In this document: piece after piece, positions 1 through 64,000 of the stretch
How positions within the stretch are numbered: the stretch's first letter is position 1
Layout: every line of letters starts with the position of its first letter
Assembly: GCF_900106595.1 (NCBI RefSeq)
Contig: NZ_FNNC01000002.1
Location: 1-64,000 of the forward strand
DNA: 64,000 nt
Reading direction: 5' to 3'
Origin: Marinococcus luteus
Lineage (GTDB): Bacteria > Bacillota > Bacilli > Bacillales > Marinococcaceae
Notes under the pieces: generated by a model
What the model saw: the letters and a program-made list of their open reading frames with translations, nothing else
Told to the model about the DNA's origin: nothing
Database searches by the model: none
Made by a program: the position numbers and the translations under genes

Positions 1-48
1 GCACGCCGCCAGCGTTCGTCCTGAGCCAGGATCAAACTCTCCGTAAAA
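1..48 (-). rRNA. 16S rRNA gene, 5' end only
   Basis: The reverse complement reads into the conserved 16S start (GAGAGTTTGATCCTGGCTCAG region) and continues off the left edge of the window. The mature 5' end is placed near position 48 by comparison with the Bacillus 16S start. Only about 48 nt of the gene is present. Confidence 0.95.
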
Positions 49-250
49 AGTTTGATGCTGTGGCATCAGTGATGCCCTAAATAAATGGTTCTTTTGATTG
101 GGGCTCTGGCTTGTCTTTCCTTTTCAAAGAACGATCTGCCGCTCAAAAAAGCAGCTTAAACAATTTAACATGGTGCGTTTAAACTGTCAATGCCTTTTAA
201 AGAGACACGTAAATTATAACCTATGATCAACGAAATGTCAATGGAAATAA
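49..250 (-). other. pre-16S leader / spacer between tRNA-Ile and 16S
   Basis: About 200 nt without a gene. On the minus strand it carries a GTTCTTTGAAAA stretch typical of Bacillus pre-16S leaders, where 5' processing stems and antitermination signals sit. I see no separate promoter in it, so 16S is probably co-transcribed with the tRNA cluster. Confidence 0.55.
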
Positions 251-327
251 TGGTGGGCCTGAGTGGACTTGAACCACCGACCTCACGCTTATCAGGCGTG
301 CGCTCTGACCAACTGAGCTACAGGCCC
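251..327 (-). tRNA. tRNA-Ile(GAT)
   Basis: 77-nt cloverleaf on the minus strand, 7-bp acceptor GGGCCTG/CAGGCCC, anticodon GAT, encoded CCA. It is the last tRNA before the 16S gene. Confidence 0.95.
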
Positions 328-373
328 ACAGGCACAAAAAAATAACTTAAAGCAATTAATTTTTTTGTAATAA

Positions 374-447
374 TGGAGCGGGTGATGGGAATCGAACCCA
401 CGACATCAGCTTGGAAGGCTGAGGTTTTACCACTAAACTACACCCGC
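374..447 (-). tRNA. tRNA-Gly(TCC)
   Basis: 74-nt cloverleaf, acceptor GCGGGTG/CACCCGC with a U discriminator, anticodon TCC, encoded CCA. Confidence 0.95.
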
Positions 448-454
448 AAATAAA

Positions 455-531
455 TGGTCGGGAAGACAGGATTCGAACCTGCGACCCCTTGGTCCCAAAC
501 CAAGTGCTCTACCAAGCTGAGCTACTTCCCG
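455..531 (-). tRNA. tRNA-Pro(TGG)
   Basis: 77-nt cloverleaf, acceptor CGGGAAG/CTTCCCG, anticodon TGG, encoded CCA. Confidence 0.95.
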
Positions 532-558
532 CAGATGCTGCTGAAAAATATAAGTAAA

Positions 559-635
<77 letters not shown>

Positions 636-641
636 ATATTA

Positions 642-729
<88 letters not shown>

Positions 730-747
730 GTACCGATAAATATATAA

Positions 748-833
748 TGGTGCGGGTGAAGGGACTTGAACCCCCACGTCACAAGGACACTAGATCCTAA
801 ATCTAGCGCGTCTGCCGATTCCGCCACACCCGC
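748..833 (-). tRNA. tRNA-Leu(TAG)
   Basis: 86-nt class II tRNA with a long variable arm, acceptor GCGGGTG/CACCCGC, anticodon TAG, encoded CCA. It directly follows the second leucine tRNA of the cluster. Confidence 0.95.
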
Positions 834-840
834 GTGTTGT

Positions 841-915
841 TGGCTGGGCCAGCTGGATTCGAACCAGCGCATCACGGGACCAAAACCCGATGCCTTACCG
901 CTTGGCTATGGCCCA
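841..915 (-). tRNA. tRNA-Gln(TTG)
   Basis: 75-nt cloverleaf, acceptor TGGGCCA/TGGCCCA, anticodon TTG, encoded CCA. Confidence 0.95.
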
Positions 916-933
916 ATATATTGGGTAAAAAAA

Positions 934-1009
934 TGGCGGGCCTGACGGGATTTGAACCCGCGATCTCCTGCGTGACAGGCAGGCATGTTAACCGCTACAC
1001 CACAGGCCC
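934..1009 (-). tRNA. tRNA-Asp(GTC)
   Basis: 76-nt cloverleaf, acceptor GGGCCTG/CAGGCCC with G discriminator (the Asp identity base), anticodon GTC, encoded CCA. Confidence 0.95.
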
Positions 1010-1027
1010 TCAATTGTATAAAGAAAA

Positions 1028-1103
1028 TGGTGGAGGATGACAGGATCGAACTGCCGACCCCCTGCTTGTAAGGCAGGTGCTCTCCCAGCTGAGCTAATCC
1101 TCC
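1028..1103 (-). tRNA. tRNA-Val(TAC)
   Basis: 76-nt cloverleaf, acceptor GGAGGAT/ATCCTCC, anticodon TAC, encoded CCA. Confidence 0.95.
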
Positions 1104-1107
1104 AGGT

Positions 1108-1182
1108 TGGTGACCCGTACGGGATTCGAACCCGTGTTACCGCCGTGAAAGGGCGGTGTCTTAACCACTTGACCAACGGGCC
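1108..1182 (-). tRNA. tRNA-Glu(TTC)
   Basis: 75-nt cloverleaf, acceptor GGCCCGT/ACGGGTC with one wobble pair, anticodon TTC, encoded CCA. Confidence 0.95.
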
Positions 1183-1190
1183 ATAGTAAA

Positions 1191-1281
1191 TGGCGGAGAA
1201 GGAGGGATTTGAACCCTCGCGCCGTTTACACGACCTACTCCCTTAGCAGGGGAGTCCCTTCAGCCACTTGGGTACTTCTCC
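1191..1281 (-). tRNA. tRNA-Ser(GCT)
   Basis: 91-nt class II tRNA with a long variable arm, acceptor GGAGAAG/CTTCTCC with G discriminator, anticodon GCT, encoded CCA. Confidence 0.95.
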
Positions 1282-1283
1282 AA

Positions 1284-1358
1284 TGGCTCCGCAGGCAGGA
1301 TTCGAACCTGCGACCAATCGGTTAACAGCCGATTGCTCTACCACTGAGCTACTGCGGA
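1284..1358 (-). tRNA. tRNA-Asn(GTT)
   Basis: 75-nt cloverleaf, acceptor TCCGCAG/CTGCGGA with G discriminator, anticodon GTT, encoded CCA. It is the first gene of the cluster; its 5' end lies about 30 nt below the promoter -10 box. Confidence 0.95.
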
Positions 1359-1389
1359 ATGTAAGTATTTCTTTTTTGAGACAAAGAAA

Positions 1390-1418
1390 ATTCTACAAGA
1401 TCTATTATGTAATGTCAA
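1390..1418 (-). promoter_or_regulatory. SigA promoter of the tRNA/16S cluster
   Basis: On the minus strand TTGACA (1413-1418) is followed after 17 nt by TAGAAT (1390-1395), a near-consensus SigA promoter about 30 nt upstream of tRNA-Asn. A weaker TTGACC at 1513-1518 may mark a second upstream promoter, as in tandem rrn promoters, but its -10 box is unclear. Confidence 0.85.
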
Positions 1419-1525
1419 TACGCTTTTAAAAGGGAATTTACAGCTTTTTTTGCCGTTTTTTGAAGCGCCTCTCTCAAGCGACTTTTATAATGTATCACAT
1501 CGAAAAAACACTGGTCAAGGTTTTT

Positions 1526-1975
1526 CTATATTTTTTTTAATCTACCTCTGCAGGCTGCACAAACATATTTTTGTGTGTCCAGCTGCCTTGTTCTTTTAAA
1601 AGAAATGCAGCAGCTTTCACAGGCATACTGATAACGTTTTTTCTGTTTTATCCGGTATTGTTCCAAAGAACTACAGTACATGGTGCCTTCCACCTGCTTC
1701 AGCAGCTCCTGAAATTCCCTGTCTTTATGTTTGTACCCTTTCCCTTCCAAATGTAAATGATAATGGCACAATTCATGATTTATAATATCAATGATTTCCT
1801 GATGCCCATAATTGTTCATCGACTTTGGGTTTACTTCGATGTTCCCTGTAGAAAGCACATACCTTCCCCCGGTGGTCCGCAGCCTTTGATTAAACGAGGC
1901 ACGGTGTTTAAACACCTTTTGAAAATTTTCCATCGATATCTGCTGCGTCAATGCTGTTAATTCTTCATCAGTCAT
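1526..1975 (-). CDS. SprT-like zinc metalloprotease-fold protein
   Basis: 149 aa, homologous to the B. subtilis YdcK/SprT-like family. The zinc-binding HELCHYH motif lies near residues 69-75, and a C-terminal zinc ribbon has two Cys pairs (CESC and CAAC). The family has a metalloprotease fold, but its role in bacilli is not established. A longer frame opens at 2026, but the ATG at 1975 is preceded by AAGGGAG at a good distance while 2026 has no ribosome binding site, so 1975 is chosen. It sits directly after tex and before the tRNA cluster, the same order as in B. subtilis. Confidence 0.85.
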   Translation of the reverse strand: MTDEELTALTQQISMENFQKVFKHRASFNQRLRTTGGRYVLSTGNIEVNPKSMNNYGHQEIIDIINHELCHYHLHLEGKGYKHKDREFQELLKQVEGTMYCSSLEQYRIKQKKRYQYACESCCISFKRTRQLDTQKYVCAACRGRLKKI

Positions 1976-2033
1976 TTTTTTCTCCCTTAAAAAAACAGAA
2001 GGTACGGGCGCCCTCTGTTTTTTCATTTTCTAT

Positions 2034-4193
2034 TTAGTTTACCATCGTCAGTGCTACCCGTCCCCGTTTTTGATCAATATCTTCCACCCATACCGTAACT
2101 ATCTCCCCTACCGAAACTACCTCCATCGGATGTTTGATAAAACGGTTGGCGAGCTTTGATATGTGCACGAGACCGTCTTCTTTGACACCTACATCAATGA
2201 AGGCCCCAAAATCCACTACATTACGAACCGTCCCCTGAAGCTCCATTCCCTTTTCCAGGTCCTCAAGAGTCATGATGCCTTTTTTCAGGAGAGGCTTCGA
2301 AAACGTGTCACGGGGGTCCCGGTTCGGTCTTTTTAAATCCTCTATAATATCCTGGAGTGTAGGAACACCTACCTCAAGGGCTTCAGCAAGCTGACGCACC
2401 TCCTGGTCTTTCAGGACCTCCTTCATTTCTTTCGTGCCGGCCTGTGCTGCTTCAAGCTCCAGATGGCTGAGCAGACGTTCCGCCGTCTGATAACTTTCCG
2501 GGTGAATAGCCGTTCGGTCGAATGGATTCGAAGACTCCGGCACCCGTAAAAAGCCTGCTGCCTGCTCATACGTTTTCGCTCCCAGTCTCGGTACCTTCTG
2601 CAGTTCTTTACGGCTCGTAAAGCCTTCGAGCGCTTCTCTTTGTTTTATCACATTGTTTGCCACCGCTTTAGAGAGACCGGCCACATATTGAAGCAGACTG
2701 CTCGAGGCACTGTTCACATCTACCCCCACCTGGTTCACCGCTGTCTCTACGACAAATGTCAGTGACTCATTCAGCCTCGTCTGCGAGACGTCATGCTGAT
2801 ACTGCCCCACCCCAATGGATTTAGGGTCTATTTTCACAAGTTCCGCCAGCGGATCCTGGAGCCTTCTTGCAATGGAAGCTGCGCTTCGTTCTTCCACCTG
2901 AAGATCCGGAAATTCTTCGCGGGCAACTTCCGAAGCAGAATACACGCTCGCCCCGGCTTCGTTTACAATAATATACGAAACGTCTTCTTCCGCTTCTTCA
3001 ACCACCCCTGCAATAAATTCTTCTGTTTCCCTCGAAGCCGTACCGTTGCCGATGGCTATAACCTGTATATTGTACTTTTCAATTAAAGCAAATACCTCTT
3101 TTTTCGCTTCGGTTACTTTATTTCTAGGCGGAACCGGATAGATCACCCCCACCTCAAGCAATCTTCCATTACCATCTACGACCGACAATTTACAGCCGGT
3201 GCGGTATGCCGGGTCGACGCCAAGTACTGTTTTTCCCTTCATTGGCGGCTGCAGCAGGAGGTTTCGAAGATTTTCGGAGAATACAGAAATCGCCTGCGTT
3301 TCCGCTTCTTCTGTTTTGACTTTCCGAAGCTCCCGCTCGACTGCCGGACCAATCAAACGTTTGTAGCTGTCTTCGATCGCTTCGTGCAGCTGCGACACAG
3401 CAGGCGATCCGAAGCGTTTCACCACTTTCTTTTCCATAGCCGAAAGAATTCTGTCTTCCGGTGCCTGCAGGGAAATTTTCAGTACTCCTTCACTCTCTCC
3501 ACGGTTCATGGCTAACACGCGGTGCGAAGGGGCCTTTGCCAGTGCTTCTTCATGGTCGTAGTACATGCTGTAAATACCACGTTCATCTTTGGTTTCATCT
3601 TTAGCTGCAGCCTGAAGCCTTCCCTGCTTGTAGCTGAGCTCGCGCACACTATGTCGGATGCCGGCATCATCGGCAACCTGTTCAGAGATAATATGCCTCG
3701 CGCCTTCAAGTGCCGCTGCGGTGTCTGCCACTCCGGCCTCTTCGTTCACATACGCCCGCGCCTGTTCTTCCGGCACACCTTCCTTTGGCTGTGACATGAG
3801 CCATTCCGCTAACGGCTCAAGCCCTTTCTCTTTCGCTGCCGTCGCCTTCGTTCTTCTTTTCTGTTTATAAGGGCGGTACAGATCTTCTACTTCCTGAAGC
3901 TGTACAGCTCCATTGATGGATTGCTTTAACTCCGGCGTTAATTTTTCCTGTTTATCAATCAGCCGCAGTACTTCTTCCTTTCGCTCGGCCAATTGATTTG
4001 CGTAATTCCAGGCCTGCTGAACATCCCGGATCACCATTTCATCCGAGGCACCGGTCTGTTCTTTACGGTAACGGGCAATGAAAGGAACCGTATTGCCCTC
4101 TTCAATCATATGTATAATGTTCGTGACATGCTTTTCCCTTATCTGAAGATTGGAAGCTATTTGGGACGTGACCCCGCTCATCTCTTTTTCCAT
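2034..4193 (-). CDS. tex: Tex family RNA-binding protein (S1 domain)
   Basis: 719 aa, full length for the Tex/YdcI family. Order: N-terminal helical Tex domain (about 1-200), YqgF/RNase H-like fold (about 325-450, GVDPAYRTGCKLSVVDGNG), helix-hairpin-helix segment (about 490-560), and a C-terminal S1 RNA-binding domain (about 645-715, GTVRNVVDFGAFIDVGVKEDG). Tex binds nucleic acid and is linked to transcription or stress tolerance; the exact activity in bacilli is unsettled. The start is supported by AGGAGG 8 nt upstream. The gene lies between rsbX and the sprT-like gene; the hairpin after rsbX suggests it is transcribed separately from the sigB operon. Confidence 0.95.
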   Translation of the reverse strand: MEKEMSGVTSQIASNLQIREKHVTNIIHMIEEGNTVPFIARYRKEQTGASDEMVIRDVQQAWNYANQLAERKEEVLRLIDKQEKLTPELKQSINGAVQLQEVEDLYRPYKQKRRTKATAAKEKGLEPLAEWLMSQPKEGVPEEQARAYVNEEAGVADTAAALEGARHIISEQVADDAGIRHSVRELSYKQGRLQAAAKDETKDERGIYSMYYDHEEALAKAPSHRVLAMNRGESEGVLKISLQAPEDRILSAMEKKVVKRFGSPAVSQLHEAIEDSYKRLIGPAVERELRKVKTEEAETQAISVFSENLRNLLLQPPMKGKTVLGVDPAYRTGCKLSVVDGNGRLLEVGVIYPVPPRNKVTEAKKEVFALIEKYNIQVIAIGNGTASRETEEFIAGVVEEAEEDVSYIIVNEAGASVYSASEVAREEFPDLQVEERSAASIARRLQDPLAELVKIDPKSIGVGQYQHDVSQTRLNESLTFVVETAVNQVGVDVNSASSSLLQYVAGLSKAVANNVIKQREALEGFTSRKELQKVPRLGAKTYEQAAGFLRVPESSNPFDRTAIHPESYQTAERLLSHLELEAAQAGTKEMKEVLKDQEVRQLAEALEVGVPTLQDIIEDLKRPNRDPRDTFSKPLLKKGIMTLEDLEKGMELQGTVRNVVDFGAFIDVGVKEDGLVHISKLANRFIKHPMEVVSVGEIVTVWVEDIDQKRGRVALTMVN

Positions 4194-4325
4194 TTATATT
4201 TCCTCCTATCCAGCATACAATCCATTGAAATCTACACTTATTATATTATAACGCACGCATGCATATGTAAGGGGCAAATTTATTATAATACCAAAACACC
4301 TGGTCTGCTTTCGCTCGTTATACAC
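4194..4325 (-). other. tex upstream region
   Basis: About 130 nt between the rsbX terminator and tex. It is AT-rich and contains TATAAT-like boxes on the minus strand around 4240-4250, probably the tex promoter, but no convincing -35 box at standard spacing was found. Confidence 0.35.
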
Positions 4326-4365
4326 AAAAAACCCCTTCCATCACCGGTAGTGATGAAAGAGGTTT
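4326..4365 (-). terminator. Rho-independent terminator after rsbX
   Basis: Minus-strand hairpin with arms AAACCTCTTTCATCAC and GTGATGGAAGGGGTTT around a TACCG loop, followed by T residues. It overlaps the rsbX stop codon and ends the sigB operon. Confidence 0.85.
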
Positions 4366-4966
4366 AACTTAATGCGCCAACCATTAAAGTGACATCATCG
4401 TTTTCATTTTCAGCTTTTTCAGCAAGCCTGTTTTTGTATTCCTCCACCGAACGCATGTACGGCAAGGTGCGTTGGTCTTCAGAGGATACAGTCATGCCGT
4501 CCGAGTGAAGAACAAAAGAGACCCCCTTATCAAAAGGAACATACTCGAGCCGATATTGAAATTTCCTGCCCGAAAGATACCCCTTTGTTGGAATCGGCCG
4601 AAAAATCTCTTCATTATCAGCACTGATATAGCACGTAATATTACCGATGCTTCCATAGGTCAATTCCCGCTCCCGGTAGCAGACTTTAATGATCGCAAGG
4701 ACCACTCCCCGTTCAGAAACAAGCGCCCGGTTACAGCGCTCCAAGAGCATCGGAATGGAATCATGTTTATGGGCCCGGATAATATTCATGGCTATCTCTG
4801 CGGACTGCCTGGCACCTTCGCCGCTCCCCAGGCCGTCCGTCACAGAGCAAAGAAAAAAGTCCTCTGTTTCGATTACGAGATAGCTGTCCCCACACACACG
4901 GTTGCCCGGCTTCGTCTTTTGAAAGACCGCGGTATTCACTTGTATATTCGAGATGGAGTCCGTCAT
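4364..4966 (-). CDS. rsbX: RsbX, negative regulator phosphatase of SigB signalling
   Basis: 200 aa PP2C-type phosphatase. By homology to B. subtilis RsbX it dephosphorylates RsbR and RsbS in the stressosome and so resets the stress signal. The metal-binding DGLGSGEGA motif lies near residues 45-53, and the C-terminal DDVTLMVG matches the second acidic PP2C motif. The ATG at 4966 overlaps the sigB stop (TAATG) and has GGAG 8 nt upstream; an in-frame GTG at 4975 is less likely. Last gene of the rsb-sigB operon. Confidence 0.93.
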   Translation of the reverse strand: MTDSISNIQVNTAVFQKTKPGNRVCGDSYLVIETEDFFLCSVTDGLGSGEGARQSAEIAMNIIRAHKHDSIPMLLERCNRALVSERGVVLAIIKVCYRERELTYGSIGNITCYISADNEEIFRPIPTKGYLSGRKFQYRLEYVPFDKGVSFVLHSDGMTVSSEDQRTLPYMRSVEEYKNRLAEKAENENDDVTLMVGALS

Positions 4967-5772
4967 TACAGGCACTCCGAAGGCTCCACTCTTATGGATT
5001 CACGCAGCTTCTGCAGAGCCCTTCGCTGCAGCCTTGAAACGTGCATCTGAGAAATGCCCAGCTGCTCTCCCGTTTCTTTTTGGCTTAAGTTTTCAAAATA
5101 CGTGCATCTCAGAATCTCTTTTTCTCTGTCCGTTAAAACCGCAAAAGCTTTTTGAAGCAGCAGCTGCTGATCTGTTTTTTCATATCCTTCTTCATTGGCA
5201 CCAACAAGGTCCAGCAGCGTGACAGCACTGCCCTCCTGATCGGCTTCTATGGAACGGTCCACAGATAAAGCCTGATAGCTTTTGCCCATTTCCATGGTTT
5301 CGAGTACTTCTTCTTCGCTTACTTCGAGATACTCGGCAATTTCATCTACATATGGAGAACGCTGCAGACGGGTTGTCAGCTCTTCCACGGCTTTTTTAAT
5401 TCTCGGTCCTAATTCCTTAATACGGCGCGGCACGTGCACACTCCACGTTTTGTCACGGATAAACCGTTTGATTTCCCCTACAATCGTTGGGACCGCGAAC
5501 GACTCAAAACTCCTGTTAAAAGAGTCGTCAAAGCGGCGCAGAGCTGCCAGAAGCCCGATCATACCTACTTGATAAAGGTCATCATCGTGATCCTGTCCCC
5601 GTGAGAACTTTCTCGACAAAGACTGCACAAGCGGTTCATAATGCTGTACAAGCTTAGTCTGAATTTCTTCAGTCGGGTCTTCCTGGAACTGGCGGATCCA
5701 TTCATAAACTTCTTCACTCGTGCCATTATTTTTGTTCTTGCGCGTTTGTTTCGGTTGAGACTCCGTCGACAT
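4966..5772 (-). CDS. sigB: General stress sigma factor SigB
   Basis: 268 aa sigma-70 family factor of the SigB/F/G group. It directs RNA polymerase to the general stress regulon. Region 2 (DLYQVGMIGLLAALRRFD, then GEIKRFIRDKTWSVHVPRRIKELG) and region 4 (LSQKETGEQLGISQMHVSRLQR) are intact and very close to B. subtilis SigB. It overlaps rsbW by 47 nt, consistent with translational coupling of the sigma factor to its anti-sigma partner. ATG is preceded by GAGGTGG. Confidence 0.97.
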   Translation of the reverse strand: MSTESQPKQTRKNKNNGTSEEVYEWIRQFQEDPTEEIQTKLVQHYEPLVQSLSRKFSRGQDHDDDLYQVGMIGLLAALRRFDDSFNRSFESFAVPTIVGEIKRFIRDKTWSVHVPRRIKELGPRIKKAVEELTTRLQRSPYVDEIAEYLEVSEEEVLETMEMGKSYQALSVDRSIEADQEGSAVTLLDLVGANEEGYEKTDQQLLLQKAFAVLTDREKEILRCTYFENLSQKETGEQLGISQMHVSRLQRRALQKLRESIRVEPSECL

Positions 5773-6217
5773 TATTTTCCACCTCGTCTCTTTGCAGAAA
5801 CTTTGTCATAGAAATAGCCACTCCGTTTTCGCCGCTGATTTCTACTTTATCCATCAATGTGTCTATGAGGAACAGTCCAAGTCCCCCCTCTTTCAGTTCA
5901 TCGATCGGTTTCCTGCTGTCTACGGGCCCGAGGTTTTGATCCAGTTCTTCAAGAACAAAGCTTTGGCCTGTGTCTGCCACGACCATTTCCACCCGGTCTT
6001 CGAACACATTACAGGACAGGTGCATATTCCCGGTTTCTTCGTACGCATGGTTTACAACATTTGTGCACGCTTCTGCTATCGCAATTTTAATGTCCTCAAT
6101 ATCATCGTAGGAAAAACCGAGGCGGTTTGCGAGTCCTGAAACTGTCAGGCGGGCGATTCCAACATATTGAGGCTTGGCCGGAAGGGTCATTTCCAAATAA
6201 TCTGACTGGCGTTCCAT
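5726..6217 (-). CDS. rsbW: Anti-sigma-B factor / serine kinase RsbW
   Basis: 163 aa GHKL-type protein kinase that holds SigB and phosphorylates the anti-anti-sigma factor RsbV. The N box (AIAEACTNVVNHAY, about 45-58) and ATP-lid glycines (GGLGLFLI) are present. ATG overlaps the rsbV stop (TAATG). Confidence 0.96.
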   Translation of the reverse strand: MERQSDYLEMTLPAKPQYVGIARLTVSGLANRLGFSYDDIEDIKIAIAEACTNVVNHAYEETGNMHLSCNVFEDRVEMVVADTGQSFVLEELDQNLGPVDSRKPIDELKEGGLGLFLIDTLMDKVEISGENGVAISMTKFLQRDEVENNVDGVSTETNAQEQK

Positions 6218-6552
6218 TATTTGGCCTCCTCTGTATTTTCATCATCAATAGTGATTACTTCATCAAGTCCGGTAATGGTAAACAAACGCTTCACACGTTC
6301 ATTCAGTCCTGTCAGGCGAAGGGTAGCGTCATGATTTTCCGCTGACTTCAAGGCACCGATAAATATACCGAGGCCGGTGCTGTCGATATAGCTTACCTCT
6401 GTCAGGTCCACTACCACTTCTGCGCCTTCTTCTTCTGTCAGCGGGTTCAGGTTTGCTTTCAGTTCCGGAGCTGTATAAGCATCCACTTCTCCGGCTACTT
6501 TCAAAATTTTCTTTTTATCCGATTTCTCTATCACTTCTGTCGATAAATTCAT
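6217..6552 (-). CDS. rsbV: Anti-anti-sigma factor RsbV
   Basis: 111 aa STAS-domain protein. When unphosphorylated it sequesters RsbW and frees SigB. The phosphorylation site is Ser58 in YIDSTGLGIF. AGGAGG sits 8 nt before the ATG. A SigB-type promoter lies directly upstream, so rsbV-rsbW-sigB-rsbX can be induced by SigB itself. Confidence 0.96.
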   Translation of the reverse strand: MNLSTEVIEKSDKKKILKVAGEVDAYTAPELKANLNPLTEEEGAEVVVDLTEVSYIDSTGLGIFIGALKSAENHDATLRLTGLNERVKRLFTITGLDEVITIDDENTEEAK

Positions 6553-6622
6553 TTAGTAAACCTCCTCATAACCATGCTGCTATATATAAATTACGATTTT
6601 TTAAATGTGCATCCTTTTCATG

Positions 6623-6648
6623 TTTCCCAAATTACAATCTGGTTAAAC
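6623..6648 (-). promoter_or_regulatory. SigB-dependent autoregulatory promoter upstream of rsbV
   Basis: Minus-strand GTTTAA (6643-6648), 14-nt spacer, GGGAAA (6623-6628) fits the SigB consensus (GTTTaa-N12-15-GGGwAw). The -35 box overlaps the rsbU stop. B. subtilis has its SigB autoregulatory promoter in the same place. Confidence 0.85.
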
Positions 6649-7656
6649 ATTTCTGCGCAGTATAATCAATGTAAAGTCATCACGAAGCTGAAAGCCCTGG
6701 GCTCTTTCGAGTTCATAAAATACGTGATTTACAATCTCCTGGGCAGGCAGATGCTGATACGTGCGAATGAGGCGCGTAATAGCTTCACGCTCAATAAAGC
6801 CGTCATCTGTGCGGCATTCGGTGACACCGTCTGATAAGAGCACAACAAAATCTCCCGGCTCCACCGTGAGTTGATATTCCTTATAGTCAGTGTTCCGCTT
6901 AATTCCAAGAACGATGCCTTTAGCATGAAGCTCTTCAAACGTATCTTCAGCTGCCTTATAGTAGAAACCGGGTTCATGCCCCGCTCCTGCATAGTTAAAT
7001 TGATGGGTTCGTGAATCATACGATCCGTACATCATCGTAATGAACATGTTCGAAGCAATGTTCTGCTCCACCACCCGGTTTACATTTTCAAGTAAAGCCC
7101 CGGGCTGCAGACGCTGCTCCGGATAACTGTCCATCGTGTACTTGATCATCGACATACATAAAGCGGCTGGGATTCCTTTACCGATAATATCAGCAATCGC
7201 AAGACCGACACAGTCGTGGTCGTCTTTAACGAAATGGTAATAATCACCGCTCATTTTCGACGCAGGGACACTTAGAACCCCTACATCCAAACCGTTCACG
7301 TGTGGAATTTCATCCGGAAGAAACGTCTGCTGCATATTCGCAGCCACGTTAATTTCTGCTTCCAGTTCCTTTGTTTTATCACGAAGGCTCTGGTGTTCCC
7401 GGTAGGCCAGCCCGTAGCCCATCATTACCTCGAGAAGAAGCTCAAATGATTCGTGGGCTCCTTTAGGGAGATCCGGAAAGAACTCTTCCAGCACCTCTAA
7501 ATGAAGGCTGACCACTTCCTCCGGGGAAATCTGTTCCTCAAGCACTCTCTTACTGAACTGCTGGGCATAATAAAGCCCCTGTTCGCTCTGCTCTTCTAAA
7601 TACGCCCGCAAAATATTCGCGTATTGGTCATGTAACAATTCTTTCGACTCAGCCAA
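6643..7656 (-). CDS. rsbU: RsbU, RsbT-activated RsbV-P phosphatase
   Basis: 337 aa. The N-terminal helical domain (about 1-85) receives RsbT, a linker coiled coil follows, and a C-terminal PP2C/SpoIIE domain (about 120-337) has metal-binding residues in SGDYYHF, ADIIGKGIPAAL and LLSDGVTE. It dephosphorylates RsbV-P during environmental stress. The start is TTG with AAGGAGG 7 nt upstream; no better ATG fits the domain start. Confidence 0.94.
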   Translation of the reverse strand: MAESKELLHDQYANILRAYLEEQSEQGLYYAQQFSKRVLEEQISPEEVVSLHLEVLEEFFPDLPKGAHESFELLLEVMMGYGLAYREHQSLRDKTKELEAEINVAANMQQTFLPDEIPHVNGLDVGVLSVPASKMSGDYYHFVKDDHDCVGLAIADIIGKGIPAALCMSMIKYTMDSYPEQRLQPGALLENVNRVVEQNIASNMFITMMYGSYDSRTHQFNYAGAGHEPGFYYKAAEDTFEELHAKGIVLGIKRNTDYKEYQLTVEPGDFVVLLSDGVTECRTDDGFIEREAITRLIRTYQHLPAQEIVNHVFYELERAQGFQLRDDFTLIILRRNV

Positions 7657-7668
7657 CGTTTTTCCTCC

Positions 7669-8082
7669 TTAACGGAGCCATTTGATTGCCGTTATCGTTG
7701 TACCCTCTTCCATCACGGAGTCAACGTCAAAATCATCCATTAGTCTTCTCACTCCTGGAAGCCCGGCTCCTAAACCACCCGAAGTAGTATATCCGTCTTC
7801 CATTACTTCTCTTATGTTCTTAATGCCGGGACCGCGGTCCTTGGCCGTAATCTTTATGCCCTTCTTTTTCTGGGTCCCCCGGGTTTCTTCCACCGCTTCA
7901 ATAACGATTTCCCCTTTTTCAGCGTACAGGTAGATGTTTCTTGCCAGTTCTGAAATGGCTGTCGTTATCCGCGCCTGGTCCACACCGCCAAATCCTATTT
8001 CCTTAGCTAAATTCCGTCCGGCCTGCCTTGCTGATACGATTCCCCATTCGGTCTGCACTTCAACACTGGATTGGATACTCAT
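7669..8082 (-). CDS. rsbT: RsbT serine kinase / stressosome switch protein
   Basis: 137 aa GHKL kinase. It is held in the stressosome by RsbR/RsbS, phosphorylates them on stress, and is then released to activate RsbU. N box ELARNIY, G1 box DRGPGI and G2 box GLGAGL are intact. ATG with GGAGGGG upstream. Confidence 0.95.
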   Translation of the reverse strand: MSIQSSVEVQTEWGIVSARQAGRNLAKEIGFGGVDQARITTAISELARNIYLYAEKGEIVIEAVEETRGTQKKKGIKITAKDRGPGIKNIREVMEDGYTTSGGLGAGLPGVRRLMDDFDVDSVMEEGTTITAIKWLR

Positions 8083-8084
8083 GC

Positions 8085-8441
8085 TTACCCCTCCAATTCC
8101 TGTTGAAGTTTCTCAAGTCCCTGCTCAAGATCCAGCGCTGTTGGTACTTCTTCAAGCATAATGCCCATATCTATCAAAGTGATCGCCACCGCCGGCTGAA
8201 TTCCCGTCAGAACAACTTTTGCTCCCATTAAATTGGACATTTCCACGACGTCGCCCAGCACTTTAGCGATAAATGAATCAATCATATCCACGGAGGTTAA
8301 ATCAATCACTACGCCTGTAGAGCCTTCTTCGTGAATTTTGCTCAACAGGTCTTCCTGAAACTGAAGAGCTGTTTGATCATCTAGATCTACTTGCACTGAA
8401 ATTAATAAATAATGACTTAGTTTTAAGATTGGAATCCGCAT
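8085..8441 (-). CDS. rsbS: RsbS stressosome scaffold STAS protein
   Basis: 118 aa single STAS domain, the antagonist that keeps RsbT in the stressosome. The phosphoacceptor Ser56 lies in DMIDSFIAK, equivalent to B. subtilis Ser59. A longer frame opens at 8468 inside rsbR, but the ATG at 8441 aligns with the B. subtilis start, has GGAGGG upstream, and begins just after the rsbR stop. Confidence 0.94.
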
Positions 8442-8445
8442 CGAC

Positions 8446-9291
8446 TTATGCCCTCCATTCTGCTCCATTCTCTACCTGAACCATTTTGCGCTGCGTCAGC
8501 TCAAGCGCTGATTCAATGCCCTTGCGCAGGCTGCTCTTCGTCGGGAAGGTACTCAGATCAATACCCAGATTCACAATTGTCTGGGCAATTTCCGGGCGGA
8601 TACCGACCAGAATGCACTCCGCCCCTACCAGCCTCACTGCTTTAGAGGCCTGAATAATATGGTTTGCCACCATCGTATCCACTACCGGCACACCGGTTAT
8701 ATCAATCAAAACCACCTGGGAACGATGCTGAATAATCCCGTCGAGCAAATTCTCCATAATAAGCTTTGCCCGCTCGGTGTCAATCGCCCCAATTAATGGC
8801 ATGACACTGACTTTTTCAAAAACAGGAATAAGCGGAGCAGAAAGTTCGTTTAGAGCCATCTGCTGAAGTTCAAGTGTTTTTATCCACGAATCGGAATAGT
8901 CATCAACCAGCTGGTTCACGATCGCATCCACCCATTCTTCCACTTCTACACTCAAGCGCACACTGTCTTCCTCTGCATTATTAATATATGGAACAATGCA
9001 GGCAGTGACGATGCGCCGAAACGCCTGCATGCCCTGCGTAAAATAGCTCAGCGGCCAGTCGGTCTGGATAAGCCGTTCCGCAAAATGCTTAATTTTACCT
9101 TCGGCTTCCGACCGCTCTAAACGGACAGAACTGTACAGCACATCAATAAATTCTTCGTTGTTTGTGAATACTAAATCATCAGGAAGGGAGTTTTTAAAAT
9201 ACTCTTCCTGAACCCGGGCCATCTCCTCTTTCCATTTGGAAACCAGCTGTTCCTGATGGTCATTGATGGCCTGCACTACAGATGAATGCAT
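8446..9291 (-). CDS. rsbR: RsbR stressosome sensor protein
   Basis: 281 aa co-antagonist and sensor of the stressosome. The N-terminal half (about 1-150) is the non-heme globin-like RsbR sensor domain; the C-terminal half is a STAS domain with the conserved [16 protein letters not shown] and [17 protein letters not shown] segments that hold the two phosphorylatable threonines. ATG at 9291 is preceded by GGAGG 8 nt away; the frame could also open at 9306, but that ATG lies ahead of the GGAGG and has no site of its own. First gene of the rsbRSTUVW-sigB-rsbX operon. Confidence 0.92.
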
Positions 9292-9510
9292 CTTGAATTC
9301 CTCCATCTAGTCTGTCCATTTCCGTTTACGGGCGGGAATAATTTCATGTATTAATACCCGGACTGGTGCATACTTTATATTATTGTATTATTTGTTAACA
9401 GCACACCTGTACACTATCATACTCTATTTAGTATTATTCCATGTATAATACTTTAGCGCAAACAATTATGGCTGCAATAACATATATTCCTGAATAAAAT
9501 TTATTACAAT
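9292..9510 (-). other. rsbR upstream region where the mazF/ndoA toxin would be expected
   Basis: About 220 nt of AT-rich sequence with no plausible coding frame. In B. subtilis the ndoA (MazF) toxin gene lies between ndoAI and rsbR. Here only the antitoxin terminator and what is probably the rsbR promoter region remain. No remnant of the toxin start (MIVKRGD-like) is visible. Confidence 0.6.
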
Positions 9511-9553
9511 AAAAAAGCTGCCCGCCTTTCACAGACAGGCAAGCAGCTTTTTT
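9511..9553 (-). terminator. Terminator after the EndoAI antitoxin gene
   Basis: Hairpin with outer arms AAAAAGCTGC and GCAGCTTTTT, followed on the minus strand by T residues. It separates the antitoxin gene from rsbR. Confidence 0.85.
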
Positions 9554-9598
9554 ATTCATCTCTGTTTCTTTAAAAGAAGAAATATAATTTCGAGTGTT

Positions 9599-9886
9599 TC
9601 AGATTCCGCTAAGCAATCGGCGATTCAAAGAGTGATCCACTTCTGTTTCTGCCTGAAATGACTCAGCAGCAATATTTAAATTGATACTGCTCATTTCTTC
9701 ATACCCTTGCTTCATCGCTTCTTGAAACTCCAGACGTTGGCGTTCTTTTAAATACATCTCCGTAGCTTGATGAATAAATTCGTTGCGGTTTGAGCTCTGC
9801 TGCCCCTCTTCAATCATTCCATCAAGTTCGTCAAGAAGATAGTCAGGCAGGCTGACCTTAATCTGCTTAGTGCTTTTCTGATGCAC
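9599..9886 (-). CDS. EndoAI/MazE-type ribbon-helix-helix antitoxin, without its toxin
   Basis: 95 aa, similar in sequence and position (downstream of alr) to B. subtilis EndoAI (YdcD), the antitoxin of the EndoA/MazF mRNA interferase. The N-terminal ribbon-helix-helix DNA-binding segment (KQIKVSLPDYLLDELDGMI) and the C-terminal toxin-binding tail (about 55-95, GYEEMSSINLNIAAES) are both present. The likely start is GTG at 9886 with GGAGG 8 nt upstream. The toxin gene that normally follows is missing; the gene is closed off by a hairpin. Confidence 0.88.
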   Translation of the reverse strand: MHQKSTKQIKVSLPDYLLDELDGMIEEGQQSSNRNEFIHQATEMYLKERQRLEFQEAMKQGYEEMSSINLNIAAESFQAETEVDHSLNRRLLSGI

Positions 9887-9991
9887 TCCACACACCTCCA
9901 GGTTGACCCTTTTAGATTACCATCCCTTAATCATTACTTAATTCATCATAGCATTTCTAGATGCTGTTTGCAAAGCGCGTTTTTCATAAAA

Positions 9992-11143
9992 TCAGGGTTC
10001 AAACCTGTTTTCGGGAGTATATACCCGGGGGACCCGTTTGCTGATGGTACAGGGAACTTCGTATGTAATCGTTCCAAGGCGGCTGGCCACTTCCGTGACG
10101 CTGATTGTTTCCTCTTTCTGGCTGCCGATCAGTGTCACTGCTGTATCCACCGGAAATTCATGCGGCAGCCGGACCATCATCTGATCCATGCAGATGCGGC
10201 CTACAATAGGTACACGATAGCCCCCTGCCAATACTTCCCCCTGATTGTCAGCATGCGCTCTCAGCCAGCCATCTGCATAACCGATAGGGACAGTACCGAT
10301 CCATTCATTTCCTGTGGAGGTGTACGTTGCTCCGTAGCTGATACTCGTGCCCGGCGGCACTTCTTTCACCTGAGTCAGTCGGCTGTGAAGCGTGAATGCT
10401 TCCTTCAGTGTAAATGGAAGATGCCCGGTAATATCTGCTGCAGGAGTCAACCCATACATCGAAATACCGAAGCGGACCATATTAAAGCAGCGCTCCGGAA
10501 AACGCATAGCTGCGGCGCTGTTACCGCAGTGAATCAGCTGGGGGGCGTTCCCCATCTGCTGCACCAGAGCAACGACCCGGGAAAAACGGGCATACTGCTG
10601 TTCAAAATAAGTAGTCTCCAGTTCATCAGCAGTAGCGAAATGCGTGTACATTCCTTCCATTTCTATAGAGGGTATCCGGGTTACGGCGTTCAGAAAAGAA
10701 ATAATTTCTTCGTCATTTATCAACCCTAACCGGCCCATACCGGTGTCCACTTTCATATGAATTAACAGCGGGTCTCCGGCTGTATACCGGGAAGCTTCTT
10801 TTAGCCATTCTTCCTGAAAGACCGTGAGCCGGATATCATGGCGGGCAGCCACCGGGGCGTCCTGCGGCCGCGTTCTGCCAAGCACGAGGATGGGCAGGTC
10901 TATGCCGGCCTCCCGCAGTTCGAGTGCTTCTTCAAGCAGCGCCACCCCAAAATAGGAGGCTCCCGCCTCCGCTGCCGCCACAGCAGTTGCCGCTGCTCCG
11001 TGTCCGTAGCCATCCGCTTTAACTACGGCCATCACAGCTACGTCCTCTGCATGAAGCTTCCTCACTTCACGGATGTTGTATTTAATATTTTCTGTGTTGA
11101 TCTCCACCCACGTGTCCCGGTAGGATTCGCTGGAAAACGCCAT
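9992..11143 (-). CDS. alr: Alanine racemase
   Basis: 383 aa PLP-dependent racemase making D-alanine for peptidoglycan. The PLP lysine is in AVVKADGYGHG (about residues 38-48), the catalytic tyrosine in GTSISYGATYTS, and the C-terminal beta domain in GYADGWLRAH and VGRICMDQMMVRL. Full length. ATG preceded by GAGGAG. Part of the acpS-nnrDE-alr run. Confidence 0.97.
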   Translation of the reverse strand: MAFSSESYRDTWVEINTENIKYNIREVRKLHAEDVAVMAVVKADGYGHGAAATAVAAAEAGASYFGVALLEEALELREAGIDLPILVLGRTRPQDAPVAARHDIRLTVFQEEWLKEASRYTAGDPLLIHMKVDTGMGRLGLINDEEIISFLNAVTRIPSIEMEGMYTHFATADELETTYFEQQYARFSRVVALVQQMGNAPQLIHCGNSAAAMRFPERCFNMVRFGISMYGLTPAADITGHLPFTLKEAFTLHSRLTQVKEVPPGTSISYGATYTSTGNEWIGTVPIGYADGWLRAHADNQGEVLAGGYRVPIVGRICMDQMMVRLPHEFPVDTAVTLIGSQKEETISVTEVASRLGTITYEVPCTISKRVPRVYTPENRFEP

Positions 11144-11161
11144 GATGACTCCTCTTTTCTA

Positions 11162-12700
11162 TCATTTCTTTTGTGCCTGAATGAAAGCCAGGGCTTTCGG
11201 CAGATAATCAATCAAATTGGAGGCAGTAAACGAATAATCCGATATGCCTTCTCTTATCGCAATTTCTGCAGCCAAACCGTGCGCGTAGACTGCATTACAA
11301 ACTCCCTCTTCCAACGTTGGGCCCTGGAGCATCATGGCAAGCACAATACCGGTCAGTGCATCCCCCGATCCTCCCTTGGCAAGGGCACTGCTGCCACTAG
11401 TACTCACATACTGCCTGCCTTCAGGGGTGGTAATAATCGTATTTGGCCCTTTCAGCACGAGGTAGCAGCTGAACTTACGCGCATATTCGCGTGAAACTGT
11501 AAACCGCTCTGCGTTGATCTCCTTTGGTGAAAGGCCTGTCAAACGGCCCATTTCACCGGGGTGCGGGGTCAAAATCAGCGGGTGTTCTCTGTTTGCCATT
11601 TCCGCCTCCAGCTCCGGCAGAAAATAAAGTCCGTCGGCATCCAGCACGAGCGGCGTTTGTGTCTCTGTCAAAAGCCGCTTCGTTAATACTCTCGTACTTT
11701 CTGTCCGGCCAAGACCGGAGCCGGCTGCAACACCGTCCATCCCGTCCCACGGGAAAGGCGTTTCCTGTAAATCGGCCACTTGACCGTCCTCCGTTTCAGG
11801 CAATGGAAAGTAGGTTGCTTCGAGCACATGAGAAGCGACGGCGCTCAATGCAGACGCCGGTACGCTTGTGGTCAGAAGACCGATGCCGGCATGCAGGCAG
11901 GCGTTCGAAGCGATGGCCGGAGCGCCGGGCATATTATAGGCCCCTGCTATCAGCAGCCCTTTACCGTTATCACCCTTGTGCGACTCCTGTGTCCGTTCCG
12001 GAAGACTTTTGGCTGCATCGGTTAAATCCCACGTCTGCCTTTTCTGATCTAATGCGTTCCACGAAGCTCTTGGTACGCCGATCGGTACAATCCGAATTTC
12101 ACCGTAATAGTGACTCGCCGGATACAGGTACGTGCTCAATGTAGGAGCTTCAAGAATTACCGTGGCATCTGCATTCACCGCCATGCCGGGAAGTTCTTCC
12201 TCATTCGCAGGGACTCCGGTGGGAATATCTACAGCTACAACCGGTGCGGTTACGCTGTTCAGCCACTTTGCGGCAGAATAAAAAGGCTCCTTCAGCTCTC
12301 CGTGAATCCCGGTACCAAGCATGGCATCAATATAAATGATCCCTTCTTCCGGCGATTCTGGTTCAGGAACGCCGGTACCTGCTGTCAGTGGAAGCCCGCA
12401 GGCACGGTACAAGTCTTTATGGTACAGCGCTCCTCCGGAAAGGGCATCCTCTTCCGCCAGCAGATATACATAAACATTCCATCCAAGAGACGAAAGTGTT
12501 CTGCCGATAACGAAACCGTCACCCCCGTTGTTTCCCTTCCCTGCAAAGATAACAGCTGTATGAGCTTCAGGATACATATCATAAATGTCACCTGCCGCTG
12601 CCCGTCCCGCGTTTTCCATTAGCAGCTCTTCTTTCATTCCAAGTGTTTCAATAGTGTATTGATCGAGCTGCTGCATCTCTTTACTTGTTACGACCTGCAT
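11162..12700 (-). CDS. nnr: Bifunctional NAD(P)H-hydrate epimerase / ADP-dependent NAD(P)H-hydrate dehydratase
   Basis: 512 aa repair enzyme for hydrated NADH and NADPH. The N-terminal epimerase (YjeF_N, about 1-215) has GKGNNGGDGFVIGR; the C-terminal dehydratase (YjeF_C, about 225-510) has the AGAYNMPGAPAIA nucleotide site and the catalytic GSGDALTG loop. ATG at 12700 follows the acpS stop by one nucleotide, with its GGGGCGG site inside acpS, implying translational coupling. A frame extending to 12772 only overlaps acpS and is rejected. Confidence 0.95.
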   Translation of the reverse strand: MQVVTSKEMQQLDQYTIETLGMKEELLMENAGRAAAGDIYDMYPEAHTAVIFAGKGNNGGDGFVIGRTLSSLGWNVYVYLLAEEDALSGGALYHKDLYRACGLPLTAGTGVPEPESPEEGIIYIDAMLGTGIHGELKEPFYSAAKWLNSVTAPVVAVDIPTGVPANEEELPGMAVNADATVILEAPTLSTYLYPASHYYGEIRIVPIGVPRASWNALDQKRQTWDLTDAAKSLPERTQESHKGDNGKGLLIAGAYNMPGAPAIASNACLHAGIGLLTTSVPASALSAVASHVLEATYFPLPETEDGQVADLQETPFPWDGMDGVAAGSGLGRTESTRVLTKRLLTETQTPLVLDADGLYFLPELEAEMANREHPLILTPHPGEMGRLTGLSPKEINAERFTVSREYARKFSCYLVLKGPNTIITTPEGRQYVSTSGSSALAKGGSGDALTGIVLAMMLQGPTLEEGVCNAVYAHGLAAEIAIREGISDYSFTASNLIDYLPKALAFIQAQKK

Positions 12701-12701
12701 C

Positions 12702-13067
12702 CTATTCGCCGCCCCTTTCTTCAATAATAACCTGTGCCACAGCACTGTCCCGCGAGTGACTGATGGAAACATGAATAGTATAAGCCTCGTAGCCTACGCA
12801 GCGGAGCAGCGGTTCCCCCCGCTTTCCATTGCTCACTGTAATATCGTGAAAACCTGTCTGCGAAGAAATGCCGGTGCCTGCTGCCTTTACAAACGCTTCT
12901 TTGGCAGCAAATCTTCCTGCTGTGAATTCTATCAGCCGTTTGCCGGAAAAACGCTCGCAGGCCTGTAATTCATCTTCATTTAAAATTCGCGGCAAAAATC
13001 TTTTCTGCTCTAAAGAGCGCTCAATCCGCTCTAATTCAATGATATCAATGCCGATTCCTTTAATCAT
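12702..13067 (-). CDS. acpS: Holo-[acyl-carrier-protein] synthase
   Basis: 121 aa. It transfers 4'-phosphopantetheine from CoA to apo-ACP. The metal-binding Asp is in GIGIDIIEL (residues 4-12) and the Glu in FAAKEAFVKA (about 53-62); C-terminal VSISHSRDSAVAQVI is also typical. First gene of the acpS-nnrDE-alr operon and divergent from the rhomboid gene, as in B. subtilis. Confidence 0.96.
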   Translation of the reverse strand: MIKGIGIDIIELERIERSLEQKRFLPRILNEDELQACERFSGKRLIEFTAGRFAAKEAFVKAAGTGISSQTGFHDITVSNGKRGEPLLRCVGYEAYTIHVSISHSRDSAVAQVIIEERGGE

Positions 13068-13182
13068 TACTTTCTCCCTTCCCGCAACGCTTTTCGTGTA
13101 TTCCTTTATTTATTCATGCTACACTGACCGTACATACTTATACACTTTAGTATACCCGTCACCAGAAAGGGGACTAACCCAC

Positions 13183-13965
13183 TTGTTTATCCGCCACGAG
13201 ACTTTTTCTACATTTTTAAGACGCTATCCTGTAATTTCAATTATATTAGCGGTCCACCTGCTGTTGTTTTTCTGGGTGAACCTTTCGGAATTGACGAACG
13301 GGCTGGTTCCGTTCGGGGAAGTTATTTATTATTTGATGGTCGGCAACAACTTCGCTATTCAGAGCGGGGACTACTGGCGCCTTCTCACTCCAGTGTTTTT
13401 ACATACGTCTTTTGGGCACGTACTTTTTAACTCCTTTGCTCTGCTGCTTTTCGGGCCGCCGCTTGAATTCATGCTCGGCCGCCTCAAATTTCTAGCATTC
13501 TATTTAACAGCCGGAGTCATTGGAAATATTGCTACGCTGTTTTTCGGTTCACTTTACCTGTCCCACCTCGGTGCCTCCGGAGCTATTTACGGCCTGTTTG
13601 GCGCTTATGTATTTATTATGATGAACCGCCGGCACCTTATTGATCCTTCAAGCGCCCAGATAGTTGTCATTCTTCTTGTGATAGGCATGGTATTCACTTT
13701 ACTGAATTCCGGAGTCAATATATGGGCGCACGTATTTGGATTTGTCGCCGGCTTCGGGCTGATTCCTTTGTTTTTAAAAAACGCAGTTCCTTTTTATTTC
13801 TCCCAGGGATTCGGACCTTCTTCCGACATTCGCAGGCCGCGCCGGAAAGTACGCGCGGTGACTGCCCAGAAAATAGGAAGACGCATCGCCCTAATTGCCG
13901 CCTACGTCATTGTCGGCGCCGTGCTTCTCCGGGTGATCCAGCTCGTCATCGCAGCATTAATGTAA
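13183..13965 (+). CDS. Rhomboid family intramembrane serine protease
   Basis: 260 aa, about six membrane spans, similar to B. subtilis YdcA and likewise divergent from acpS. The catalytic serine is in the GASG motif (about residue 130), the catalytic histidine in AHVFGFVAG (about 186), and HTSFGHVLFN forms the oxyanion-side histidine/asparagine. The start is taken as TTG at 13183 with AAAGGGG upstream, because the first membrane span (YPVISIILAVHLLLFFW) must be included and no upstream ATG fits. The first palindromic repeat begins one base after its TAA. Confidence 0.88.
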   Translation: MFIRHETFSTFLRRYPVISIILAVHLLLFFWVNLSELTNGLVPFGEVIYYLMVGNNFAIQSGDYWRLLTPVFLHTSFGHVLFNSFALLLFGPPLEFMLGRLKFLAFYLTAGVIGNIATLFFGSLYLSHLGASGAIYGLFGAYVFIMMNRRHLIDPSSAQIVVILLVIGMVFTLLNSGVNIWAHVFGFVAGFGLIPLFLKNAVPFYFSQGFGPSSDIRRPRRKVRAVTAQKIGRRIALIAAYVIVGAVLLRVIQLVIAALM

Positions 13966-13966
13966 A

Positions 13967-14345
13967 AAGAAAAGCGAAGCCCCGCGGAACAGGAGCCTTA
14001 TCCGGCTGGCCTGGCCCTGGCTGGACTTGGCCAGAGCCAAGGAAGCCAGGGAGGCCAACGGAATAAGCGACTGCGGGGCGTAGCTGGACAAAGAAAAGCG
14101 GAAATGCCCTGGTAGCCGCGAAGGGTACTTCCCGACCGCGCAGAGCAGCCTGCTGCTCGAAGTCGGACGGAAAGTAATCCCGAGAGGCTGGGCATTGGAG
14201 CTGGACAAAGAAAAGCGCAAGAAGCCGGATAGTGACGCGGGATCTGGAAGCTCTTTTGACAAGTGGCTTTTTCACTTGAAAAAAGAGCTGAAGAGACCTG
14301 CCGTCACTGGCTTCTGGAGCTGGACAGAGAAAAGCGCAAGAAGCC
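13967..14345 (+). repeat. Three tandem palindromic repeat units plus a terminal half-motif
   Basis: The motif AAGAAAAGCG recurs at 13967, 14091 and 14208, with a variant at 14327, giving units of 124, 117 and 119 bp. Most copies are preceded by AGCTGGAC. Each interior is a long imperfect palindrome: GCCCCGC/GCGGGGC in unit 1, AATGCCC/GGGCATT in unit 2, and GAAGCCGGATAGTGACG/CGTCACTGGCTTC in unit 3. The inner core of unit 1 (13997-14077) nearly matches 21766-21847. The block fills the convergent gap between the rhomboid gene and cstR. The long frames seen inside it are by-products of palindromy. Confidence 0.85.
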
Positions 14346-14395
14346 CGGCAAAAACATGCTTCCATCTCTATATAATAACCGCTTTCCCCGGATAG

Positions 14396-14430
14396 AAAAG
14401 AGGCCCTTCCCGCAGAAGTGGCCTCTTTTT
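14396..14430 (-). terminator. Terminator downstream of the CstR-like gene
   Basis: AAAAGAGGCC and GGCCTCTTTTT arms; symmetrical enough to work in both directions between the repeat block and the regulator gene. Confidence 0.8.
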
Positions 14431-14433
14431 CGT

Positions 14434-14694
14434 TTATCTGCTTTTTACGAGCAGATTGATAGCTTCCTGGATAGATTCATTGGTGTCTTCCCCGCGCTCC
14501 ATCTGTTCCCGCATGCATTGTTCCAGATTTTCACTGACAATGACGCCGATCGCACGGTCCATCGCAGAACGCGCAGCTGACATCTGTCCTACAGTATCCC
14601 GGCAGTCCTGTCCCTCTTCCATCATCCGAAGAACGCCACGCACCTGCCCTTCGACACGGCGAAGTCTGTTTTTAATATTTGCATCATATTCCAT
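14434..14694 (-). CDS. CsoR-family regulator of the CstR (persulfide-sensing) type
   Basis: 86 aa all-helical repressor. Cys31 (GQDCRD) and Cys60 (ENLEQCM) are at the two positions conserved in S. aureus CstR, and the His that CsoR uses for Cu(I) is absent, so persulfide or polysulfide sensing is more likely than copper sensing. The SENLxxC and NLLVKS segments also match CstR. CstR normally controls sulfide-oxidising cst genes, none of which adjoin it here. A 7-9-7 inverted repeat in its promoter suggests autoregulation. Confidence 0.85.
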   Translation of the reverse strand: MEYDANIKNRLRRVEGQVRGVLRMMEEGQDCRDTVGQMSAARSAMDRAIGVIVSENLEQCMREQMERGEDTNESIQEAINLLVKSR

Positions 14695-14709
14695 GAATTA
14701 AGCGGCCTC

Positions 14710-14740
14710 CAATGTATTCAAAATGTACATTGTCATTATA
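14710..14740 (-). promoter_or_regulatory. CstR-like promoter -10 box and candidate operator
   Basis: A perfect inverted repeat CAATGTA-N9-TACATTG occupies 14710-14732, immediately downstream of a minus-strand TATAAT (14735-14740). Binding there would block the transcription start of the regulator's own gene. No good -35 box is visible. Confidence 0.6.
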
Positions 14741-14785
14741 CATGAAATAATTGGGAATTTCCTATACCCTCTAATAAATTTTCAA

Positions 14786-16042
14786 TCAGCTTGCTTTCCA
14801 CTCAATTGTATTTGGTGCTGCAGGGACTTCCCATCTTTGGTTGAGCGGCACTTCTCCAAGTGAATCACTGTTCTCAGAGATAAACTTTATCGATTCATAT
14901 CCAAAATCAGCTGCTGCGAGCCCAACCGCATCAACCATCGCCTGCTGCCCCTCTACAGACGTATCTTCGAGAGAGCCAGCCAGACTGATAGTTACTGATT
15001 CACCTTCGCCTTCCACATTCCCTACAGTAAGAGAGCCGGGGATCGGAGCTCTCACTTCAGAAATTTCAGGTCCTTCAGTCATTTTCACCAGTGTTTCCTC
15101 TAAAGAAAGCAGATCCCCGTTTTCATTCGTAGTGGAAACACCGGCTCCTTCACCGGTCACTAAATAAGAAGCATCATTTACATCATATAAATAATAGCCT
15201 CGATTCTCATCAATATCCCGAAGATCTATTTCTTCTTCACTTTCATTGCTTTCATCAGGTGTATTTGATACTTCTATACCTTCTTCACCTAAATAACGGG
15301 CAAGTTCTTCGATGCCGCGCTCGATCCGGCCGGCTTCCACAGCCCTGGTTTCGGAAGACACTGCTGCTTCGAGACTGCCATTATCTGCATCTTCCCAGGA
15401 TACCTTTTCGGTCACAGCAGGACCGAGTCCGAATTCATTGCCGTCTACTTCTTCAGTAATAAAGTTCAAAAGCTCTTTCAGGCTCGTTTCTGCTACAAAT
15501 GTTAAAGGGACAATGACCGATCCCTGTGCACTCTCAAAAGGGATAGTCACAGCGTTCACACTGCCACTTCCTTTTTCCTGTGTAAGCGCGGATACATACC
15601 CGCCCGGCATTTCCGCGTTCTCTTCTGTACCTTCCTGAATCTCCGGAGGACTTTCTTCTTCGGTATCGCTTTCTGCCGGCTCAGATTCTCCAGATTCTGT
15701 GCTGTCTGAATCGTTTTCAGATGTATTTTCCGTTTTTTGCTGTTCGGCTGACTCTGAATCTCCGGCCTCATTCTCGTCTTCAGCGTTCTCTTCCTGAGAA
15801 GGGGAAGCCGTTTGATTCGAAGTCCACCATATTCCCGGAACGATAAGTATCGCGAGTAGGAGAACTGCCACCGAGGTAAAAACAGGAGCCGGCCAGCGCC
15901 GGTGCGCACGGTGTCTCTTTTTTGAGTCCAGCCGGTCCTGAATATTATGATAGATTTCATTTTTGGACCGTTTATCCTGCACCCGGGGCATTTGCTTTAA
16001 TGAATGTTCAATCCGTTCCCTGGAACGATTATGCTTCTTCAA
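14786..16042 (-). CDS. rsiX: RsiX-like anti-sigma factor, membrane anchored, very acidic ectodomain
   Basis: 418 aa. Cytoplasmic N-terminus (about 1-45) for binding SigX, one membrane span (about 47-69, TSVAVLLLAILIVPGIWW), a long Glu/Asp/Ser-rich linker (about 75-145), then a globular C-terminal part resembling GerMN-type folds (AVTIPFESAQGSVIVPLTF and following). ATG overlaps the sigX stop by 4 nt (ATGA), the usual sigma/anti-sigma arrangement. The acidic linker is much longer than I recall for B. subtilis RsiX, fitting a saline habitat. Confidence 0.85.
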   Translation of the reverse strand: MKKHNRSRERIEHSLKQMPRVQDKRSKNEIYHNIQDRLDSKKRHRAHRRWPAPVFTSVAVLLLAILIVPGIWWTSNQTASPSQEENAEDENEAGDSESAEQQKTENTSENDSDSTESGESEPAESDTEEESPPEIQEGTEENAEMPGGYVSALTQEKGSGSVNAVTIPFESAQGSVIVPLTFVAETSLKELLNFITEEVDGNEFGLGPAVTEKVSWEDADNGSLEAAVSSETRAVEAGRIERGIEELARYLGEEGIEVSNTPDESNESEEEIDLRDIDENRGYYLYDVNDASYLVTGEGAGVSTTNENGDLLSLEETLVKMTEGPEISEVRAPIPGSLTVGNVEGEGESVTISLAGSLEDTSVEGQQAMVDAVGLAAADFGYESIKFISENSDSLGEVPLNQRWEVPAAPNTIEWKAS

Positions 16043-16578
16043 TCTCCTGCCCTCCTTTCTTCTAATTTTTCCCTGCTTTCCATTAATTCCTGTATTTTTT
16101 TTACGGCCCGGTGCTGTGTCGTTTTCACCTTACTCTCCGACCACCCGAGCACTTCGGCTGCTTCTTTGATCGAGAGCGATTCCACATAACGCAGCATAAG
16201 CACCTGCCGCTGGTCCGGGGAGCACCCTTTCATGCATTCATAAATTTCACGCACATCGTCTTTCGCAGTGAGAATCTCGTCTGGAAGAGGCGCCGGGTCC
16301 CGCATTTCCTCTTTTGATAAAGGCCCCAGTACCCCCAGCCATTTCCGCTTCTTTCTATTCTGCTTGCGAATCCAGTCTATGCCAACATGTCTGGCGATAG
16401 AATAGAGCCAGGTTTTTTCACTGCTTTTACCTTCAAATGTTTCAAAGGAATGCAGCACTTTAATGTAAACTTCCTGGACCAGTTCCTCTGCTGTTTCCCG
16501 ATCTCGGACCATATAAAATAAATATTGGAAAAGGGAGTGATGATATTGTTCATATAGCCTTTCAAACTCATCATGCAT
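16039..16578 (-). CDS. sigX: ECF sigma factor SigX
   Basis: 179 aa ECF sigma factor closely resembling B. subtilis SigX, which controls cell-envelope charge and modification genes. Region 2 contains LFQYLFYMVRDRETAEELVQ and EKTWLYSIARHVGIDWIRKQ; region 4 has SIKEAAEVLGWSESKVKTTQH. The start is set at ATG 16578, 8 nt after AAGGAAG; an in-frame GTG at 16587 is possible. A promoter matching the SigX consensus lies just upstream, indicating autoregulation. Confidence 0.93.
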   Translation of the reverse strand: MHDEFERLYEQYHHSLFQYLFYMVRDRETAEELVQEVYIKVLHSFETFEGKSSEKTWLYSIARHVGIDWIRKQNRKKRKWLGVLGPLSKEEMRDPAPLPDEILTAKDDVREIYECMKGCSPDQRQVLMLRYVESLSIKEAAEVLGWSESKVKTTQHRAVKKIQELMESREKLEERRAGD

Positions 16579-16599
16579 GATGAACACTTCCTTAATGTA

Positions 16600-16625
16600 G
16601 ACGTTCCCTGTCTTTATTAGTTACA
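16600..16625 (-). promoter_or_regulatory. Autoregulatory SigX promoter
   Basis: Minus-strand TGTAAC (16620-16625), 16-nt spacer, CGTC (16600-16603) matches the known SigX/SigW-type ECF consensus (TGwAAC-N16/17-CGwC/A). The start of transcription would fall only about 15 nt before the sigX ATG. Confidence 0.8.
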
Positions 16626-16939
16626 CCGGTAATTTCATTACTAGAAAACGGAAAAAGAATTACGTTTCCATCCGTTTTCTGTTTATGTATATTCAAAGTT
16701 TAATTCTTCTGCCGATGTCTCATAAGATATTAGCAAAATACTTCGCACTATTATAGCACTTTCACGGTTTTTTCTGAAAAACCCCCCACGGCTTTCACAT
16801 TCTGATTTAACATTAGTAAAGTCCTGTTTATGTTCATTTGAGGGATTTGAACCTTTCTTTATTTTGAAACATGGTATAATTATGTAACAACATTGTATTA
16901 TTTGTAAACTAAATTTAATATTCGACCTGGGGGGATTCC
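16626..16939. other. Divergent intergenic region between sigX and the GerMN lipoprotein gene
   Basis: About 310 nt with no credible gene. It holds a perfect 10-bp inverted repeat AGAAAACGGA/TCCGTTTTCT (about 16642-16680) upstream of the SigX promoter, and on the plus strand an extended -10 (TGGTATAAT, about 16872-16880) likely serving the lipoprotein gene. A 90-codon minus-strand frame at 16683-16955 has no ribosome binding site and is not called. Confidence 0.5.
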
Positions 16940-17842
16940 ATGAAAAGATTCTCATTTTTAGCAGTTGCTGCCACAGCCATTATTACTCTCAGCGCCTGCG
17001 GCACCGAAAATAGCGAAAACAAGGAAAACAGCGAAAAAGCAACTGAAACAGCATCTGTTGAAGCCAACGGAGAAGAAAAAGAAGAAACTGACAGTGCAAA
17101 GAATGACAAGCAGGAAGATAAAGATACGGCATCCGAAACTGATGAAGCGTCAGAAACCGACGCTTCCTCTGAAGAAAGCACCTCTATAGAAGAAACTGCC
17201 ACAGAAAATGAAGAAGAGAGCACGGACTCCGCAGACACTGCCAGCGAAGATGCTTCCTCAGAAAATGCTTCACCGGAAGATGACGCGGCAGGAGAAAATG
17301 CTTCTGAAGACACAGCCGACAGCGAAGAAGAAGCAGCCTCCGAAGAGTCTACTGAGGCTGCTGAAACTACAGATACAGAAGCAAACAGCACCACAGCTTC
17401 CGAAGAAGAAGAGGCTGTAACAGAAAAAGTGACTGTTTACTACCTCGACGGCGATTTAATGAATACAATTTCTGAAACCCGAAGCCTCGAAGCAGCATCT
17501 GAAAATGATCTGCCGTTTGAAGCTGTGCAGGCATGGCTCGACGGTCCTGAAACCGAAGATGCTGTCAGTCCGCTTCCAGTGGAAACCGAAGTCCAGTTTG
17601 TCGAATTTAAAGACAACACTGCCTATGTTTCTTTTGAACCTTCCGTCCTTGACGCCACTACAGTTGGAAGCACTCTTGAGCTCGCATTTGTAGAACAGCT
17701 GGCGGTGTTAATGGACCAGTTTGGATACGGGCAGACCCAGATTCTTATTGACGGCGAAGTTGTCACAGACTTTTACGGACACCGTGAAATCGACCAGCCT
17801 ATCGAAGCGACGGATCCTTCGGAGCTTTACGGCAGTAACTAA
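16940..17842 (+). CDS. Acidic GerMN-domain lipoprotein
   Basis: 300 aa. Lipoprotein signal with lipobox LSAC (Cys20), then about 145 residues of extremely acidic Glu/Asp/Ser/Thr low-complexity sequence, then a GerMN domain (about 168-285; VTVYYLDGDLMN, NTAYVSFEPSVLD, LAVLMDQFGYGQTQILIDG). GerMN domains occur in spore germination and envelope proteins; the exact role is unknown. RBS GGGGGG precedes the ATG. It lies divergent from sigX-rsiX, whose anti-sigma factor has a comparable layout, so a link to envelope stress is possible but unproven. Confidence 0.85.
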   Translation: MKRFSFLAVAATAIITLSACGTENSENKENSEKATETASVEANGEEKEETDSAKNDKQEDKDTASETDEASETDASSEESTSIEETATENEEESTDSADTASEDASSENASPEDDAAGENASEDTADSEEEAASEESTEAAETTDTEANSTTASEEEEAVTEKVTVYYLDGDLMNTISETRSLEAASENDLPFEAVQAWLDGPETEDAVSPLPVETEVQFVEFKDNTAYVSFEPSVLDATTVGSTLELAFVEQLAVLMDQFGYGQTQILIDGEVVTDFYGHREIDQPIEATDPSELYGSN

Positions 17843-17854
17843 CGCCAGGTATAT

Positions 17855-17887
17855 AAAAAAGCGCCCGCACATGCGGACGCTTTTTTT
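17855..17887. terminator. Bidirectional terminator between GerMN gene and wrbA
   Basis: AAAAAAGCG-CCGC and GCGG-CGCTTTTTTT arms with an ACAT loop; both strands end in a T run. It serves two convergent genes. Confidence 0.85.
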
Positions 17888-17895
17888 GTATTCTA

Positions 17896-18513
17896 TTAGT
17901 TGCTCAGCTTTTCTGCCACTTTTGCCACGCGGGCACCTAAACGGCCGCCCATTGTCAATTCGCCTTCGCTTGGCATCCGGGTGCCATCCGGACCAGCAAG
18001 CGTAGAAGCACCGTATGGCGTTCCGCCGACAAAGTCACGTTCAGTCATTTCCGGATTCTCTCCATAAGGAAGACCAACGAATATGAATCCGAAATGAAGA
18101 AGCGGTACAACCGACGTGATAATTGTTGTTTCCTGACCGCCGTGAGCTGTATTTGTGCTCGTAAAGATTCCTGCTACCTTGCCTTCAAGTGAACCGTTTG
18201 CCCACAGGCCGCCGGCAGCATCCATAAACTGCTTCACCTGAGCCGGCATGTTGCCAAAGCGTGTTGGGATACCCCAAACAACGCCGTCAGCCCATACGAG
18301 ATCGTCTGTTGTAGCTTCAGGAATATCCGCCTGTTGATTTTGTGCCTCTACATACGCTTCCTGCGTAGACATACCTTCCTTAGCCATCTGCGATTCGGGG
18401 ATTCTTACGATCCGCACTTCTGCTCCTGTTTCTTCCGCGCCTTTCGCTACTGCTTTTGCCATTTCGTGTATATGTCCATAAGAACTATAAAATGGTACCA
18501 ATACTTTACTCAA
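17896..18513 (-). CDS. WrbA-type NAD(P)H:quinone oxidoreductase
   Basis: 205 aa flavodoxin-like enzyme that reduces quinones by two electrons, protecting against redox cycling. The FMN phosphate loop is at the N-terminus (PFYSSYGHIHEMA), with GIPTRFGNMPAQ and TSTNTAHGGQETTI typical of WrbA. TTG start with AGGAG 9 nt upstream. Divergent from an HxlR repressor, with a palindrome overlapping its -10 box, implying induction by quinones or electrophiles. Confidence 0.92.
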   Translation of the reverse strand: MSKVLVPFYSSYGHIHEMAKAVAKGAEETGAEVRIVRIPESQMAKEGMSTQEAYVEAQNQQADIPEATTDDLVWADGVVWGIPTRFGNMPAQVKQFMDAAGGLWANGSLEGKVAGIFTSTNTAHGGQETTIITSVVPLLHFGFIFVGLPYGENPEMTERDFVGGTPYGASTLAGPDGTRMPSEGELTMGGRLGARVAKVAEKLSN

Positions 18514-18551
18514 TTGAAAACACTCCTATTACTTATATTTATAAAGTTACT

Positions 18552-18589
18552 TACTTTTCGAAAGTACATGAAAATATTCGTACTGTCAA
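18552..18589 (-). promoter_or_regulatory. wrbA promoter with overlapping operator
   Basis: Minus-strand TTGACA (18584-18589), 17-nt spacer, TACTTT (18561-18566). A perfect TACTTT-N3-AAAGTA palindrome at 18552-18566 covers the -10 box. It lies between wrbA and hxlR and is the likely HxlR operator. Confidence 0.75.
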
Positions 18590-18671
18590 CTCACCCTCCA
18601 AGCTATACCCCAGCCCCTCCTCTACGAAACAAGGATTTTGTGGTACTATGTTCATAAAGAGGTGAACTATT

Positions 18672-18980
18672 ATGCAGAAGACTTCCATCTGCCCAAAATA
18701 TGAATTTGCAGCGGAACTGCTCGGCAAAAAATGGACGGGCCTGTTAATCCTTGTGCTTCTCCAGGGACCGCTCCGCTTCAAAGATATAAAAAACGAAATC
18801 CCGGATATGAGCGACCGGCTGATTACAGAACGGCTGAAGGAGCTTGAAGAAAAAGGGATTGTCGAACGCAGCGTTTTTCCGGAAAAGCCCGTGCGTGTCC
18901 AGTACCAGCTGACGAGTAAGGGTAAGGATCTCGAGCCGGTCATTAATGCGATTCAGGATTGGGCTGAGGCATGGGTTTAA
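18672..18980 (+). CDS. HxlR-family winged-helix regulator
   Basis: 102 aa, close to YodB/HxlR-type repressors. One conserved N-terminal cysteine (TSICPKYEFA, Cys6) matches the redox-sensing Cys of YodB, and the winged helix follows (GPLRFKDIKNEIPDMSDRLITERLKELE). RBS GAGGTG before the ATG. Probably represses wrbA and itself and responds to quinones; that is inferred from family and position. Confidence 0.9.
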   Translation: MQKTSICPKYEFAAELLGKKWTGLLILVLLQGPLRFKDIKNEIPDMSDRLITERLKELEEKGIVERSVFPEKPVRVQYQLTSKGKDLEPVINAIQDWAEAWV

Positions 18981-19000
18981 TAAGAAGCAGGTACTTTTCA

Positions 19001-19022
19001 TGCAGGAAAAGCCTGCTTTTTT
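19001..19022 (+). terminator. Terminator after hxlR
   Basis: GCAGG-AAAAG-CCTGC hairpin followed by six T residues, 20 nt after the hxlR stop. Confidence 0.75.
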
Positions 19023-19035
19023 CATGATTTAAACA

Positions 19036-19069
19036 CAAAAAAAGCGCCTGCCTTCAAGCAGCCGCTTTT
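19036..19069 (-). terminator. Terminator after the LysM-CAP gene
   Basis: Minus-strand AAAAGCG-CTGC/GCAG-CGCTTTT hairpin with one mismatch, followed by a T run, just beyond the stop. Confidence 0.75.
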
Positions 19070-19079
19070 CCCTGATTAT

Positions 19080-19760
19080 TTATTTTTCCAAAAACATCTG
19101 TGTCCAGTACTGACCATATTCTCCGCCTTCTTCATAGCCGATGGCGATATGCGTGAAGTCCGGATTGAGAATGTTATCACGGTGCCCCGGGGAATCCATC
19201 CACGCATCGACAACGTCCTGCGGCGTATCCTGTCCAGCTGCAATGTTTTCGCCGGCACCCTCATAACTCACGCCGAATTCTTTCATCATTTCAAAAGGAC
19301 TGCCGTACGTCGGGCTCTCATGGGCAAAATAATCATTCTCAATCATGTCCTGGGACTTCGCGTCCGCTACGCTTTGCAGAGAACTTTCTGCTTCCACCGG
19401 CGCAAGTCCATTTTCTGCCCGCACTTCATTTGTCAGACGAACCACTTCCTGTTCAAACTCAGACTCACTCTGGGAAGAAACCGCATCTGAAGTTTCAGCT
19501 GAACTGCTTTCTGAAGAAGAATTGCTTTCGCTTCCCGGAATAGCAATACTCTCGCCTACGCTAATCATGTCTGGATTTTCAATGCTGCTGTTTTCTTCCA
19601 TGAGCGCGTCCACACTTACGCCGTGATCTTCAGCAATCGTGTATAAAGTATCTCCTGACTCTACGGTGTATGTATCCTGCCCTAGAGCGGTCAATGGGAA
19701 AATAAGTGTTGCTGACAGAGCACCGACAACGGCTGTTCTTTTGAATCTCATGTCATTCAC
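19080..19760 (-). CDS. Secreted LysM and CAP (SCP/YkwD-like) domain protein
   Basis: 226 aa. Signal peptide (about 1-27), LysM peptidoglycan-binding domain (about 29-75, TYTVESGDTLYTIAEDHGVS), Ser-rich linker, and CAP domain (about 103-226) with the conserved HESPTYGSPFEMM, GAGENIAAG and WMDSPGHRDNIL motifs. It resembles B. subtilis YkwD and SafA/YkwD-type wall proteins. Function of bacterial CAP domains is unclear. RBS GAGGTG before ATG. Confidence 0.92.
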   Translation of the reverse strand: MNDMRFKRTAVVGALSATLIFPLTALGQDTYTVESGDTLYTIAEDHGVSVDALMEENSSIENPDMISVGESIAIPGSESNSSSESSSAETSDAVSSQSESEFEQEVVRLTNEVRAENGLAPVEAESSLQSVADAKSQDMIENDYFAHESPTYGSPFEMMKEFGVSYEGAGENIAAGQDTPQDVVDAWMDSPGHRDNILNPDFTHIAIGYEEGGEYGQYWTQMFLEK

Positions 19761-20050
19761 CTCTTATAAAAGATAGATAGATAATTAAATATATAAATGA
19801 TAACGTTATATTAAAATTTTACCATTAATTTCTTGAAAATAAACATTTCAAAGGAATTTTACAAATTTTTGCGGCTATTGTCCTATATTTTACATTAATT
19901 AAATCTAAAACTTTACTTATCAAAATAATTACTATGGTACTTTACCCTCCTTGTTGTTGCCGAAAACAAAGATTATCTATTAAGATAGGAAGAGTGCTTA
20001 CGAACGCGGGCAGATTATCAGCAAATTTAAACGAAGGATGGATATAACGA
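19761..20050. other. Divergent intergenic region, LysM-CAP gene and prfC
   Basis: About 290 nt, strongly AT-rich on the LysM-CAP side with a short ATCT tandem run and a GATAACGTTATA palindrome near 19798-19810. On the plus strand TTGCCG-N18-TAAGAT (about 19957-19986) is a plausible prfC promoter. No gene seen. Confidence 0.4.
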
Positions 20051-21649
20051 ATGGCTACATGGAAAAACGAAATCGAATCCCGAAAGACGTTTGCCATTAT
20101 TTCGCACCCGGACGCCGGGAAAACGACCTTAACGGAAAAGCTCTTGTACTTTGGAGGCGCGATCCGCGAAGCCGGAAGCGTTAAAGGAAAGAAAAACCAG
20201 CGTCACGCCACGAGTGACTGGATGGAAATCGAAAAGCAGCGCGGTATCTCTGTCACAAGCTCTGTCATGGAGTTCAATTACCAAGGACACCGCATCAATA
20301 TTCTCGACACTCCCGGCCACGAAGACTTCAGTGAAGATACGTATCGTACGCTGACTGCAGCCGATTCGGCAACCATGCTTATTGACGCGGCCAAAGGGGT
20401 CGAGGCACAGACCAAAAAGCTGTTTAAAGTCTGCAGCATGAGAGGCATTCCTATCTTCACATTCATTAACAAACTGGACCGCCAGGGGAGGGACCCGTTC
20501 GAGCTGATGGAAGAAATGGAAGACATTTTAGGTATCCGTTCGTACCCGGTCAACTGGCCGATTGGCATGGGCCAGGATTTTCACGGCATCTATGACCGCC
20601 ATGCCAAAAAAGTAGAGTGGTTCAACCCGGATTCCCCGTCCCAGACAGAAGTCGTTTACGTAAACGGCACCGATGATCCCAAGCTGAAAGAACGTATTGA
20701 TCCGCAGCTCCTGGCTGCTTTTCAGGAGGAAATTGAACTTCTCGATGTAGCCGGGGATGCGTATGATGAAGAACGTATTAAAAGCGGTGAGCTCACCCCT
20801 GTCTTTTTCGGCAGCGCTGTTTCGAACTTCGGGGTACAGAATTTCCTCGAGTATTTCATGGAATGGGCACCGGCTCCTGTCGGCAGAGAAAGCGATCAGG
20901 GGTTCGTTTCCCCGCTCAGTGACAATTTTTCCGGATTTATTTTCAAGATTCAGGCTAACATGAATCCAAAACACCGCGACCGGATCGCCTTTATGAGAAT
21001 TACTTCAGGTAAATATTCTCCGGGTATGCAGGTCAATCACGTCCGTATCGGCAAGAACATGAAGCTTCACCAGCCAACGCAGTTTCTTGCCAAGGACCGA
21101 AGCATCGTTCAGGAAGCATACGCCGGCGATATTATCGGCCTGTACGATCCGGGCACCTTCCGAATCGGCGACACGCTTGCAGAATCAGGCACATTTTCTT
21201 TTGAAGAAATGCCTCACTTTTCTCCTGAACATTTTGCTGCCATTTCTGTTAAAGATGCGATGAAACACAAATCATTTGAAAAAGGACTGCAGCAGTTAAC
21301 CGAAGAAGGAGCCATCCAGCTGTTTAAAACCTATCAGCGGGTGCCGGAGCAGCAGATTGTCGGCGTTGTTGGGGTGCTTCAGTTTGAAGTACTCGAGCAC
21401 CGGCTGAATAATGAGTATAATGCTCATATTAAAATGGAAAATCTTCCATTGTCAGTCGCCAGATGGGTCGACGGCCCAGCGGAGGCAATGAACACATTCA
21501 CCAGAAAACAAAAGAATTTGGCTCTGGACCGAAATGACCGTTTAGTTGCTCTTTTTGAAAATGAATTCCAGTTAAACATGGCCAAAGATAAATATCCTGA
21601 TATTTCCTTCCACGAAAATTCTTATTTCGTTTCCAGCCAGACGACGTAG
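20051..21649 (+). CDS. prfC: Peptide chain release factor 3
   Basis: 532 aa translational GTPase that recycles RF1/RF2 after termination. G1 SHPDAGKTTL, G3 DTPGHEDF and G4 NKLDR are present, followed by RF3 domains II and III. Full length for the family. B. subtilis lacks prfC, while staphylococci and some other bacilli have it. Followed by a perfect terminator. Confidence 0.96.
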   Translation: MATWKNEIESRKTFAIISHPDAGKTTLTEKLLYFGGAIREAGSVKGKKNQRHATSDWMEIEKQRGISVTSSVMEFNYQGHRINILDTPGHEDFSEDTYRTLTAADSATMLIDAAKGVEAQTKKLFKVCSMRGIPIFTFINKLDRQGRDPFELMEEMEDILGIRSYPVNWPIGMGQDFHGIYDRHAKKVEWFNPDSPSQTEVVYVNGTDDPKLKERIDPQLLAAFQEEIELLDVAGDAYDEERIKSGELTPVFFGSAVSNFGVQNFLEYFMEWAPAPVGRESDQGFVSPLSDNFSGFIFKIQANMNPKHRDRIAFMRITSGKYSPGMQVNHVRIGKNMKLHQPTQFLAKDRSIVQEAYAGDIIGLYDPGTFRIGDTLAESGTFSFEEMPHFSPEHFAAISVKDAMKHKSFEKGLQQLTEEGAIQLFKTYQRVPEQQIVGVVGVLQFEVLEHRLNNEYNAHIKMENLPLSVARWVDGPAEAMNTFTRKQKNLALDRNDRLVALFENEFQLNMAKDKYPDISFHENSYFVSSQTT

Positions 21650-21662
21650 GAAGATAGCAAAA

Positions 21663-21695
21663 CGGACTGCCTGTTGAAAAGGCAGTCCGTTTTTT
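21663..21695 (+). terminator. prfC terminator
   Basis: Perfect CGGACTGCC/GGCAGTCCG stem with a 9-nt loop and a TTTTTT tail. Confidence 0.9.
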
Positions 21696-21740
21696 ACGTT
21701 GTACAAAGGATTTTCATTTCATGCCTTCGGCGGGCATCTA

Positions 21741-21877
21741 CGCTTTTCTTGATGTCCAGCTTCGTCCCGCAGTCGCTTATTCCGTTGGCCGCCCTGGCTT
21801 CCTTGGCTCTGGCCAAGTCCAGCCAGGGAACAGGCCAGCCGGATAAGTCTCCTGAAATGCGGGACTACGCTTTTCTT
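21741..21877 (-). repeat. Palindromic repeat unit at the 3' end of the FAD oxidoreductase gene
   Basis: On the minus strand AAGAAAAGCG occurs at 21877-21868 and again at 21750-21741, 127 bp apart. The interior palindrome (21766-21847) nearly matches the core of the first unit at 13997-14077. The first motif lies inside the coding region and supplies the final Arg-Lys-Ala codons and the TAG of the oxidoreductase gene. Confidence 0.85.
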
Positions 21878-22962
21878 GATGGCTGTAGTTCTTTGATGAA
21901 TTTTTTGTCGATCCGGTGCTTAATTTTAAACGGCGCTTTGCCTGCACGAGTTTTGTCACCGTAAATCATCAGCCCCTGCTTGCCTCCAAGATTCAGGATC
22001 GCCATATAATTTTTTTGCGGCGAATACTTGGTCAGCTTTTTGCCTTTCAGGGAACGCTTGATGTTTTCAAGAAGCACCGGAGCTTCTTTAACAGCTGATA
22101 TTCCGTTTTTCGGAATGTCTTCATGTCCGGCGATGGTAACGCAGTCTCCCACTCCGAATATTTGCGGATATGCTACTGACTGCAGGTGTTCGTTTACGAG
22201 CAGATAGCCTTCGCTGTCGACCGGCAGCCGGGAGGCTTCAAACCAGGCCGGCGCTTTCGGTCCGGTCATCCACAACAGCTCTTCATACGGGAAGGACAGC
22301 GAATCAGTTTCCACCGTCCGGTCTGTCACCCGGTGCACCTCTTCGTTTTCAAAGTATTCAATCCCTCTCTTATCAAGAAGATCGTACACCTGCTGCCGTG
22401 TTTCTTCTGTGTCCTCCGGAAGCAGTTTACTTCCGGAAATAATTTTCACCGGAGACTGGAACTTGTTTTTACTTCTCCATGCCTGTGTGGTAAATGCCAT
22501 CTCGACTCCAGCATAGCCGCCGCCGACAACAACCGGGTGATGGCTTGTCCGAACACTTTCCACCGCTTCGGAGAAGTTTTCGTTAGCTTTTAAGACCTCC
22601 GCATGCTTTTGCACATGCGGAATTTCAAGCCCTTTCGGCTGGGCGCCGATATCTACGGACAAATAGTCAAAATGCATAACTTTACCTGCATTGGTGAGTA
22701 CAATATTCTGCTCCGGATCAATGGAAGTGACCTTGGCCGAAACAAATGTACCGCCGTTTTCGTTACAGAATGACCGAAGCGGGACACGGATGTCTTCGAT
22801 TGCGTAGCGCCCTTCCATATAGCCTGAATACATACCTGAATAATACTGGTACTGTCCCGGGGAAATAAGAATCCACTCTACGTCTTTTTTCTTTTTCTTC
22901 CATTCTTTTATTACGGAAAGATGGGTATGGCCTGCTCCAACGAATATTACTCGTTTAGTCAC
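21865..22962 (-). CDS. FAD/NAD(P)-dependent oxidoreductase related to SelD-associated flavoproteins
   Basis: 365 aa flavoprotein with two Rossmann folds: FAD motif VGAGHTHLSV (residues 6-15) and NAD(P) motif VGGGYAGVEMA (about 147-157). The GAGHTH start is typical of the family found fused to or next to selenide water dikinase (SelD), and also resembles NDH-2/SQR-like enzymes. Substrate is unknown. GTG start with GAGGAGG upstream. It is the last gene of the ynj/ydj-like operon. Its final codons and stop come from a palindromic repeat. Confidence 0.82.
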   Translation of the reverse strand: MTKRVIFVGAGHTHLSVIKEWKKKKKDVEWILISPGQYQYYSGMYSGYMEGRYAIEDIRVPLRSFCNENGGTFVSAKVTSIDPEQNIVLTNAGKVMHFDYLSVDIGAQPKGLEIPHVQKHAEVLKANENFSEAVESVRTSHHPVVVGGGYAGVEMAFTTQAWRSKNKFQSPVKIISGSKLLPEDTEETRQQVYDLLDKRGIEYFENEEVHRVTDRTVETDSLSFPYEELLWMTGPKAPAWFEASRLPVDSEGYLLVNEHLQSVAYPQIFGVGDCVTIAGHEDIPKNGISAVKEAPVLLENIKRSLKGKKLTKYSPQKNYMAILNLGGKQGLMIYGDKTRAGKAPFKIKHRIDKKFIKELQPSRKA

Positions 22963-22987
22963 TATATTTCCTCCTCTGTCTCTTCAA

Positions 22988-24427
22988 TTACCGAAACCAT
23001 GCTACATACTTTTTAAGTACCTTGTTGACGGGACTGTTAAACAAAGCCTCCCGCCAGTATTCATCCGCTGCTTTTTTCACGATATCCCCGTGAGCCGGAT
23101 ACGGATACACTACACTCGAAAATGACCGCAGCTTCTTCTTCCATGTTTTTGCTGCGGTGACCTGCTGCATCCAATCGGCCGCATGGCGTCCGACAGCATG
23201 GGCCCCGATAATGTTTCCTTTTTGATCGGTAATAATTTTCACTAAAGGAACCGGGTCGCCTTCAGCCAGAAAACGGTCCACCTGTTTTCCTTCAATACGG
23301 TAAATACGGGCATCTACGCCGTCAAGACGCTTTGCTTCTTCCTCGGTGATCCCCAGATGAAAAATTTCCGGCTCGGTATAATACGCCCAGGGGAGCGCAT
23401 TATAATTAATTTTCCGGCGCAGCCCGAAAACAGCGTTGGAGACCACAGTCTGACCTTCCATACCGGCCGCATGCGTGAACATATAGCCTCCGCTTGCGTC
23501 ACCCACGGCGTAAATATGCGGCACAGACGTCTGCATTGTATTCGAAACGTCGATGCTCCTATCTTTCTTTACCCTCACACCTGCTTTTTCTAATCCTATG
23601 TTATTTGTGTTTGGCACACGCCCTGCCGCAAGCAAAAGCGCGTCCGCTTCGATCTTCTGTTCGATTTTTCCCTCTGTGACAGCATACACGCGTCCATTTT
23701 CTTTTTCGAGTCTTACCACCCGGCTGTTGGGAATAAAATGGATTTCCTTCTCTAATTCCTTCTGCGCCCGTTCAGCAATTTCCTTTTCTTCTTTTGAGAA
23801 AATGCGATCGTTCGAGTCTACCGCTGTCACGGAAGAGCCAATTCGTGCGAGCGTCTGGGCAAGCTCCATACCCACGGGGCCGCTTCCAACACACACCAGT
23901 TTTTCCGGCAGCTTCTCTGCCTCGAAAATCGTTTCATTCGTGTAGTAAGGCAGAAACTCCAGATTTTCAATTGGAGGCACGTTCGGACTCGAGCCGGTGG
24001 CGATGACGATTCTTTTTCCGCCGATGACACTTCCATCTTCAAGATACAAATGATGGGGGTCCATGAATTCCCCGCGCCGCATGTACACGTCAATTCCGAG
24101 TGCTTCGAATTCGCTTATGTCATCAAGCTCCTGCACGTCAGCTACTGCGTCCTGCACTCTTTTTTTCACCTGTTCAAAATCAGCGTCTCCGTCCAGCTGC
24201 AGACCAAATTCTTCTGCCGCTCTTCTCGCATTTTGGATTTCTCTTCCGACAGTTACAAATGCTTTCGACGGTATACATCCGGCATGCAGGCATTCACCTC
24301 CAAGGTTTTCCCGGTCATCGACCAAAGCGGTCTTCATGCCAAACTGCGCTGCTCCTGAGGCAACGGTCAGTCCGCCGGACCCGCCCCCAAGCACTATTAA
24401 ATCGTAATCAATCTGCGGCATTCTCAT
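22988..24427 (-). CDS. Dihydrolipoamide dehydrogenase/mercuric reductase-like flavoprotein
   Basis: 479 aa pyridine nucleotide-disulfide oxidoreductase. FAD motif GGGSGGLTVA, redox-active pair CLHAGC, NAD(P) motif GSGPVGMELAQT, second FAD motif YAVGDASGGYMFTHAA, and dimerisation domain. The C-terminal His-Glu dyad of classical enzymes (HPTxxE) reads YPAHGD instead, so it is probably not a standard lipoamide dehydrogenase. This subfamily is often found next to or fused with TVP38/TMEM64 proteins. It overlaps the YnjF-like gene by about 20 nt. Start ATG at 24427 or 24421. Confidence 0.85.
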   Translation of the reverse strand: MRMPQIDYDLIVLGGGSGGLTVASGAAQFGMKTALVDDRENLGGECLHAGCIPSKAFVTVGREIQNARRAAEEFGLQLDGDADFEQVKKRVQDAVADVQELDDISEFEALGIDVYMRRGEFMDPHHLYLEDGSVIGGKRIVIATGSSPNVPPIENLEFLPYYTNETIFEAEKLPEKLVCVGSGPVGMELAQTLARIGSSVTAVDSNDRIFSKEEKEIAERAQKELEKEIHFIPNSRVVRLEKENGRVYAVTEGKIEQKIEADALLLAAGRVPNTNNIGLEKAGVRVKKDRSIDVSNTMQTSVPHIYAVGDASGGYMFTHAAGMEGQTVVSNAVFGLRRKINYNALPWAYYTEPEIFHLGITEEEAKRLDGVDARIYRIEGKQVDRFLAEGDPVPLVKIITDQKGNIIGAHAVGRHAADWMQQVTAAKTWKKKLRSFSSVVYPYPAHGDIVKKAADEYWREALFNSPVNKVLKKYVAWFR

Positions 24428-25013
24428 CCTGCTCCTTTAATAATCGTTTTGCTTCCAGCAGCCTCTGCAGGCCGGTAAATGTTTCGACAAATAAAAATAA
24501 AGCAGTGGAATACAGTAAAAAAGATGGAAAAAGCATCATGAGGGAGAACAAAATAAATCCTTCAGTTCGCTCAGCCAGTCCCGCCTGGTAGTAAAACGAT
24601 TTGACTCCGCTTTGTTCCGACATGTTTCCCACTGTTAAAAACACGGTAATCGAAAACAATATGGAAACACTTAATAGAAGAAGCAGCCACATTAAATCCG
24701 GATACCGGAAGGCGAGCCCGAGCAGAACACTCGCTTCCACAAGACGATCAAACGTAATATCAAGCACCGTCCCAAACGCAGAAGGCCTGGTTTTTCTCGC
24801 CATAGCCCCATCCACTGTGTCTAAAAATCCTGAAATCCAGAGACAGACAAATGCTGCCCATGCGGCGTCAAAATAAATGAGCGGACCTGTAAGCACCCCG
24901 ATTCCAAATGCCAGAACCGTTACCTGGTTGGCTGTCCAACGCCGCTTCAGAAACCAGTCGGCTGTTTTGTCTATAACCGGATCTGCCCATTTCCGGGCAT
25001 GTGTATCAATCAT
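24408..25013 (-). CDS. ynjF: YnjF-like CDP-alcohol phosphatidyltransferase
   Basis: 201 aa integral membrane enzyme. The family signature DxxDGxxAR...G...D...D is seen in DTVDGAMARKTRPSAFG and LDITFD; the spacing after AR is seven residues, as I recall for E. coli YnjF, instead of the usual eight. The KSFYYQAGLAERTEGFILF segment also resembles YnjF. The alcohol acceptor is not known. ATGA overlap with the TVP38 gene. Confidence 0.85.
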   Translation of the reverse strand: MIDTHARKWADPVIDKTADWFLKRRWTANQVTVLAFGIGVLTGPLIYFDAAWAAFVCLWISGFLDTVDGAMARKTRPSAFGTVLDITFDRLVEASVLLGLAFRYPDLMWLLLLLSVSILFSITVFLTVGNMSEQSGVKSFYYQAGLAERTEGFILFSLMMLFPSFLLYSTALFLFVETFTGLQRLLEAKRLLKEQDENAAD

Positions 25014-25675
25014 TGCAGATCCCCATTTACGTTGTTTATATTATTTTCATACCCTTTTTTCCGTAAAATGACAACTACGATTAAAAGAGCTGCAAAAACG
25101 CTGACTGCGCTCACTATATACCTCCATTCCCCGGTTAACAGCCCCGAGCCTAAAAAACTGTAGCCAATGGCCCCCGGGAGCAGCCCAATAACGGTGGCTG
25201 CTGTATAGGAGGACAGGCGCACCCTGGACAGCCCGCACACGTAACTGACAAGGTCAAAATTCAACACGGGCAGAAGCCGCATCAAAAGCGTTGCCCGGAA
25301 GCCTTCCGCTTCGAGCTTCCTGCGCCAGATTTCCATCCGCCCTTTAATTTTTGTCTGAAACAATTCTTTCCCGAGCAGGCGTCCGAGCCCGTATGCAAGC
25401 AGGGCCCCGCTCGTCCCGCCAATTAAAATGTATATCACGCCTGCAGCCGGACCAAAAGCGAGACCACCGGCAAGCGACATGATCGACGCTGGAAATAAAA
25501 TAAGCGGCCGGAGCATACAGGCGGCTATGTACATAACAGGAGCCCATGCACCGAGTATTAGAATTTCATCCCTTACCGCCTGCGGCGAGAATCGGAACAC
25601 TTCAGCGTTCAGCCAGGCGATTGTCACGACAGCTGTCAGAAAAACAACATATTTTATAATGCTTTTAGTACTCAT
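25010..25675 (-). CDS. TVP38/TMEM64 family membrane protein (YdjX/YdjZ-like)
   Basis: 221 aa, about five to six membrane segments, with the SNARE-associated (VTT/DedA-like) domain core: FPASIMSLAGGLAFGPAAG, GTSGALLAYGLGRLLG and RLLPVLNFDLVSYVCGL. Related proteins move or flip lipids or small solutes. Start set at ATG 25675 with GGAGG 6 nt upstream. In E. coli, YdjX and YdjZ of this family are encoded in the ydj-ynj locus. Confidence 0.88.
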   Translation of the reverse strand: MSTKSIIKYVVFLTAVVTIAWLNAEVFRFSPQAVRDEILILGAWAPVMYIAACMLRPLILFPASIMSLAGGLAFGPAAGVIYILIGGTSGALLAYGLGRLLGKELFQTKIKGRMEIWRRKLEAEGFRATLLMRLLPVLNFDLVSYVCGLSRVRLSSYTAATVIGLLPGAIGYSFLGSGLLTGEWRYIVSAVSVFAALLIVVVILRKKGYENNINNVNGDLQ

Positions 25676-25689
25676 ACGCTGCCTCCTTT

Positions 25690-26610
25690 TCAAACCGGGA
25701 TTATAAACGTTCTTCCACGAAACGGCTCATTCACAGCCAGAGTAACGGACTGGACGCCCCCGACTTCATAAAATGTCTGAATCCACAGGCCGTACTGTTT
25801 TTTCACAGGCCCTGCCTCAGCAGCGAAATAATCCTTCCCCGCTTCTTTTGAAACCCGCAAAGCTTCGGCCGGTACAAAGCCTTTCTCCGGAAACCACCAT
25901 CCATCTGCGAGCAGCGAAGCGGTCTCTTTTCGCTCCGGCGCCCGCATCAGTTTTTCCCTGTCACCTGTTTCTATAACTTCTCCTCCGGCCATCACACTGA
26001 CGCTCTCTCCCATATCGAACGCCTCCTCCCGGTCGTGCGTTACAAACATTGAAGTGATGTTTTCCTGCTCAAGTATTCCTTTTACCCAGCGGCGCATCGT
26101 TTTACGTAAAGAACTGTCCAGACTCGAAAATGGCTCATCAAGCAGCAGTACTTTCGGCGTTACAGCTATCGCCCGCGCAAGGGCCACACGCTGCTGCTGG
26201 CCTCCGGAGCATTGATACGGGTACAGTGCTTCAAGCTCCGCTATCTCCATTTTTTCGAGCAGCTGCCTGCCGGCTTTCGTGCGTTCTTTTTTGGGTATTC
26301 GTTTCATTTTCAGCCCGTACGTAACGTTTTGCAGAATCGTTAAATGCGGAAAAAGCAGCGGCTGCTGAAACATTAAAACGACAGGACGCTTCTCAGCCGG
26401 ATTTTCATTTACACTTGTCCCGTCAATCATCACCGTACCGCTTGAAAACGTATCAATCCCCGCAATACAGCGTAAAAGCGTCGATTTTCCCGTGCCGGAT
26501 TTCCCGACCAGGCTTCTGTTTTCCCCCTCTTTAAGCTCGAGGTTTATGTTCCGGAGCACCTGGTTTTCCTGATATACCTTGCTTCCATTCTGAACTGACA
26601 CATATGACAT
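25690..26610 (-). CDS. ynjD: ABC transporter ATP-binding protein, YnjD-like
   Basis: 306 aa. Walker A GKSGTGKST (about 37-45), Q loop, signature CSGGQQQRVALARA, Walker B VLLLDEPFSSLD and switch His in FVTHDREEA are all intact. About 80 residues follow the ATPase core; they may be a small regulatory or docking part. Energises the adjacent two permeases. Confidence 0.92.
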   Translation of the reverse strand: MSYVSVQNGSKVYQENQVLRNINLELKEGENRSLVGKSGTGKSTLLRCIAGIDTFSSGTVMIDGTSVNENPAEKRPVVLMFQQPLLFPHLTILQNVTYGLKMKRIPKKERTKAGRQLLEKMEIAELEALYPYQCSGGQQQRVALARAIAVTPKVLLLDEPFSSLDSSLRKTMRRWVKGILEQENITSMFVTHDREEAFDMGESVSVMAGGEVIETGDREKLMRAPERKETASLLADGWWFPEKGFVPAEALRVSKEAGKDYFAAEAGPVKKQYGLWIQTFYEVGGVQSVTLAVNEPFRGRTFIIPV

Positions 26611-26622
26611 ATTTCCCTACTC

Positions 26623-27405
26623 CTACCACGATTTTAAAATTTTCGTACTGACTCTGAGCACTACGTCAGCAAAAAGCGCAGCAGCCGCCGGAAGCGCTGC
26701 TGTCATTAATGAAAAGGCGCTGACGGCTGAAGGTGCCGCACTGTTTGTATACGGATAATACAATACCGCCATAGTCGTCACTGTTCCTCCTCCTATAATA
26801 ACAGTCAGGGCGAACTGGCTGACAGAAATAACGACTGCAAAAAAGACAGCTGTACGCACAGAAGCAGTCATCTGGGGAAGCTCAATCAGCAAAAACCTGG
26901 CGGCTGCCCCGCCACCGAGGCTTCGCGATTGTTCATACTGGCTTCTTCCTACCCGCTCGTAGCCGGCACGAATGATACGAATCGTGTACGGAAGTGTCGG
27001 CAGCAGATGAAAAAAGGCGACTCCGTACCATGTATTTGCTGTACCGCTTTGCAGAGCAAAAATGTGCAGCCCGACAGCAAGGGCGGTAATGGGAAGAAGC
27101 ACGGGAACTAAAAGCATCGCATCTATCAGTTCCTTTCCCCTGAATTCCCGGACAACAAGCGCTTTAGCTGCCGGAATGCCAATTACGAGATTCAGAGCCG
27201 CCACACAGAGGGCAATAAGAATCGTCCGCCCCCAGGCCTCTGCAAGCAGTGGATCGCCAAATGGCACTCTCCAGCCATCGAGCGTCCATACCAGCGGCCA
27301 AATTTCCCCAAACGGCCATTCCGCAGCGAAGCTCTGCACCACGAGCGCAAGCAAAGGGACTGCAAAGCAAAGCGCAAAAGCGGCTGCCGCTGCTTTTCTT
27401 TTCAT
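26623..27405 (-). CDS. ABC transporter permease (second half-YnjC-like)
   Basis: 260 aa, six membrane spans, binding-protein-dependent transport permease fold with the EAA-type loop SRSLGGGAAARFLLIELPQM. E. coli YnjC is one large protein made of two such halves; here the halves are separate genes. Begins one nucleotide after the first permease. Confidence 0.88.
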   Translation of the reverse strand: MKRKAAAAAFALCFAVPLLALVVQSFAAEWPFGEIWPLVWTLDGWRVPFGDPLLAEAWGRTILIALCVAALNLVIGIPAAKALVVREFRGKELIDAMLLVPVLLPITALAVGLHIFALQSGTANTWYGVAFFHLLPTLPYTIRIIRAGYERVGRSQYEQSRSLGGGAAARFLLIELPQMTASVRTAVFFAVVISVSQFALTVIIGGGTVTTMAVLYYPYTNSAAPSAVSAFSLMTAALPAAAALFADVVLRVSTKILKSW

Positions 27406-27406
27406 G

Positions 27407-28261
27407 CTACTCCCCCCTCCATATCCGGATACGCAGCCGGCGGGTATACCACATCAAAAGTGCGCTGAGAATGATGAACACCACGCCTGTCCAGGCCGAT
27501 ACTGCGTAGGCATAAGGACGTTCCTCCCAGTTTCCGCCGCTGTACCATTCAAAAATGGTAACACCAATCATTTCCGGGCGGGTTGCCCCCACCAGCCCCG
27601 GCACTTCAAAGGCACCGAATACAAACGCAAACAGGATTACTCCCGTTTCCAAGGTTACTGCTTTTAAATAAGGCCATTCCCCGTCTTTAAATTTACGGAA
27701 GGACCCGCCGCCAAGCGTTGCCACCGCATGCTTCACCGAATTGTTCATCTCAAGGTAGACCGGGGCTGTCATCAGCACCACGAAAGGCACCTCTTTCCAT
27801 ACGTAGGATAAAACAATGCCTATGCCGCTTGTATCATTTGTCAGGATAGGGAACTCTGTTCTATTGTCAATCCAGCCCAGCTGCTGCGTCAGAGACGCCG
27901 CCCATCCGCTTTGTGAAAAAAACCAGATGACAAGATAGGCCCCCACAAAATGAGGAACAGCCATCGGGATCCAGAACAGCGCACCGGCACCGGCGCTCCG
28001 TTTTTTCCCAAACAACAGTTTAGACGCCGCCACCCCGATCCCTAAAGAAAGCACGGTGGAAACGGCCGTCACTCCAAGACTGAAGCTGAGGCTTTCCCAA
28101 AAAGAAGGCAGCGATGCTACGTCATTAAGGACAACTAATGGATTTCCTTCTGCGCCAAGCCGCGTCCATAGTACTGCAACCGCGTAAAATGAAAGCCCTG
28201 CCGTAACAAGAAGCGCCGGCAAAAGCATAGCTATCATGCTTTTACCTTTGAACAATTTCAT
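27407..28261 (-). CDS. ABC transporter permease (first half-YnjC-like)
   Basis: 284 aa, six membrane spans, permease loop VATLGGGSFRKFKDGEWPYL. An upstream frame reaches 28321, but it overlaps the binding-protein gene; the ATG at 28261 gives a normal short N-terminus (MKLFKGKSMIAML). It overlaps the end of the binding-protein gene by 20 nt. Confidence 0.85.
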   Translation of the reverse strand: MKLFKGKSMIAMLLPALLVTAGLSFYAVAVLWTRLGAEGNPLVVLNDVASLPSFWESLSFSLGVTAVSTVLSLGIGVAASKLLFGKKRSAGAGALFWIPMAVPHFVGAYLVIWFFSQSGWAASLTQQLGWIDNRTEFPILTNDTSGIGIVLSYVWKEVPFVVLMTAPVYLEMNNSVKHAVATLGGGSFRKFKDGEWPYLKAVTLETGVILFAFVFGAFEVPGLVGATRPEMIGVTIFEWYSGGNWEERPYAYAVSAWTGVVFIILSALLMWYTRRLRIRIWRGE

Positions 28262-29468
28262 TTTCCCACCGGTCTTCGGTCCACTCTGCATAGCCTGCAT
28301 CCATTTCCGGCTGATAAGCATCGTTCAGCACTTCGGTATCCAGCACGGAATCCCCGCGGTCCTGTTCAATAAATTTTTGGCGCATCTCCTCTGAGAGCGT
28401 ATCAAGATCAAGCACGGTGCTGTCCCCCCACATTGACGGCGCCTGTTTCTGCAGCTGCGCTTCCGGAGATACTAAGTAATTGATCGCAGCCATCGCTCCC
28501 GGTACATTTGTGCTGTTAAAAGGAATGGACAGATAATGGGTGTTTCCTATCGAATTGTCGTCAAATACAAACGTGTCCGTTGTTTCCGGAAATGTGCCGT
28601 CCTGGATGAGGCTTTCTGCTCTCGCTTCATTGTAGCCCATGGTCATAGACACTTCGCCGTCCCGGTACAGCCGGTCAAGCTGGCTGAGCGACGATGGATA
28701 CGTCTCCCCGTCTCTCCATAGATCCGGCTCCATTTCCCGCAGGGTCTCCCACATACTGCCGCTTTGTTCATCGATCCATTCTTCATCGTATCCCTGTTCA
28801 ATGACTTGTTCGGCTTCGACATTGTTATAAATAAAATGGCGCAAAAACGCGTTGCCGGTAAAATCGGTCGCTTCCGGATACGTAAACTCTCCCGGGTTGT
28901 CCTCCACCCAGGCGGCAAGCTCTTCAATACTGTTTGGAGGCGTATCAACCTTTTCGGTGTCATACATGAAGGTAAACTGTACCGACCCCCACGGCACTTC
29001 CATCCCTTCAACCGGTGTACCGAAATCATACGCGTTTGTATCGGCCTCCATATCAATATGATTTTCCACGTTCGGGAGAGCGTCTGCGAAGGAACCGTAT
29101 AAAAGCTCGTTCTCCTTTGCGTTACGGAAATTCTCTCCGTTCAGCCAGACGATATCCATCGTCCCTTCTTCCGTGCCCGCTTCTTTTTCAGAATAAAGAT
29201 TTTGCAGTGCATCTTCGGTTTCAATCGGATTCCGGTTCAGCGTAATATCGTACTGCTCCTCCAAACGCGGGGCCACCCATTCGTCTATGTATTCATTGGT
29301 TCCCTGGTCCCCGCCCCACATATGTAATTCCACGGTCGTTCCTGCGGCTTCTTCCTCAATATCCTCCCACTCCTCTTCCTCCCAGGACGTCCCGCTTTCC
29401 TCTGAACCTCCGGAGCACCCTGCAGCGATAAGCATCGTCCCTGCGGCTGCGATTATTTTCCAATTCAT
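28242..29468 (-). CDS. ynjB: ABC transporter substrate-binding lipoprotein, YnjB-like
   Basis: 408 aa. Lipobox AAGC (Cys18), a short acidic linker (EEEEWEDIEEEA), then a type II periplasmic binding fold (VELHMWGGDQGTNEYIDEW; ISLPFNS-like segment near 320). It belongs with the E. coli YnjB group (COG4134), often annotated for thiamine or unknown substrates. Start ATG with AAAGGAG upstream. First gene of the eight-gene operon. Confidence 0.88.
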   Translation of the reverse strand: MNWKIIAAAGTMLIAAGCSGGSEESGTSWEEEEWEDIEEEAAGTTVELHMWGGDQGTNEYIDEWVAPRLEEQYDITLNRNPIETEDALQNLYSEKEAGTEEGTMDIVWLNGENFRNAKENELLYGSFADALPNVENHIDMEADTNAYDFGTPVEGMEVPWGSVQFTFMYDTEKVDTPPNSIEELAAWVEDNPGEFTYPEATDFTGNAFLRHFIYNNVEAEQVIEQGYDEEWIDEQSGSMWETLREMEPDLWRDGETYPSSLSQLDRLYRDGEVSMTMGYNEARAESLIQDGTFPETTDTFVFDDNSIGNTHYLSIPFNSTNVPGAMAAINYLVSPEAQLQKQAPSMWGDSTVLDLDTLSEEMRQKFIEQDRGDSVLDTEVLNDAYQPEMDAGYAEWTEDRWENEIVQR

Positions 29469-29563
29469 CTGCTTTACTTTCTCCTTTCACTTGCGCTTAT
29501 TCCATGCTTTTTTCTTTTCCCTTTTATCAGTATCTCATACATACCATGTCTGGCGCCCGGACA

Positions 29564-29597
29564 CAAAAAGACTGCCCTCTGCAGGACAGTCTTTTTA
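29564..29597 (-). terminator. Terminator after the surface repeat protein gene
   Basis: AAAAAGACTGTCC/GGACAGTCTTTTT-like stem (one mismatch) with a TCTGC loop. It separates the surface protein gene from the ynjB operon. Confidence 0.85.
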
Positions 29598-29607
29598 AAA
29601 ATAAATG

Positions 29608-30999
29608 CTACGCTTCTTCGCGGCGGCGCTTCGTTACAGCGATACCTGCCAGAATGAGCGCCATGCTGCCGGCAGCAATCCCCCAGGGGCTCACGTTCTG
29701 TTCAGAGCCGCCAAGGCCGGTCTGTGGCATTTCTTCCGGCATTGCTTCATCAGAAGAGCTCTCTTCAAAATTCTCCGGATACTGAGCCACAATGGCGCCG
29801 GAAAGACCTTCACTCACGCCAAACATATGGCCGTAAGCTTCGCGTGTATCTTCATAGGCACTGTCGTACTCTTCCATTGTATAGCTGTCAAACGCCCCGA
29901 TTAACTGATCCACGTGCATCCCGAGGCCTTCAGAAAGTCCTTCTGCTTCCAATTCACCTTCGGTAGCCCCTGCCAGGAATTCAGAGAACTCTGTCTGATA
30001 GTTTCCGAGGTTGTCGAGCGCTTCCTGTTTTGCTTCCTCGTCCTCCGCTCCCGTCGCTTCCACGTAATCAACAAAGTAGCCGATGTGTTCGCTCCACATT
30101 TCTTCAAACTGTTCTCCGGCTTCCTCTCCGTAGACGGAAGCAATCGTATCAGAGAGCTCCTGCGTATTCTGGTTCAGGATTCCTGCTGCTGCTCCGAAAT
30201 CCTCCGCTCCGGCTCCGCCCTTCTGCATCGTCGTTACAGCGAGTGCTGCGTGTTCTGAAAGCAGGAAGTTCAGATCCGAACGAAGATCAACCGCCGGAGT
30301 ATCTGGTGTGGTGTTGTCATACTCTTCCGGAAACTGGGCGGCAATAGCTCCTGATAAGCCTTCGCTGACTCCATACATGTGCTCAATGGCATCGCTTGAC
30401 ATGCTGTAGGCTTCCTCGTAATCGCCTGCAACGTAGCTGTCAAAAGCACCGATCAGCTGATCCACGTGCATCCCGAGACCTTCCGCAGCTGCGTCGGCTT
30501 CAAGTCCGCCTTCAGTAGCGCTGTCAAGAAACTCCGAAAACTCTGTCTGATAATTTCCGAGGTTGTCGAGCGCCTCCTGCTTTGCTTCCTCGTCCTCCGC
30601 TCCCGTCGCTTCCACATAATCAACAAAGTAGCCGATGTGTTCGCTCCACATTTCTTCAAACTGTGTACCCGCTTCTTCCCCGTAAACGGATGTGATAGTA
30701 CTTGAAAGATCCTTCGTATTTGCTTCTAATGCAGCGGCGGATTCTTCAAAATCATCTGCTCCGTCCGCCCCCTTCTGCATCGTCGTTACTGCCAGATATG
30801 CGTGTTCTGAAAGGTAATGGTCCAGCTGGGCCCTGAGGTCTCCGGCCGGCGTAGCTGCAGAAGCCATCATTTCCTCTGACATTTCCATATCGTCGTGGCC
30901 GTCGTGGCTGTCGGCTGAAGCGACTCCCGGTGCTGCCGGAATAATAACGGCGGCAGATAACGGCAGGGCTATGGCGGTGCGTTTCCAGTTGATGTACAT
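29608..30999 (-). CDS. Secreted two-repeat helical surface protein with LPXTG-like anchor
   Basis: 463 aa. Signal peptide (about 1-29), His/Met/Asp-rich segment (32-45, HDGHDDMEM), two tandem repeats of about 170 residues (53-225 and 238-407), then MPQTG (424-428), a membrane span (437-456) and KRRREEA, the layout of a sortase substrate. Each repeat has four predicted helices with conserved His: SEHAxLAVTTMQKG, EEMWSEHIGYFVDYVEATG, MHVDQLIGAFDSY and HMxGVSEGLSGAI. Function unknown; some relatives are labelled copper amine oxidase without clear basis. It has its own promoter sharing a motif with the neighbouring ECF sigma gene. Confidence 0.85.
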   Translation of the reverse strand: MYINWKRTAIALPLSAAVIIPAAPGVASADSHDGHDDMEMSEEMMASAATPAGDLRAQLDHYLSEHAYLAVTTMQKGADGADDFEESAAALEANTKDLSSTITSVYGEEAGTQFEEMWSEHIGYFVDYVEATGAEDEEAKQEALDNLGNYQTEFSEFLDSATEGGLEADAAAEGLGMHVDQLIGAFDSYVAGDYEEAYSMSSDAIEHMYGVSEGLSGAIAAQFPEEYDNTTPDTPAVDLRSDLNFLLSEHAALAVTTMQKGGAGAEDFGAAAGILNQNTQELSDTIASVYGEEAGEQFEEMWSEHIGYFVDYVEATGAEDEEAKQEALDNLGNYQTEFSEFLAGATEGELEAEGLSEGLGMHVDQLIGAFDSYTMEEYDSAYEDTREAYGHMFGVSEGLSGAIVAQYPENFEESSSDEAMPEEMPQTGLGGSEQNVSPWGIAAGSMALILAGIAVTKRRREEA

Positions 31000-31026
31000 G
31001 AATGAATCCCCCTTATATTTAGTTTC

Positions 31027-31059
31027 AGTCAGCTAACGAAACAAATACACGGCTGGATC
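31027..31059 (-). promoter_or_regulatory. Putative ECF-sigma promoter of the surface repeat protein
   Basis: Minus-strand GATCCA (31054-31059), 15-nt spacer, CGTTAGCTGACT (31027-31038). The same two elements precede the ECF sigma gene at 32545-32578. Transcription would start about 28 nt before the gene. Confidence 0.7.
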
Positions 31060-31135
31060 ATATTTTGTGAATATTTTGTGACTTTTTATTTAATCCATTC
31101 TTCCAAAACTACTGGTGTGAAGGTAATTTATTATG

Positions 31136-31167
31136 CAAAAAAGACCGGAAAAAATTTCCGGTCTTTT
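31136..31167 (-). terminator. Terminator after the RskA-like anti-sigma gene
   Basis: AAAAGACCGGAAA/TTTCCGGTCTTTT perfect stem with T tail, 8 nt beyond the stop. Confidence 0.88.
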
Positions 31168-31174
31168 CGTGTCT

Positions 31175-31948
31175 TTAGGAAAACGGAGCTTCGAGCACCA
31201 CTTCACCCTCAGGTGCTTCGTTGTCCGGCTCCGGCTCTCTCGTAATCGCCACGGCGTTCCAATCTTCATTCACTGCATCCGACGGGAAGACAAGCGAACC
31301 ACTTCCGTCTTCATTGGTTGTAAATGATCCTGCCGGCACCATCTGGTTGCCGTCACCAACCATCCACACCTGATAGACTTCACTATTATCAAGATTTTCG
31401 AGTCCCTCTACGTGCACAGCCATTTCTCCCTGCTGCTCAGCATTAAGAAGCGTGACTCTTCCGCTTCCCTGGGAGTTTTCTGTAGGGGCAAACTCCTGTG
31501 AAGCAATTACTTCGCCCGTTTCCTGTGAAGAATCTTCAAGCTCTGAAAGAGCCGTTTGCATTTCTCCAAGGTCTCCGGCGAGTTCTTCGCGTTCTTCTGC
31601 TGCCTGCTGCCACTGCGTGCCAAGATAAATATTGGTGCCTATGGAAGCAAGCAGTACTGCGGCCAGTGCGCCTGCCACAGCGCTCCATTTCCTTTTTGGT
31701 TTTGCCGCCGTAATTTTCTCTTCCGGCTCTTTTCCGACGACATGCTCCATGACCCGGCTTTTCATACCGGCCGGTGGATCCTGTGGTTCGATGTGTTGGG
31801 GCAGCTCTCCCATAATCGCCTGCATTTCTTCAAGCTCCTGCCTCGTCTCCTCATCCGTTTCGAGCCAGGCTTCAAACTCCCGCTCTTCTTCTATGGTTAA
31901 TAGACCATTTATATAATCAAACAACCAGTCTTGTTTATTACTCGCCAT
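31175..31948 (-). CDS. RskA-type anti-sigma factor
   Basis: 257 aa. N-terminal sigma-binding helices (about 1-70, DWLFDYINGLLTIEEEREFE) without zinc-binding HCC residues, membrane span (about 88-110), coiled-coil stretch (about 115-145) and an extracellular RskA domain (about 155-257; VYQVWMVGDGNQMVPAGSF). It should hold the ECF factor encoded upstream. ATG at 31948 has GGAGGG 6 nt upstream and overlaps the sigma gene by 11 nt. Confidence 0.92.
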   Translation of the reverse strand: MASNKQDWLFDYINGLLTIEEEREFEAWLETDEETRQELEEMQAIMGELPQHIEPQDPPAGMKSRVMEHVVGKEPEEKITAAKPKRKWSAVAGALAAVLLASIGTNIYLGTQWQQAAEEREELAGDLGEMQTALSELEDSSQETGEVIASQEFAPTENSQGSGRVTLLNAEQQGEMAVHVEGLENLDNSEVYQVWMVGDGNQMVPAGSFTTNEDGSGSLVFPSDAVNEDWNAVAITREPEPDNEAPEGEVVLEAPFS

Positions 31949-32501
31949 AATCAACCCTCCGTTCCCTGGAGAGGTGTTCTTTTAATTTCTTTAGGGCGAG
32001 CCTGATGCGGCCCTTTACAGTACCGAGCGGTATATCGCAGGACTCTGCAATCTTACGCTGGGACAGCCCCTGAAAATAAAACAGGCGGACAATTTTTTGT
32101 TGTTCCTCTGAAAGAAGCGCGATTGCCTGTTCGAGCTCTTCGTTGCTTTCTTTCAGCTCCACCTGCTCTTCCACCCCTGTCATTTCCTCTTTCGAATCCC
32201 TCGGATCCCATTCCACTTCCGGCTTTTTTCTCCGGATGGCATCAATCGAGGCGTTGCGTGTAATCGTAAGCAGCCAGGAAGAAAGTGAGCCTTTATCTTT
32301 CTGGTAGACAGCGCTTCCCTTCCCCTGCCATATTTTCATAAAAACATCTTGCATGATCTCTTCGGCTATTTGCTGATCCTTAGTCATTCGGTAGGCGAAT
32401 GAATAAAGCAGCCGTTCGTAACGATCATACAGAATTTCAAGCGCTTCTCTGTCACGCTCTCGTATGCGCTCATATAAATCGTTATCCGATAACTTCGACA
32501 T
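31938..32501 (-). CDS. ECF sigma factor (SigK/RskA-associated group)
   Basis: 187 aa. Region 2: ILYDRYERLLYSFAYRMTKD, EEIMQDVFMKIWQG and LSSWLLTITRNASIDAIRRK. Region 4: EEQQKIVRLFYFQGLSQRKI and IPLGTVKGRIRLALKKL. Partner of the RskA-type anti-sigma factor. The likely targets are its own operon and the surface repeat protein, based on a shared upstream motif. Confidence 0.93.
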   Translation of the reverse strand: MSKLSDNDLYERIRERDREALEILYDRYERLLYSFAYRMTKDQQIAEEIMQDVFMKIWQGKGSAVYQKDKGSLSSWLLTITRNASIDAIRRKKPEVEWDPRDSKEEMTGVEEQVELKESNEELEQAIALLSEEQQKIVRLFYFQGLSQRKIAESCDIPLGTVKGRIRLALKKLKEHLSRERRVDYGE

Positions 32502-32544
32502 AGGTCTTCTCCTTTTTTCAAAATGCGTGGGAAAAGAGGTATGT

Positions 32545-32578
32545 AGTCAGCTTACGCAGCAGACCCCCGTATTGGATC
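32545..32578 (-). promoter_or_regulatory. Putative autoregulatory ECF-sigma promoter
   Basis: Minus-strand GATCCA (32573-32578), 16-nt spacer, CGTAAGCTGACT (32545-32556), about 44 nt before the sigma gene start. It differs at one position in the 12-bp -10 region from the motif before the surface protein gene. Confidence 0.7.
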
Positions 32579-32662
32579 TCTTTTCCTCGAAAAAATGTAT
32601 GTAATTCTATGGTGTATGCATCTCCTTTATCTATCGTAAGCGTTTTTACCGCTTCTGCCAAT

Positions 32663-32692
32663 AAAAAAATCCCGCCCGGGAGGCGGGAATTA
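32663..32692 (-). terminator. Terminator overlapping the purine permease stop
   Basis: TCCCGCC/GGCGGGA stem with TTTTTTT tail on the minus strand. Confidence 0.85.
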
Positions 32693-33967
32693 CACCATGT
32701 AGGTAAATACATAATGAAGGAAAAAAAGAAACGAAATAGCGTACATCACCGGCGAAACTGCCCGGGGGCTTCCAAGTGCCATCTTCAGCAGCGGATAGGC
32801 TATAAAACCAAAGGCAATGCCGTCGGCAATCGAGTACGTGAGCGGAATGATCCCAATGACAAGATAGGCCGGGAACCATTCAGAGGCATCATCAAAGGAA
32901 ATATGGCGGATTTCCTGCACCATCATCCCTCCAACAATAATGAGCACAGGAGCAATCGCACTTTCAGGAATAAATCCTAAAAGCGGCGTGAACAGAAGCG
33001 CCACCAAAAACAGCAGGCCGGTTACGACCGCCGTCAGCCCTGTTTTCCCTCCTTCTGCCACTCCCGCAGCGCTTTCTGCAGCTGGAATTGTCGGTGACGT
33101 GCCGAGAAAGCCGCTGCCAAACGCCGTGACCGCTGCCGCCTGGTAGGAACGGCCAAATTTTTCTTTGCGTTCAAGCAGTCCGTGTAAGAGCCCCATGCTT
33201 TCAAATACGATAATCATAGTCAAAGAAAAGACCGCCGTCCAAAACGGAATAGACGACCAGGCGGAAAAGTCAGCTGCAGTAAATACCGAAGCGTAGGCTC
33301 CGGTAGTTTCCGTCGCTTCTCCTGCGCTGCCGCTGCTGATTCCAAACAGTCCTGCGGCAAGCGATATAACAGCAATGCCGATCAGAAAAGCACCCTTCAC
33401 TTTACGGACGACAAGCATCAGCATTATTACGAGACCAAAAAGCGTCAGCATCGCAGCCGGCTCTGCCAGATTGCCAAGAGCCACAAATGTTTCCGCGTCT
33501 CCCTGCACTAGCCCGCCCTTTTGCAGGCCGATAAAGGTTAAAAACACTCCGATCCCGACTGTAATGCCCTGCTTGAGCGACAGCGGCACCGCTTTTGCCA
33601 GCTTTCCTGCGAGCGGCGTCAATGCCGTTATTAAAAACAGCACACCCGAGAGAAGAACAATCGCAAGTCCCTGCTGCCATGTCCAGCCCATTCCAATCAC
33701 AAGCGTATACGCGAAAAAGGCGTTCACTCCCATGCCCGGGGTCAAAATGATCGGGGCATTACCCCACAGCCCGATGAGCAGACACCCAAAAGCTGTCACG
33801 AGTGCTGTCGCCAGAAGGGCAAATTCGTACGGCATTCCTGTATCAGATAAAATAGCCGGATTGACGATTAATATATAAGCAATGGTAAAGAAGGACGTTA
33901 AGCCCGCCGTCCATTCTTTTTTTACCGTCGTCTGGTGGTCCTCCAGCTGAAACAATTTTTTTAGCAT
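32690..33967 (-). CDS. NCS2-family guanine/hypoxanthine permease (PbuG/PbuO-like)
   Basis: 425 aa with about 12-13 membrane segments, AzgA-like branch of NCS2 transporters (TAGLTSFFTIAYILIVNPAIL, GMGVNAFFAYTLV and TSPTIPAAESAAGVAEGGKTG). It imports guanine and hypoxanthine by proton symport. A guanine-type riboswitch with terminator sits in its leader, so excess guanine turns it off, which supports the substrate call. Confidence 0.94.
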   Translation of the reverse strand: MLKKLFQLEDHQTTVKKEWTAGLTSFFTIAYILIVNPAILSDTGMPYEFALLATALVTAFGCLLIGLWGNAPIILTPGMGVNAFFAYTLVIGMGWTWQQGLAIVLLSGVLFLITALTPLAGKLAKAVPLSLKQGITVGIGVFLTFIGLQKGGLVQGDAETFVALGNLAEPAAMLTLFGLVIMLMLVVRKVKGAFLIGIAVISLAAGLFGISSGSAGEATETTGAYASVFTAADFSAWSSIPFWTAVFSLTMIIVFESMGLLHGLLERKEKFGRSYQAAAVTAFGSGFLGTSPTIPAAESAAGVAEGGKTGLTAVVTGLLFLVALLFTPLLGFIPESAIAPVLIIVGGMMVQEIRHISFDDASEWFPAYLVIGIIPLTYSIADGIAFGFIAYPLLKMALGSPRAVSPVMYAISFLFFLHYVFTYMV

Positions 33968-34009
33968 GATTCATTCTCCTTTGTCTTCCCGTATATGATT
34001 TTTAACCAT

Positions 34010-34110
34010 AAAAAAGTGCCCCTGCGTGAAGGATCACGCAGAGACACGTAGTCGGGAAAATCGGCTCCCGGTAGAAACATCGGACCCAGTTCGTCCGATT
34101 ATACGAGTCA
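34010..34110 (-). promoter_or_regulatory. Guanine riboswitch and terminator
   Basis: Aptamer at about 34041-34110 on the minus strand shows the purine core: TATAATCGGACG, TTTCTACCGGG and CCCGACTACG. The discriminating nucleotide (position 74 in xpt numbering) is C, so it should bind guanine or hypoxanthine rather than adenine. The terminator stem (about 34010-34047, CTGCGTGA/TCACGCAG with a T run) overlaps the P1 3' strand, the layout of an OFF switch. Confidence 0.95.
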
Positions 34111-34255
34111 TTTTTGTTTGTCAGTTTTTCTTCCAATTATGGAGTATAGCTTCTTCTGTCCATTTCGTCAACTATTATTAACTTCCATTTGTGATTTCGT
34201 GTTATTCTGAATGTATAATTCAGACGCCACGGGCGTTACATAAGAGGTGACAGAA

Positions 34256-35146
34256 ATGAACGTAGTAGCAATTGATATGGACGGCACCCTTCTCCATTCG
34301 AAAAAATATATATCTGAACAGAATGCCAAAGCACTAAACCGGATGCGGGCAGAAGGACATAAGCTCGTGATTGCGACCGGCAGGGGAATTGAGGATGTGG
34401 AGCATCTGCTTGAAGACGCCGGACTCAAAGCTGATGGCATCGTTTCGCTGAATGGAGCCATCGTAAATCAGGGCCGCTCCGTCGTATACGAAAACGTCAT
34501 GGAAAAGGAAACAGCGATCCGTGTCGTGCAGTCGCTTGAAGACTTTGGCGTCTATTTTCACGTTTACACAAACAAGGGTATGTTTTACATGCCGAAGGGC
34601 TGGCAGTATTTCATGGAGGACGCCCATGAGCTCGTGAAAGAAGAGAACGATTATCACGGCCGCATGGCAGAATTCAAGCGCAAGGAGGAATACAACACCG
34701 GGCGTTTTCACATGCATCAGCTCCGCTCACTCGAAGATATTGAGGGGGAGGACGTGAGCATTTATAAATTTTTGATGCTTTCCCCGCTCGAGGATAAGCT
34801 TGATGCCGTCCGAAGCGCCTGGAAAATCCGCCAGGACGTTTCCATTACGTCTTCAGGAAGGGAAAACCTGGAATTTATGCATCCAAATACTGAAAAAGGG
34901 TCCGGTCTCCATCACCTGCGCATCCAGGCAGGCTGGGAGGATGCAGTCACGTTTGCGATCGGGGACAACTTTAACGACGTAGCCATGTTCCGCTACGCCG
35001 ATACTGCCATCGCTATGGAAAATTCCGAACAGGAGGTAAAGCTGCTTGCGGATGAAGAAACGAGTCATAATGATGATCACGGAGTTGCTCAGGCTGTATA
35101 TGACTACATACTCTCTTCCACGAAACGAAAAGCAGAGCCTCGCTAA
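34256..35146 (+). CDS. Cof-type HAD-IIB family phosphatase
   Basis: 296 aa. Motif I DMDGTLLHSKK, motif II ATGRG, motif IV IGDNFNDVAMF, with a C2B cap between. Such enzymes hydrolyse sugar phosphates, FMN or similar; the substrate is not predictable. ATG at 34256 has AGAGGTG upstream; an in-frame GTG at 34247 overlaps that site and is rejected. Confidence 0.9.
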   Translation: MNVVAIDMDGTLLHSKKYISEQNAKALNRMRAEGHKLVIATGRGIEDVEHLLEDAGLKADGIVSLNGAIVNQGRSVVYENVMEKETAIRVVQSLEDFGVYFHVYTNKGMFYMPKGWQYFMEDAHELVKEENDYHGRMAEFKRKEEYNTGRFHMHQLRSLEDIEGEDVSIYKFLMLSPLEDKLDAVRSAWKIRQDVSITSSGRENLEFMHPNTEKGSGLHHLRIQAGWEDAVTFAIGDNFNDVAMFRYADTAIAMENSEQEVKLLADEETSHNDDHGVAQAVYDYILSSTKRKAEPR

Positions 35147-35157
35147 AAACATTCAAT

Positions 35158-35203
35158 AAAAAAACCGTCTGCTGCGGCTTTCTGCCACAGCAGGCGGTTT
35201 TAT
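35158..35203. terminator. Bidirectional terminator between HAD gene and uspA-like gene
   Basis: AAAACCG-CTGCTG / CAGCAG-CGGTTTT stem with A and T runs on both sides. Confidence 0.85.
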
Positions 35204-35625
35204 TTTACTACAAGCACCGGACATTGCACGCGCTTCACCACTTTGTGGCTGACGCTGCCAAGTACCATGGTCTGCAGCTGGTTAAGTCCCCGGCTTCCGA
35301 TCACAAGGCAGTCATAAGCTCCGCTATTCGCGAAGGAGACGATGGTCGGCCCCGGTTCCCCGTGCTCGATATGAACCTCATAAGAAATACCCGCTTCTTT
35401 CAGGTCACTTTCTAGATCTTCAAGCTGCTCCCGGCGCTTCATCTGAATAATTTCTTTGTTTCCGTAATGCAGCACATCCGATTTGGATTGATCTTTATCA
35501 ATAATATAAATGACGTCCAAATGCCCGTCCGGCACATTTTTTAATAGCTTTACCGCATGCCCTGAAGCACGGCGGGCATGGTCGGACCCATCTGCTGCGA
35601 GTAACACTTTTTGGTACACAGACAT
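35200..35625 (-). CDS. Universal stress protein UspA family
   Basis: 141 aa. Usp fold with ATP-binding motif GSRGLNQLQTMVLGSVSHKVV (GxRGxxxxxxxxxGSxS) near the C-terminus. ATG at 35625 follows GGAGAGGGG; upstream in-frame starts (35637, 35643) are possible. It follows a SulP transporter on the same strand by 41 nt. Confidence 0.88.
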   Translation of the reverse strand: MSVYQKVLLAADGSDHARRASGHAVKLLKNVPDGHLDVIYIIDKDQSKSDVLHYGNKEIIQMKRREQLEDLESDLKEAGISYEVHIEHGEPGPTIVSFANSGAYDCLVIGSRGLNQLQTMVLGSVSHKVVKRVQCPVLVVK

Positions 35626-35665
35626 TCCCCTCTCCATTAACAATTCTTTCTCCTGTACCTACTTC

Positions 35666-37117
35666 TTAATGTCCGGAAGACATTCCTTCAAGCTTGCGCA
35701 TTAATTCCGAGCTTTCTTCGTTAATGCTCGTAAAGTGTACTTTGGTGCCTTCCTGTTTAAACTTCAGTCTGACCTTTTCAATTGCTTCGACCGCAGAGTC
35801 ATCCCAGAGATGGGTTCGTGATAAATCAATTTCCACTCTCTCGAAATTCTCTTTGTAATCAAAGCTCTTCACAAAGTCAGTTACCGAAGCGAAAAACAAC
35901 GGCCCGTCCACATGGTAAACCCGTGTCGTTTCGTCCTTAACGGTTTTACTCACGTGAACCTTTGAAATTTTAGCAGCAAAGAAAATAGCACTCAAAATAA
36001 CACCGGCCACCACGCCGATCGCAAGGTTATGCGTGTAAACGACTGTAGCTACCACTACAACCATTACAGTTGAATCCGTTTTTGGCGCTTTTGCCATTGT
36101 CGGCAGGGAGCCCCAGTCAAATGTACTGATTGAGACCATGATCATGACTCCTGCCAGTGCCGCCATCGGGATTTGAACTACGAGACCCTGCAATACAAGA
36201 ATGAGAAATAGAAGTACTACCCCTGCGGTCATCGACGAGAGCCGGCCTGTACCACCCGACTTTACGTTAATCACTGATTGGCCAATCATGGCACAAGAAG
36301 CCATACCGCCAAAGAATCCCGTCACGACGTTGGAAATCCCCTGTCCACGTGATTCCTTATTTTTATCACTTTCCGTATCCGTCATGTCATCAACAATTGT
36401 CGCGGTCAGCAGTGATTCAAGTAAACCTACAACAGAAAGCGATAAAGCGTATGGAAGAATGATCATAAGTGTTTCAAAGTTTAATGGGATATCCGGAAGC
36501 AAAAATACCGGAAGTGACGATGGAAGAGTTCCCATATCACCTACGGTCTGTGTATTAATGCCTCCAAATACAGCAATTAAACTCACAACAATTATGGCTA
36601 CCAGTGTAGAAGGAACCGCCCCTGTAAGCTTCGGAAATAAATAAATGACGAAAAGGGTAATTCCCGCTAATACAAACGGCCAATAGCCGTTACCCTGAAA
36701 ATATTCCAGCTGGGAAGTGAAAATCAAAATTGCCAAAGCGTTAACGAAGCCCACCATTACCGATCTGGGAATAAACTTCATCCAACGGGCAAGTCCGCTG
36801 AAGCCTGCAATTAACTGAATTATTCCAGTTAGAATTGTTGTTGCGAGCAGATACTGCAGTCCATGCTCAGCTACCAGGGTAACCATCAATAATGCCATTG
36901 CCCCTGTAGCGGCTGAGATCATGCCCGGGCGTCCACCCACAATTGCAATCATTACCGCCATGCTGAAAGAAGCATAAAGCCCTACTTGAGGGTCTACACC
37001 TGCCACCAGGGAGAATGCTATTGCTTCCGGAATCAGAGCGAGTGCTACTACAATACCTGCCAGCACATCACCCCTAATATTTCCGAGCCACTCCATTTTC
37101 AGTTTTGAAAAATCCAA
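35666..37117 (-). CDS. SulP family anion transporter with STAS domain
   Basis: 483 aa. SulP membrane domain (about 1-385, ALALIPEAIAFSLVAGVDPQVGLYAS signature split over residues about 22-48) and a C-terminal STAS domain (about 395-480). SulP proteins carry sulfate, bicarbonate or other anions; substrate unknown, with bicarbonate or sulfate both plausible. The start is taken as TTG at 37117, 9 nt after GAGGAG; the frame extends to 37171 without a better site. A UspA gene follows. Confidence 0.9.
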   Translation of the reverse strand: MDFSKLKMEWLGNIRGDVLAGIVVALALIPEAIAFSLVAGVDPQVGLYASFSMAVMIAIVGGRPGMISAATGAMALLMVTLVAEHGLQYLLATTILTGIIQLIAGFSGLARWMKFIPRSVMVGFVNALAILIFTSQLEYFQGNGYWPFVLAGITLFVIYLFPKLTGAVPSTLVAIIVVSLIAVFGGINTQTVGDMGTLPSSLPVFLLPDIPLNFETLMIILPYALSLSVVGLLESLLTATIVDDMTDTESDKNKESRGQGISNVVTGFFGGMASCAMIGQSVINVKSGGTGRLSSMTAGVVLLFLILVLQGLVVQIPMAALAGVMIMVSISTFDWGSLPTMAKAPKTDSTVMVVVVATVVYTHNLAIGVVAGVILSAIFFAAKISKVHVSKTVKDETTRVYHVDGPLFFASVTDFVKSFDYKENFERVEIDLSRTHLWDDSAVEAIEKVRLKFKQEGTKVHFTSINEESSELMRKLEGMSSGH

Positions 37118-37395
37118 ACCTTTTTTCTCCTCTCTTTTTTTATACTCTTTATCCTTGGTGCATGCGGGCATTCCGGCCTGTTGCGCGCCTCACATGCTTT
37201 ATTTTTTCAGGCTTTCATCTGTATGAAAACCAACGTCACGAACCATCAAAGTGTAGCATATCACATCAATTTTTCAATAGATTACATGAAAGTTTTTTAT
37301 GTAAACGCTCTCTCACACCGGGCTTTTTTCCGTTGATTGAAAACCGGAAAACTCGGGAAAACCAAGTAGCGAGATATCTATTAGGAGGAGTCAAT
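37118..37395. other. Divergent intergenic region, sulP and HAD gene
   Basis: About 280 nt. It includes AT-rich sequence with likely promoters for both genes, but no consensus pair stands out. A long plus-strand frame beginning at 37105 lacks a ribosome binding site and is only an upstream extension of the HAD gene. Confidence 0.4.
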
Positions 37396-38037
37396 ATGTA
37401 CGGCACTTTTGTTTTTGATGTAGATGGAACGCTTATTAATACTGAGGACGCTATTATTAAATCACTGAGGCGTGCTGTGGAGGAAACCACGGGAGAAGTT
37501 ATTGAGAACGAAAATCTGCGCCCGCTTCTGGGCTTGCCCGAGGCGGACGTCTTAAACCGGCTGGGGCTGCAGGATGACGAACGCCGCACGGTACAGGAAA
37601 AGTGGAGTATGTACCTTGAAGACAACCGGTTTTTGATTGATACGTTCCCCGGCATTCAGGAGCTGCTCGAAGGACTGAACATTCAAGGCTACCAGGTGGG
37701 AATCGTCACTTCTAAAACACGCGAGGCTTTTGACCATGAAATGAAACCTTTCGGACTGCAGCAGTTTGCTTCTTACATTATCAGCGCCGACGACACTACC
37801 CATCATAAGCCTTCTCCGGAGCCACTCCGTGCATTTATGGAAACAAGCGGAGCAGAGGCCTCCAACACTATCTATATTGGCGACACGCAGCATGACAGTG
37901 AAAGTGCCGAAAAAGCGGGCACTGCTTTTGGTTTAGCCGGCTGGGGCGCAGTTCACCCGGAAAACACGTCGCCGACGCTTCGTTTTGAACGCCCCGAAGA
38001 AATTTTGGAATATGTCACAAACGCCCCTTCATCCTAA
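37396..38037 (+). CDS. HAD-IA hydrolase (phosphoglycolate phosphatase/PpaX-like)
   Basis: 213 aa. Motif I DVDGTLINTED, motif II VTSKTRE, motif III HKPSPEP, motif IV IGDTQHDSESA. Similar to phosphoglycolate phosphatase and pyrophosphatase PpaX. TAGGAGG precedes the ATG by 7 nt. Confidence 0.9.
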   Translation: MYGTFVFDVDGTLINTEDAIIKSLRRAVEETTGEVIENENLRPLLGLPEADVLNRLGLQDDERRTVQEKWSMYLEDNRFLIDTFPGIQELLEGLNIQGYQVGIVTSKTREAFDHEMKPFGLQQFASYIISADDTTHHKPSPEPLRAFMETSGAEASNTIYIGDTQHDSESAEKAGTAFGLAGWGAVHPENTSPTLRFERPEEILEYVTNAPSS

Positions 38038-38040
38038 TTA

Positions 38041-38077
38041 AAAAAGGGCTGTCCGTAAAACCGGCCAGCCCCATTTT
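38041..38077. terminator. Terminator between HAD and HD-domain genes
   Basis: GGGCTG/CAGCCC stem with A and T runs on the two sides; convergent genes. Confidence 0.7.
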
Positions 38078-38697
38078 TATGCCTTTCTTTCCCATTCGCT
38101 GTAAAATTCCTCCAGGTAACTGACCATAAAACGCTGGCGCTTTGTAGCAATTTCGAGACCTGTTTTTGTGTTCATCATGCCCTTAAGCTTCAGCAGTTTA
38201 TCAAAGAAGTGCTGAATCGCGCTGTTTCGCTCATTCCGGTATTCCGGACGCGGATCATGAAGCGGCTGATGAATGTGTCCTGTAAATGCAAAAGTCCGGG
38301 CAATACCGATGGCTCCCAGCGCATCAAGACGGTCTGCGTCCTGCACCACTTTTCCTTCCAGGGTCTCTGGTGCCCGGTCTTTATGATGCCGGAAGGATAT
38401 CGAGGAAACGATATGCATAATATGATGCTTTAATTCTTCATCGGCTTCATTTTGCTCAAGCCAGCGCATGATTTTTTCTTCTCCGTCTTCGCCTTCTTCG
38501 AGAAGCTTTTCATCCCCTATGTCATGAAGCCAGGCTGCCAGGATACATATATCAGGGTCGGCCCCTTCTTTTTCAGCGATGTCCCCTGCAAGCGCTGCCA
38601 CCCGCTCAGTGTGCCAATAGTCATGTGCGGGATCTGTATGGGCAAAAAACGCCCACGCCTCCTGTTTCGCTTCATGAATCAGCTGCCTGATATCCAT
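38077..38697 (-). CDS. HD-domain phosphohydrolase
   Basis: 206 aa. HD metal site: HDYWHTERVAALA, AAWLHDIGDEK and QDADRLDALGAIGIAR. Similar to YedJ/YpgQ-type nucleotide phosphohydrolases. Exact nucleotide substrate is unknown. RBS AGGAGAGG before ATG. Confidence 0.9.
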   Translation of the reverse strand: MDIRQLIHEAKQEAWAFFAHTDPAHDYWHTERVAALAGDIAEKEGADPDICILAAWLHDIGDEKLLEEGEDGEEKIMRWLEQNEADEELKHHIMHIVSSISFRHHKDRAPETLEGKVVQDADRLDALGAIGIARTFAFTGHIHQPLHDPRPEYRNERNSAIQHFFDKLLKLKGMMNTKTGLEIATKRQRFMVSYLEEFYSEWERKA

Positions 38698-38855
38698 AAG
38701 AACCTCTCCTTCCGACTATCTCTTTCTTTATATTATACCTGCTGCAGGCGTCATTGTATGTACTTTTTCCCTTTTTCAGGTAGTAATATGCTAAAATACG
38801 GGCAAGGAAAAACGTACGGAAGATAGAATTTCCAGCGTTGCAAGGAGGATGAAGA

Positions 38856-41800
38856 TTGGCTTTATTTGCCCCGGACGCTATACGCCAGATGACAGATGAA
38901 ACTACATACTTAGAAGGAAAGCGCCTGTATGATTTATATAAAATTGCCCACATGACAGAAGAAACCCTGATGCAGACCAGGCAGGTTGAAGCAGTAGTAA
39001 AGGACACTCCTTTTCCGGAGGACGTTTTTATTGCTGTTGACGGGAGTCATACCATTCAGGAAATGTACTGTTCCTGCGACCGTTTTTATCATTCTTCGTC
39101 TGCCCCCTGCCGCCATCTCATTGCCCTGCTGCTCGAAGCACCTGCCTTCACCGGTCCGCCGGCTTCGCCCGGCTCCGCTGCGCCAGCCGTCAACGACGCA
39201 GTGAAAGACCAGTTCCTGGAATACTTTTCGCCCTTTCAGTCACGGGTTGAGGATGTAGGTACGCAGATACATGCTGACTTTTTAATCTCTTTTCCTGTCG
39301 ATAACCGCAGGCCCGACGTTTTATTTCCAGTCGTCCAGGTGAAAATCGGGGAAAATAAGCGATACACTGTGAAAAACATTTATCAGTTTATTGAAGCAAT
39401 GAAAAACGATGCTCCCTTCCGTCTGGCTCCTTCTTTAACATTTGATCCTGTTTCCCACTATTTTTCGGAAGAAGATCTTCATGTCCTTCAGCTGCTTGCT
39501 TCTGTGCTTCGGGACTCGGAATGGGGGCCTTCCTTTCAGGAGCAGTGGATAGCAAGAAGCGGAGCGAAAAAGGAAATCGCGATACCACCTTATGCGGTCG
39601 AAAAGCTTTTCGGCCTGCTCGACGTCTGCTCAAATGCCTATATAACAGATACATACGGAGAAAGACCCTGGAACGTAACAGAAAATTGGCCGTATTCGTT
39701 TTTTCTAAGTTATGAAAAAGAATTGGATGCGCTGATTTTTTCCACTCCGCAACAGGAAACGCCGTTTTTTATCAGCGACAGCAAATACTGTCTGTGGGAC
39801 GGACAGCTGTACTGCCCGGACAAGGAACTGGCGCGAACCGCAGCCGCCGCCCAGCGAATGCTCATGCAGGCAGAAGGACAGCGCCTCATTTTTTCCCGCC
39901 AGGAATTTCTCGATACCTTTTTACGCTGGGGCGCTCCGTTAATGAACCATCGCTGCCTGGACATGGATGAGAAGCTGCAGGAAAATCTCCACACAGAGCC
40001 GCTGCAGACAGCCCTCTATCTTTCAAAAGGTCCCGGGGGAAAAATTACCGGAGAATTAATCTACCGTTACGGATTTAAAGAGTACAGTGCATGCCGGACA
40101 GATACCGTCCCATCTTTCGAAGATGCTTATTTTATGCCCCGGGACCGGCAGCAGGAACAACTGCAGTTCCAACGGCTGCAGCAGAAAGGGTTCCTTCAGG
40201 AAAATGACCGGTTTGTCCTCTCTTCCCCTAAAAACATTATTAGCTTTTTATCGAAGGAGCTGGCAGCTCTGCGGCCGTATATGGATATTTTCATGAGTGA
40301 AGAAATTGAAAACATGCTTATCCCCGGGGACAGCCTGTCGTTATTTTCCGACATTCATGCCGATGAGGGATGGATGGAACTGTCGCTTACCTCGTCTGTA
40401 ACAGACGCTTTAGAAACACCCGGGGTCTGGAAGGCGCTCCAGGAAGGACAGGAGTTCTATAAAACAGATGACGACCGGTACCTTCCTCTCGATGATGAAC
40501 TGCTGCAGCGCCTCGCCCACGCCCTACAGCAAATGCCGAAACCGGCTCAGTCCGCAGAAGGCGATTCAGTGCGCTATCCGGCCCATCAGGCGTTCAATCT
40601 GGATAAACACCTCTCCGGCAACCGCCGCTGGCAGACGACCCTTGATGTCGATGACATGCTTGAAAACATCCGGCGTGCTGCTGAAAACCATACAGTACTT
40701 GCCGAGCCATGCGGTGTAGATCTTCGGACGTATCAGCGTGAAGGAATTCAGTGGATGAAGCAGCTAGCTACCTACCGCTTTGGCGGTATTCTGGCAGACG
40801 ATATGGGGCTTGGAAAAACGCTGCAGGCGCTGGGCTTTATTGCGACAGAATGCCAAGAGAATCCCGGAGAGGAACCGTTTGTTATCGTCGCTCCCTCCTC
40901 ACTTCTTTATAACTGGAAAAAAGAAACCGAGCGCTTTTTTCCCTCTTTAAGAGTGACCGTCGTGTCTGGCAGCAAAAAAGAACGGGAGCAGCAGATTCAG
41001 CAGCAGAGCGATATTTTTATTACCTCCTATCCTTTGATCCGCCGGGACGTTGAATGGTACGGAGAAACATTTTTCCGCGGCATTCTGCTCGACGAGGCCC
41101 AGGCGGTCAAAAATGCCGGGTCTAAAACGGCAAAAGCCGTGAAGCAGCTCCGGAGTAAATACTGCTTTGCCCTGAGCGGGACCCCGGTGGAAAACAGGCT
41201 TGACGAGTTGCGGTCGATATTCAGCGTCGTGATGCCGGGGCTGTTTCCAAACAAAAAGCTGTTTTCTTCCTGGAGTCCCGAAGAGGTGAGAGACAGAGCC
41301 TCTCCCTTTATTATGCGCCGCACGAAAAAAGAAGTTCTTCAGGAGCTCCCTGAAAAGGTTGAAACGACCACTTACTGTGATCTGTTAACGAATCAGGCGG
41401 ACATATACAAAAAAACGCTGGAGAACGTGCAGCAGGAAGCGGGCGCTCTTCTTGAAGAAGGAGCAGACGCCAACCGGATGCATCTTCTTTCCCTTTTGAC
41501 CCGTCTGCGGCAGATCTGCTGCCATCCCTCGCTCGTAGAGCCCGAATATCAAAGCTCCTCCGGAAAGCTTGAAGAACTCGTGCGTATTCTTCATGAAGGT
41601 GCAGCAGGCGGCCAGCGGATCCTTATTTTTTCCCAGTTCACCTCTATGCTTGCTCTTATCAAAAGCCGTCTGACAGAAGAAGGCATCGATTACTATTATC
41701 TTGATGGGAGCACTCCGGGAGAAGAACGGGTACGCCTTGCTGAAACCTTCAACGAAGAAGAAGGCCCGGACGTCTTCTTGATTTCATTGCGTGCCGGCGG

Positions 41801-42089
41801 CACCGGCCTCAACCTTACCGGGGCAGACACCGTAGTTTTGTATGACCTGTGGTGGAATCCGGCGGTGGAAATGCAGGCAGCTGACCGTGCCCACCGTCTC
41901 GGCCAGACTAAGACAGTTCAGGTAATCCGTCTGATCACTCATGAAACCATCGAAGAAAAAATCCAGCACATGCAGGAGGAAAAACGCCACCTGTATGACC
42001 AGGTCATCACCGACGAACAGACCAGCCTGAACACGCTAAGCGAAAACGACATCCGCCTGCTGTTAACCGGAAAAGCGCAGGAAACCTGA
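38856..42089 (+). CDS. SNF2-family helicase with SWIM zinc finger (YwqA-like)
   Basis: 1077 aa. SWIM zinc finger CSCDRF...CRHL (about 73-90), a bacterial SNF2-associated region (about 100-600), then the ATPase: Walker A DDMGLGKTLQ (about 648-657), DEAQ box LLDEAQAVKN, SGTPVENRL, and C-terminal motifs IFSQFTSML, AGGTGLNLT and ADRAHRLGQ. The role is presumably nucleic-acid translocation; the biological function is not settled. TTG start with AAGGAGG 7 nt upstream. The last residues (GKAQET) and stop lie inside a palindromic repeat. Confidence 0.93.
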   Translation: MALFAPDAIRQMTDETTYLEGKRLYDLYKIAHMTEETLMQTRQVEAVVKDTPFPEDVFIAVDGSHTIQEMYCSCDRFYHSSSAPCRHLIALLLEAPAFTGPPASPGSAAPAVNDAVKDQFLEYFSPFQSRVEDVGTQIHADFLISFPVDNRRPDVLFPVVQVKIGENKRYTVKNIYQFIEAMKNDAPFRLAPSLTFDPVSHYFSEEDLHVLQLLASVLRDSEWGPSFQEQWIARSGAKKEIAIPPYAVEKLFGLLDVCSNAYITDTYGERPWNVTENWPYSFFLSYEKELDALIFSTPQQETPFFISDSKYCLWDGQLYCPDKELARTAAAAQRMLMQAEGQRLIFSRQEFLDTFLRWGAPLMNHRCLDMDEKLQENLHTEPLQTALYLSKGPGGKITGELIYRYGFKEYSACRTDTVPSFEDAYFMPRDRQQEQLQFQRLQQKGFLQENDRFVLSSPKNIISFLSKELAALRPYMDIFMSEEIENMLIPGDSLSLFSDIHADEGWMELSLTSSVTDALETPGVWKALQEGQEFYKTDDDRYLPLDDELLQRLAHALQQMPKPAQSAEGDSVRYPAHQAFNLDKHLSGNRRWQTTLDVDDMLENIRRAAENHTVLAEPCGVDLRTYQREGIQWMKQLATYRFGGILADDMGLGKTLQALGFIATECQENPGEEPFVIVAPSSLLYNWKKETERFFPSLRVTVVSGSKKEREQQIQQQSDIFITSYPLIRRDVEWYGETFFRGILLDEAQAVKNAGSKTAKAVKQLRSKYCFALSGTPVENRLDELRSIFSVVMPGLFPNKKLFSSWSPEEVRDRASPFIMRRTKKEVLQELPEKVETTTYCDLLTNQADIYKKTLENVQQEAGALLEEGADANRMHLLSLLTRLRQICCHPSLVEPEYQSSSGKLEELVRILHEGAAGGQRILIFSQFTSMLALIKSRLTEEGIDYYYLDGSTPGEERVRLAETFNEEEGPDVFLISLRAGGTGLNLTGADTVVLYDLWWNPAVEMQAADRAHRLGQTKTVQVIRLITHETIEEKIQHMQEEKRHLYDQVITDEQTSLNTLSENDIRLLLTGKAQET

Positions 42090-42240
42090 CCAACGGCACG
42101 AGATCTGGAGGAGGTTTGCCCAAAGGGGCTCTTTCCCGTTGGCAAAGCTTTGAAGAGCACGATGCCGTTGGTTTCCGGAACTGGACAAGGAAAAGCGCAG
42201 GAAACCTGACCAACGGCGCGAGATCTGGAAAAGATTTGCC
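42069..42240 (+). repeat. Palindromic repeat unit and partial second copy after the SNF2 gene
   Basis: A 29-bp stretch beginning GGAAAAGCGCAGG at 42069 is repeated identically from 42189, 120 bp apart. Within the first unit GGAAACC-TGA-CCAACGGC pairs with GCCGTTGGTTTCC, leaving TGA as a bulge; that TGA is the SNF2 stop. The second copy is truncated near 42240. CTGGACAAGG precedes the second copy, as at the other loci. Confidence 0.85.
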
Positions 42241-42250
42241 CCATATAAAT

Positions 42251-42291
42251 TAAAGAAGCAGAAGCGCCCATTTGGACGCTTCTGCTTCTTT
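42251..42291. terminator. Strong bidirectional terminator between SNF2 gene and mtlD
   Basis: Perfect 16-bp stem TAAAGAAGCAGAAGCG/CGCTTCTGCTTCTTTA around a 10-nt loop, suited to end both convergent transcripts. Confidence 0.85.
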
Positions 42292-42299
42292 AGTTATTG

Positions 42300-43445
42300 T
42301 TATTGCTCCGGAAGATATCCGGCAACCAATTCAATCAGCGGGTGATGAACAGGAAGCTCAGCGTAATGGCTCAAAGCCCCTTTGTATCCTTCCCGGTCAA
42401 TCGTGTTCTGAAGCTCTACGGCTTCCCCGTCCTCGGTTACATTAAACTGAAGAGCGGCGGCGATAACAAAAGCCAGTGCCTCCGGGCGCTCCCCGGCTTC
42501 CTGCAGTTCCACCGCAGGACGGACTAAACGATCCTTCGGACCGAGCTTTCGGATTGGCCCGCGGCCCACCCGGGTCACCGGATCAGAAAGATATTCGTTT
42601 GAAAACCGTCCTTTGATTTTTGCCTGGTATTCGTTCTGCTCTTTTTCCCCGAACCCGTGCTTAATTTGAAGCAGACGGCCAGTTTCCCGAATCGCCGCTT
42701 CAAAGGCACCCGACACCTCCGGGTGATCCATCGCTTCTTTCGTCGTCTCACACCCGTATAGAAAACCGACATAAGCAAGGGCTGCATGGCCGGTATTTAC
42801 CGTGAACAGCTTCCGCTCAATATAAGGGGTCAGGTCGTCCACGTACGTCACAGCCGGGATATCCGGCGTTTTCCCCTTCAGCGAAGGGGCTTCCACCGCC
42901 CATTCCAAAAATGGCTCGACGACTACCTTAAGTCCCTGGCCCTCAGGCTGGTTTGGGACAATGCGGTCTACTGCAGCATTGGCGAATCCGGCAAAATTGG
43001 AGGCTTCCGATTTTTCATTCTCCGTCAGCTGCTCCCAGACATATTTCTTTAATTCTGCCGTCCCGGCTACCATATTCTCGCAGGCGATAATATTGACCGG
43101 GCTCGCGTTGCCTTCAGCGACTTTTTGTTTTAATGCTTTTGCAATAACGGGAGCTACATGCTTTAATACTGCCGGTCCGACAGCCGTTGTAATCAAATCA
43201 GCTTCAGCCAGCTTTTGTACAAGAGCTTCTTCCTCTTTCGCACTGTGAAAGGCCTTCACCCCTGAAATTGTCTGCGCAGAAGCTCCGTCTTCGGCGAGCT
43301 CTACCACATATTCACCTTTCTCCTTCAGCTGATCGATCAGAGTATCATTTACATCAGCAAAATACAGCTCGTACCCGGCATCAGACAGCACCTGCCCGAT
43401 AAAGCCACGGCCGATGTTACCAGCGCCTATCTGTACCGCTATCAT
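42300..43445 (-). CDS. mtlD: Mannitol-1-phosphate 5-dehydrogenase
   Basis: 381 aa. Oxidises mannitol-1-phosphate to fructose-6-phosphate with NAD. N-terminal GAGNIGRGFIGQ dinucleotide motif and the catalytic KLFTVNTGHAALAY segment (about 213-226). ATGA overlap with mtlF. Last gene of the mtlARFD operon. Confidence 0.96.
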   Translation of the reverse strand: MIAVQIGAGNIGRGFIGQVLSDAGYELYFADVNDTLIDQLKEKGEYVVELAEDGASAQTISGVKAFHSAKEEEALVQKLAEADLITTAVGPAVLKHVAPVIAKALKQKVAEGNASPVNIIACENMVAGTAELKKYVWEQLTENEKSEASNFAGFANAAVDRIVPNQPEGQGLKVVVEPFLEWAVEAPSLKGKTPDIPAVTYVDDLTPYIERKLFTVNTGHAALAYVGFLYGCETTKEAMDHPEVSGAFEAAIRETGRLLQIKHGFGEKEQNEYQAKIKGRFSNEYLSDPVTRVGRGPIRKLGPKDRLVRPAVELQEAGERPEALAFVIAAALQFNVTEDGEAVELQNTIDREGYKGALSHYAELPVHHPLIELVAGYLPEQ

Positions 43446-43882
43446 GAGAGTTCAACCTCTCCGATCACTTCGAGCAGCTCTTCTTTGGATGAAGCCTGAA
43501 CCATTTTTTCAATGTTATCTTCATCGGAACATACAATCGCAATCTTCGATAAAATGTTCAGGTGTTCATCGCCTTTGCCGGCAATACCAATCAGAATTCT
43601 TACATTGTTGCCATCAAAGTCCACCCCGTCCGGCACCTGAACCACTGACAAACCGGAATGGTCCACCCATTCACGCGAATCTTCCGTACCGTGCGGAATC
43701 GCAACGCCGTTCCCCATGAAAGTCGATGTTACTTTTTCGCGCTCGAGCATGCTGTCAATATAGTTTTGCTGCACGTAGCCATTGTCGACAAGAACGCCTC
43801 CTGCTTCCCGGATGGCTTCCTCTTTTCCTCCGAGCGATACATTCATTTTTACGTTTTCCTTTTGCAGTACTGGTTTAGTCAT
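43442..43882 (-). CDS. mtlF: Mannitol PTS enzyme IIA
   Basis: 146 aa PTS EIIA of the mannitol/fructose class. The phosphorylated His is in GNGVAIPHGTEDSR (about residue 64). It receives phosphate from HPr and passes it to the IIB domains of MtlA. RBS GGAGAG. Third gene of the operon. Confidence 0.95.
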   Translation of the reverse strand: MTKPVLQKENVKMNVSLGGKEEAIREAGGVLVDNGYVQQNYIDSMLEREKVTSTFMGNGVAIPHGTEDSREWVDHSGLSVVQVPDGVDFDGNNVRILIGIAGKGDEHLNILSKIAIVCSDEDNIEKMVQASSKEELLEVIGEVELS

Positions 43883-43901
43883 ATGATTTCTCTCCTTCTC
43901 C

Positions 43902-45992
43902 TTAATTTATTTTCCGTTTCAACCATTCCCGAAAAACTTCATCAATATGCTTTTGAATGTCATTTTCTTCCCCACTCCTGAGGACATCCAGCCGCTCGGG
44001 ATTCATCAGCATCTCTTCACTGATGGTACTCATCAGCTCAAACACTTCTTTTCGTTCCTGTTCCGGTGCAAGCATGAGCAAAATACGGTCAACGTCTGTT
44101 GTACTCCCGTCCATGGCTGTCAGTGCCTGTGGTGCTTCGAGCTCCCACAGCGTCAGGGACGGTTCATTCACCAGAGCGCTCCGTGTATGAAATAACGCTA
44201 CATTGGCGCCAGGGATCGCAAATCCCTTTGCCTGCTTTTCCCAGATTTCTTTTGCGACACTTCCGGCATCCTGAACGATATTTTCTTTCTTTATCTCGTC
44301 CATGATCCAGTGAACTGCCTGTTCCGCGTTCTGTCCGCCCGCCACTTTTCTCATATAAAAGCGGTGATACATCTGTACGGTTAAATCTACGCAAAGCTGT
44401 ATTTCATATAAATTGAGCGGCGTTTCATGCGCTTCCTTCCGCTTCACCGACACCCCGGCTCTGCTCTGCTGACGGTAGATCGAGTCCGCTGCCCGAAGGA
44501 CTGCTTTCGTATCTTCTTCGTTTAAAAAAGGATGAACAACTAAATGCGGAAGCGGCTGAGGATCCAGGGGAATCGTAGAGATAATCAAATCATAGCCGTC
44601 CATATTCATTTCTTCGAGATCGAGAAGACTCACATTTTCGAGATCTCCGAGCACAGGAACTTCTTTTCGCAGCCGGCTTTCAAGCAGCTTCGAGGAGCCT
44701 ATGCCGCTCGAGCATACGACAAGCGCATGCAGGGGAGCGGCAGCTTCTTCACGCTCTATTGCTGTTCCGAAATGAAGGACCAGAAAACCAACCTCTGCAT
44801 CCGGAAGATAACTTTCCGTAAATACGGCGTCCGTTGCCTGACGAAGCTTTGTAAACAAATCAGCATAATTTTCTTTAATAGATTCCATCAGCGGATTATG
44901 GATTCTCATATTTTCACTAAGCCGGTACAGTGCCGGCTCGAGATGGGCGACCAGCCCTTCATACAAAGAATGATTCTTCCCAAGCGGTTCTCCCATTAAT
45001 TTCTCCATCTCATGAATCAGTGCTTTTGCTTTTAAGGCCACTGGGAGGTGATCCACCTCCAGCTGATTTTCCACCGGCGTCCGAAGCTTTGCTCCCCGCA
45101 GGTGCATTGTAATGTAGCCAATTTCCGCTTCAGGAATGGACAGTTCAAGCACACGCTCAAGCTTTCGAATGATGGCCTCCGCAATCGCAAACTCTTTTGT
45201 GTCCCGCAGGTTATCCATGTAGTCCGCATTAATATCAATGCTCTCTCCTACAGAGATGCGCTCAATCGCCAGGGTTAGATGGACAATCAGCCCGATGTAA
45301 GCACTGTCGGCAAAATTCTGCGGAAGCTGATCCTGCATGTTCGACAGCACCTGCTCCACCGTAGACCAGTGGTTTTCTCCAACCATATCAAGCAGGCGTT
45401 CAGCTACACGACCCTGTTCGGTCTGCACATTTCGCTCGTAAATGTGGTGGCGGATCGAGCTGAGCAGTTCCTTTTCTTCCACATTCTCTGCAATCAGACT
45501 GCTCATCGCCCGGCGTTTAGCTGTTTCCGCTCCCTGCACTTCCACCCCGTAGCCCCTGCGTCTCACAAGCGTGAGTGAAAATAGCTCAAGCCAGTCTTTG
45601 AGTTTATCCAAATCCTGGCTGATCGTTGCTATAGTTACTTTTAATTCTGCACCAAGCGCCGTTAATTTCACGGGCCCGTCTGATTCAAGAATGAGACAGA
45701 TCAGCAGGGTACGGCGTTCATCCGGCGTATATTCAACAACAGCAGGACGCTGGAGGCGGAGTTTGATTTCTTCGATATCTTCTTCCGCCCCCTTAAGCCG
45801 CACACCACTTCCTGTCCGTCTTTCGAGTTCAACCTGTTCGCCGGCAAGCCAGTCTGCCAGCTTATCAAGGTCCCGATGGATGGTCCGGGAGCTTACATTA
45901 ATTTCTTCAGCTATTTCAGCCACTGGCTTTAGTTCCTGATGATGCAGAAGATGCAACAGTAGTTCCCGTTCCCGGCCTGTGAGGTATTCCAT
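43902..45992 (-). CDS. mtlR: Mannitol operon activator MtlR
   Basis: 696 aa PRD-type transcription activator. Two N-terminal helix-turn-helix domains (about 1-165), PRD1 and PRD2 (about 180-400), a GatB-like IIB domain with CSSGIGSSKLLESRL (about 410-425), and a C-terminal IIA-like domain with phosphorylatable His in LFHTRSA. Controlled by PTS phosphorylation. Lies between mtlA and mtlF, the Geobacillus-type order. Confidence 0.95.
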   Translation of the reverse strand: MEYLTGRERELLLHLLHHQELKPVAEIAEEINVSSRTIHRDLDKLADWLAGEQVELERRTGSGVRLKGAEEDIEEIKLRLQRPAVVEYTPDERRTLLICLILESDGPVKLTALGAELKVTIATISQDLDKLKDWLELFSLTLVRRRGYGVEVQGAETAKRRAMSSLIAENVEEKELLSSIRHHIYERNVQTEQGRVAERLLDMVGENHWSTVEQVLSNMQDQLPQNFADSAYIGLIVHLTLAIERISVGESIDINADYMDNLRDTKEFAIAEAIIRKLERVLELSIPEAEIGYITMHLRGAKLRTPVENQLEVDHLPVALKAKALIHEMEKLMGEPLGKNHSLYEGLVAHLEPALYRLSENMRIHNPLMESIKENYADLFTKLRQATDAVFTESYLPDAEVGFLVLHFGTAIEREEAAAPLHALVVCSSGIGSSKLLESRLRKEVPVLGDLENVSLLDLEEMNMDGYDLIISTIPLDPQPLPHLVVHPFLNEEDTKAVLRAADSIYRQQSRAGVSVKRKEAHETPLNLYEIQLCVDLTVQMYHRFYMRKVAGGQNAEQAVHWIMDEIKKENIVQDAGSVAKEIWEKQAKGFAIPGANVALFHTRSALVNEPSLTLWELEAPQALTAMDGSTTDVDRILLMLAPEQERKEVFELMSTISEEMLMNPERLDVLRSGEENDIQKHIDEVFREWLKRKIN

Positions 45993-46004
45993 CGGTTTCC
46001 CCCC

Positions 46005-47786
46005 TTATTCTCTTGTTTTCAGATCCTCAACCACTTCGTCATACTTGTCGCTTCCGAGGAAGTTTTCCACCGAAACATGTTCCGCGTCCGGCCGTTTCTG
46101 CCGCGCCCGTTCGGTTAAATCCTTGTGCGTAATGATCAGGTCAGCGTCGTCCGGAATGTTCGAGATCGATGTGTTCGATACACTGATATCGAGTCCGGCC
46201 TTTTTCACTTTGTCCTTCATGACCGACGCTCCCATGGCGCTTGAGCCCATACCGGCGTCACAGGCAAAGATGATTTTGTTAACCGGCGCCTTTGCTGCTG
46301 CCGCTGTTTCAGCTGAAGAGCCTTCTTCCACGCCTTTTTTCTGCTTCAGATCTTTAACCACCTCATCATACTTATCGCTTCCGAGGAAGTTTTCCACCGA
46401 AACATGTTCCGCGTCCGGCCGTTTCTGCCGTGCCCGTTCGGTTAAATCCTTGTGCGTAATGATCAGGTCAGCGTCGTCCGGAATGTTCGAGATCGACGTG
46501 TTCGTCACGCTGATATCAAGCCCGGCCTTTTTCACTTTGTCCTTCATGACCGAGGCTCCCATGGCACTCGATCCCATACCGGCGTCGCAGGCAAAGACAA
46601 TTTTGTTAACTTCTTTATCCAAATAAGCACCGGTGCCTGCTTCAGCTGCACCTGCATTGGAATGAAGCGCAGACGCTGCAGAGCTTTTCTTGCCTTTCAT
46701 GCTTTCCATCTTCGCTGTGGATTCTTCAAGAGTTTCTCCTTCATTGGAGCTGAACTTCAAAATCATGGAAGCGATAATGAATGATACGGCGGCTGAAAGC
46801 ACTACGCCCAGTAAGACTCCAAAGAAATCTCCGGGGGCTGCAAGGCCAAGTACCGGGAAAATACTACCTGGTGACGGAACGCTTGTAAGGCCAACGTTGA
46901 ACAGGGAGAACGTGAATACCCCGGTCATGCCGCCTGCGATAGCTGCAAGAATAGTGAGCGGCTTCGACAATACGTACGGGAAGTAAATTTCATGAATACC
47001 GCCCAGGAATTGAATAACCATAGCACCCGGAGCGGAAGCTTTCGAAATGCCTGTACCAAATATTGCAAATGCAAGCAGAATTCCTACACCGGGACCTGGG
47101 TTTGGCTCAAGCAGATACAGAATTGATTTTCCGGCGGAAGCCACCTGTTCTGCTGCAATAGGACTCAGAACCCCGTGGTTAATAGCGTTGTTTAAAAACA
47201 GCACCTTCGCCGGTTCAATAATAATACTCGTTAACGGCAGCAGGCCTGAGTTGACCAAAAAGTCTACCGCTCCGCTTAAAACATTCGTTAACCATTCCAC
47301 AATCGGCCCAATGGCAAGAAGGCCGAAGATAGCCAGGAAGAAGCCGATAATCCCAGCAGAAAAGTTGTTTACAAGCATTTCAAAGCCCTGGCGGATCTTT
47401 CCTTCGACCAGCCTGTCGAATCCTTTAATGGCAATACCGCCAAGAGGACCCATCGCCATGGCTCCGAGGAACATCGGAATGTCGGCACCTGCAATAACAC
47501 CGATGGTTGCCACCGCGCCAACGACCCCGCCGCGCACGTCATGAACAATTTTACCGCCTGTGTAACCAATCAAAAGCGGAAGCAGATAAATGATCATCGG
47601 GTCTACCAGTGCTGCCAAAGTTTCATTTGGCGCCCACCCCGATTCGATAAACAATGCCGTAATCAGTCCCCATGCAATAAAAGCACCGATATTCGGCATA
47701 ATCATGCTGCTTAAAAAGCTGCCGAACTTTTGAATCCTTGAACGGATGCTTTTTTTCTGCGGTGCATTTTCTGTTGATGCACTCAT
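46005..47786 (-). CDS. mtlA: Mannitol PTS enzyme IICB with duplicated IIB domain
   Basis: 593 aa. IIC membrane domain (about 15-345; MIMPNIGAFIAWGLITALF near the start), linker, then two tandem IIB domains. The phosphorylatable cysteines are Cys400 and Cys509, each in FACDAGMGSSAMGASVM. The two domains differ at only about three of some 87 core residues, and the DNA copies, 327 bp apart, are almost identical over about 250 bp. A normal MtlA of this type has a single IIB. IIA is separate (mtlF). First gene of the operon. Confidence 0.95.
   Translation of the reverse strand: MSASTENAPQKKSIRSRIQKFGSFLSSMIMPNIGAFIAWGLITALFIESGWAPNETLAALVDPMIIYLLPLLIGYTGGKIVHDVRGGVVGAVATIGVIAGADIPMFLGAMAMGPLGGIAIKGFDRLVEGKIRQGFEMLVNNFSAGIIGFFLAIFGLLAIGPIVEWLTNVLSGAVDFLVNSGLLPLTSIIIEPAKVLFLNNAINHGVLSPIAAEQVASAGKSILYLLEPNPGPGVGILLAFAIFGTGISKASAPGAMVIQFLGGIHEIYFPYVLSKPLTILAAIAGGMTGVFTFSLFNVGLTSVPSPGSIFPVLGLAAPGDFFGVLLGVVLSAAVSFIIASMILKFSSNEGETLEESTAKMESMKGKKSSAASALHSNAGAAEAGTGAYLDKEVNKIVFACDAGMGSSAMGASVMKDKVKKAGLDISVTNTSISNIPDDADLIITHKDLTERARQKRPDAEHVSVENFLGSDKYDEVVKDLKQKKGVEEGSSAETAAAAKAPVNKIIFACDAGMGSSAMGASVMKDKVKKAGLDISVSNTSISNIPDDADLIITHKDLTERARQKRPDAEHVSVENFLGSDKYDEVVEDLKTRE
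46015..46610 (-). repeat. Tandem duplication of the IIB-coding segment in mtlA
   Basis: Two copies, about 46015-46280 and 46342-46610, offset by 327 bp and in frame. Long stretches are identical at the nucleotide level, including third codon positions, which suggests a recent duplication or ongoing gene conversion. Confidence 0.9.
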
Positions 47787-47870
47787 TGTGTTTCCCCCTT
47801 TTTTTGGTCCAAATATATTGATGACAATAATGAAATAATTTCTCGATGAATTATGGACCGTTCCTTTTTT

Positions 47871-47885
47871 AGTATTCGCTTACAT
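47871..47885 (-). promoter_or_regulatory. cre site (CcpA) in the mtlA promoter region
   Basis: Minus-strand ATGTAAGCGAATACT fits WTGNAANCGNWNNCW at every position. It lies just downstream of the mtlA -10 box, where CcpA would block transcription when glucose is available. Confidence 0.8.
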
Positions 47886-47889
47886 CTTT

Positions 47890-47965
47890 ATTTTATGGGG
47901 ATTTCTGCACGAACACAATTAAAGGAAAATACAAATACGACAGGAGCAATGTTGACACAATTAAA
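47890..47965 (-). promoter_or_regulatory. mtlA promoter and putative MtlR direct-repeat sites
   Basis: Minus-strand TTGTGT (47913-47918), 17-nt spacer, TAAAAT (47890-47895) form the promoter. An 11-bp direct repeat TTTAATTGTGT occurs at 47913-47923 and 47955-47965, 42 bp apart (four helical turns); the lower copy overlaps the -35 box. These are good candidates for MtlR binding. Confidence 0.65.
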
Positions 47966-48017
47966 CAAACTGGTTCTGTAACCATTCGCTGATCTTTCCC
48001 CGGACTCCTTTATTTCA

Positions 48018-48051
48018 TAAAAAAATGCCACGCCCGGGCGCAGCATTTTTA
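48018..48051 (-). terminator. Terminator after the aldo/keto reductase gene
   Basis: AAAAATGC...GCATTTTT with inner GCCCGGGC palindrome, T run on the minus strand just after the stop. Confidence 0.75.
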
Positions 48052-48056
48052 TTTTT

Positions 48057-49043
48057 TTATCTGGTCGGAGGAGCCATAAATTCAGGCCCTACCGGGTCTT
48101 TTACATGCTTATTTACAATTTCGTTCACGGCTTTTATATCTGTCTGGTCGAGCTGCCAGTTCATAATTTCTTCAATGCCGTTCATCTGGGCCGGACGGCG
48201 CCCTCCCCAGAGGGCTGTACTTGTGCCAGGCTGGTCCAGCACCCAGCGGACAGCCAGATGGATCACTCGCTTGTCATATTTATTCCGCACGTATTGATCG
48301 AGTTCATTTACCGCCGCAATATACTGCGGAAAACGATCCTCCTGAAACTTCGGATCCCCGTTGCGGAGATCGTCACCTTCAAATGTGGTGTTTTCCGTCA
48401 TTTTACCGCTTAACAGCCCGCGGCACAGTGAACCATACAGCAGTGTGGAAACGTTCTGCTTTTCGGCATAGGGCAGAATATTTTCTTCGATGCCCCGTTC
48501 GAAAATATTATACGGCGGCTGAATAACATGAACCGGTGCTGTGCTTTGAAACGTTTCAATCTGTTCGACCGTGAAATTACTGACCGCTATCGCGCGGATT
48601 TTTCCCGCATCGAGGATTTCTTTCATCGCTCCAGCCGTTTCAGCCATATCTGCTTTAGGATCCGGCCAGTGCACATGATAAATATCGATATGGTCTGTCT
48701 GCAGCCGCTGCAGGGAATCATCAATTTCCCGGCGGATCCGGGCAGCCGTGCCGTCCCGGAAGACACCGTCGTCGTTCCAATTCATGGCACACTTGCTGGA
48801 CAGTACGACGTTTTGCCGTTTATTATCCTGTTTTAATGCCTTTCCGACGATTTTTTCTGATTCTCCGAACCCGTAAGCAGGAGCAGTATCCACAAGGGTG
48901 ATGCCTTTATCAAGCGCTGCATGTATCGTTTCAATCGACTGCTTTTCATCCGTTCCGCCCCACTGCGTGCCGCCAATCGCCCACGTTCCGAGCCCTATCC
49001 GGGACGGACGCAGATTCGTGCCGGCAATTGAAGTATGTTCCAT
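48057..49043 (-). CDS. Aldo/keto reductase
   Basis: 328 aa NADPH-dependent TIM-barrel oxidoreductase resembling IolS/YhdN-type enzymes. Catalytic residues lie in DTAPAYGFGESE (Asp, Tyr), SSKCAMNW (Lys) and HVHWPDP (His). Substrate not predictable. AAGGAG before the ATG. Confidence 0.92.
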   Translation of the reverse strand: MEHTSIAGTNLRPSRIGLGTWAIGGTQWGGTDEKQSIETIHAALDKGITLVDTAPAYGFGESEKIVGKALKQDNKRQNVVLSSKCAMNWNDDGVFRDGTAARIRREIDDSLQRLQTDHIDIYHVHWPDPKADMAETAGAMKEILDAGKIRAIAVSNFTVEQIETFQSTAPVHVIQPPYNIFERGIEENILPYAEKQNVSTLLYGSLCRGLLSGKMTENTTFEGDDLRNGDPKFQEDRFPQYIAAVNELDQYVRNKYDKRVIHLAVRWVLDQPGTSTALWGGRRPAQMNGIEEIMNWQLDQTDIKAVNEIVNKHVKDPVGPEFMAPPTR

Positions 49044-49103
49044 GTTGAAAGTCTCCTTTATATGATGCGTAGTCGAACATACTTTTCCTCCTATGCCAGC
49101 ATT

Positions 49104-49454
49104 TTAAACCGTTTCGCTTTTTAACTCCTCTACGATAGATGTACCCTTTTCACTGCTTTCATCCTGCCATTGCCACTGTTCGTGCAGTCGGATCCTTCCG
49201 TCTTCCAGCACTTCCGGGACCGAGTAACATTTGCCGCCGCGGAGGCTCCAGTCCTCGTTTACGTGATTGTAGCGGAATTCCAGATCGCCATTGGCATACA
49301 CTTTTCCAATTAGAACACCGGAAACGACTTCGCCTCCAGAATAACGGGCCTTAAGCACTGACCCGTCCTGCTCGTAATGAAAAACGGTCTGCCCTGATAC
49401 CTCTCCGCCTGCGCTGTTCTCTATGCCTGCAAACTGTCTGCCGTGATAGTTCAC
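49104..49454 (-). CDS. Small beta-rich protein, N-acetylglutamate-synthase-like annotation group
   Basis: 116 aa, predicted mostly beta strands (GRQFAGIENSAGGEVSGQTVF, split by turns). Similar proteins are commonly annotated as N-acetylglutamate synthase, but I see no GNAT acetyltransferase motif and do not trust that name. GTG start with GGAGG upstream. 13 nt after the membrane protein gene's end on the same strand order. Confidence 0.7.
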   Translation of the reverse strand: MNYHGRQFAGIENSAGGEVSGQTVFHYEQDGSVLKARYSGGEVVSGVLIGKVYANGDLEFRYNHVNEDWSLRGGKCYSVPEVLEDGRIRLHEQWQWQDESSEKGTSIVEELKSETV

Positions 49455-49467
49455 TGCTTTTCCTCCT

Positions 49468-49923
49468 TCACTGCCCGAGCGAACGGGCTAACTGATTTGA
49501 AAACATGATGACCGCCAAAAAAAACGGGCCGGACCCTGCCATGATCCAGGCAATCGTCTGTGCCTGTACAAACTGGGAAATAAAAAATGACATGGAGGAC
49601 GCCATCGTCACAACGACAAAAAAGCCGTCGAGCTGGTAGGCGTAAATAATCGATACGCCGTAAAAAATGCCAAGAAAACCGAAAAAAAACGTACCCAGAA
49701 CTGGATACAGAATATGATACTGATACGGTTCCACGAGCTTAAGCAGCAGCACACCGACGATCGAACCAAGGTACGTGCATACTGCTAAAAGAAAGGCCAG
49801 ATTGGGAAAAAGCTGCACCTCTCCCAGTATAATTGTATAAAATATGAATAACAGCAGGGTCACCGTACAGGCCGCTCCGCTGCCCTTTAGATACTCCCTC
49901 AGCATATCTGTCGATGTCTCCAT
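49468..49923 (-). CDS. Small membrane protein of unknown function
   Basis: 151 aa with four or five predicted membrane spans (VTLLLFIFYTIILG, LAVCTYLGSIVGVLLL, VLGTFFFGFLGIFYGVSIIY and a C-terminal pair). I do not recognise the family. ATG at 49923 follows GGGAGAGG; the frame reaches 49956 but without a better site. Divergent from thiT. Confidence 0.75.
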   Translation of the reverse strand: METSTDMLREYLKGSGAACTVTLLLFIFYTIILGEVQLFPNLAFLLAVCTYLGSIVGVLLLKLVEPYQYHILYPVLGTFFFGFLGIFYGVSIIYAYQLDGFFVVVTMASSMSFFISQFVQAQTIAWIMAGSGPFFLAVIMFSNQLARSLGQ

Positions 49924-50047
49924 GTAATCCTCTCCCTGCTTCTTCCTTCTTTTCACATTATATCAGACAAACCCGTCCCCTTGGCGTTTCTTTCTTTTTC
50001 CTATTATGCTAAGATAGTATCGGTAAATTCCAGGGAGGTGTTCATCG

Positions 50048-50608
50048 TTGGAGAGGGGTAAACGTTTAGCAATTATGATAGAAACAGCATTCATGGCTGC
50101 TCTCTCTTTTATTTTAGGATTTCTTGAATTCGGCGGACCGTGGCTCGCCGGCGGTTCGATTTCTTTTATTATGGTTCCTATTTTTCTGATGGCTTTTCGC
50201 CGCGGATGGAAAGCGGGGCTTGCGACAGGGTTTCTGGCAGGAATGCTCCAGCTTCTGCAGGGAGCGACCATCGTCCATCCTGTTCAGCTCGTTCTTGAAT
50301 ACCCGATCGCCTATACGGTGCTCGGCTTTGCTGCAATTTTTACGACTCACGCTGTCTTCCGCGAGCGGATTCCTTATCTTTTGATGCTTATCGGCATTGT
50401 CTTCGGGGCGCTCCTTCGCTATATCGATCACTTTGTCTCAGGCGTCATCTGGTTTGGAAGCTATGCACCGGAAGGCACACCTGTTGTGGCATATTCGGCA
50501 CTTTACAATGCTTCGTATTTAATTCCGCAAACCATTATTACCGTTATTATCCTGTTTGTTATCGCAAAATACCGTCCGAAATTTTTTGATCAGCCGAAAT
50601 GGAAATAG
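50048..50608 (+). CDS. thiT: Energy-coupled thiamine transporter S component ThiT
   Basis: 186 aa, six membrane spans, ThiT/YuaJ family (ISFIMVPIFLMAFRRGWKAGL; YAPEGTPVVAYSALYNASYL near the C-terminus). It binds thiamine and works with the ECF module encoded elsewhere. TTG start with GGAGGTG upstream. The leader of only about 90 nt has no TPP riboswitch, unlike thiD in this window. Confidence 0.93.
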   Translation: MERGKRLAIMIETAFMAALSFILGFLEFGGPWLAGGSISFIMVPIFLMAFRRGWKAGLATGFLAGMLQLLQGATIVHPVQLVLEYPIAYTVLGFAAIFTTHAVFRERIPYLLMLIGIVFGALLRYIDHFVSGVIWFGSYAPEGTPVVAYSALYNASYLIPQTIITVIILFVIAKYRPKFFDQPKWK

Positions 50609-50629
50609 CATGTTCATACGAAACCCTTT

Positions 50630-50657
50630 AAAGCGGCAGGACGACTGCCGCTTTTTT
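50630..50657 (+). terminator. thiT terminator
   Basis: AAAGCGGCAG/CTGCCGCTTT stem with a GACGA loop and TTT tail. Confidence 0.88.
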
Positions 50658-50730
50658 CTGTGGTGGCGACGTTTCCTTTTCCGGGCGGAGGGGAAAAGTT
50701 CATTAATAACTTTTGAGGAGGTCGTCAGTT

Positions 50731-51774
50731 ATGCAGCCAATCAATACTGCTATTATCGCTTTTGGTTTTTCAGGATCTGTGTTCCATACACCTATTATTG
50801 AAAAAAGCGATCACTTTAATATCCGTCTCGTGTCATCCTCGAGTGCGGAAAAAGTACATGAACGGCTTCCGGATGTTGAAGTCACCGATGAAGCAGAAGA
50901 AGCCTGCCGGCGCGAGGATATTGATCTTGTTGTCATTACCAGTCCGAACACGACGCATTATCCTTTGGCTAAAGCTGCAATTGAAAACGGCAAGCACGTT
51001 GTTTTGGAAAAACCATTCGTGCCTACATATGAGGAAGCCGTGGAGCTGACGGAGCTTGCCGAAGCAAATGATGTCGTTTTAAGCGTGTATCACAACCGCC
51101 GCTGGGACGGTGATTTCCTGACAATCCGCTCCTTGATGGAAGCAGGGGCGCTTGGCGACATTCATACCTTTCAGGGTACGTGGAACGATTACGCACCGGA
51201 GGTGGAGGGCCTCTGGCGCGAACAGGACCTGCCTGGCTCGGGCAGCTGGTTTGACTTAGGCGCCCATTTCATTGATCAGGCGCTTGAACTGTTCGGTATG
51301 CCGGAAACCATTTTCGCTGACCTTGAAATGCAGCGCCCGAAGACGAATAATACCGATTATTTTCACGCGATTCTTGGATATCCAAACCAGCGGGTTATTT
51401 TACAATCAAGCTTTCTTGCTGTCGGAGAAGTCCCGCGGTATATTGTGCACGGAACAAAAGGCAGCTTTGTAAAATACGGGTTTGATCCCCAGGAGGATAT
51501 GTTGATTAATGGGAAAACGCCCGGGGATCAGGGATGGGCTATGGAAGATGAAGCTTACTATGGTACATTTACTGACGCCTACGGGGGAACTGAAAAAATT
51601 CCTACGCATCAGGGATCGTATGAATCCTATTATGAAAAGATCGCCCAGGCTATCCAAGAGGATGCTAAAAATCCGGTGACCGCTATTGAAGCGAGCAGAG
51701 TCATCCGTCTGCTTGAGCTCGCCGAGAAAAGTGATTGGGAAAAACGTGTCATTCCAGTTTCTTTTAATAAATAA
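50731..51774 (+). CDS. Gfo/Idh/MocA oxidoreductase, IolW-like scyllo-inositol dehydrogenase
   Basis: 347 aa. Rossmann domain with AFGFSGSVFHTPII, the conserved EKP (VVLEKPFVP, about 92-100) and catalytic GAHFIDQALELFGMP. Long matches to B. subtilis IolW (YvaA), including SVYHNRRWDGDFLTI, suggest NADP-dependent scyllo-inositol dehydrogenase, though no inositol genes adjoin it. ATG at 50731 follows GAGGAGG. Confidence 0.9.
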   Translation: MQPINTAIIAFGFSGSVFHTPIIEKSDHFNIRLVSSSSAEKVHERLPDVEVTDEAEEACRREDIDLVVITSPNTTHYPLAKAAIENGKHVVLEKPFVPTYEEAVELTELAEANDVVLSVYHNRRWDGDFLTIRSLMEAGALGDIHTFQGTWNDYAPEVEGLWREQDLPGSGSWFDLGAHFIDQALELFGMPETIFADLEMQRPKTNNTDYFHAILGYPNQRVILQSSFLAVGEVPRYIVHGTKGSFVKYGFDPQEDMLINGKTPGDQGWAMEDEAYYGTFTDAYGGTEKIPTHQGSYESYYEKIAQAIQEDAKNPVTAIEASRVIRLLELAEKSDWEKRVIPVSFNK

Positions 51775-51789
51775 AAATGTTTTGGGAGC

Positions 51790-51840
51790 TCCCCCGTGCT
51801 TATGGGTTTTTATCACACCTGTCTGCATGGGGGGTTTTTT
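51790..51840. terminator. Terminator between IolW-like and GntR genes
   Basis: CCCCCGTGC/GCATGGGGG stem (one G-U pair) and TTTTTT tail on the plus strand. Confidence 0.75.
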
Positions 51841-51878
51841 ATTTTTTGGAAAGGAGCTGCAGAAAAATTTCGCCGGCC

Positions 51879-52484
51879 TCACCACGAATGTATGGAAAAA
51901 TCCAGGTCCTTTTTCAAATGGCTTTTCATCAATGATTCTGCCTGGTCCTCCTCATGATTCTGGATTGCTTCAAGTATGGCCTCGTGCTCTTCAATCAAAC
52001 GCGGCCTCTGGTGATACACTACTGTTCTCCGGAATAAAAAAATAACTGACTGCATCCGCTCGATGGTATCGATTAATACATCATTATTGCTCGCCCTGAC
52101 AATAATATCGTGAAATTCCTTGTTTGCTTCCATTATTTCTTCCGTGGTTCCCTGCTTCCCTGTCTCTACACACCTCTGCAGACCTTCTATCCGGTCAGGT
52201 CCCATATACCGGGCAGCCTGGCGGACAGCGAACCCTTCGAGCAGCATCCGCACATCAAACGTATTCATTAAATCTTTAATAGTCGGATTAATTACCCGCT
52301 TATCTTTAATTAAGCCTTCCTCTTCAAGCTTGCGCATCGCGTCTCTTACAGGGGTCCGGCTGACTCCAAGTTCCTCTGCAAGTTTTACTTCCGTTAATTT
52401 TTCCCCGCGTTCATATTTTTCCTCAAATATGGCATCCCGAATTTTTTCGTATGCCGTATCTGAAGCAGAATGCTGTTGATTCAT
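51879..52484 (-). CDS. GntR-family (FadR/FCD subgroup) regulator
   Basis: 201 aa. N-terminal winged helix (LTEVKLAEELGVSRTPVRDAM, split about 35-55) and C-terminal helical FCD domain with metal-binding His/Asp residues (EFHDIIVRAS, and two further His). Divergent from the YgbJ/YgbK-like genes it probably controls. ATG at 52484 follows GGGATGGGG; the frame to 52523 is rejected. Confidence 0.92.
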   Translation of the reverse strand: MNQQHSASDTAYEKIRDAIFEEKYERGEKLTEVKLAEELGVSRTPVRDAMRKLEEEGLIKDKRVINPTIKDLMNTFDVRMLLEGFAVRQAARYMGPDRIEGLQRCVETGKQGTTEEIMEANKEFHDIIVRASNNDVLIDTIERMQSVIFLFRRTVVYHQRPRLIEEHEAILEAIQNHEEDQAESLMKSHLKKDLDFSIHSW

Positions 52485-52575
52485 CGTGTCCCCATCCCTT
52501 CTCGTGCAGTCTTCTGTCCTCATTTCATATTCTCATTATACCTATCTCATAGAAATTAAAACAACTCGCCAGTTA

Positions 52576-52607
52576 ATGTATACAATAATTATAAAATTGT
52601 GTACAAT
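52576..52607. promoter_or_regulatory. Two FadR-type GntR operators, 21 bp apart
   Basis: ATGTATACAAT (52576-52586) and ATTGTGTACAAT (52596-52607) match the TTGTATACAA-type palindromes of GntR/FCD regulators; centres are 21 bp (two turns) apart. On the minus strand TTGTAC-N18-TATACA overlaps both, a likely autoregulated gntR promoter. Confidence 0.7.
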
Positions 52608-52680
52608 TGTTTTTGTTGAAAGCCTTATCAATTTTAATGAAAAACATTTTCTATTTAATAAACTGAAGGAGTGGAACCAT

Positions 52681-53574
52681 ATGAATATTGGACAAATTGG
52701 TCTAGGCATTATGGGAGGGCCGATGGCCGAAAATCTTCTGAAGGCCGGTTTTGCACTGAAGGGGTTTGATATTCACCCCGCAGCCAGGCAGCGGGTAACG
52801 GAAGCAGGTGGAGAAGCCGTCGATGCCGCCGGAAAAGCAGCCGAAAACAGCGACATTATTATCACCATGCTCCCCACGACAGCCATACTCGATGAGGTAA
52901 TAATAAATGACATCCTGCCGGTCGTGAAAAAAGGAGCAGTCGTTATTGATATGAGCTCTGTATCCCCCGTGGATTCCAAGCGCTGGGCAGAGAAGCTTCA
53001 GGAAAAAGAAGCAGCCTTTCTGGATGCACCGGTGAGCGGCGGTGAGCCAAAAGCGATAGACGGTACACTTTCCATCATGGCTGGTGGCGACGATCACTCC
53101 TTTGCCGCTGCCTATCCAGTTCTACGCGCTGTCGGAACAGACGTCACACACGTTGGCGAAGTGGGAGCCGGGTCCACCACGAAGCTTGCCAATCAAATAT
53201 TAGTAAATGTCACGATGGCTGCCATGTCGGAAGCCGTTCTCCTTGCTTCCAAAGCAGGGGCAGATATTGATAAAGTATATGAAGCCATCCGCAACGGACT
53301 GGCCGGCAGCAGTGTGCTCGACGCAAAAATCCCGAAAATTCTCGAACGGGACTTTACTGCAGGCGGACGGATTGACATTAATTTAAAGGATCTCTCCAAC
53401 GTACTTCAGACCGGTAAATCCCTCGGGGTCCCCCTGCCGCTTGCGTCTGACGTAGCTGAAATGTACGAATCCATGGTCGCACACGGCAAAAAATCCGACG
53501 ATCACAGCGGGGTGCTCCAGCACTACGAAATGCTCGCGAACTATTCGGTGCCAAAAGGAGGAAAACACGGGTGA
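52681..53574 (+). CDS. 3-hydroxyisobutyrate dehydrogenase-family reductase (YgbJ/GarR/LtnD-like)
   Basis: 297 aa. N-terminal GLGIMGGPMAENLLKAG dinucleotide motif, DAPVSGGEPKAIDGTLSIM, catalytic Lys in GAGSTTKLANQI. Members oxidise 4-carbon sugar acids or reduce tartronate semialdehyde. It is coupled to the following DUF1537 kinase, like ygbJ-ygbK, which favours a 4-carbon acid sugar substrate. RBS AAGGAG before ATG. Confidence 0.9.
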   Translation: MNIGQIGLGIMGGPMAENLLKAGFALKGFDIHPAARQRVTEAGGEAVDAAGKAAENSDIIITMLPTTAILDEVIINDILPVVKKGAVVIDMSSVSPVDSKRWAEKLQEKEAAFLDAPVSGGEPKAIDGTLSIMAGGDDHSFAAAYPVLRAVGTDVTHVGEVGAGSTTKLANQILVNVTMAAMSEAVLLASKAGADIDKVYEAIRNGLAGSSVLDAKIPKILERDFTAGGRIDINLKDLSNVLQTGKSLGVPLPLASDVAEMYESMVAHGKKSDDHSGVLQHYEMLANYSVPKGGKHG

Positions 53575-54998
53575 CACAGATAAATAATTATATTAACTCT
53601 TTGCCCACTTATGATGAAAAGAAGGTAGATGCTTTATTCACAGAAGCAGCCAAAGACATGCCTCACAAAATCATCTCCCTCGATGACGATCCAACGGGTG
53701 TACAGACTGTCCATGGTGTACCGGTATATACAGACTGGGAGGAGGATACTATCCGCGAGGCATTTGAAGACGCGCGGCAGCTGGTGTTCATTCTTACAAA
53801 TTCGCGATCCTTCTCTGAAGCCGAGACAACGAAAGTTCACACCGACATCGCAGAGCGCATAGCCCGCGTGGCTGAAGAAAAAAATCAGCCGTTTCTGCTG
53901 ATCAGCCGGGGAGACTCCACCCTGCGGGGGCACTACCCGCTGGAAACAGAGGTTTTAAAAGACACACTCGAGTCCCGGACAGGCAAAGCAGTGGACGGAG
54001 AAATTCTTCTTCCCTTTTTTGAACAGGGCAACCGGCGCACCGCTTTCGACGTGCACTACATTCAGCAGGGAGAAACCTTTGTACCCGTGGCGGAGACGGA
54101 ATTTGCCAACGACCGGATGTTTGGATTTGCTTCAAGTCACTTAGGTGACTATGTGGAAGAAAAAACAAACGGCAGGTTTAAAAAGGAAGACGTTATTTCC
54201 ATTTCCATCGATGAGCTCCGGGCCCTCAACTTCGAAGCGATCGAGGCTAAACTCGAACAGGCGGCTTCCTTTCAAAAAATCATCGTCAATGCTGTCAGTG
54301 AAACAGATGTAAAAGTATTCTGCACTGCCCTGTTCCGGGTCGTGCAAAATCGGAAAAACTTTCTATTCCGGACAGCCGCGACGTTCACTAAAGAAATTGG
54401 CGGCATCACCCGCAAACCATATTTAGACGCAGGCAGCCTCTTCGAGCACCAAAGTGACAACGGCGGCCTCGTTATTATTGGCTCCCATGTGCAAAAATCG
54501 ACGGAGCAGCTTGAAGCTCTAAAACAGCTGACCGATATTCAATTCGTGGAATTTTATTGCCCTGCCGTGATGGATGAGGAAGCATTTCAGAAGGAAACCC
54601 ACCGTGTTCAGCAAATCGTTGATAACTCCATCGAGCAGGGAACTACGGTGTGTGTCTACACTTCCCGGGAGCGTATTGACTTAGGGGAAAATAGGAAAGA
54701 AGAAGAGCTGGCGCTATCCGTAAAAATTTCCGATGCAGTAACAAAATTTGTGAAGAACGCTGCTTCTCAGCCGGCATTTGTCATTGCCAAAGGCGGTATT
54801 ACATCAAGCGATGTCGGCACGAAGGGGCTGCTCGTTAAAAAAGCAGAAGTTCTCGGACAAATCGCCCCTGGCGTGCCCGTCTGGCAGACCGATGCCAAAA
54901 GCCGTTTCCCGGAAATTCCTTATGTAATATTTCCGGGGAATGTAGGAGAAAAAGAAACATTAATGCACGTCGTACAAACCTTACAGAAGCATATATAA
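53571..54998 (+). CDS. Four-carbon acid sugar kinase family protein (DUF1537, OtnK/YgbK-like)
   Basis: 475 aa. N-terminal substrate domain (ISLDDDPTGVQTVHGVPVYT; SRGDSTLRGHYPLE) and C-terminal nucleotide-binding domain (FVIAKGGITSSDVGTKGL). Phosphorylates 3-oxo-tetronates or similar acids after the dehydrogenase step. GTG start overlaps the dehydrogenase stop by 4 nt (GTGA), with AAGGAGG upstream. The aldolase (OtnC) and isomerase (OtnI) of known pathways are not here. Confidence 0.9.
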   Translation: MTQINNYINSLPTYDEKKVDALFTEAAKDMPHKIISLDDDPTGVQTVHGVPVYTDWEEDTIREAFEDARQLVFILTNSRSFSEAETTKVHTDIAERIARVAEEKNQPFLLISRGDSTLRGHYPLETEVLKDTLESRTGKAVDGEILLPFFEQGNRRTAFDVHYIQQGETFVPVAETEFANDRMFGFASSHLGDYVEEKTNGRFKKEDVISISIDELRALNFEAIEAKLEQAASFQKIIVNAVSETDVKVFCTALFRVVQNRKNFLFRTAATFTKEIGGITRKPYLDAGSLFEHQSDNGGLVIIGSHVQKSTEQLEALKQLTDIQFVEFYCPAVMDEEAFQKETHRVQQIVDNSIEQGTTVCVYTSRERIDLGENRKEEELALSVKISDAVTKFVKNAASQPAFVIAKGGITSSDVGTKGLLVKKAEVLGQIAPGVPVWQTDAKSRFPEIPYVIFPGNVGEKETLMHVVQTLQKHI

Positions 54999-55001
54999 CG
55001 C

Positions 55002-55046
55002 AAAGAACCGGCGGGTCAGTTCATCAAACTCCCCGCCGGTTCTTCT
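55002..55046. terminator. Bidirectional terminator between DUF1537 kinase and thiE
   Basis: AGAACCGGCGGG/CCCGCCGGTTCT perfect 12-bp stem between convergent genes. Confidence 0.85.
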
Positions 55047-55704
55047 ATTTTTCCTGTTTTTCTGTTGGTCCATTCAAACGGCTGCGAAGCTCCCTTGCAG
55101 CCTTCTCGGGCGCGTCTGCCAGGCTGATGGCGGAAATCAGCGACACTCCGTCAGCCCCCGCCTCCACAATATCAGCGGCGTTGGAGGCGTCGATGCCGCC
55201 AATACCTACAATCGGAAGGGTGATTCCTTCAGCCCGGAGCCGGCGAATACCTTCAAGCCCGACCGGAGCTTTGGCATCTTCTTTAGTATCAGTCGCAAAC
55301 ATCGGACCCACGCCCAGGTAATCTGCCCCGTCTGCAGCGGCCTGGTGTGCTTCTTCAATAGTGCGCACGGATACCCCGATCACCATGCGGGCAGGACAGC
55401 GCTCTTTGACTTTGGAAGCCGGGTCGTCCTCCTGCCCGATATGAATTCCGTCTGCTTCGAGCCGGATCGCCATATCCACATCGTCATTAACAATAAACGG
55501 AACATGAAAGGCAGCACATTGAGCCTTCAACTTCCGGCCAAGCTTCCATTTTTCTTCTTCAGGCAGAGCCCCCTGGCCTTTTTCACGGAACTGGAAGCAC
55601 GTAATGCCGCCCTGAAGAGCTTTCTGCAGGACCTGTTCCGGATTTCGGTCCCCCGTATTATTGCTTCCCATAATAAAATACAGCTTCAGCATTTCTTTAT
55701 CCAT
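55045..55704 (-). CDS. thiE: Thiamine-phosphate synthase
   Basis: 219 aa TIM barrel. Joins HMP-PP and thiazole phosphate to thiamine phosphate. FQFREKG, VNDDVDMAIRLEADGIHIGQED and GVGPMFATDTKEDA are conserved. Last gene of thiD-thiM-thiE. Confidence 0.96.
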   Translation of the reverse strand: MDKEMLKLYFIMGSNNTGDRNPEQVLQKALQGGITCFQFREKGQGALPEEEKWKLGRKLKAQCAAFHVPFIVNDDVDMAIRLEADGIHIGQEDDPASKVKERCPARMVIGVSVRTIEEAHQAAADGADYLGVGPMFATDTKEDAKAPVGLEGIRRLRAEGITLPIVGIGGIDASNAADIVEAGADGVSLISAISLADAPEKAARELRSRLNGPTEKQEK

Positions 55705-55716
55705 GATTTCAGCCCC

Positions 55717-56520
55717 CTATGATTCCTGTTTGACGCGGATATAGTGGCGCAGATCCATTTCCTGTGTTGCATGGAGGGCGTTCAATAATTCAATTTGAAA
55801 GGAGCCCGGGCCTTCCCTCGTCGTTAAACTGCCTGCAATTTCCGCTGCCGCCCCGTAATAAGCAAGTGCGGCCGCCACTGCTCCAGCAGAATGCTGGACG
55901 GTTAAAAATGATGCCGCGATCGAGCTGAGAAGGCAGCCGGTACCGGTTACTTTTGTCAGCAGTGTATGGCCATTCTGCACGATAAATACTTCGCCCTGAT
56001 GAGCGACTGCGTCTTCTACTCCAGTCACCGCTGCAATTACTTCAAACCTTCTTGCGGCTTCTTTGGCAAGCTTTGGATTATCTGCTTCCCCCGAAGCGTC
56101 CACACCCTGCACATTCCCGCTTTCGCCAAGCAGCGCGGCCATTTCTCCTGCATTTGCCCGGATCAGCGCCACATCCAGCTCTTCGAGAAGCGCCAGCGCC
56201 GTTTCCGTCCGGTAAGCCGTCGCGCCTGCCCCTACAGGGTCCAGGATGACGGGGATGCCCTTTTCATTGGCTGCTTTGCCGGCTATCCGCATCGCCTTCA
56301 CCTGTTCGCGGTTCAGCGTACCAATATTGAGTACAAGTGCATTCGCCGCTTTGGCCATTTCTGCTGCTTCCTCCGGCGCATTTGCCATTACCGGGGATGC
56401 GCCCATGGACAGCAGCCCGTTTGCGGTGAAATTGGTTACTACTGTGTTCGTAATATTATGAATCAGCGGCCGTGTTTTTCGTACTTCCTCCAGCAGACCT
56501 ATAACTTCCTTTGCTTTCAT
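55717..56520 (-). CDS. thiM: Hydroxyethylthiazole kinase
   Basis: 267 aa ribokinase-like enzyme phosphorylating the thiazole moiety salvaged from thiamine. HNITNTVVTNFTANGLL, LDPVGAGATAYR and the catalytic TGTGCLLSS motif are present. Second gene of the operon. Confidence 0.96.
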   Translation of the reverse strand: MKAKEVIGLLEEVRKTRPLIHNITNTVVTNFTANGLLSMGASPVMANAPEEAAEMAKAANALVLNIGTLNREQVKAMRIAGKAANEKGIPVILDPVGAGATAYRTETALALLEELDVALIRANAGEMAALLGESGNVQGVDASGEADNPKLAKEAARRFEVIAAVTGVEDAVAHQGEVFIVQNGHTLLTKVTGTGCLLSSIAASFLTVQHSAGAVAAALAYYGAAAEIAGSLTTREGPGSFQIELLNALHATQEMDLRHYIRVKQES

Positions 56521-56537
56521 GCCGATCCCTCATTTCT

Positions 56538-57350
56538 TTATTTTAGTAGTTGATCGAGTGGGACGCGCGCCCCCCAGTGATTGACCGGTCCATTGCCTTT
56601 ACCAATCTCAAGGGGATGTGAAATCGCATTGGTAATATATTCCTTGCTTTCCTGCACAGCTAAATAAATGGATTTACCCCGTGCAAGCTTTGCGGCAATC
56701 GCCGCTGATAGTGTACAGCCCGTGCCGTGCGTGTGCTTTGTATCCGTCCGCGGCGAACGAAAATAATGAATTTCTCCATCGACGTACAAAATATCGACCG
56801 CGTCTTCTTTCATATGACCGCCTTTAACAAGCGCTGCCCGGGCCCCCAATTCATCAACAATTTTTTTTGCAGCTGCTTCCATCTCTTCGAGGGATTCAAC
56901 CCGAAAACCTGTTAAATTCGCGGCTTCAGCCATATTCGGGGTGACGACCGCGGCCAGAGGAAGAAATTCATTTTTCATTACTTCAAGCGTCTCCTCCTCA
57001 GCCAGGGAGTCTCCGCTTGTGGCAACCATCACCGGGTCAATAACCACCGGCAGGTCATATTTTTTCAGCATGTTCACCGTCGTCCGGATCATATCCGGCG
57101 TTGCGATCATCCCGGTTTTTACTGCATCCGGCATAATGTCATCAAATACGGAATCCAGCTGGGCCTGCAGCAGACTGGTGCTCATATGCTCCACCTGCTG
57201 GACCCCGGTCGTATTTTGTGCGAGCACGCTCGTAATAGCAGACATTCCATAGGCTTCACATTCCTGAAATGCTTTCAAATCAGCCTGAATCCCCGCCCCG
57301 CCGGTAGGATCTGTTCCGGCAATGGTTAATACTTTAGGTACTTGTGGCAT
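56538..57350 (-). CDS. thiD: Hydroxymethylpyrimidine/phosphomethylpyrimidine kinase
   Basis: 270 aa ribokinase-like enzyme. TIAGTDPTGGAGIQADLKAF at the N-terminus and the catalytic THGTGCTLSAAIAA near the C-terminus. First gene after the TPP riboswitch; the operon supplies thiamine by salvage of both moieties, with ThiC/ThiG not seen here. RBS AAAGGAGG. Confidence 0.96.
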   Translation of the reverse strand: MPQVPKVLTIAGTDPTGGAGIQADLKAFQECEAYGMSAITSVLAQNTTGVQQVEHMSTSLLQAQLDSVFDDIMPDAVKTGMIATPDMIRTTVNMLKKYDLPVVIDPVMVATSGDSLAEEETLEVMKNEFLPLAAVVTPNMAEAANLTGFRVESLEEMEAAAKKIVDELGARAALVKGGHMKEDAVDILYVDGEIHYFRSPRTDTKHTHGTGCTLSAAIAAKLARGKSIYLAVQESKEYITNAISHPLEIGKGNGPVNHWGARVPLDQLLK

Positions 57351-57389
57351 TCGTTGTATCCTCCTTTAAAAGGAATCCTGCTTTAGGTT

Positions 57390-57548
57390 CAAAAAAAGCT
57401 CACTCCCTGAAGTAGAGAGTGAGCTTTGGCGTATACGTACGTATTTGTATAAAACGAAGCTCCACTTCCCTACGCTGGTACTACCCAGATCAGGTTCGAA
57501 GGGACCAAGAATGGTTCTTGTCTCAGCGCAGGCGCCCCTAGCGGATTC
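57390..57548 (-). promoter_or_regulatory. TPP riboswitch and terminator for thiD-thiM-thiE
   Basis: Aptamer at about 57459-57548 on the minus strand: GGGGCGCC, GCTGAGA, CCCTTCGAACCTGATCTGG and ACCAGCGTAGGGAA, all core THI-box elements. The terminator AAAGCTCACTC/GAGTGAGCTTT with a T run lies at 57390-57428. TPP binding should stop transcription. Confidence 0.97.
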
Positions 57549-57564
57549 CTTACTATTTTTCTTA

Positions 57565-57594
57565 ATCGTACGTGACGCACAGTCCTAATGTCAA
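57565..57594 (-). promoter_or_regulatory. Promoter of the TPP-riboswitch thi operon
   Basis: Minus-strand TTGACA (57589-57594), 18-nt spacer, TACGAT (57565-57570), about 17 nt upstream of the aptamer. The -35 box overlaps the RND gene stop codon. Confidence 0.75.
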
Positions 57595-60500
57595 TTTTTT
57601 TCATCATGACCGGAATTTTTATTTTTGTCCGGATTCTTTGATGCACGGTTTTGTTCCTCTTGTTCCGAGTTACCGACGATACGTTCGAGAAGGTACAGAA
57701 TCTCATCCCGCGATAAATCTTCGCGTTTTTTATCTTCTACATTCTGAGGTTCATTGCTCTCTTCTGTAGTTTCATTTTTCTGCTGATCTTCTTTGTTATT
57801 CTGCTCTTCCTGTTCTCTCTTTTCCCGTTCCTTACGCCGTTCTTCTACTTCCCATCCGTACATGTAGCCGCCGTCCGGCATGGCGAATTTTTTATTCATG
57901 CTTCTTGTTTCTTTGGTAAACAGAGTGTAGAGCGTTGGAATAATAAACAGGGTCAGGAACGTACTGCTGATGAGACCGCCGATAACCGCAATACCCATCG
58001 GCTGCTGAATTTCTGCTCCTTCCCCGAATCCGAGGGCGAGCGGCAGAACACCAAGAATGGTTGTAAAGGCCGTCATCAGTATAGGCCGCGCCCGCTTTTT
58101 CACAGATTCAATGACCGCTTCTCTTACCGGCATGCCCCGGTTCACCAGCTGATTCGTATAATCAACAAGGACAATCGCGTTGTTGACGACAATACCTGCA
58201 AGCACTATCAAGCCGATAAACACGGTAATACTGAGCGGTGTCTGGGTTGCAAACAGCGCCAGCATAACACCGATCACGACCAGCGGTACGCTGAACATTA
58301 CCACAAATGGATATTTAAATGATTCAAACTGCCCGGCCATAACGAGATAAATGAACACTACCGCCAGCAGGAAGGCAAACACAAGACTTTGAATGCTGTC
58401 ATCGAGAAGCTCTTGTTCGCCGGAGAAATTTAATGTGGTCGCCGCTCCGGTATCCACGTCGTCAATCGTGTCTTCAATTAACGTAGAGGTGTCATTCAGG
58501 CTCGTACCGGTACCGTATGTGACTGTAAATTCAGTACTCCGTTCCTGATCGAGCCGGTTAATGACCGCCGGGCCTTCTCCTTCTTCAATATCAGCCACGT
58601 CGCTTAAGCTGACGTATTCTCCCTGGGGCGTAGCGAGCTGCAGGCTTTCAAGGTCTTCCTGGTTTTCAAGGGAATCCTCTGCATACTGCACGTTCACGTT
58701 CAGCGGACCTTCGTTATCCGTCTGAATCGTCGACGCCACTTCCCCGCTTGTCGTGCTGTTCACCGTCTGGGCGATTTCAGCAGGCGTCAGGCCATTGTCC
58801 TGAGCATCTTCTTCATTAATCTGCACCTGGATTTCCGGAGCAGTCTCTTCATCTGATGTTTCTACATTGCGAATCGTGTTTTCACTTTCAAGCTCCGACT
58901 GCACTGCGTCTGCATCTTCAGCGAGCCGCTCTTCATTTTCGTTTGAGAGCGTAAATTCCACGGAGTTTGCTTCTCCCCCGCCGATGGCTGCAGAAGACGA
59001 TAGCGAAATATCTGCCTGCTCGTCAGTGTTTTCCACATCGGATTCAATTTCTTCAATCATTTCCTCTGTCGATATATCCCGGTCTTCCAGATCCTCCATC
59101 GTAACTGTAATAGAAGCTTCGTTGGATCCCGAGCTTCCGCCGCCTCCGGCTCCAATTGCGCTGCCGCCCGAGCCGACCACTGACATATAGCTTGCAATCT
59201 CATTCTGATCTTCAAGCACGCTTTCAATTTCGTCTACCGTTTCCCCGGTCGTTTCCAGGTTTGTGCCATTTTCTTTTTCCACATTAACCGTGAAAAAACC
59301 CTGGTCTGTCGTCGGGATAAAGTTAATCCCGGTCTGGGCGATACCGCCGGCTCCGCCAAGCAGCAGGAGAAGCGTCAGCAACAGAGCAACTGCACGGTGG
59401 CCGAGGACCCAGCGGATTGAACGGTCCAGAAATCTCATTGGCCGGGATTTTTCACGTTTTACTTCCCTGTCTTCCGGCAGCGGCTTCAGCACACGGCTTG
59501 CAATCATCGGCACTACGGTGACAGCTACAAGCAGGGAAGCAAGCAGACTGAAGGCTACCGACAGGGCAAAGGCCTGGAAGATCTCACCGACAATACCGGA
59601 AATAAAGACGATTGGCAGAAAGACAGCGACCGTCGTCAGGGTCGAAGCTGTAATCGCACCGGCCACTTCCTTCGTACCGTCGAGAGCTGCCCGTTTAGGG
59701 AGCTTTTTCATCGATAGATGCCTGTAGATGTTTTCAATAACAACAATAGCGTTGTCGACAAGCATCCCGATACCAAGGGCCAGACCGCCCATCGTCATTA
59801 AGTTTAAGCTCACATCGGTAAAGTAAAGAAATGCGAATGTCACAATAACCGAAAACGGTATCGCAATACCAATAATGAGCGGTGTCGTTAAGTTTCTTAA
59901 GAAGAAGAAAAGAACAACCATGGCGAACACGCCGCCGGCAATTAGCGCAAGCGCTACGCTGTTAATCGACTGTTGGACGTAATCCCCTTCATCGTAAATA
60001 ATCGTAGTGTCGAGATCATTGTACTGATCTTCTTCAAGCAGGTCGTCCAGTGTCTCGTTAAAGTCCGTGGATACCTGGGCCGTGTTGGCATCTGACTCCT
60101 TCAGCACTGTCATTTGAATGCCGGGCTCCTGGTTCACTTCGGTGTAGGCTGTCTGTTCCTCAGTCGTACGCTCTACTTCTCCTACATCACTGACAGTAAC
60201 CGTATCGCCGGATTCATCCTGGCCTACCGACACTTCTTCCAAATCTTCAGCCCCGTTCAGTTCATTGACTGTGCGGGTCGTTAATGTGCGCTCTCCGGAG
60301 TTAATCGTTCCCCCGGGCTGCGTAATATTATTTGCCTGTACAGCATTTGTGACGTCAGACTGGGTCACATTATTGTCTTCAAGCGATTCCTGATCCAGTG
60401 AGATTTCGAATATTTCATCCAGTCCACCGCTTGTATCAACACTTGCGACCCCTTCGGTCCGTTCGAGTTCGGTTACAATGTCTTCCACCTGGCTCTGGGT

Positions 60501-60950
60501 TTCAGCCAGGCCGTTCCCTTCGGAGAAGGCAGCCATTTGAATCATGCCCTGAGCATCCGGGTCAAACTCGATAAACGAAGGATCCCCGGCATCATCCGGC
60601 AGGTTGGCATTATTCATGGCATTGTTGATCTCCTGCTGCACGTCCTCCACCGAGGTGCTCCATGAGAGTTCAAGCAGTACAAGGCTTGTGCCTTCCTCTG
60701 ACTGTGAGGTCATGCGGTCCAGTCCTTCGATAGTGGAGAGCTGCTCTTCCATCGGCTCTGTGACGCTGCTTTCAATTTCTTCCGGGCCGGCACCCTCATA
60801 GTTTGTCGCTACAGCAGCGACCGGCGGTTCAATCTCCGGAAACAGCTGCAAAGGCAGATTCGTCAGCGATACGAAACCCATCATGATAAATAAAATCATG
60901 CCGACAATGGTCAGTTTCGGCCGCCGGATAGATGTGCGGGTAATTTTCAT
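57591..60950 (-). CDS. RND-family efflux transporter (SwrC/AcrB-like)
   Basis: 1119 aa, 12 membrane spans with two large external domains rich in Glu/Asp. Core motif GGLALGIGMLVDNAIVVIENI (split over about 390-410) and LAGIVVNNAIVLVDYTNQ in the second half. The C-terminal tail of about 95 residues is highly charged and contains SRDEILYLLERIVG. Export substrate unknown; SwrC exports surfactin. ATG at 60950 has GGAGG 8 nt upstream; the ATG at 60965 lies before it. Upstream MarR gene probably regulates it. Confidence 0.92.
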   Translation of the reverse strand: MKITRTSIRRPKLTIVGMILFIMMGFVSLTNLPLQLFPEIEPPVAAVATNYEGAGPEEIESSVTEPMEEQLSTIEGLDRMTSQSEEGTSLVLLELSWSTSVEDVQQEINNAMNNANLPDDAGDPSFIEFDPDAQGMIQMAAFSEGNGLAETQSQVEDIVTELERTEGVASVDTSGGLDEIFEISLDQESLEDNNVTQSDVTNAVQANNITQPGGTINSGERTLTTRTVNELNGAEDLEEVSVGQDESGDTVTVSDVGEVERTTEEQTAYTEVNQEPGIQMTVLKESDANTAQVSTDFNETLDDLLEEDQYNDLDTTIIYDEGDYVQQSINSVALALIAGGVFAMVVLFFFLRNLTTPLIIGIAIPFSVIVTFAFLYFTDVSLNLMTMGGLALGIGMLVDNAIVVIENIYRHLSMKKLPKRAALDGTKEVAGAITASTLTTVAVFLPIVFISGIVGEIFQAFALSVAFSLLASLLVAVTVVPMIASRVLKPLPEDREVKREKSRPMRFLDRSIRWVLGHRAVALLLTLLLLLGGAGGIAQTGINFIPTTDQGFFTVNVEKENGTNLETTGETVDEIESVLEDQNEIASYMSVVGSGGSAIGAGGGGSSGSNEASITVTMEDLEDRDISTEEMIEEIESDVENTDEQADISLSSSAAIGGGEANSVEFTLSNENEERLAEDADAVQSELESENTIRNVETSDEETAPEIQVQINEEDAQDNGLTPAEIAQTVNSTTSGEVASTIQTDNEGPLNVNVQYAEDSLENQEDLESLQLATPQGEYVSLSDVADIEEGEGPAVINRLDQERSTEFTVTYGTGTSLNDTSTLIEDTIDDVDTGAATTLNFSGEQELLDDSIQSLVFAFLLAVVFIYLVMAGQFESFKYPFVVMFSVPLVVIGVMLALFATQTPLSITVFIGLIVLAGIVVNNAIVLVDYTNQLVNRGMPVREAVIESVKKRARPILMTAFTTILGVLPLALGFGEGAEIQQPMGIAVIGGLISSTFLTLFIIPTLYTLFTKETRSMNKKFAMPDGGYMYGWEVEERRKEREKREQEEQNNKEDQQKNETTEESNEPQNVEDKKREDLSRDEILYLLERIVGNSEQEEQNRASKNPDKNKNSGHDEKN

Positions 60951-61001
60951 GCATCGTTCCTCCATTGGTATGTATATTTCGATGGTTCAGCGTCTAAACT
61001 G

Positions 61002-61014
61002 TTAAGTAACTTAA
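61002..61014. promoter_or_regulatory. Palindrome upstream of RND gene, candidate MarR operator
   Basis: TTAAGTAACTTAA is a perfect 13-bp palindrome between the marR-like and RND genes. A TTGTTT-like -35 box lies just upstream on the minus strand, so binding would overlap the RND promoter. Confidence 0.5.
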
Positions 61015-61081
61015 TTACACAAACAACCTTAAACGACTGTCTTATTTCCGTCAATGAAGATGCATGGGCGGCCTGACTCAT

Positions 61082-61549
61082 TTATTTTTTATAGGCTTTA
61101 TTGATTTCTTCCTCAAGCCGGTGTATGACCTGGTTTGCCTGCTTTAATTCTTCAAGCGGTATTTTGGCAATATACTGATCAACAATATTTTGTTGGAAAA
61201 TTGTCAATTCTTCTTTCAGCTTCCGGCCTTTCACCCCATAAACAAGATGCGTCTCTCTTTTGTTTTCTTTATTGGCGGCACGGTAAAGAAGATCTTCTTC
61301 TTCGAGGCGTTTCATTGCCTGGCTTACCGCGCTTTTTGAAATGCGCAGCCGGTGAGCCATCTCTGTCAATGTCAGACCTTCATGCCGCAGGTTCATAAAA
61401 AACAGCGCCTCCTGGCGGGTGGTCAATTGCAGTTCCCCGAGCATCGGAACCTCCGGCTGCAGCAGTGTACTAATATTTTCAAGTGTATTTACCGCCTGTT
61501 CAAACAGCTCTCTGTGTGTATATGGTTCCATTTCGCTCATCTCACTCAT
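61082..61549 (-). CDS. MarR-family regulator
   Basis: 155 aa winged-helix protein: LTLTEMAHRLRISKSAVSQAMKRLEEEDL is split over helices and wing (about 75-105). Start overlaps the coaW stop (ATGA at 61549), although the ATG at 61540, 9 nt from AAAGG, may be the true start. It precedes the RND exporter gene on the same strand and probably represses it. Confidence 0.88.
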   Translation of the reverse strand: MSEMSEMEPYTHRELFEQAVNTLENISTLLQPEVPMLGELQLTTRQEALFFMNLRHEGLTLTEMAHRLRISKSAVSQAMKRLEEEDLLYRAANKENKRETHLVYGVKGRKLKEELTIFQQNIVDQYIAKIPLEELKQANQVIHRLEEEINKAYKK

Positions 61550-62406
61550 CCTTTTCTTTCAGCTTTCTTTGCAGCAATCTGCGGCTGTTCATGCATATAA
61601 GCACCTACGGCTCCACTGAATTCTCCGTATGGAAGAAAGCAGGGTTCTTTTCCGCGGAGTTTCGTATAGCCGCCAATAATTTCTTTTAAATTGTCGTGCT
61701 TATCAAAGGTGGAGCCAATATACACTATGGAATCGGTGTTCAGCCGGTCGGCCATCTGTACACTCATCGTCGTAATCGTCTCACCAATCATGCGTACAAC
61801 AGCAGCAATATAGTCTTTATTTTCATATTCATTGTTTTTCATATTCATAATATTTCCGAAGTTACTGGCCGTAAGGTCTCCGGAAATCGGCGGCTCTTCA
61901 TCAGTATAAATATCCTTCACCTTGACGTTCAGCGACCGTCCGTCCCCTTCTTTTCCAAGCTGCAGGATTTCTTCATACGTCTCTATGCCAGTGAGAAGGT
62001 AGGAAAGACCGATAAGCGTTCCTCCTCCCATCCCGCTGCCGCCGACGCGTTCGTATTCTTCCGGGCCGGCAAAATGTATCGAGGTGCCGGTCCCGACATT
62101 TGTAATAATATACGTATCCCCGTAGGTATTGTCTTCATTAAAATGTTTCCGCAGATAGGAAACACCTTTACAGGTGGCTTCAAACTCACTGATGAGCTCT
62201 GCAGGCCAGGGCAGAGACTTCCGCAGCGTTTCCGCCTGCCCTCCTGTAATGTGAATAACTGGATTGTCGATCCGGTCTTCAATCCATTCCTGCACCTTCT
62301 CCATGTCGGTTAAAGGTATTTTCTGCAGTTCCCATTCGTCGTTCACACGATAAGCAATTTTAATCAGCGTACCTCCTGCATCAATACCGACTACTTCGTT
62401 TTCCAT
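61546..62406 (-). CDS. coaW: Type II pantothenate kinase
   Basis: 286 aa ASKHA-fold kinase starting CoA synthesis. GIDAGGTLIKIAYR (N-terminal phosphate loop), TNVGTGTSIHF and GGSGMGGGTLIGLSYLLTG match staphylococcal CoaW. This type is resistant to CoA feedback in S. aureus. GGGGAG before the ATG. Coupled to the MarR gene. Confidence 0.94.
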   Translation of the reverse strand: MENEVVGIDAGGTLIKIAYRVNDEWELQKIPLTDMEKVQEWIEDRIDNPVIHITGGQAETLRKSLPWPAELISEFEATCKGVSYLRKHFNEDNTYGDTYIITNVGTGTSIHFAGPEEYERVGGSGMGGGTLIGLSYLLTGIETYEEILQLGKEGDGRSLNVKVKDIYTDEEPPISGDLTASNFGNIMNMKNNEYENKDYIAAVVRMIGETITTMSVQMADRLNTDSIVYIGSTFDKHDNLKEIIGGYTKLRGKEPCFLPYGEFSGAVGAYMHEQPQIAAKKAERKG

Positions 62407-62650
62407 TATTCTCCCCCTGTCCCGCGTTCAAATAGTTATATCTTCTGTCGTCTCTTCGTATTTTATCCTACTTCCTGACGAATTGAAAACGATGCAGCAT
62501 GCCGGCTCTTCCTGTTTTTCTCAAAATTATAGGTTTCCTGCTTCGCAATGGCGTTAATTTTGTTAAAATAATACTACTGCCTCATACGCAGGTGTCTATA
62601 AATTTAACAAGGTCCTCCGTTTCAGCATAGAGGAAGAATGGGGAAAGCAG
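62407..62650 (+). other. Divergent intergenic region, coaW and cls
   Basis: About 240 nt. A weak plus-strand promoter TTCGCA-N16-TAAAAT is possible near 62540-62567. An ATG at 62638 after GAGGAAG opens a short out-of-frame reading frame just before the cls start; it is not called as a gene. Confidence 0.35.
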
Positions 62651-64000
62651 ATGGGCTTCGAGATACTATCCATTTTCTTAGCAATATTATCGATTTTTAA
62701 TTTATTTTTCGCCTTTGTAATTATCTTTATTGAAAAACGGAACGCCACCGCCATCTGGGCCTGGATTATGGTGCTGTTTTTTATTCCTTTTTTAGGATTC
62801 GTGCTTTATTTAATTTTCGGGCAGAACCTGACCAGAAAACGGCTGTTTGACTGGGCGGACATTGAAAAGATTGGAATTGAAGAACTGATTAAGGAGCAGA
62901 TGCATACACTGCGCAACGGCACTTTTCAATTTTCGGATTCTGTTTCCTCCAAGAACCGGGACCTGATCTATATGCAGCTCGCAAACGATGGGTCGGTGCT
63001 TACGAAGGAAAACGACGTTCGTGTGTATACTGACGGCCGCGAAAAGTTCAATAACCTGATTGAGGATATCGAGAAGGCTCAGGATCATATTCATCTGCAG
63101 TACTACATTCTTCGAAGTGACAACCTCGGGCGACGGGTTATTGAAGCACTCAGGAAAAAAGCAGAAGAGGGAGTTGTCGTACGGCTGCTCTATGATGACA
63201 TGGGTTCGAGAAAAATGCGTAAAAAAGCACTTCAGGGACTTGAAGCAGCCGGCGGAGAAGTGGCGGTCTTCTTCCCGAAGCGCCTGCCGATTATTAATTT
63301 GCGCCTCAATTACCGCAACCACCGGAAAATTGTTGTGATAGACGGAAAAACCTCCTACGTCGGCGGCTTTAATATTGGCGATGAATACCTCGGACTCAGC
63401 AAAAAGTTCGGGTACTGGCGGGACACACATCTGCGCCTGGAAGGGCAGTCCGTCAAAACGGCGCAGACCCGGTTTATTCTCGACTGGAACCAGGCTAATT
63501 CCAGAAATCCTATCCATTACGAAGAGCGTTATTTTCCAACTCTCGCAGAGCCTGGGGATGCAAGCATGCAGATTGTCTCAAGCGGCCCGGACTCCGAGTG
63601 GGAGCAGATTAAGAACGGGTATATAAAAATGATCAACTCCGCCAAGCATTCGGTTTATATCCAGACCCCCTATTTTATTCCGGATGAGAGTCTGATGGAT
63701 GCCATACGGATCGCCTCTTTATCCGGGGTCGACGTCCGCATCATGATCCCGAGTATGCCCGATCATCCGTTTGTCTACTGGGCCACGTATTCCCATGTGG
63801 GCATTGCTCTTCGTACCGGCGCCCGTGTTTATATTTACAACAATGGCTTTATTCATGCCAAAACGATCATGGTGGATGACGAAATCAGTTCGGTGGGCAC
63901 AGCCAATATCGACGTACGCAGCTTCCGTCTGAACTTCGAAGTGAACGCTTTTATTTACCATGCGGAAACGACGAAACAGCTGACCGATACCTTCCTGTAC
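62651..64000 (+). CDS. cls: Cardiolipin synthase, 3' end outside the window
   Basis: At least 450 residues are present. Two N-terminal membrane spans (about 5-30 and 36-58), then a phospholipase D fold with two HKD motifs: HRKIVVIDGK and HAKTIMVDDE. The sequence closely follows B. subtilis ClsA (GSGPDSEWEQIKNGYIKMI-type block) and would need about 30-50 more residues. It condenses two phosphatidylglycerols to cardiolipin. ATG at 62651. Confidence 0.95.
   Translation, partial: MGFEILSIFLAILSIFNLFFAFVIIFIEKRNATAIWAWIMVLFFIPFLGFVLYLIFGQNLTRKRLFDWADIEKIGIEELIKEQMHTLRNGTFQFSDSVSSKNRDLIYMQLANDGSVLTKENDVRVYTDGREKFNNLIEDIEKAQDHIHLQYYILRSDNLGRRVIEALRKKAEEGVVVRLLYDDMGSRKMRKKALQGLEAAGGEVAVFFPKRLPIINLRLNYRNHRKIVVIDGKTSYVGGFNIGDEYLGLSKKFGYWRDTHLRLEGQSVKTAQTRFILDWNQANSRNPIHYEERYFPTLAEPGDASMQIVSSGPDSEWEQIKNGYIKMINSAKHSVYIQTPYFIPDESLMDAIRIASLSGVDVRIMIPSMPDHPFVYWATYSHVGIALRTGARVYIYNNGFIHAKTIMVDDEISSVGTANIDVRSFRLNFEVNAFIYHAETTKQLTDTFLY

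Follow-up and report, generated by a model that had tools for sequence, protein, structure and literature searches.

In the window, the whole 64,000-nucleotide stretch of Marinococcus luteus DNA analysed here, positions 21865–29468 are occupied by an operon of the genus Marinococcus composed of eight overlapping or abutting genes, all on the minus strand. Their products were assigned to families with Pfam and NCBIfam models at curated cut-offs. The first gene (28242–29468) encodes a YnjB-type substrate-binding protein, which exceeds the cut-off of NF008633/PRK11622 (452.8 bits against 203). It overlaps by 80 nt the gene for the N-terminal half of YnjC (27407–28321), and 1 nt separates the latter from the gene for the C-terminal half (26623–27405); the two halves are separate permeases (BPD_transp_1). 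After a gap of 12 nt comes the YnjD ATPase (25690–26610; ABC_tran, 114.5 bits), whose gene overlaps by 4 nt that of a VTT/TVP38 membrane protein of the DedA superfamily (25010–25693; PF09335 (VTT_dom), 91.9 bits against 33.9). A further overlap of 4 nt leads to a YnjF-type CDP-alcohol phosphatidyltransferase (24408–25013; PF01066 (CDP-OH_P_transf), 44 against 22), and one of 20 nt to a lipoamide-dehydrogenase/MerA-like flavoprotein (22988–24427; Pyr_redox_2 and Pyr_redox_dim). The last gene, after a gap of 25 nt (21865–22962; Pyr_redox_2), encodes an FSP1/NDH-2-like flavoprotein of the TIGR03169 type. All eight genes foreseen by the original prediction were recovered at this position.

Two terminator-like hairpins were read by eye. 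One, at about 29565–29596 on the minus strand, stands between an upstream LPXTG-type gene and ynjB and is absent from the hairpin scan list; the other, at about 21660–21690, follows the last gene and is common to a convergent prfC-like gene. Since these hairpins flank the operon, the sequence makes a single transcript for all eight genes likely. A sigma-factor gene is also found upstream of the operon.

Properties of the encoded proteins

YnjB and YnjD are 33% and 36% identical to their E. coli namesakes, and the split permeases align with the corresponding halves of E. coli YnjC (N-terminal, 21% identity, E 0.002; C-terminal, 26% identity over 106 columns, E 3e-9). The predicted structure of YnjB (mean pLDDT 88) has a periplasmic-binding-protein fold, and its fold matches comprise polyamine, iron (ferric-binding), GABA, sugar, glycerophosphocholine, sulfoquinovosyl glycerol and dinucleotide binding proteins; there is no clear winner among them and we therefore claim no ligand. 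A solved sequence relative of YnjB was not found at E 0.01. Nineteen residues have a rounded conservation of 1.00 in 77 sequences from both phyla, among them W51, N58, D105, W108, N110, N113, F114, D148, N309, N318, Q338, E388 and W401, a pattern that would fit one ligand shared across phyla. In the open-licence literature no function was found assigned to ynjBCD or ynjF: YnjBCD is described as enriched in one Marinobacter clade (PMC9207381), one table lists YnjB as a polyamine-type homologue (PMC9397018), two others give no substrate (PMC9405208 and PMC10971958), and in a ciprofloxacin screen the ynjB deletion carries one minus sign, above the tolerant-mutant heading (PMC13131330).

The CDP-alcohol phosphatidyltransferase is 30% identical to E. 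coli YnjF. All eight residues of the class I signature are present in it (D65, D68, G69, A72, R73, G81, D85 and D89), each kept in at least 90% of 58 aligned sequences, as are K138, Y141, G145, E148, E151, T180 and R184 of its tail. We define the YnjF-type subfamily by the tail K-x2-Y-x3-G-x2-E-x2-E common with E. coli YnjF, which the window enzyme carries. The intact signature supports the lipid head-group transfer that had been proposed for this operon.

The TVP38 protein shares 30% identity with YdjZ and 23% with YdjX, neither of which corrected the faulty cell division of an E. coli mutant (PMC3836016). Because it is missing from the M. halophilus operon (L033, L048) and split over two frames in another genome (G003, locus L035), TVP38 seems to be dispensable or covered by a paralogue; the window genome has three further VTT genes over the cut-off.

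In the MerA-like flavoprotein C46, C51 and Y443 are each kept in at least 90% of 23 aligned sequences, and Y443 sits where the catalytic His is expected. MerA has a C-terminal cysteine pair. The window protein has no Cys in its last 40 residues, no C-terminal Cys is conserved among the 23 sequences and the score on TIGR02053 is below the cut-off (309 against 454), so that membership of the mercuric reductases was rejected for the protein likened to them in the original prediction, and a mercury function is not supported. The best solved relatives of the last gene product are FSP1/AIFM2 (E 1.6e-18) and then NDH-2; it had been described as SelD-associated, and its TIGR03169 score of 261.8 bits falls below the cut-off of 310. 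Moreover, SelD (TIGR00476) is not found over the cut-off in the window genome, where the best match reaches 75.5 bits against 125; selenium use through SelD was accordingly rejected for this genome, though not for other Bacillota, and need not be invoked here.

Conservation of the gene set across phyla

The original prediction held the gene set to be a unit conserved across phyla, and co-occurrence no better than chance would have spoken against it; the pairing of YnjB with a YnjF-type enzyme is far above chance in both phyla. Among Pseudomonadota genomes, counted with shared ancestry uncorrected and therefore non-independent, 49 carry both genes, 2 YnjB alone, 11 YnjF alone and 336 neither (49/51 YnjB genomes against 11/347 others; Fisher 2e-49). 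In Bacillota the corresponding numbers, with the same non-independence, are 18, 8, 2 and 271 (18/26 against 2/273; 8e-21). YnjF-type calls were made by score, with up to 8–10 candidates per genome, at 187 bits or more in Pseudomonadota; in Bacillota 18 calls reach at least 207 bits and two come from fragmentary rows (134 and 175).

The association also holds at the level of neighbourhood. A CDP-alcohol phosphatidyltransferase lies within 10 kb of YnjB in 16/25 Bacillota and 34/51 Pseudomonadota loci, where a rough 1–2% would be expected if a genome of 4 Mb had 2–4 such genes, and TVP38 does so in 17/25 and 21/51; the same count at sub-threshold YnjB paralogues gives 0/4. These locus counts omit the same-genus Marinococcus loci, the named loci except L051, the decayed L046, L127–L132 and L183, and 7/25 Bacillota loci have a contig end no more than 5 kb away. 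The full set of functions is found in one neighbourhood, sometimes on mixed strands, in L022, L027 and L050, on the Klebsiella and Pseudooceanicola plasmids L129 and L132, and with TVP38 fused in L174–L176. By contrast, at the Pseudomonadota loci L153, L154 and L161 YnjBCD stands without these neighbours, although each genome has a YnjF-type gene at another site.

The fusion of TVP38 to this kind of flavoprotein, named in the original prediction, is confirmed, since such a fusion adjoins YnjB in 15/51 Pseudomonadota loci and COG0398 DedA fusions are described in PMC10127716. A TVP38-MerA fusion is present in 17/40 YnjB genomes (the query's own included) and 2/40 others (p 1e-4), a survey that covered 40 of 51 YnjB-positive genomes, the 11 left out including eight with the fusion beside YnjB, and whose negatives were taken non-randomly from listed rows, some of them having weak sub-threshold YnjB-like matches. 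Of the two negatives with a fusion, G310 has internal stops.

Several other genes recur at these loci. Five of the eight Bacillota YnjB genomes lacking a YnjF-type gene carry a kinase at the locus, and three of these also have TIGR04282 and TIGR04283. None of nine kinase loci also has a CDP-alcohol phosphatidyltransferase (Fisher 2e-5), but the YnjB tree holds only four independent pairs (sign test non-significant, median p 0.25) and the kinase-bearing genomes G356, G701 and G620 have a YnjF-type gene elsewhere, so we take this exclusion as a lead and not as a result. Further lipid genes belong to some loci, namely LPG_synthase_TM in 3/25 Bacillota loci and a fatty-acid-hydroxylase-type cluster (one member tested) in 7 Pseudomonadota loci, which speaks for a role in lipid metabolism. 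As for an ECF sigma factor as a general partner, a phmmer search with one sequence, too weak to count, matched the Marinococcus loci and, with one weak hit, L173; we therefore mention the sigma-factor link for L129, L132 and the window alone.

Possible functions of the operon

We tentatively favour, as the leading explanation, a module for head-group salvage and membrane-lipid synthesis. YnjB would catch one particular small molecule and YnjC/YnjD would import it, a step well supported by family. The YnjF-type enzyme would then link CDP-diacylglycerol to an alcohol group, either on the imported molecule itself or on something closely derived from it, and so produce a phospholipid whose head group is unusual; this step is suggested by the enzyme family and by the very strong co-occurrence. 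TVP38 may move the new lipid between leaflets, by analogy with the COG0398 DedA literature. Finally, the MerA-like flavoprotein, which has a CxxxxC pair and in many Pseudomonadota forms a fusion with TVP38, and its FSP1/NDH-2-like neighbour may maintain the proper redox state of the head group or of a membrane partner, drawing on NAD(P)H and perhaps on quinone.

The redox slot would be filled differently according to lineage, with flavoproteins here and in many Pseudomonadota, whereas many other Bacillota would use Fe-S/CCG proteins and rhodanese. The two flavoproteins are linked, the FSP1-like gene occurring in 8/76 loci, all eight with the MerA-like gene; each is found in 2/25 sampled Bacillota loci outside the genus of the window. 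CCG-domain proteins or the c6 partner are found in 14/25 Bacillota loci, none of which (0/14) has the MerA-like gene. Avoidance between the MerA-like gene and rhodanese (Fisher 0.03) is non-significant on the tree, and L166 has both. In enterobacterial-type loci the AhpD-like YnjA keeps a CxxC motif, and E. coli YnjE keeps Cys385. Thiol/disulfide enzymes of three unrelated kinds take the same place across lineages, so a thiol, disulfide or persulfide is most likely part of the redox chemistry.

Several observations weigh against the salvage reading. A redox gene of these kinds is not found nearby in 30/51 Pseudomonadota and 8/25 Bacillota loci, some of the latter being cut by contig ends, and the two flavoproteins are rare in Bacillota beyond Marinococcus. 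The same holds for the operons without an intact TVP38, the eight Bacillota YnjB genomes that lack a YnjF-type gene and the Pseudomonadota loci where YnjBCD stands by itself.

A more specific form of the salvage reading, which we regard as speculative and improbable, has the operon producing and maintaining a phospholipid that bears a thiol. YnjF would couple an imported thiol- or disulfide-alcohol to CDP-diacylglycerol, TVP38 would distribute the product, and a disulfide reductase tethered to the membrane would keep it reduced. Such a lipid, present in at least two phyla, would correspond to glutathione or bacillithiol but be bound to the membrane, and heterodisulfide-reductase-like CCG proteins or rhodanese would do equivalent work in other lineages.

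The same redox genes bear on the strongest alternative, which we consider unlikely: a system for acquisition and trafficking of sulfur or selenium in which the CDP-alcohol phosphatidyltransferase is a side branch. Rhodanese occurs in 13/25 Bacillota and 6/51 Pseudomonadota loci and split YedE/YeeE in 7/25 Bacillota loci. Many Bacillota loci outside the class of the window combine YnjB with rhodanese, split YedE/YeeE and CCG proteins, five Bacillota YnjB loci have a LysR cluster (one member tested), and PMC9312934 gives YedE as a possible selenium transporter and a LysR_Se regulator as predicted. Locus L016 scores above the cut-off of the 'near Sec' model NF045663 (569 against 530), and SelD is commoner in Bacillota YnjB genomes (20/23) than in 23 others (13/23), a difference that favours this alternative over the salvage reading, the 23 others being taken non-randomly from listed rows and some with weak sub-threshold YnjB-like matches. 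However, SelD over the cut-off is missing, besides the window genome (G000), from G272 and G173, which with it make up the flavoprotein-type Bacillota tested, G306 apart, and from 8/15 Pseudomonadota YnjB genomes tested; YedE, c6 and CCG proteins occur in 0/51 Pseudomonadota loci, and YnjB is accompanied most constantly by the lipid enzyme rather than by the sulfur genes. The imported chalcogen compound of the original prediction is thus no more than suggested by the Bacillota partners and SelD, 30/51 Pseudomonadota loci having no thiol-type redox gene nearby.

It is rather improbable that the operon protects the membrane against oxidised lipids, with the flavoproteins reducing membrane antioxidants while the importer, the CDP-alcohol phosphatidyltransferase and TVP38 rebuild damaged lipids. 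The FSP1 and NDH-2 relationship of the last gene product would agree with this, as would YnjA with its CxxC motif, the sigma-factor genes that adjoin the set in L129 and L132 and precede it in the window, and the presence of ynjA and ynjB in a BaeR regulon table (1.6- and 1.4-fold; PMC2731931). On the other hand, E. coli ydjXYZ-ynjABCD is listed as directly activated by FNR, hence on without oxygen (PMC3688515), and CCG/Fe-S proteins and SelD in many Bacillota hosts can be taken as signs of anaerobes.

Slightly less probable still is the uptake of a metal or metal complex followed by MerA-like reductive release, the lipid genes being accessory. A TonB-receptor cluster found at 7 Pseudomonadota loci (the single member tested being of siderophore type), the ferric-binding proteins among the Foldseek matches of the YnjB model and the genes beside L129 of DUF2282 and DUF692, families with a role in metal stress, would point in this direction, but the missed MerA model, the lack of a conserved C-terminal Cys and fold matches that span sugars, polyamines, iron and dinucleotides without telling the ligand apart argue against it. 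An arsenosugar (ArsS) pathway or a relative, producing arsenosugar phospholipids, is very improbable and largely refuted: TIGR04282 and TIGR04283, named by NCBI for arsenosugar biosynthesis, are present in 7/76 loci and over the cut-off in L025 and L136, but ArsS (TIGR04167) is over the cut-off in 0/36 cluster genomes, including that of the window and all seven with these two families.

Comparison with known systems

The logic of the salvage reading resembles that of choline import (ChoXWV) coupled to phosphatidylcholine synthase, in which an ABC importer feeds a CDP-DAG-dependent transferase; the families are other than those of the window operon, and we know of no redox partner in that system.

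The closest solved relatives of the YnjF-type enzyme are bacterial phosphatidylinositol-phosphate synthases, in which R155 and R195 of MtPIPS are the phosphate-binding arginines (PMC4634129). The catalytic signature is shared and R195 is matched by R184, but R155 is replaced by G152 and the score on the synthase model NF045883 is too low (61 against 170), so that membership of this family was rejected for the window enzyme.

The COG0398 DedA proteins, the subfamily nearest to the eukaryotic scramblases TMEM41B and VMP1, are described in PMC10127716 as fused to pyridine-nucleotide-disulfide oxidoreductases and proposed to be phospholipid scramblases. They combine a VTT domain with a flavoprotein partner as here; we found no mention there of a link to YnjBCD or to a CDP-alcohol phosphatidyltransferase, a link that our counts add.

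E. coli ydjXYZ-ynjABCD, ynjE and ynjF have the same binding protein, permease, ATPase and YnjF-type families, with TVP38 in two copies. YnjC is one fused gene there instead of two split permeases, and YdjY, the AhpD-like YnjA and the rhodanese YnjE replace the two flavoproteins. The original prediction had cited a ydjXYZ-ynjABCDEF set in E. coli; the shared families are borne out, but not the single operon, because in K-12 ynjF lies on the strand opposite ydjXYZ-ynjABCDE, unlike in the window, and FNR control of ynjE is separate from that of ydjXYZ-ynjABCD (PMC3688515).

Orphan families in E. coli, and in many bacteria besides, include YnjBCD, YnjF and the TVP38 proteins of COG0398. Now that YnjBCD is seen paired with YnjF in 49/51 and 18/26 genomes, each orphan has a partner, and what had been three questions becomes a single pathway that can be tested; if the head-group pathway holds, TVP38, whose putative COG0398 subfamily stands nearest to the eukaryotic scramblases TMEM41B and VMP1 (PMC10127716), would be placed in a defined bacterial pathway.

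Organization of the operon in Marinococcus

The eight genes run on the minus strand from 29468 down to 21865 and, as the original prediction had claimed, overlap or abut, with no more than 25 nt between neighbours; Pfam and NCBIfam searches assign them to the same families that it had named. Hairpins recognized by eye 5' of the first gene and 3' of the last suggest that the eight genes could form a single unit. Among named records, the YnjB protein is matched most closely, at 89-96%, by those of M. halophilus, M. halotolerans and an uncultured Marinococcus. Directly upstream, at 29608-32501 on the minus strand, lie genes that we labelled from the sequence as encoding an ECF-type sigma factor, an anti-sigma-like protein and a secreted LPXTG-type protein, the last of which contains an internal repeat and has no match in Pfam and NCBIfam searches. 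Sigma-factor genes also adjoin the ynj set on a Klebsiella plasmid (locus L129) and a Pseudooceanicola plasmid (locus L132).

The gene for TVP38, a VTT/DedA-superfamily membrane protein, is absent from the otherwise intact M. halophilus operon (loci L033 and L048) and lies in two frames in genome G003 (L035 6233-6914), so that the operon does not strictly require it, although three further VTT genes over the cut-off are present in the window's genome.

Distribution of the gene set in Bacillota and Pseudomonadota

Sampling with the YnjB model covered 299 Bacillota and 398 Pseudomonadota genomes, of which 26 and 51 scored over the curated cut-off; the surroundings of all 51 Pseudomonadota loci and, with the window's own set aside, of 25 in Bacillota were annotated with profiles built on proteins of the window, E. 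coli and the clusters. A CDP-alcohol phosphatidyltransferase (PT) is found within 10 kb of YnjB at 16/25 Bacillota and 34/51 Pseudomonadota loci, on the same strand as YnjB in 15/16 and 28/34 cases respectively, and TVP38, free or fused, at 17/25 and 21/51. The same distance holds a MerA-like gene at 2/25 and 16/51 loci, 15 of these 16 Pseudomonadota genes being fused to TVP38, an FSP1/SelD-type oxidoreductase at 2/25 and 6/51, and a rhodanese at 13/25 and 6/51. None of these five gene types occurs at the four loci of sub-threshold YnjB paralogues.

The YnjF-type enzyme was also searched alone, genome-wide, in the same samples. Conservation of the gene set across phyla, as predicted, here across the two sampled, is borne out by this pair: ignoring shared ancestry, YnjB is accompanied by a YnjF-type enzyme in 49 of 51 Pseudomonadota genomes (2 YnjB only, 11 YnjF only, 336 neither) and in 18 of 26 Bacillota genomes (8 YnjB only, 2 YnjF only, 271 neither). 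Both Bacillota YnjF-only cases are fragmentary matches, one of which (genome G064) adjoins a decayed YnjB; in its ynj cluster (L046) YnjB is fragmented and interrupted by stop codons, and the CDP-alcohol PT next to it is truncated. The YnjB tree separates the rows of Bacillota from those of Pseudomonadota as two groups (100, starred). The window YnjB is placed among Bacillota, which argues against ynjB having recently been transferred from Pseudomonadota. On this tree the CDP-alcohol PT needs a minimum of 8 changes, the MerA-like gene 9 and the SelD-type gene 7; the partners have thus been repeatedly gained or lost. A record titled Chryseobacterium (L120) carries an enterobacterial-type ynj locus and is probably contaminated or mislabelled.

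All functions stand in one neighbourhood, with strands sometimes mixed, in genomes G173 (L022) and G272 (L027) and in a Bacillus (L050), and also in L174-L176 and the Klebsiella and Pseudooceanicola plasmids, where TVP38 is fused to the flavoprotein in a single polypeptide. The expectation that TVP38 domains are fused to such flavoproteins elsewhere was confirmed, since the fusion is present in 17/40 YnjB genomes versus 2/40 others (Fisher 1e-4), and in seven more of the same 40 YnjB genomes TVP38 is free but shares 52-62% identity with the fused domain. COG0398 TVP38 proteins have been proposed as phospholipid scramblases, and a flavoprotein of the operon's kind is described as their commonest fusion partner (PMC10127716).

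Proposed head-group salvage and the redox partners

An importer, a CDP-DAG-dependent transferase and a protein that moves lipids together make up the logic of a head-group salvage pathway. In 58 sequences the YnjF-type enzyme retains the full catalytic signature and has a distinctive tail, K-x2-Y-x3-G-x2-E-x2-E. Its nearest solved relatives are the phosphatidylinositol-phosphate synthases, in which two arginines bind the phosphate of inositol phosphate (PMC4634129); one of the two is kept in the YnjF-type enzyme but the other is not, and consequently the acceptor may be phosphorylated or not. In YnjB, 19 residues round to 1.00 across 77 sequences of both phyla, which would fit one common ligand; the structure model and its fold matches single out no particular ligand.

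Nine loci encode an APH/choline-kinase-type protein, seven of them together with TIGR04282 and TIGR04283, and none has an adjoining CDP-alcohol PT. The kinase may be an alternative means of activating the same alcohol, but the exclusion is not significant in the tree test. Some Pseudomonadota clusters add genes of TonB-receptor (7 loci), DUF547 (8) and fatty-acid-hydroxylase type (7), one member of each having been tested; at L171-L172, L176-L177 and L179-L182 these types, not always all three, adjoin YnjBCD and the CDP-alcohol PT.

The redox enzymes vary with lineage. Outside the window's class, Fe-S/CCG proteins or their flavoprotein partner occur at 14/25 Bacillota loci, and rhodanese, split YedE/YeeE and LysR genes are frequent; E. 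coli and similar organisms have YdjY, an AhpD-like YnjA with CxxC, and YnjE. The rhodanese-like neighbours at L016, L019 and L020 lack a simple CxxGx pattern, which the other 16/19 loci show. In the MerA-like protein a CxxxxC pair and a Tyr replacing the catalytic His are each conserved in 90% or more of the 23 sequences aligned. An identity as MerA was rejected on two counts, the model score and the C-terminal cysteines, none of which is conserved in the same 23 sequences. The last gene of the operon is closest to FSP1 and NDH-2. Judging by their families, the CxxxxC flavoprotein, CCG proteins, AhpD-like protein and rhodanese would have only thiol, disulfide or persulfide chemistry in common, and for this reason a thiol-type group might take part in the chemistry of the module, a proposal held with low confidence because 30/51 Pseudomonadota loci have no nearby thiol-type redox gene.

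A chalcogen link of the module is possible in other organisms: SelD, the selenium-use marker, is over the cut-off in 20/23 Bacillota YnjB genomes versus 13/23 others, and in 7/15 Pseudomonadota YnjB genomes. For the window's organism, whose genome has no SelD over the cut-off, SelD-dependent selenium use was rejected. An arsenosugar pathway was rejected, the marker ArsS being over the cut-off in 0/36 genomes. The TIGR04282/TIGR04283 proteins found in ynj clusters (L025 13355-14811, L136 5577-6987) are named arsenosugar biosynthesis glycosyltransferases by NCBI, a name that may be too narrow, since these two genomes lack ArsS over the cut-off.

Relation to known systems

A search limited to open-licence literature, and thus no proof of absence, found neither an assigned function nor any description of YnjBCD, YnjF, TVP38 and the flavoproteins as partners. 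Every part of the module comes from a family already described, and the sequence and regulation of the E. coli operon were known as well.

Follow-up and report, generated by a model that had tools for sequence, protein, structure and literature searches.

Organization of the locus

The window, meaning the whole 64-kb stretch of DNA analyzed here, comes from a Marinococcus genome of 2.9 Mb. On its minus strand lie genes for an ECF sigma factor, an RskA-type anti-sigma factor and a predicted wall-anchored surface protein, accompanied by promoter-like sites and terminator-like hairpins:

32545..32578, minus strand: putative autoregulatory promoter of the sigma gene, (A)GATCC-N17-CGTAAGCTGACT (pattern match and orthologue sites)
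31938..32501, minus strand: ECF sigma factor gene (187 aa; Sigma70_r2 69.1 bits, Sigma70_r4_2 52.4 bits)
31175..31945, minus strand: RskA-type membrane anti-sigma gene, rskA (256 aa; RskA_C 72.1 bits)
31135..31168, minus strand: intrinsic-terminator-like hairpin between sigma-rskA and the surface gene (-18.1 kcal/mol, z -5.9)
31031..31060, minus strand: putative surface-gene promoter, TGATCCAGCCGTGTATTTGTTTCGTTAGCT (-35 TGATCC, 16-base spacer, -10 CGTTAG)
29608..30999, minus strand: predicted wall-anchored surface protein gene (463 aa; open reading frame with a 552-bp repeat)
29564..29597, minus strand: terminator-like hairpin 3' of the surface gene (-20.9 kcal/mol, z -6.2)

The minus-strand order of transcription is thus sigma, rskA, hairpin, surface gene and second hairpin, and the rskA ATG overlaps the 3' end of the sigma gene. 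The first hairpin is near-palindromic with T runs at both sides and is also listed on the plus strand. Downstream of the surface gene, with a hairpin in between, lies an ABC-transporter operon (window 25690-29468). This operon is also found beside the surface gene in Alkalihalobacillus algicola and beside rskA in a further genome, G027 (L042 7547-12717; L159 606-2764); a functional link with the regulon described below is possible.

The sigma factor has the ECF (group IV) architecture, with regions 2 and 4, both above their Pfam cut-offs, and no region 3. Its closest solved structure is R. sphaeroides RpoE/SigE (2q1z, E 5.9e-23). SigK is its second-best NCBIfam sigma family, at 121 bits against a cut-off of 226. 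The anti-sigma factor scores 72.1 bits with the RskA_C model (cut-off 29.4) and only 19.9 bits, against 124.5, with the ChrR family model; the solved-structure search returned no relative of it at E 0.1.

The surface protein

The surface protein consists of a signal peptide, two six-helix domains and a putative MPQTG sorting signal, and is 98% identical to its M. halotolerans homologue. Its two repeats, of ~184 aa each at a spacing of 552 bp, are predicted with high confidence by AF2 as six-helix up-down domains (pLDDT 94 for the single domain, 81 for the whole protein). The sorting signal combines MPQTG with a helix (residues 438-462) and a KRRREEA tail, and its Gram_pos_anchor score of 17.8 bits falls just below the cut-off of 20.

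No Pfam family was found for the six-helix domains of the window protein or of 48 domain copies, and a profile search of solved structures gave no match. Foldseek and VIA-align returned generic helical bundles only, the best (Z 9.5) being designed helical proteins that include a six-helix barrel. Some homologues are named "copper amine oxidase" in public records; this name has no domain support, as no such Pfam domain occurs in the window protein, the 48 domain copies or a plasmid homologue so annotated.

Among the 48 domain copies, R10, H20, G61, F68, A85 and H132 are invariant and H75 is nearly so. In the domain model, helices 1, 3 and 5 carry H20, H75 and H132 at about mid-length; an up-down bundle would place these three helices in parallel, which makes a three-histidine site possible. 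In a Halobacillus locisalis copy (L048 6001-7614), three S-layer homology domains joined to the helical domains replace the sortase signal, an exchange that fits a domain for surface display; no promoter of the type described below was found upstream of this copy.

A shared promoter motif

The initial annotation had reported GATCCA-N15/16-CGTWAGCTGACT upstream of both the sigma gene and the surface gene. The pattern is indeed present on the minus strand at 32545-32578 (N16) and 31027-31059 (N15), and a single base distinguishes the 12-bp -10 blocks, CGTTAGCTGACT and CGTAAGCTGACT, as had been claimed. The full pattern has 2 matches in the 64 kb and 0 in 100 dinucleotide shuffles. The loose core GATCC-N14-18-CGTW, found 6 times in the window against 4.2 expected, is not above chance, and the two window sites therefore need comparative evidence. 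What is conserved is TGATCCA(A)-N14-CGTTAGCT, with 16 bases between TGATCC and CG; the annotated motif is not kept in full, its trailing GACT being different already in M. halotolerans.

Within the host genome, where the regulon was searched by pattern matching only, the best motif match is the surface-gene promoter and the second-best lies upstream of an unlinked sortase gene. Matches to GATCC-N14-18-CGTWAG at C8:114490 and C9:50763 were dropped; the first lies within an ORF for a short-chain dehydrogenase-like protein, the second within one for a transporter.

Conservation of the promoter

Homologues of the surface protein were taken from the family, the order and a named genome collection. 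TGATCC-N16-CG(T/A) occurs upstream of 84 of 85 surface-gene homologues (genomes or named loci, Bacillales), 30-75 nt 5' of the start. The spacer is 16 bases in 82 of these 84 loci and 17 in 2. None of the 82 spacer-16 promoters deviates at bases 3-5 of TGATCC or at the CG of the -10. A GCT extension 3' of the -10 is unusually conserved. The sole homologue without the promoter, in G233, may reflect a poor choice of gene copy. Among the 30 best order-level loci, the promoter is found in 30/30 upstream regions, always with a spacer of 16. It beat or equalled all 100 shuffles of its own upstream DNA in the first 30 loci, and beat all of them in nearly all. Conservation extends across dozens of Bacillales genera. 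For example, TGATCCA-N15-CGTTAG precedes linked genes and unlinked paralogues in Marinococcus, Halobacillus, Lentibacillus and Alkalihalobacillus, and variant forms occur in Virgibacillus and others.

The site also tracks the surface family genome-wide. Of the 299 genomes sampled from the order, 158 have the family and 68 have exact TGATCCA-N15-CGTTAGC sites; these sites occur in 67 of the 158 genomes with the family versus 1 of the 141 without it (Fisher p ~3e-21). A backward control pattern gave about 10 matches in total. At the 30 order-level loci inspected, the majority of sites lie 5' of the surface gene or the sigma gene. Similarly, when up to one mismatch is allowed, 12 of the 14 family-level genomes that have a sigma orthologue contain a site, versus 1 of the 15 that lack it (Fisher 2e-5). 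The only 1 of the 68 exact-site genomes without a detected surface homologue is G186 (L336). In a sister Marinococcus (G012), the surface gene linked to sigma-rskA is broken and mostly lost while the promoter-like site is kept (contig C1; L034 about 1500-1760), and an intact copy, ~80% identical, lies elsewhere in the genome.

These comparisons bear on the reading that the two window sites resemble each other by chance or through recent duplication. The near-chance frequency of the core pattern in the window is compatible with it, but the spacers of the two sites differ in sequence and length and the site is conserved across dozens of genera. Chance resemblance is contradicted by the shuffle controls and the genome-wide tracking of the surface family, and the reading as a whole is extremely improbable.

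The shared sequence might instead be the operator of a separate DNA-binding regulator. Strong conservation by itself fits an operator as well as a promoter, and the unusually conserved GCT extension could be taken in the same sense. Such an operator would nevertheless have to consist of two blocks with a fixed 16-base spacer (82/84) at 30-75 nt from the start, in a form identical to known RpoE/ChrR-type promoters, and its third -10 base would have to covary with residue 83 of the sigma factor (see below); it is very unlikely. RpoE/ChrR-family promoters in P. syringae and Shewanella have the form TGATCC-N16-CGTA (PMC5507510, PMC4336711). Judged by its sequence, the window promoter is of this RpoE/ChrR type, a likeness that the initial annotation had missed.

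Sigma orthologues and proposed autoregulation

Exactly one close sigma orthologue is present in 66/66 order-level genomes that carry the surface gene. At the family level, the sigma orthologue is shared by exactly those 14 genomes in which a strong surface homologue was found; G002 adds a single weak sigma match. Most sigma orthologues are preceded by an equivalent site, whose -35 is often weaker (ACATCC, AGATCC or TGATCT). Because the scan reports the best match within 170 bases, any single weak site is uncertain; in G007 and G016 the scan found no sigma-gene promoter. The orthologous gene pairs on which the initial annotation had staked its proposal thus keep the motif, at 84 of the 85 surface homologues and at most sigma orthologues.

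Covariation of a -10 base with sigma residues

Fourteen genomes have A instead of T as the third -10 base (CGA) in both the surface and the sigma promoters. In all 14 of these, sigma residue 83 is Tyr or Phe and residue 40 is Ser or Cys, a pair that occurs in 0 of 71 CGT genomes. The two positions were picked after viewing the alignment; G254, which represents the second origin, was checked afterwards, and its sigma residues were predicted from the promoter before the sigma factor was retrieved. The sigma tree needs two changes, with a single clade rejected (AU p 0.008), and the T-to-A switch appears to have arisen on at least two occasions, although the independent switch events number only two.

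Residue 83 aligns by spacing (W-x3-I-x2-N), seven residues after a conserved tryptophan, with N88 of M. tuberculosis SigH. SigH N88 hydrogen-bonds the flipped base after the G of the -10, and its position has been proposed to help set specificity at this base (PMC6411747). Three CGT genomes of the present set have Y83 together with T40, and therefore the identity of the base does not depend on residue 83 alone. The two promoters disagree in G109 and G261, which have CGA before the sigma gene but CGT before the surface gene, and a sigma factor with T40 and N83. As read from the alignments, the covariation ties the sigma factor to the shared promoter.

Bacillales genomes commonly have several ECF sigma factors, and their specificities can overlap. 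Another ECF sigma factor of the same genomes could accordingly read these promoters, its linkage to the window sigma factor being incidental. This would leave three observations to account for: the one-to-one co-occurrence with the orthologue of the window sigma factor, the autoregulatory sites at window-type sigma genes, and a base switch that tracks residues of the window-type sigma factor on two occasions. A role for another sigma factor is consequently improbable to a high degree. Taken together, the conserved promoters, the co-occurrence of the sigma factor and the covariation strongly support, at the level of sequence, the initially proposed small regulon with a shared promoter, including its promoter architecture, its membership and the specificity of the sigma factor for the promoter.

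A sortase and other candidate members of the regulon

The second-best site of the host genome lies ~54 nt 5' of a 242-aa sortase gene on contig C9. On the strength of this site, the sortase gene belongs to the predicted regulon, a member overlooked in the initial annotation. Class F (NF033748) is the best NCBIfam family for the host sortase, at 141.3 bits, yet this score is below the curated cut-off of 166. A homologous sortase (57-59% identical) lies within the surface-gene cluster in sister Marinococcus species, and a sortase gene is near the surface gene in 24 of 54 loci from many genera, including one Planococcus plasmid whose sortase homologue is annotated as class F. No nearby sortase gene was found in 30 of the 54 loci, several of which have short flanks. 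A second class-F-like sortase of the host (C8:410,648; L052 489-1929) follows another MPQTG-anchored protein and is without the promoter.

Two Planococcus plasmids (L297, L298) carry the surface gene. On one of them, the class F sortase gene is directly 3' of it; on the other, the surface gene is divergent from a plastocyanin/azurin-family gene.

Further genes have the site in some relatives. In one genus (g6), an exact promoter copy precedes CHRD-domain proteins with MPQTG near the C-terminus (L142 1785-2384; L143 2778-3377; L146 2120-2764). A 144-aa protein with an fn3-like domain (L141 3207-3641; L145 2824-3258) has exact promoter copies on both sides, 552 bases apart, and its domain resembles the tail of the longer sortases of the regulon. 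In another genus (g39; L313, L320), an exact site lies 190-270 nt 5' of the gene for a 370-400-aa secreted-looking protein with low-complexity T/V/E-rich repeats.

The anti-sigma factor and the proposed circuit

The zinc motif H-x3-C-x2-C is present in the cytoplasmic part of 61 of 67 anti-sigma orthologues with a readable gene; this motif (ZAS domain) is absent from the anti-sigma factors of all five Marinococcus and of G027. With the motif lost in Marinococcus, a zinc-based switch is unlikely in the window's organism, and the ectodomain is the likelier input of the window's anti-sigma factor. RskA would presumably sense a membrane signal.

The locus very probably encodes an ECF sigma/anti-sigma circuit that controls its own expression and has a very small regulon, made up of sigma-rskA, the six-helix wall protein and the class-F-like sortase. 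By analogy with known systems, the co-transcribed single-pass RskA would bind the sigma factor at rest and keep it inactive, and an envelope signal would, presumably through proteolysis, cause RskA to release it. The freed sigma factor would recognize TGATCC-N16-CG(T/A)WAG promoters at its own operon, the surface gene and the class-F-like sortase gene on C9; in some relatives, the CHRD-domain anchored proteins would join the regulon. The sortase presumably anchors the surface protein, and the outcome would be the display of a dedicated substrate, together with its sortase, on the cell wall.

Relation to known systems

The closest known system is RpoE-ChrR (ECF11) of Rhodobacter sphaeroides, Pseudomonas syringae and Shewanella, which shares the -35, spacing and -10 core of the window regulon. 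The sequence of the sigma recognition helix is near-identical (PLGT-K-RIRLAL), and the H-x3-C-x2-C zinc motif is found in most of the orthologous anti-sigma factors, with the loss in Marinococcus noted above. However, the ECF11 anti-sigma factor is a soluble ChrR-type protein, whereas the partner in the window is a membrane protein with an RskA_C ectodomain. The regulons differ as well: the targets found here are the surface protein and the sortase, and no photo-oxidative repair gene was found to have the site.

The SigK-RskA system of Mycobacterium tuberculosis likewise combines an RskA-type anti-sigma factor with a small regulon, which includes the antigens MPT70 and MPT83 (PMC7509140); the target proteins here are unrelated to these. 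M. tuberculosis RskA is without the zinc motif (PMC7406223), in contrast to most of the anti-sigma orthologues examined here, and SigK has an arginine at the N88 position (PMC6411747). The host sortase resembles class F sortases most, with the sub-threshold score given above, and differs from them in that one ECF sigma factor is predicted to control both it and its presumed substrate.

The kind of system is thus known already. No ECF-RskA-sortase link was found in the literature searched, although a prior group-level description in the ECF classification is possible; the regulon, its breadth and its natural specificity switch appear to be undescribed in that literature.

A broader reading can be offered tentatively, with a somewhat less than even chance of holding in all its parts. 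It would be a Bacillales-wide wall-display regulon whose specificity changed naturally at least two times through paired substitution of sigma residues 40 (to Ser or Cys) and 83 (to Tyr or Phe). The flipped -10 base would have gone from T to A at the target promoter and, in most cases, at the sigma factor's own as well. The displayed six-helix domain would be undescribed, and its three conserved histidines could form a metal or heme site.

The proposed circuit brings together the sigma factor and its promoter with a sortase and an uncharacterized surface family that is present in 158 of 299 genomes of the order. Through this circuit, the function of the surface family becomes testable, and the switch amounts to a natural experiment in -10 recognition by ECF sigma factors, at the base beside the point of unwinding.
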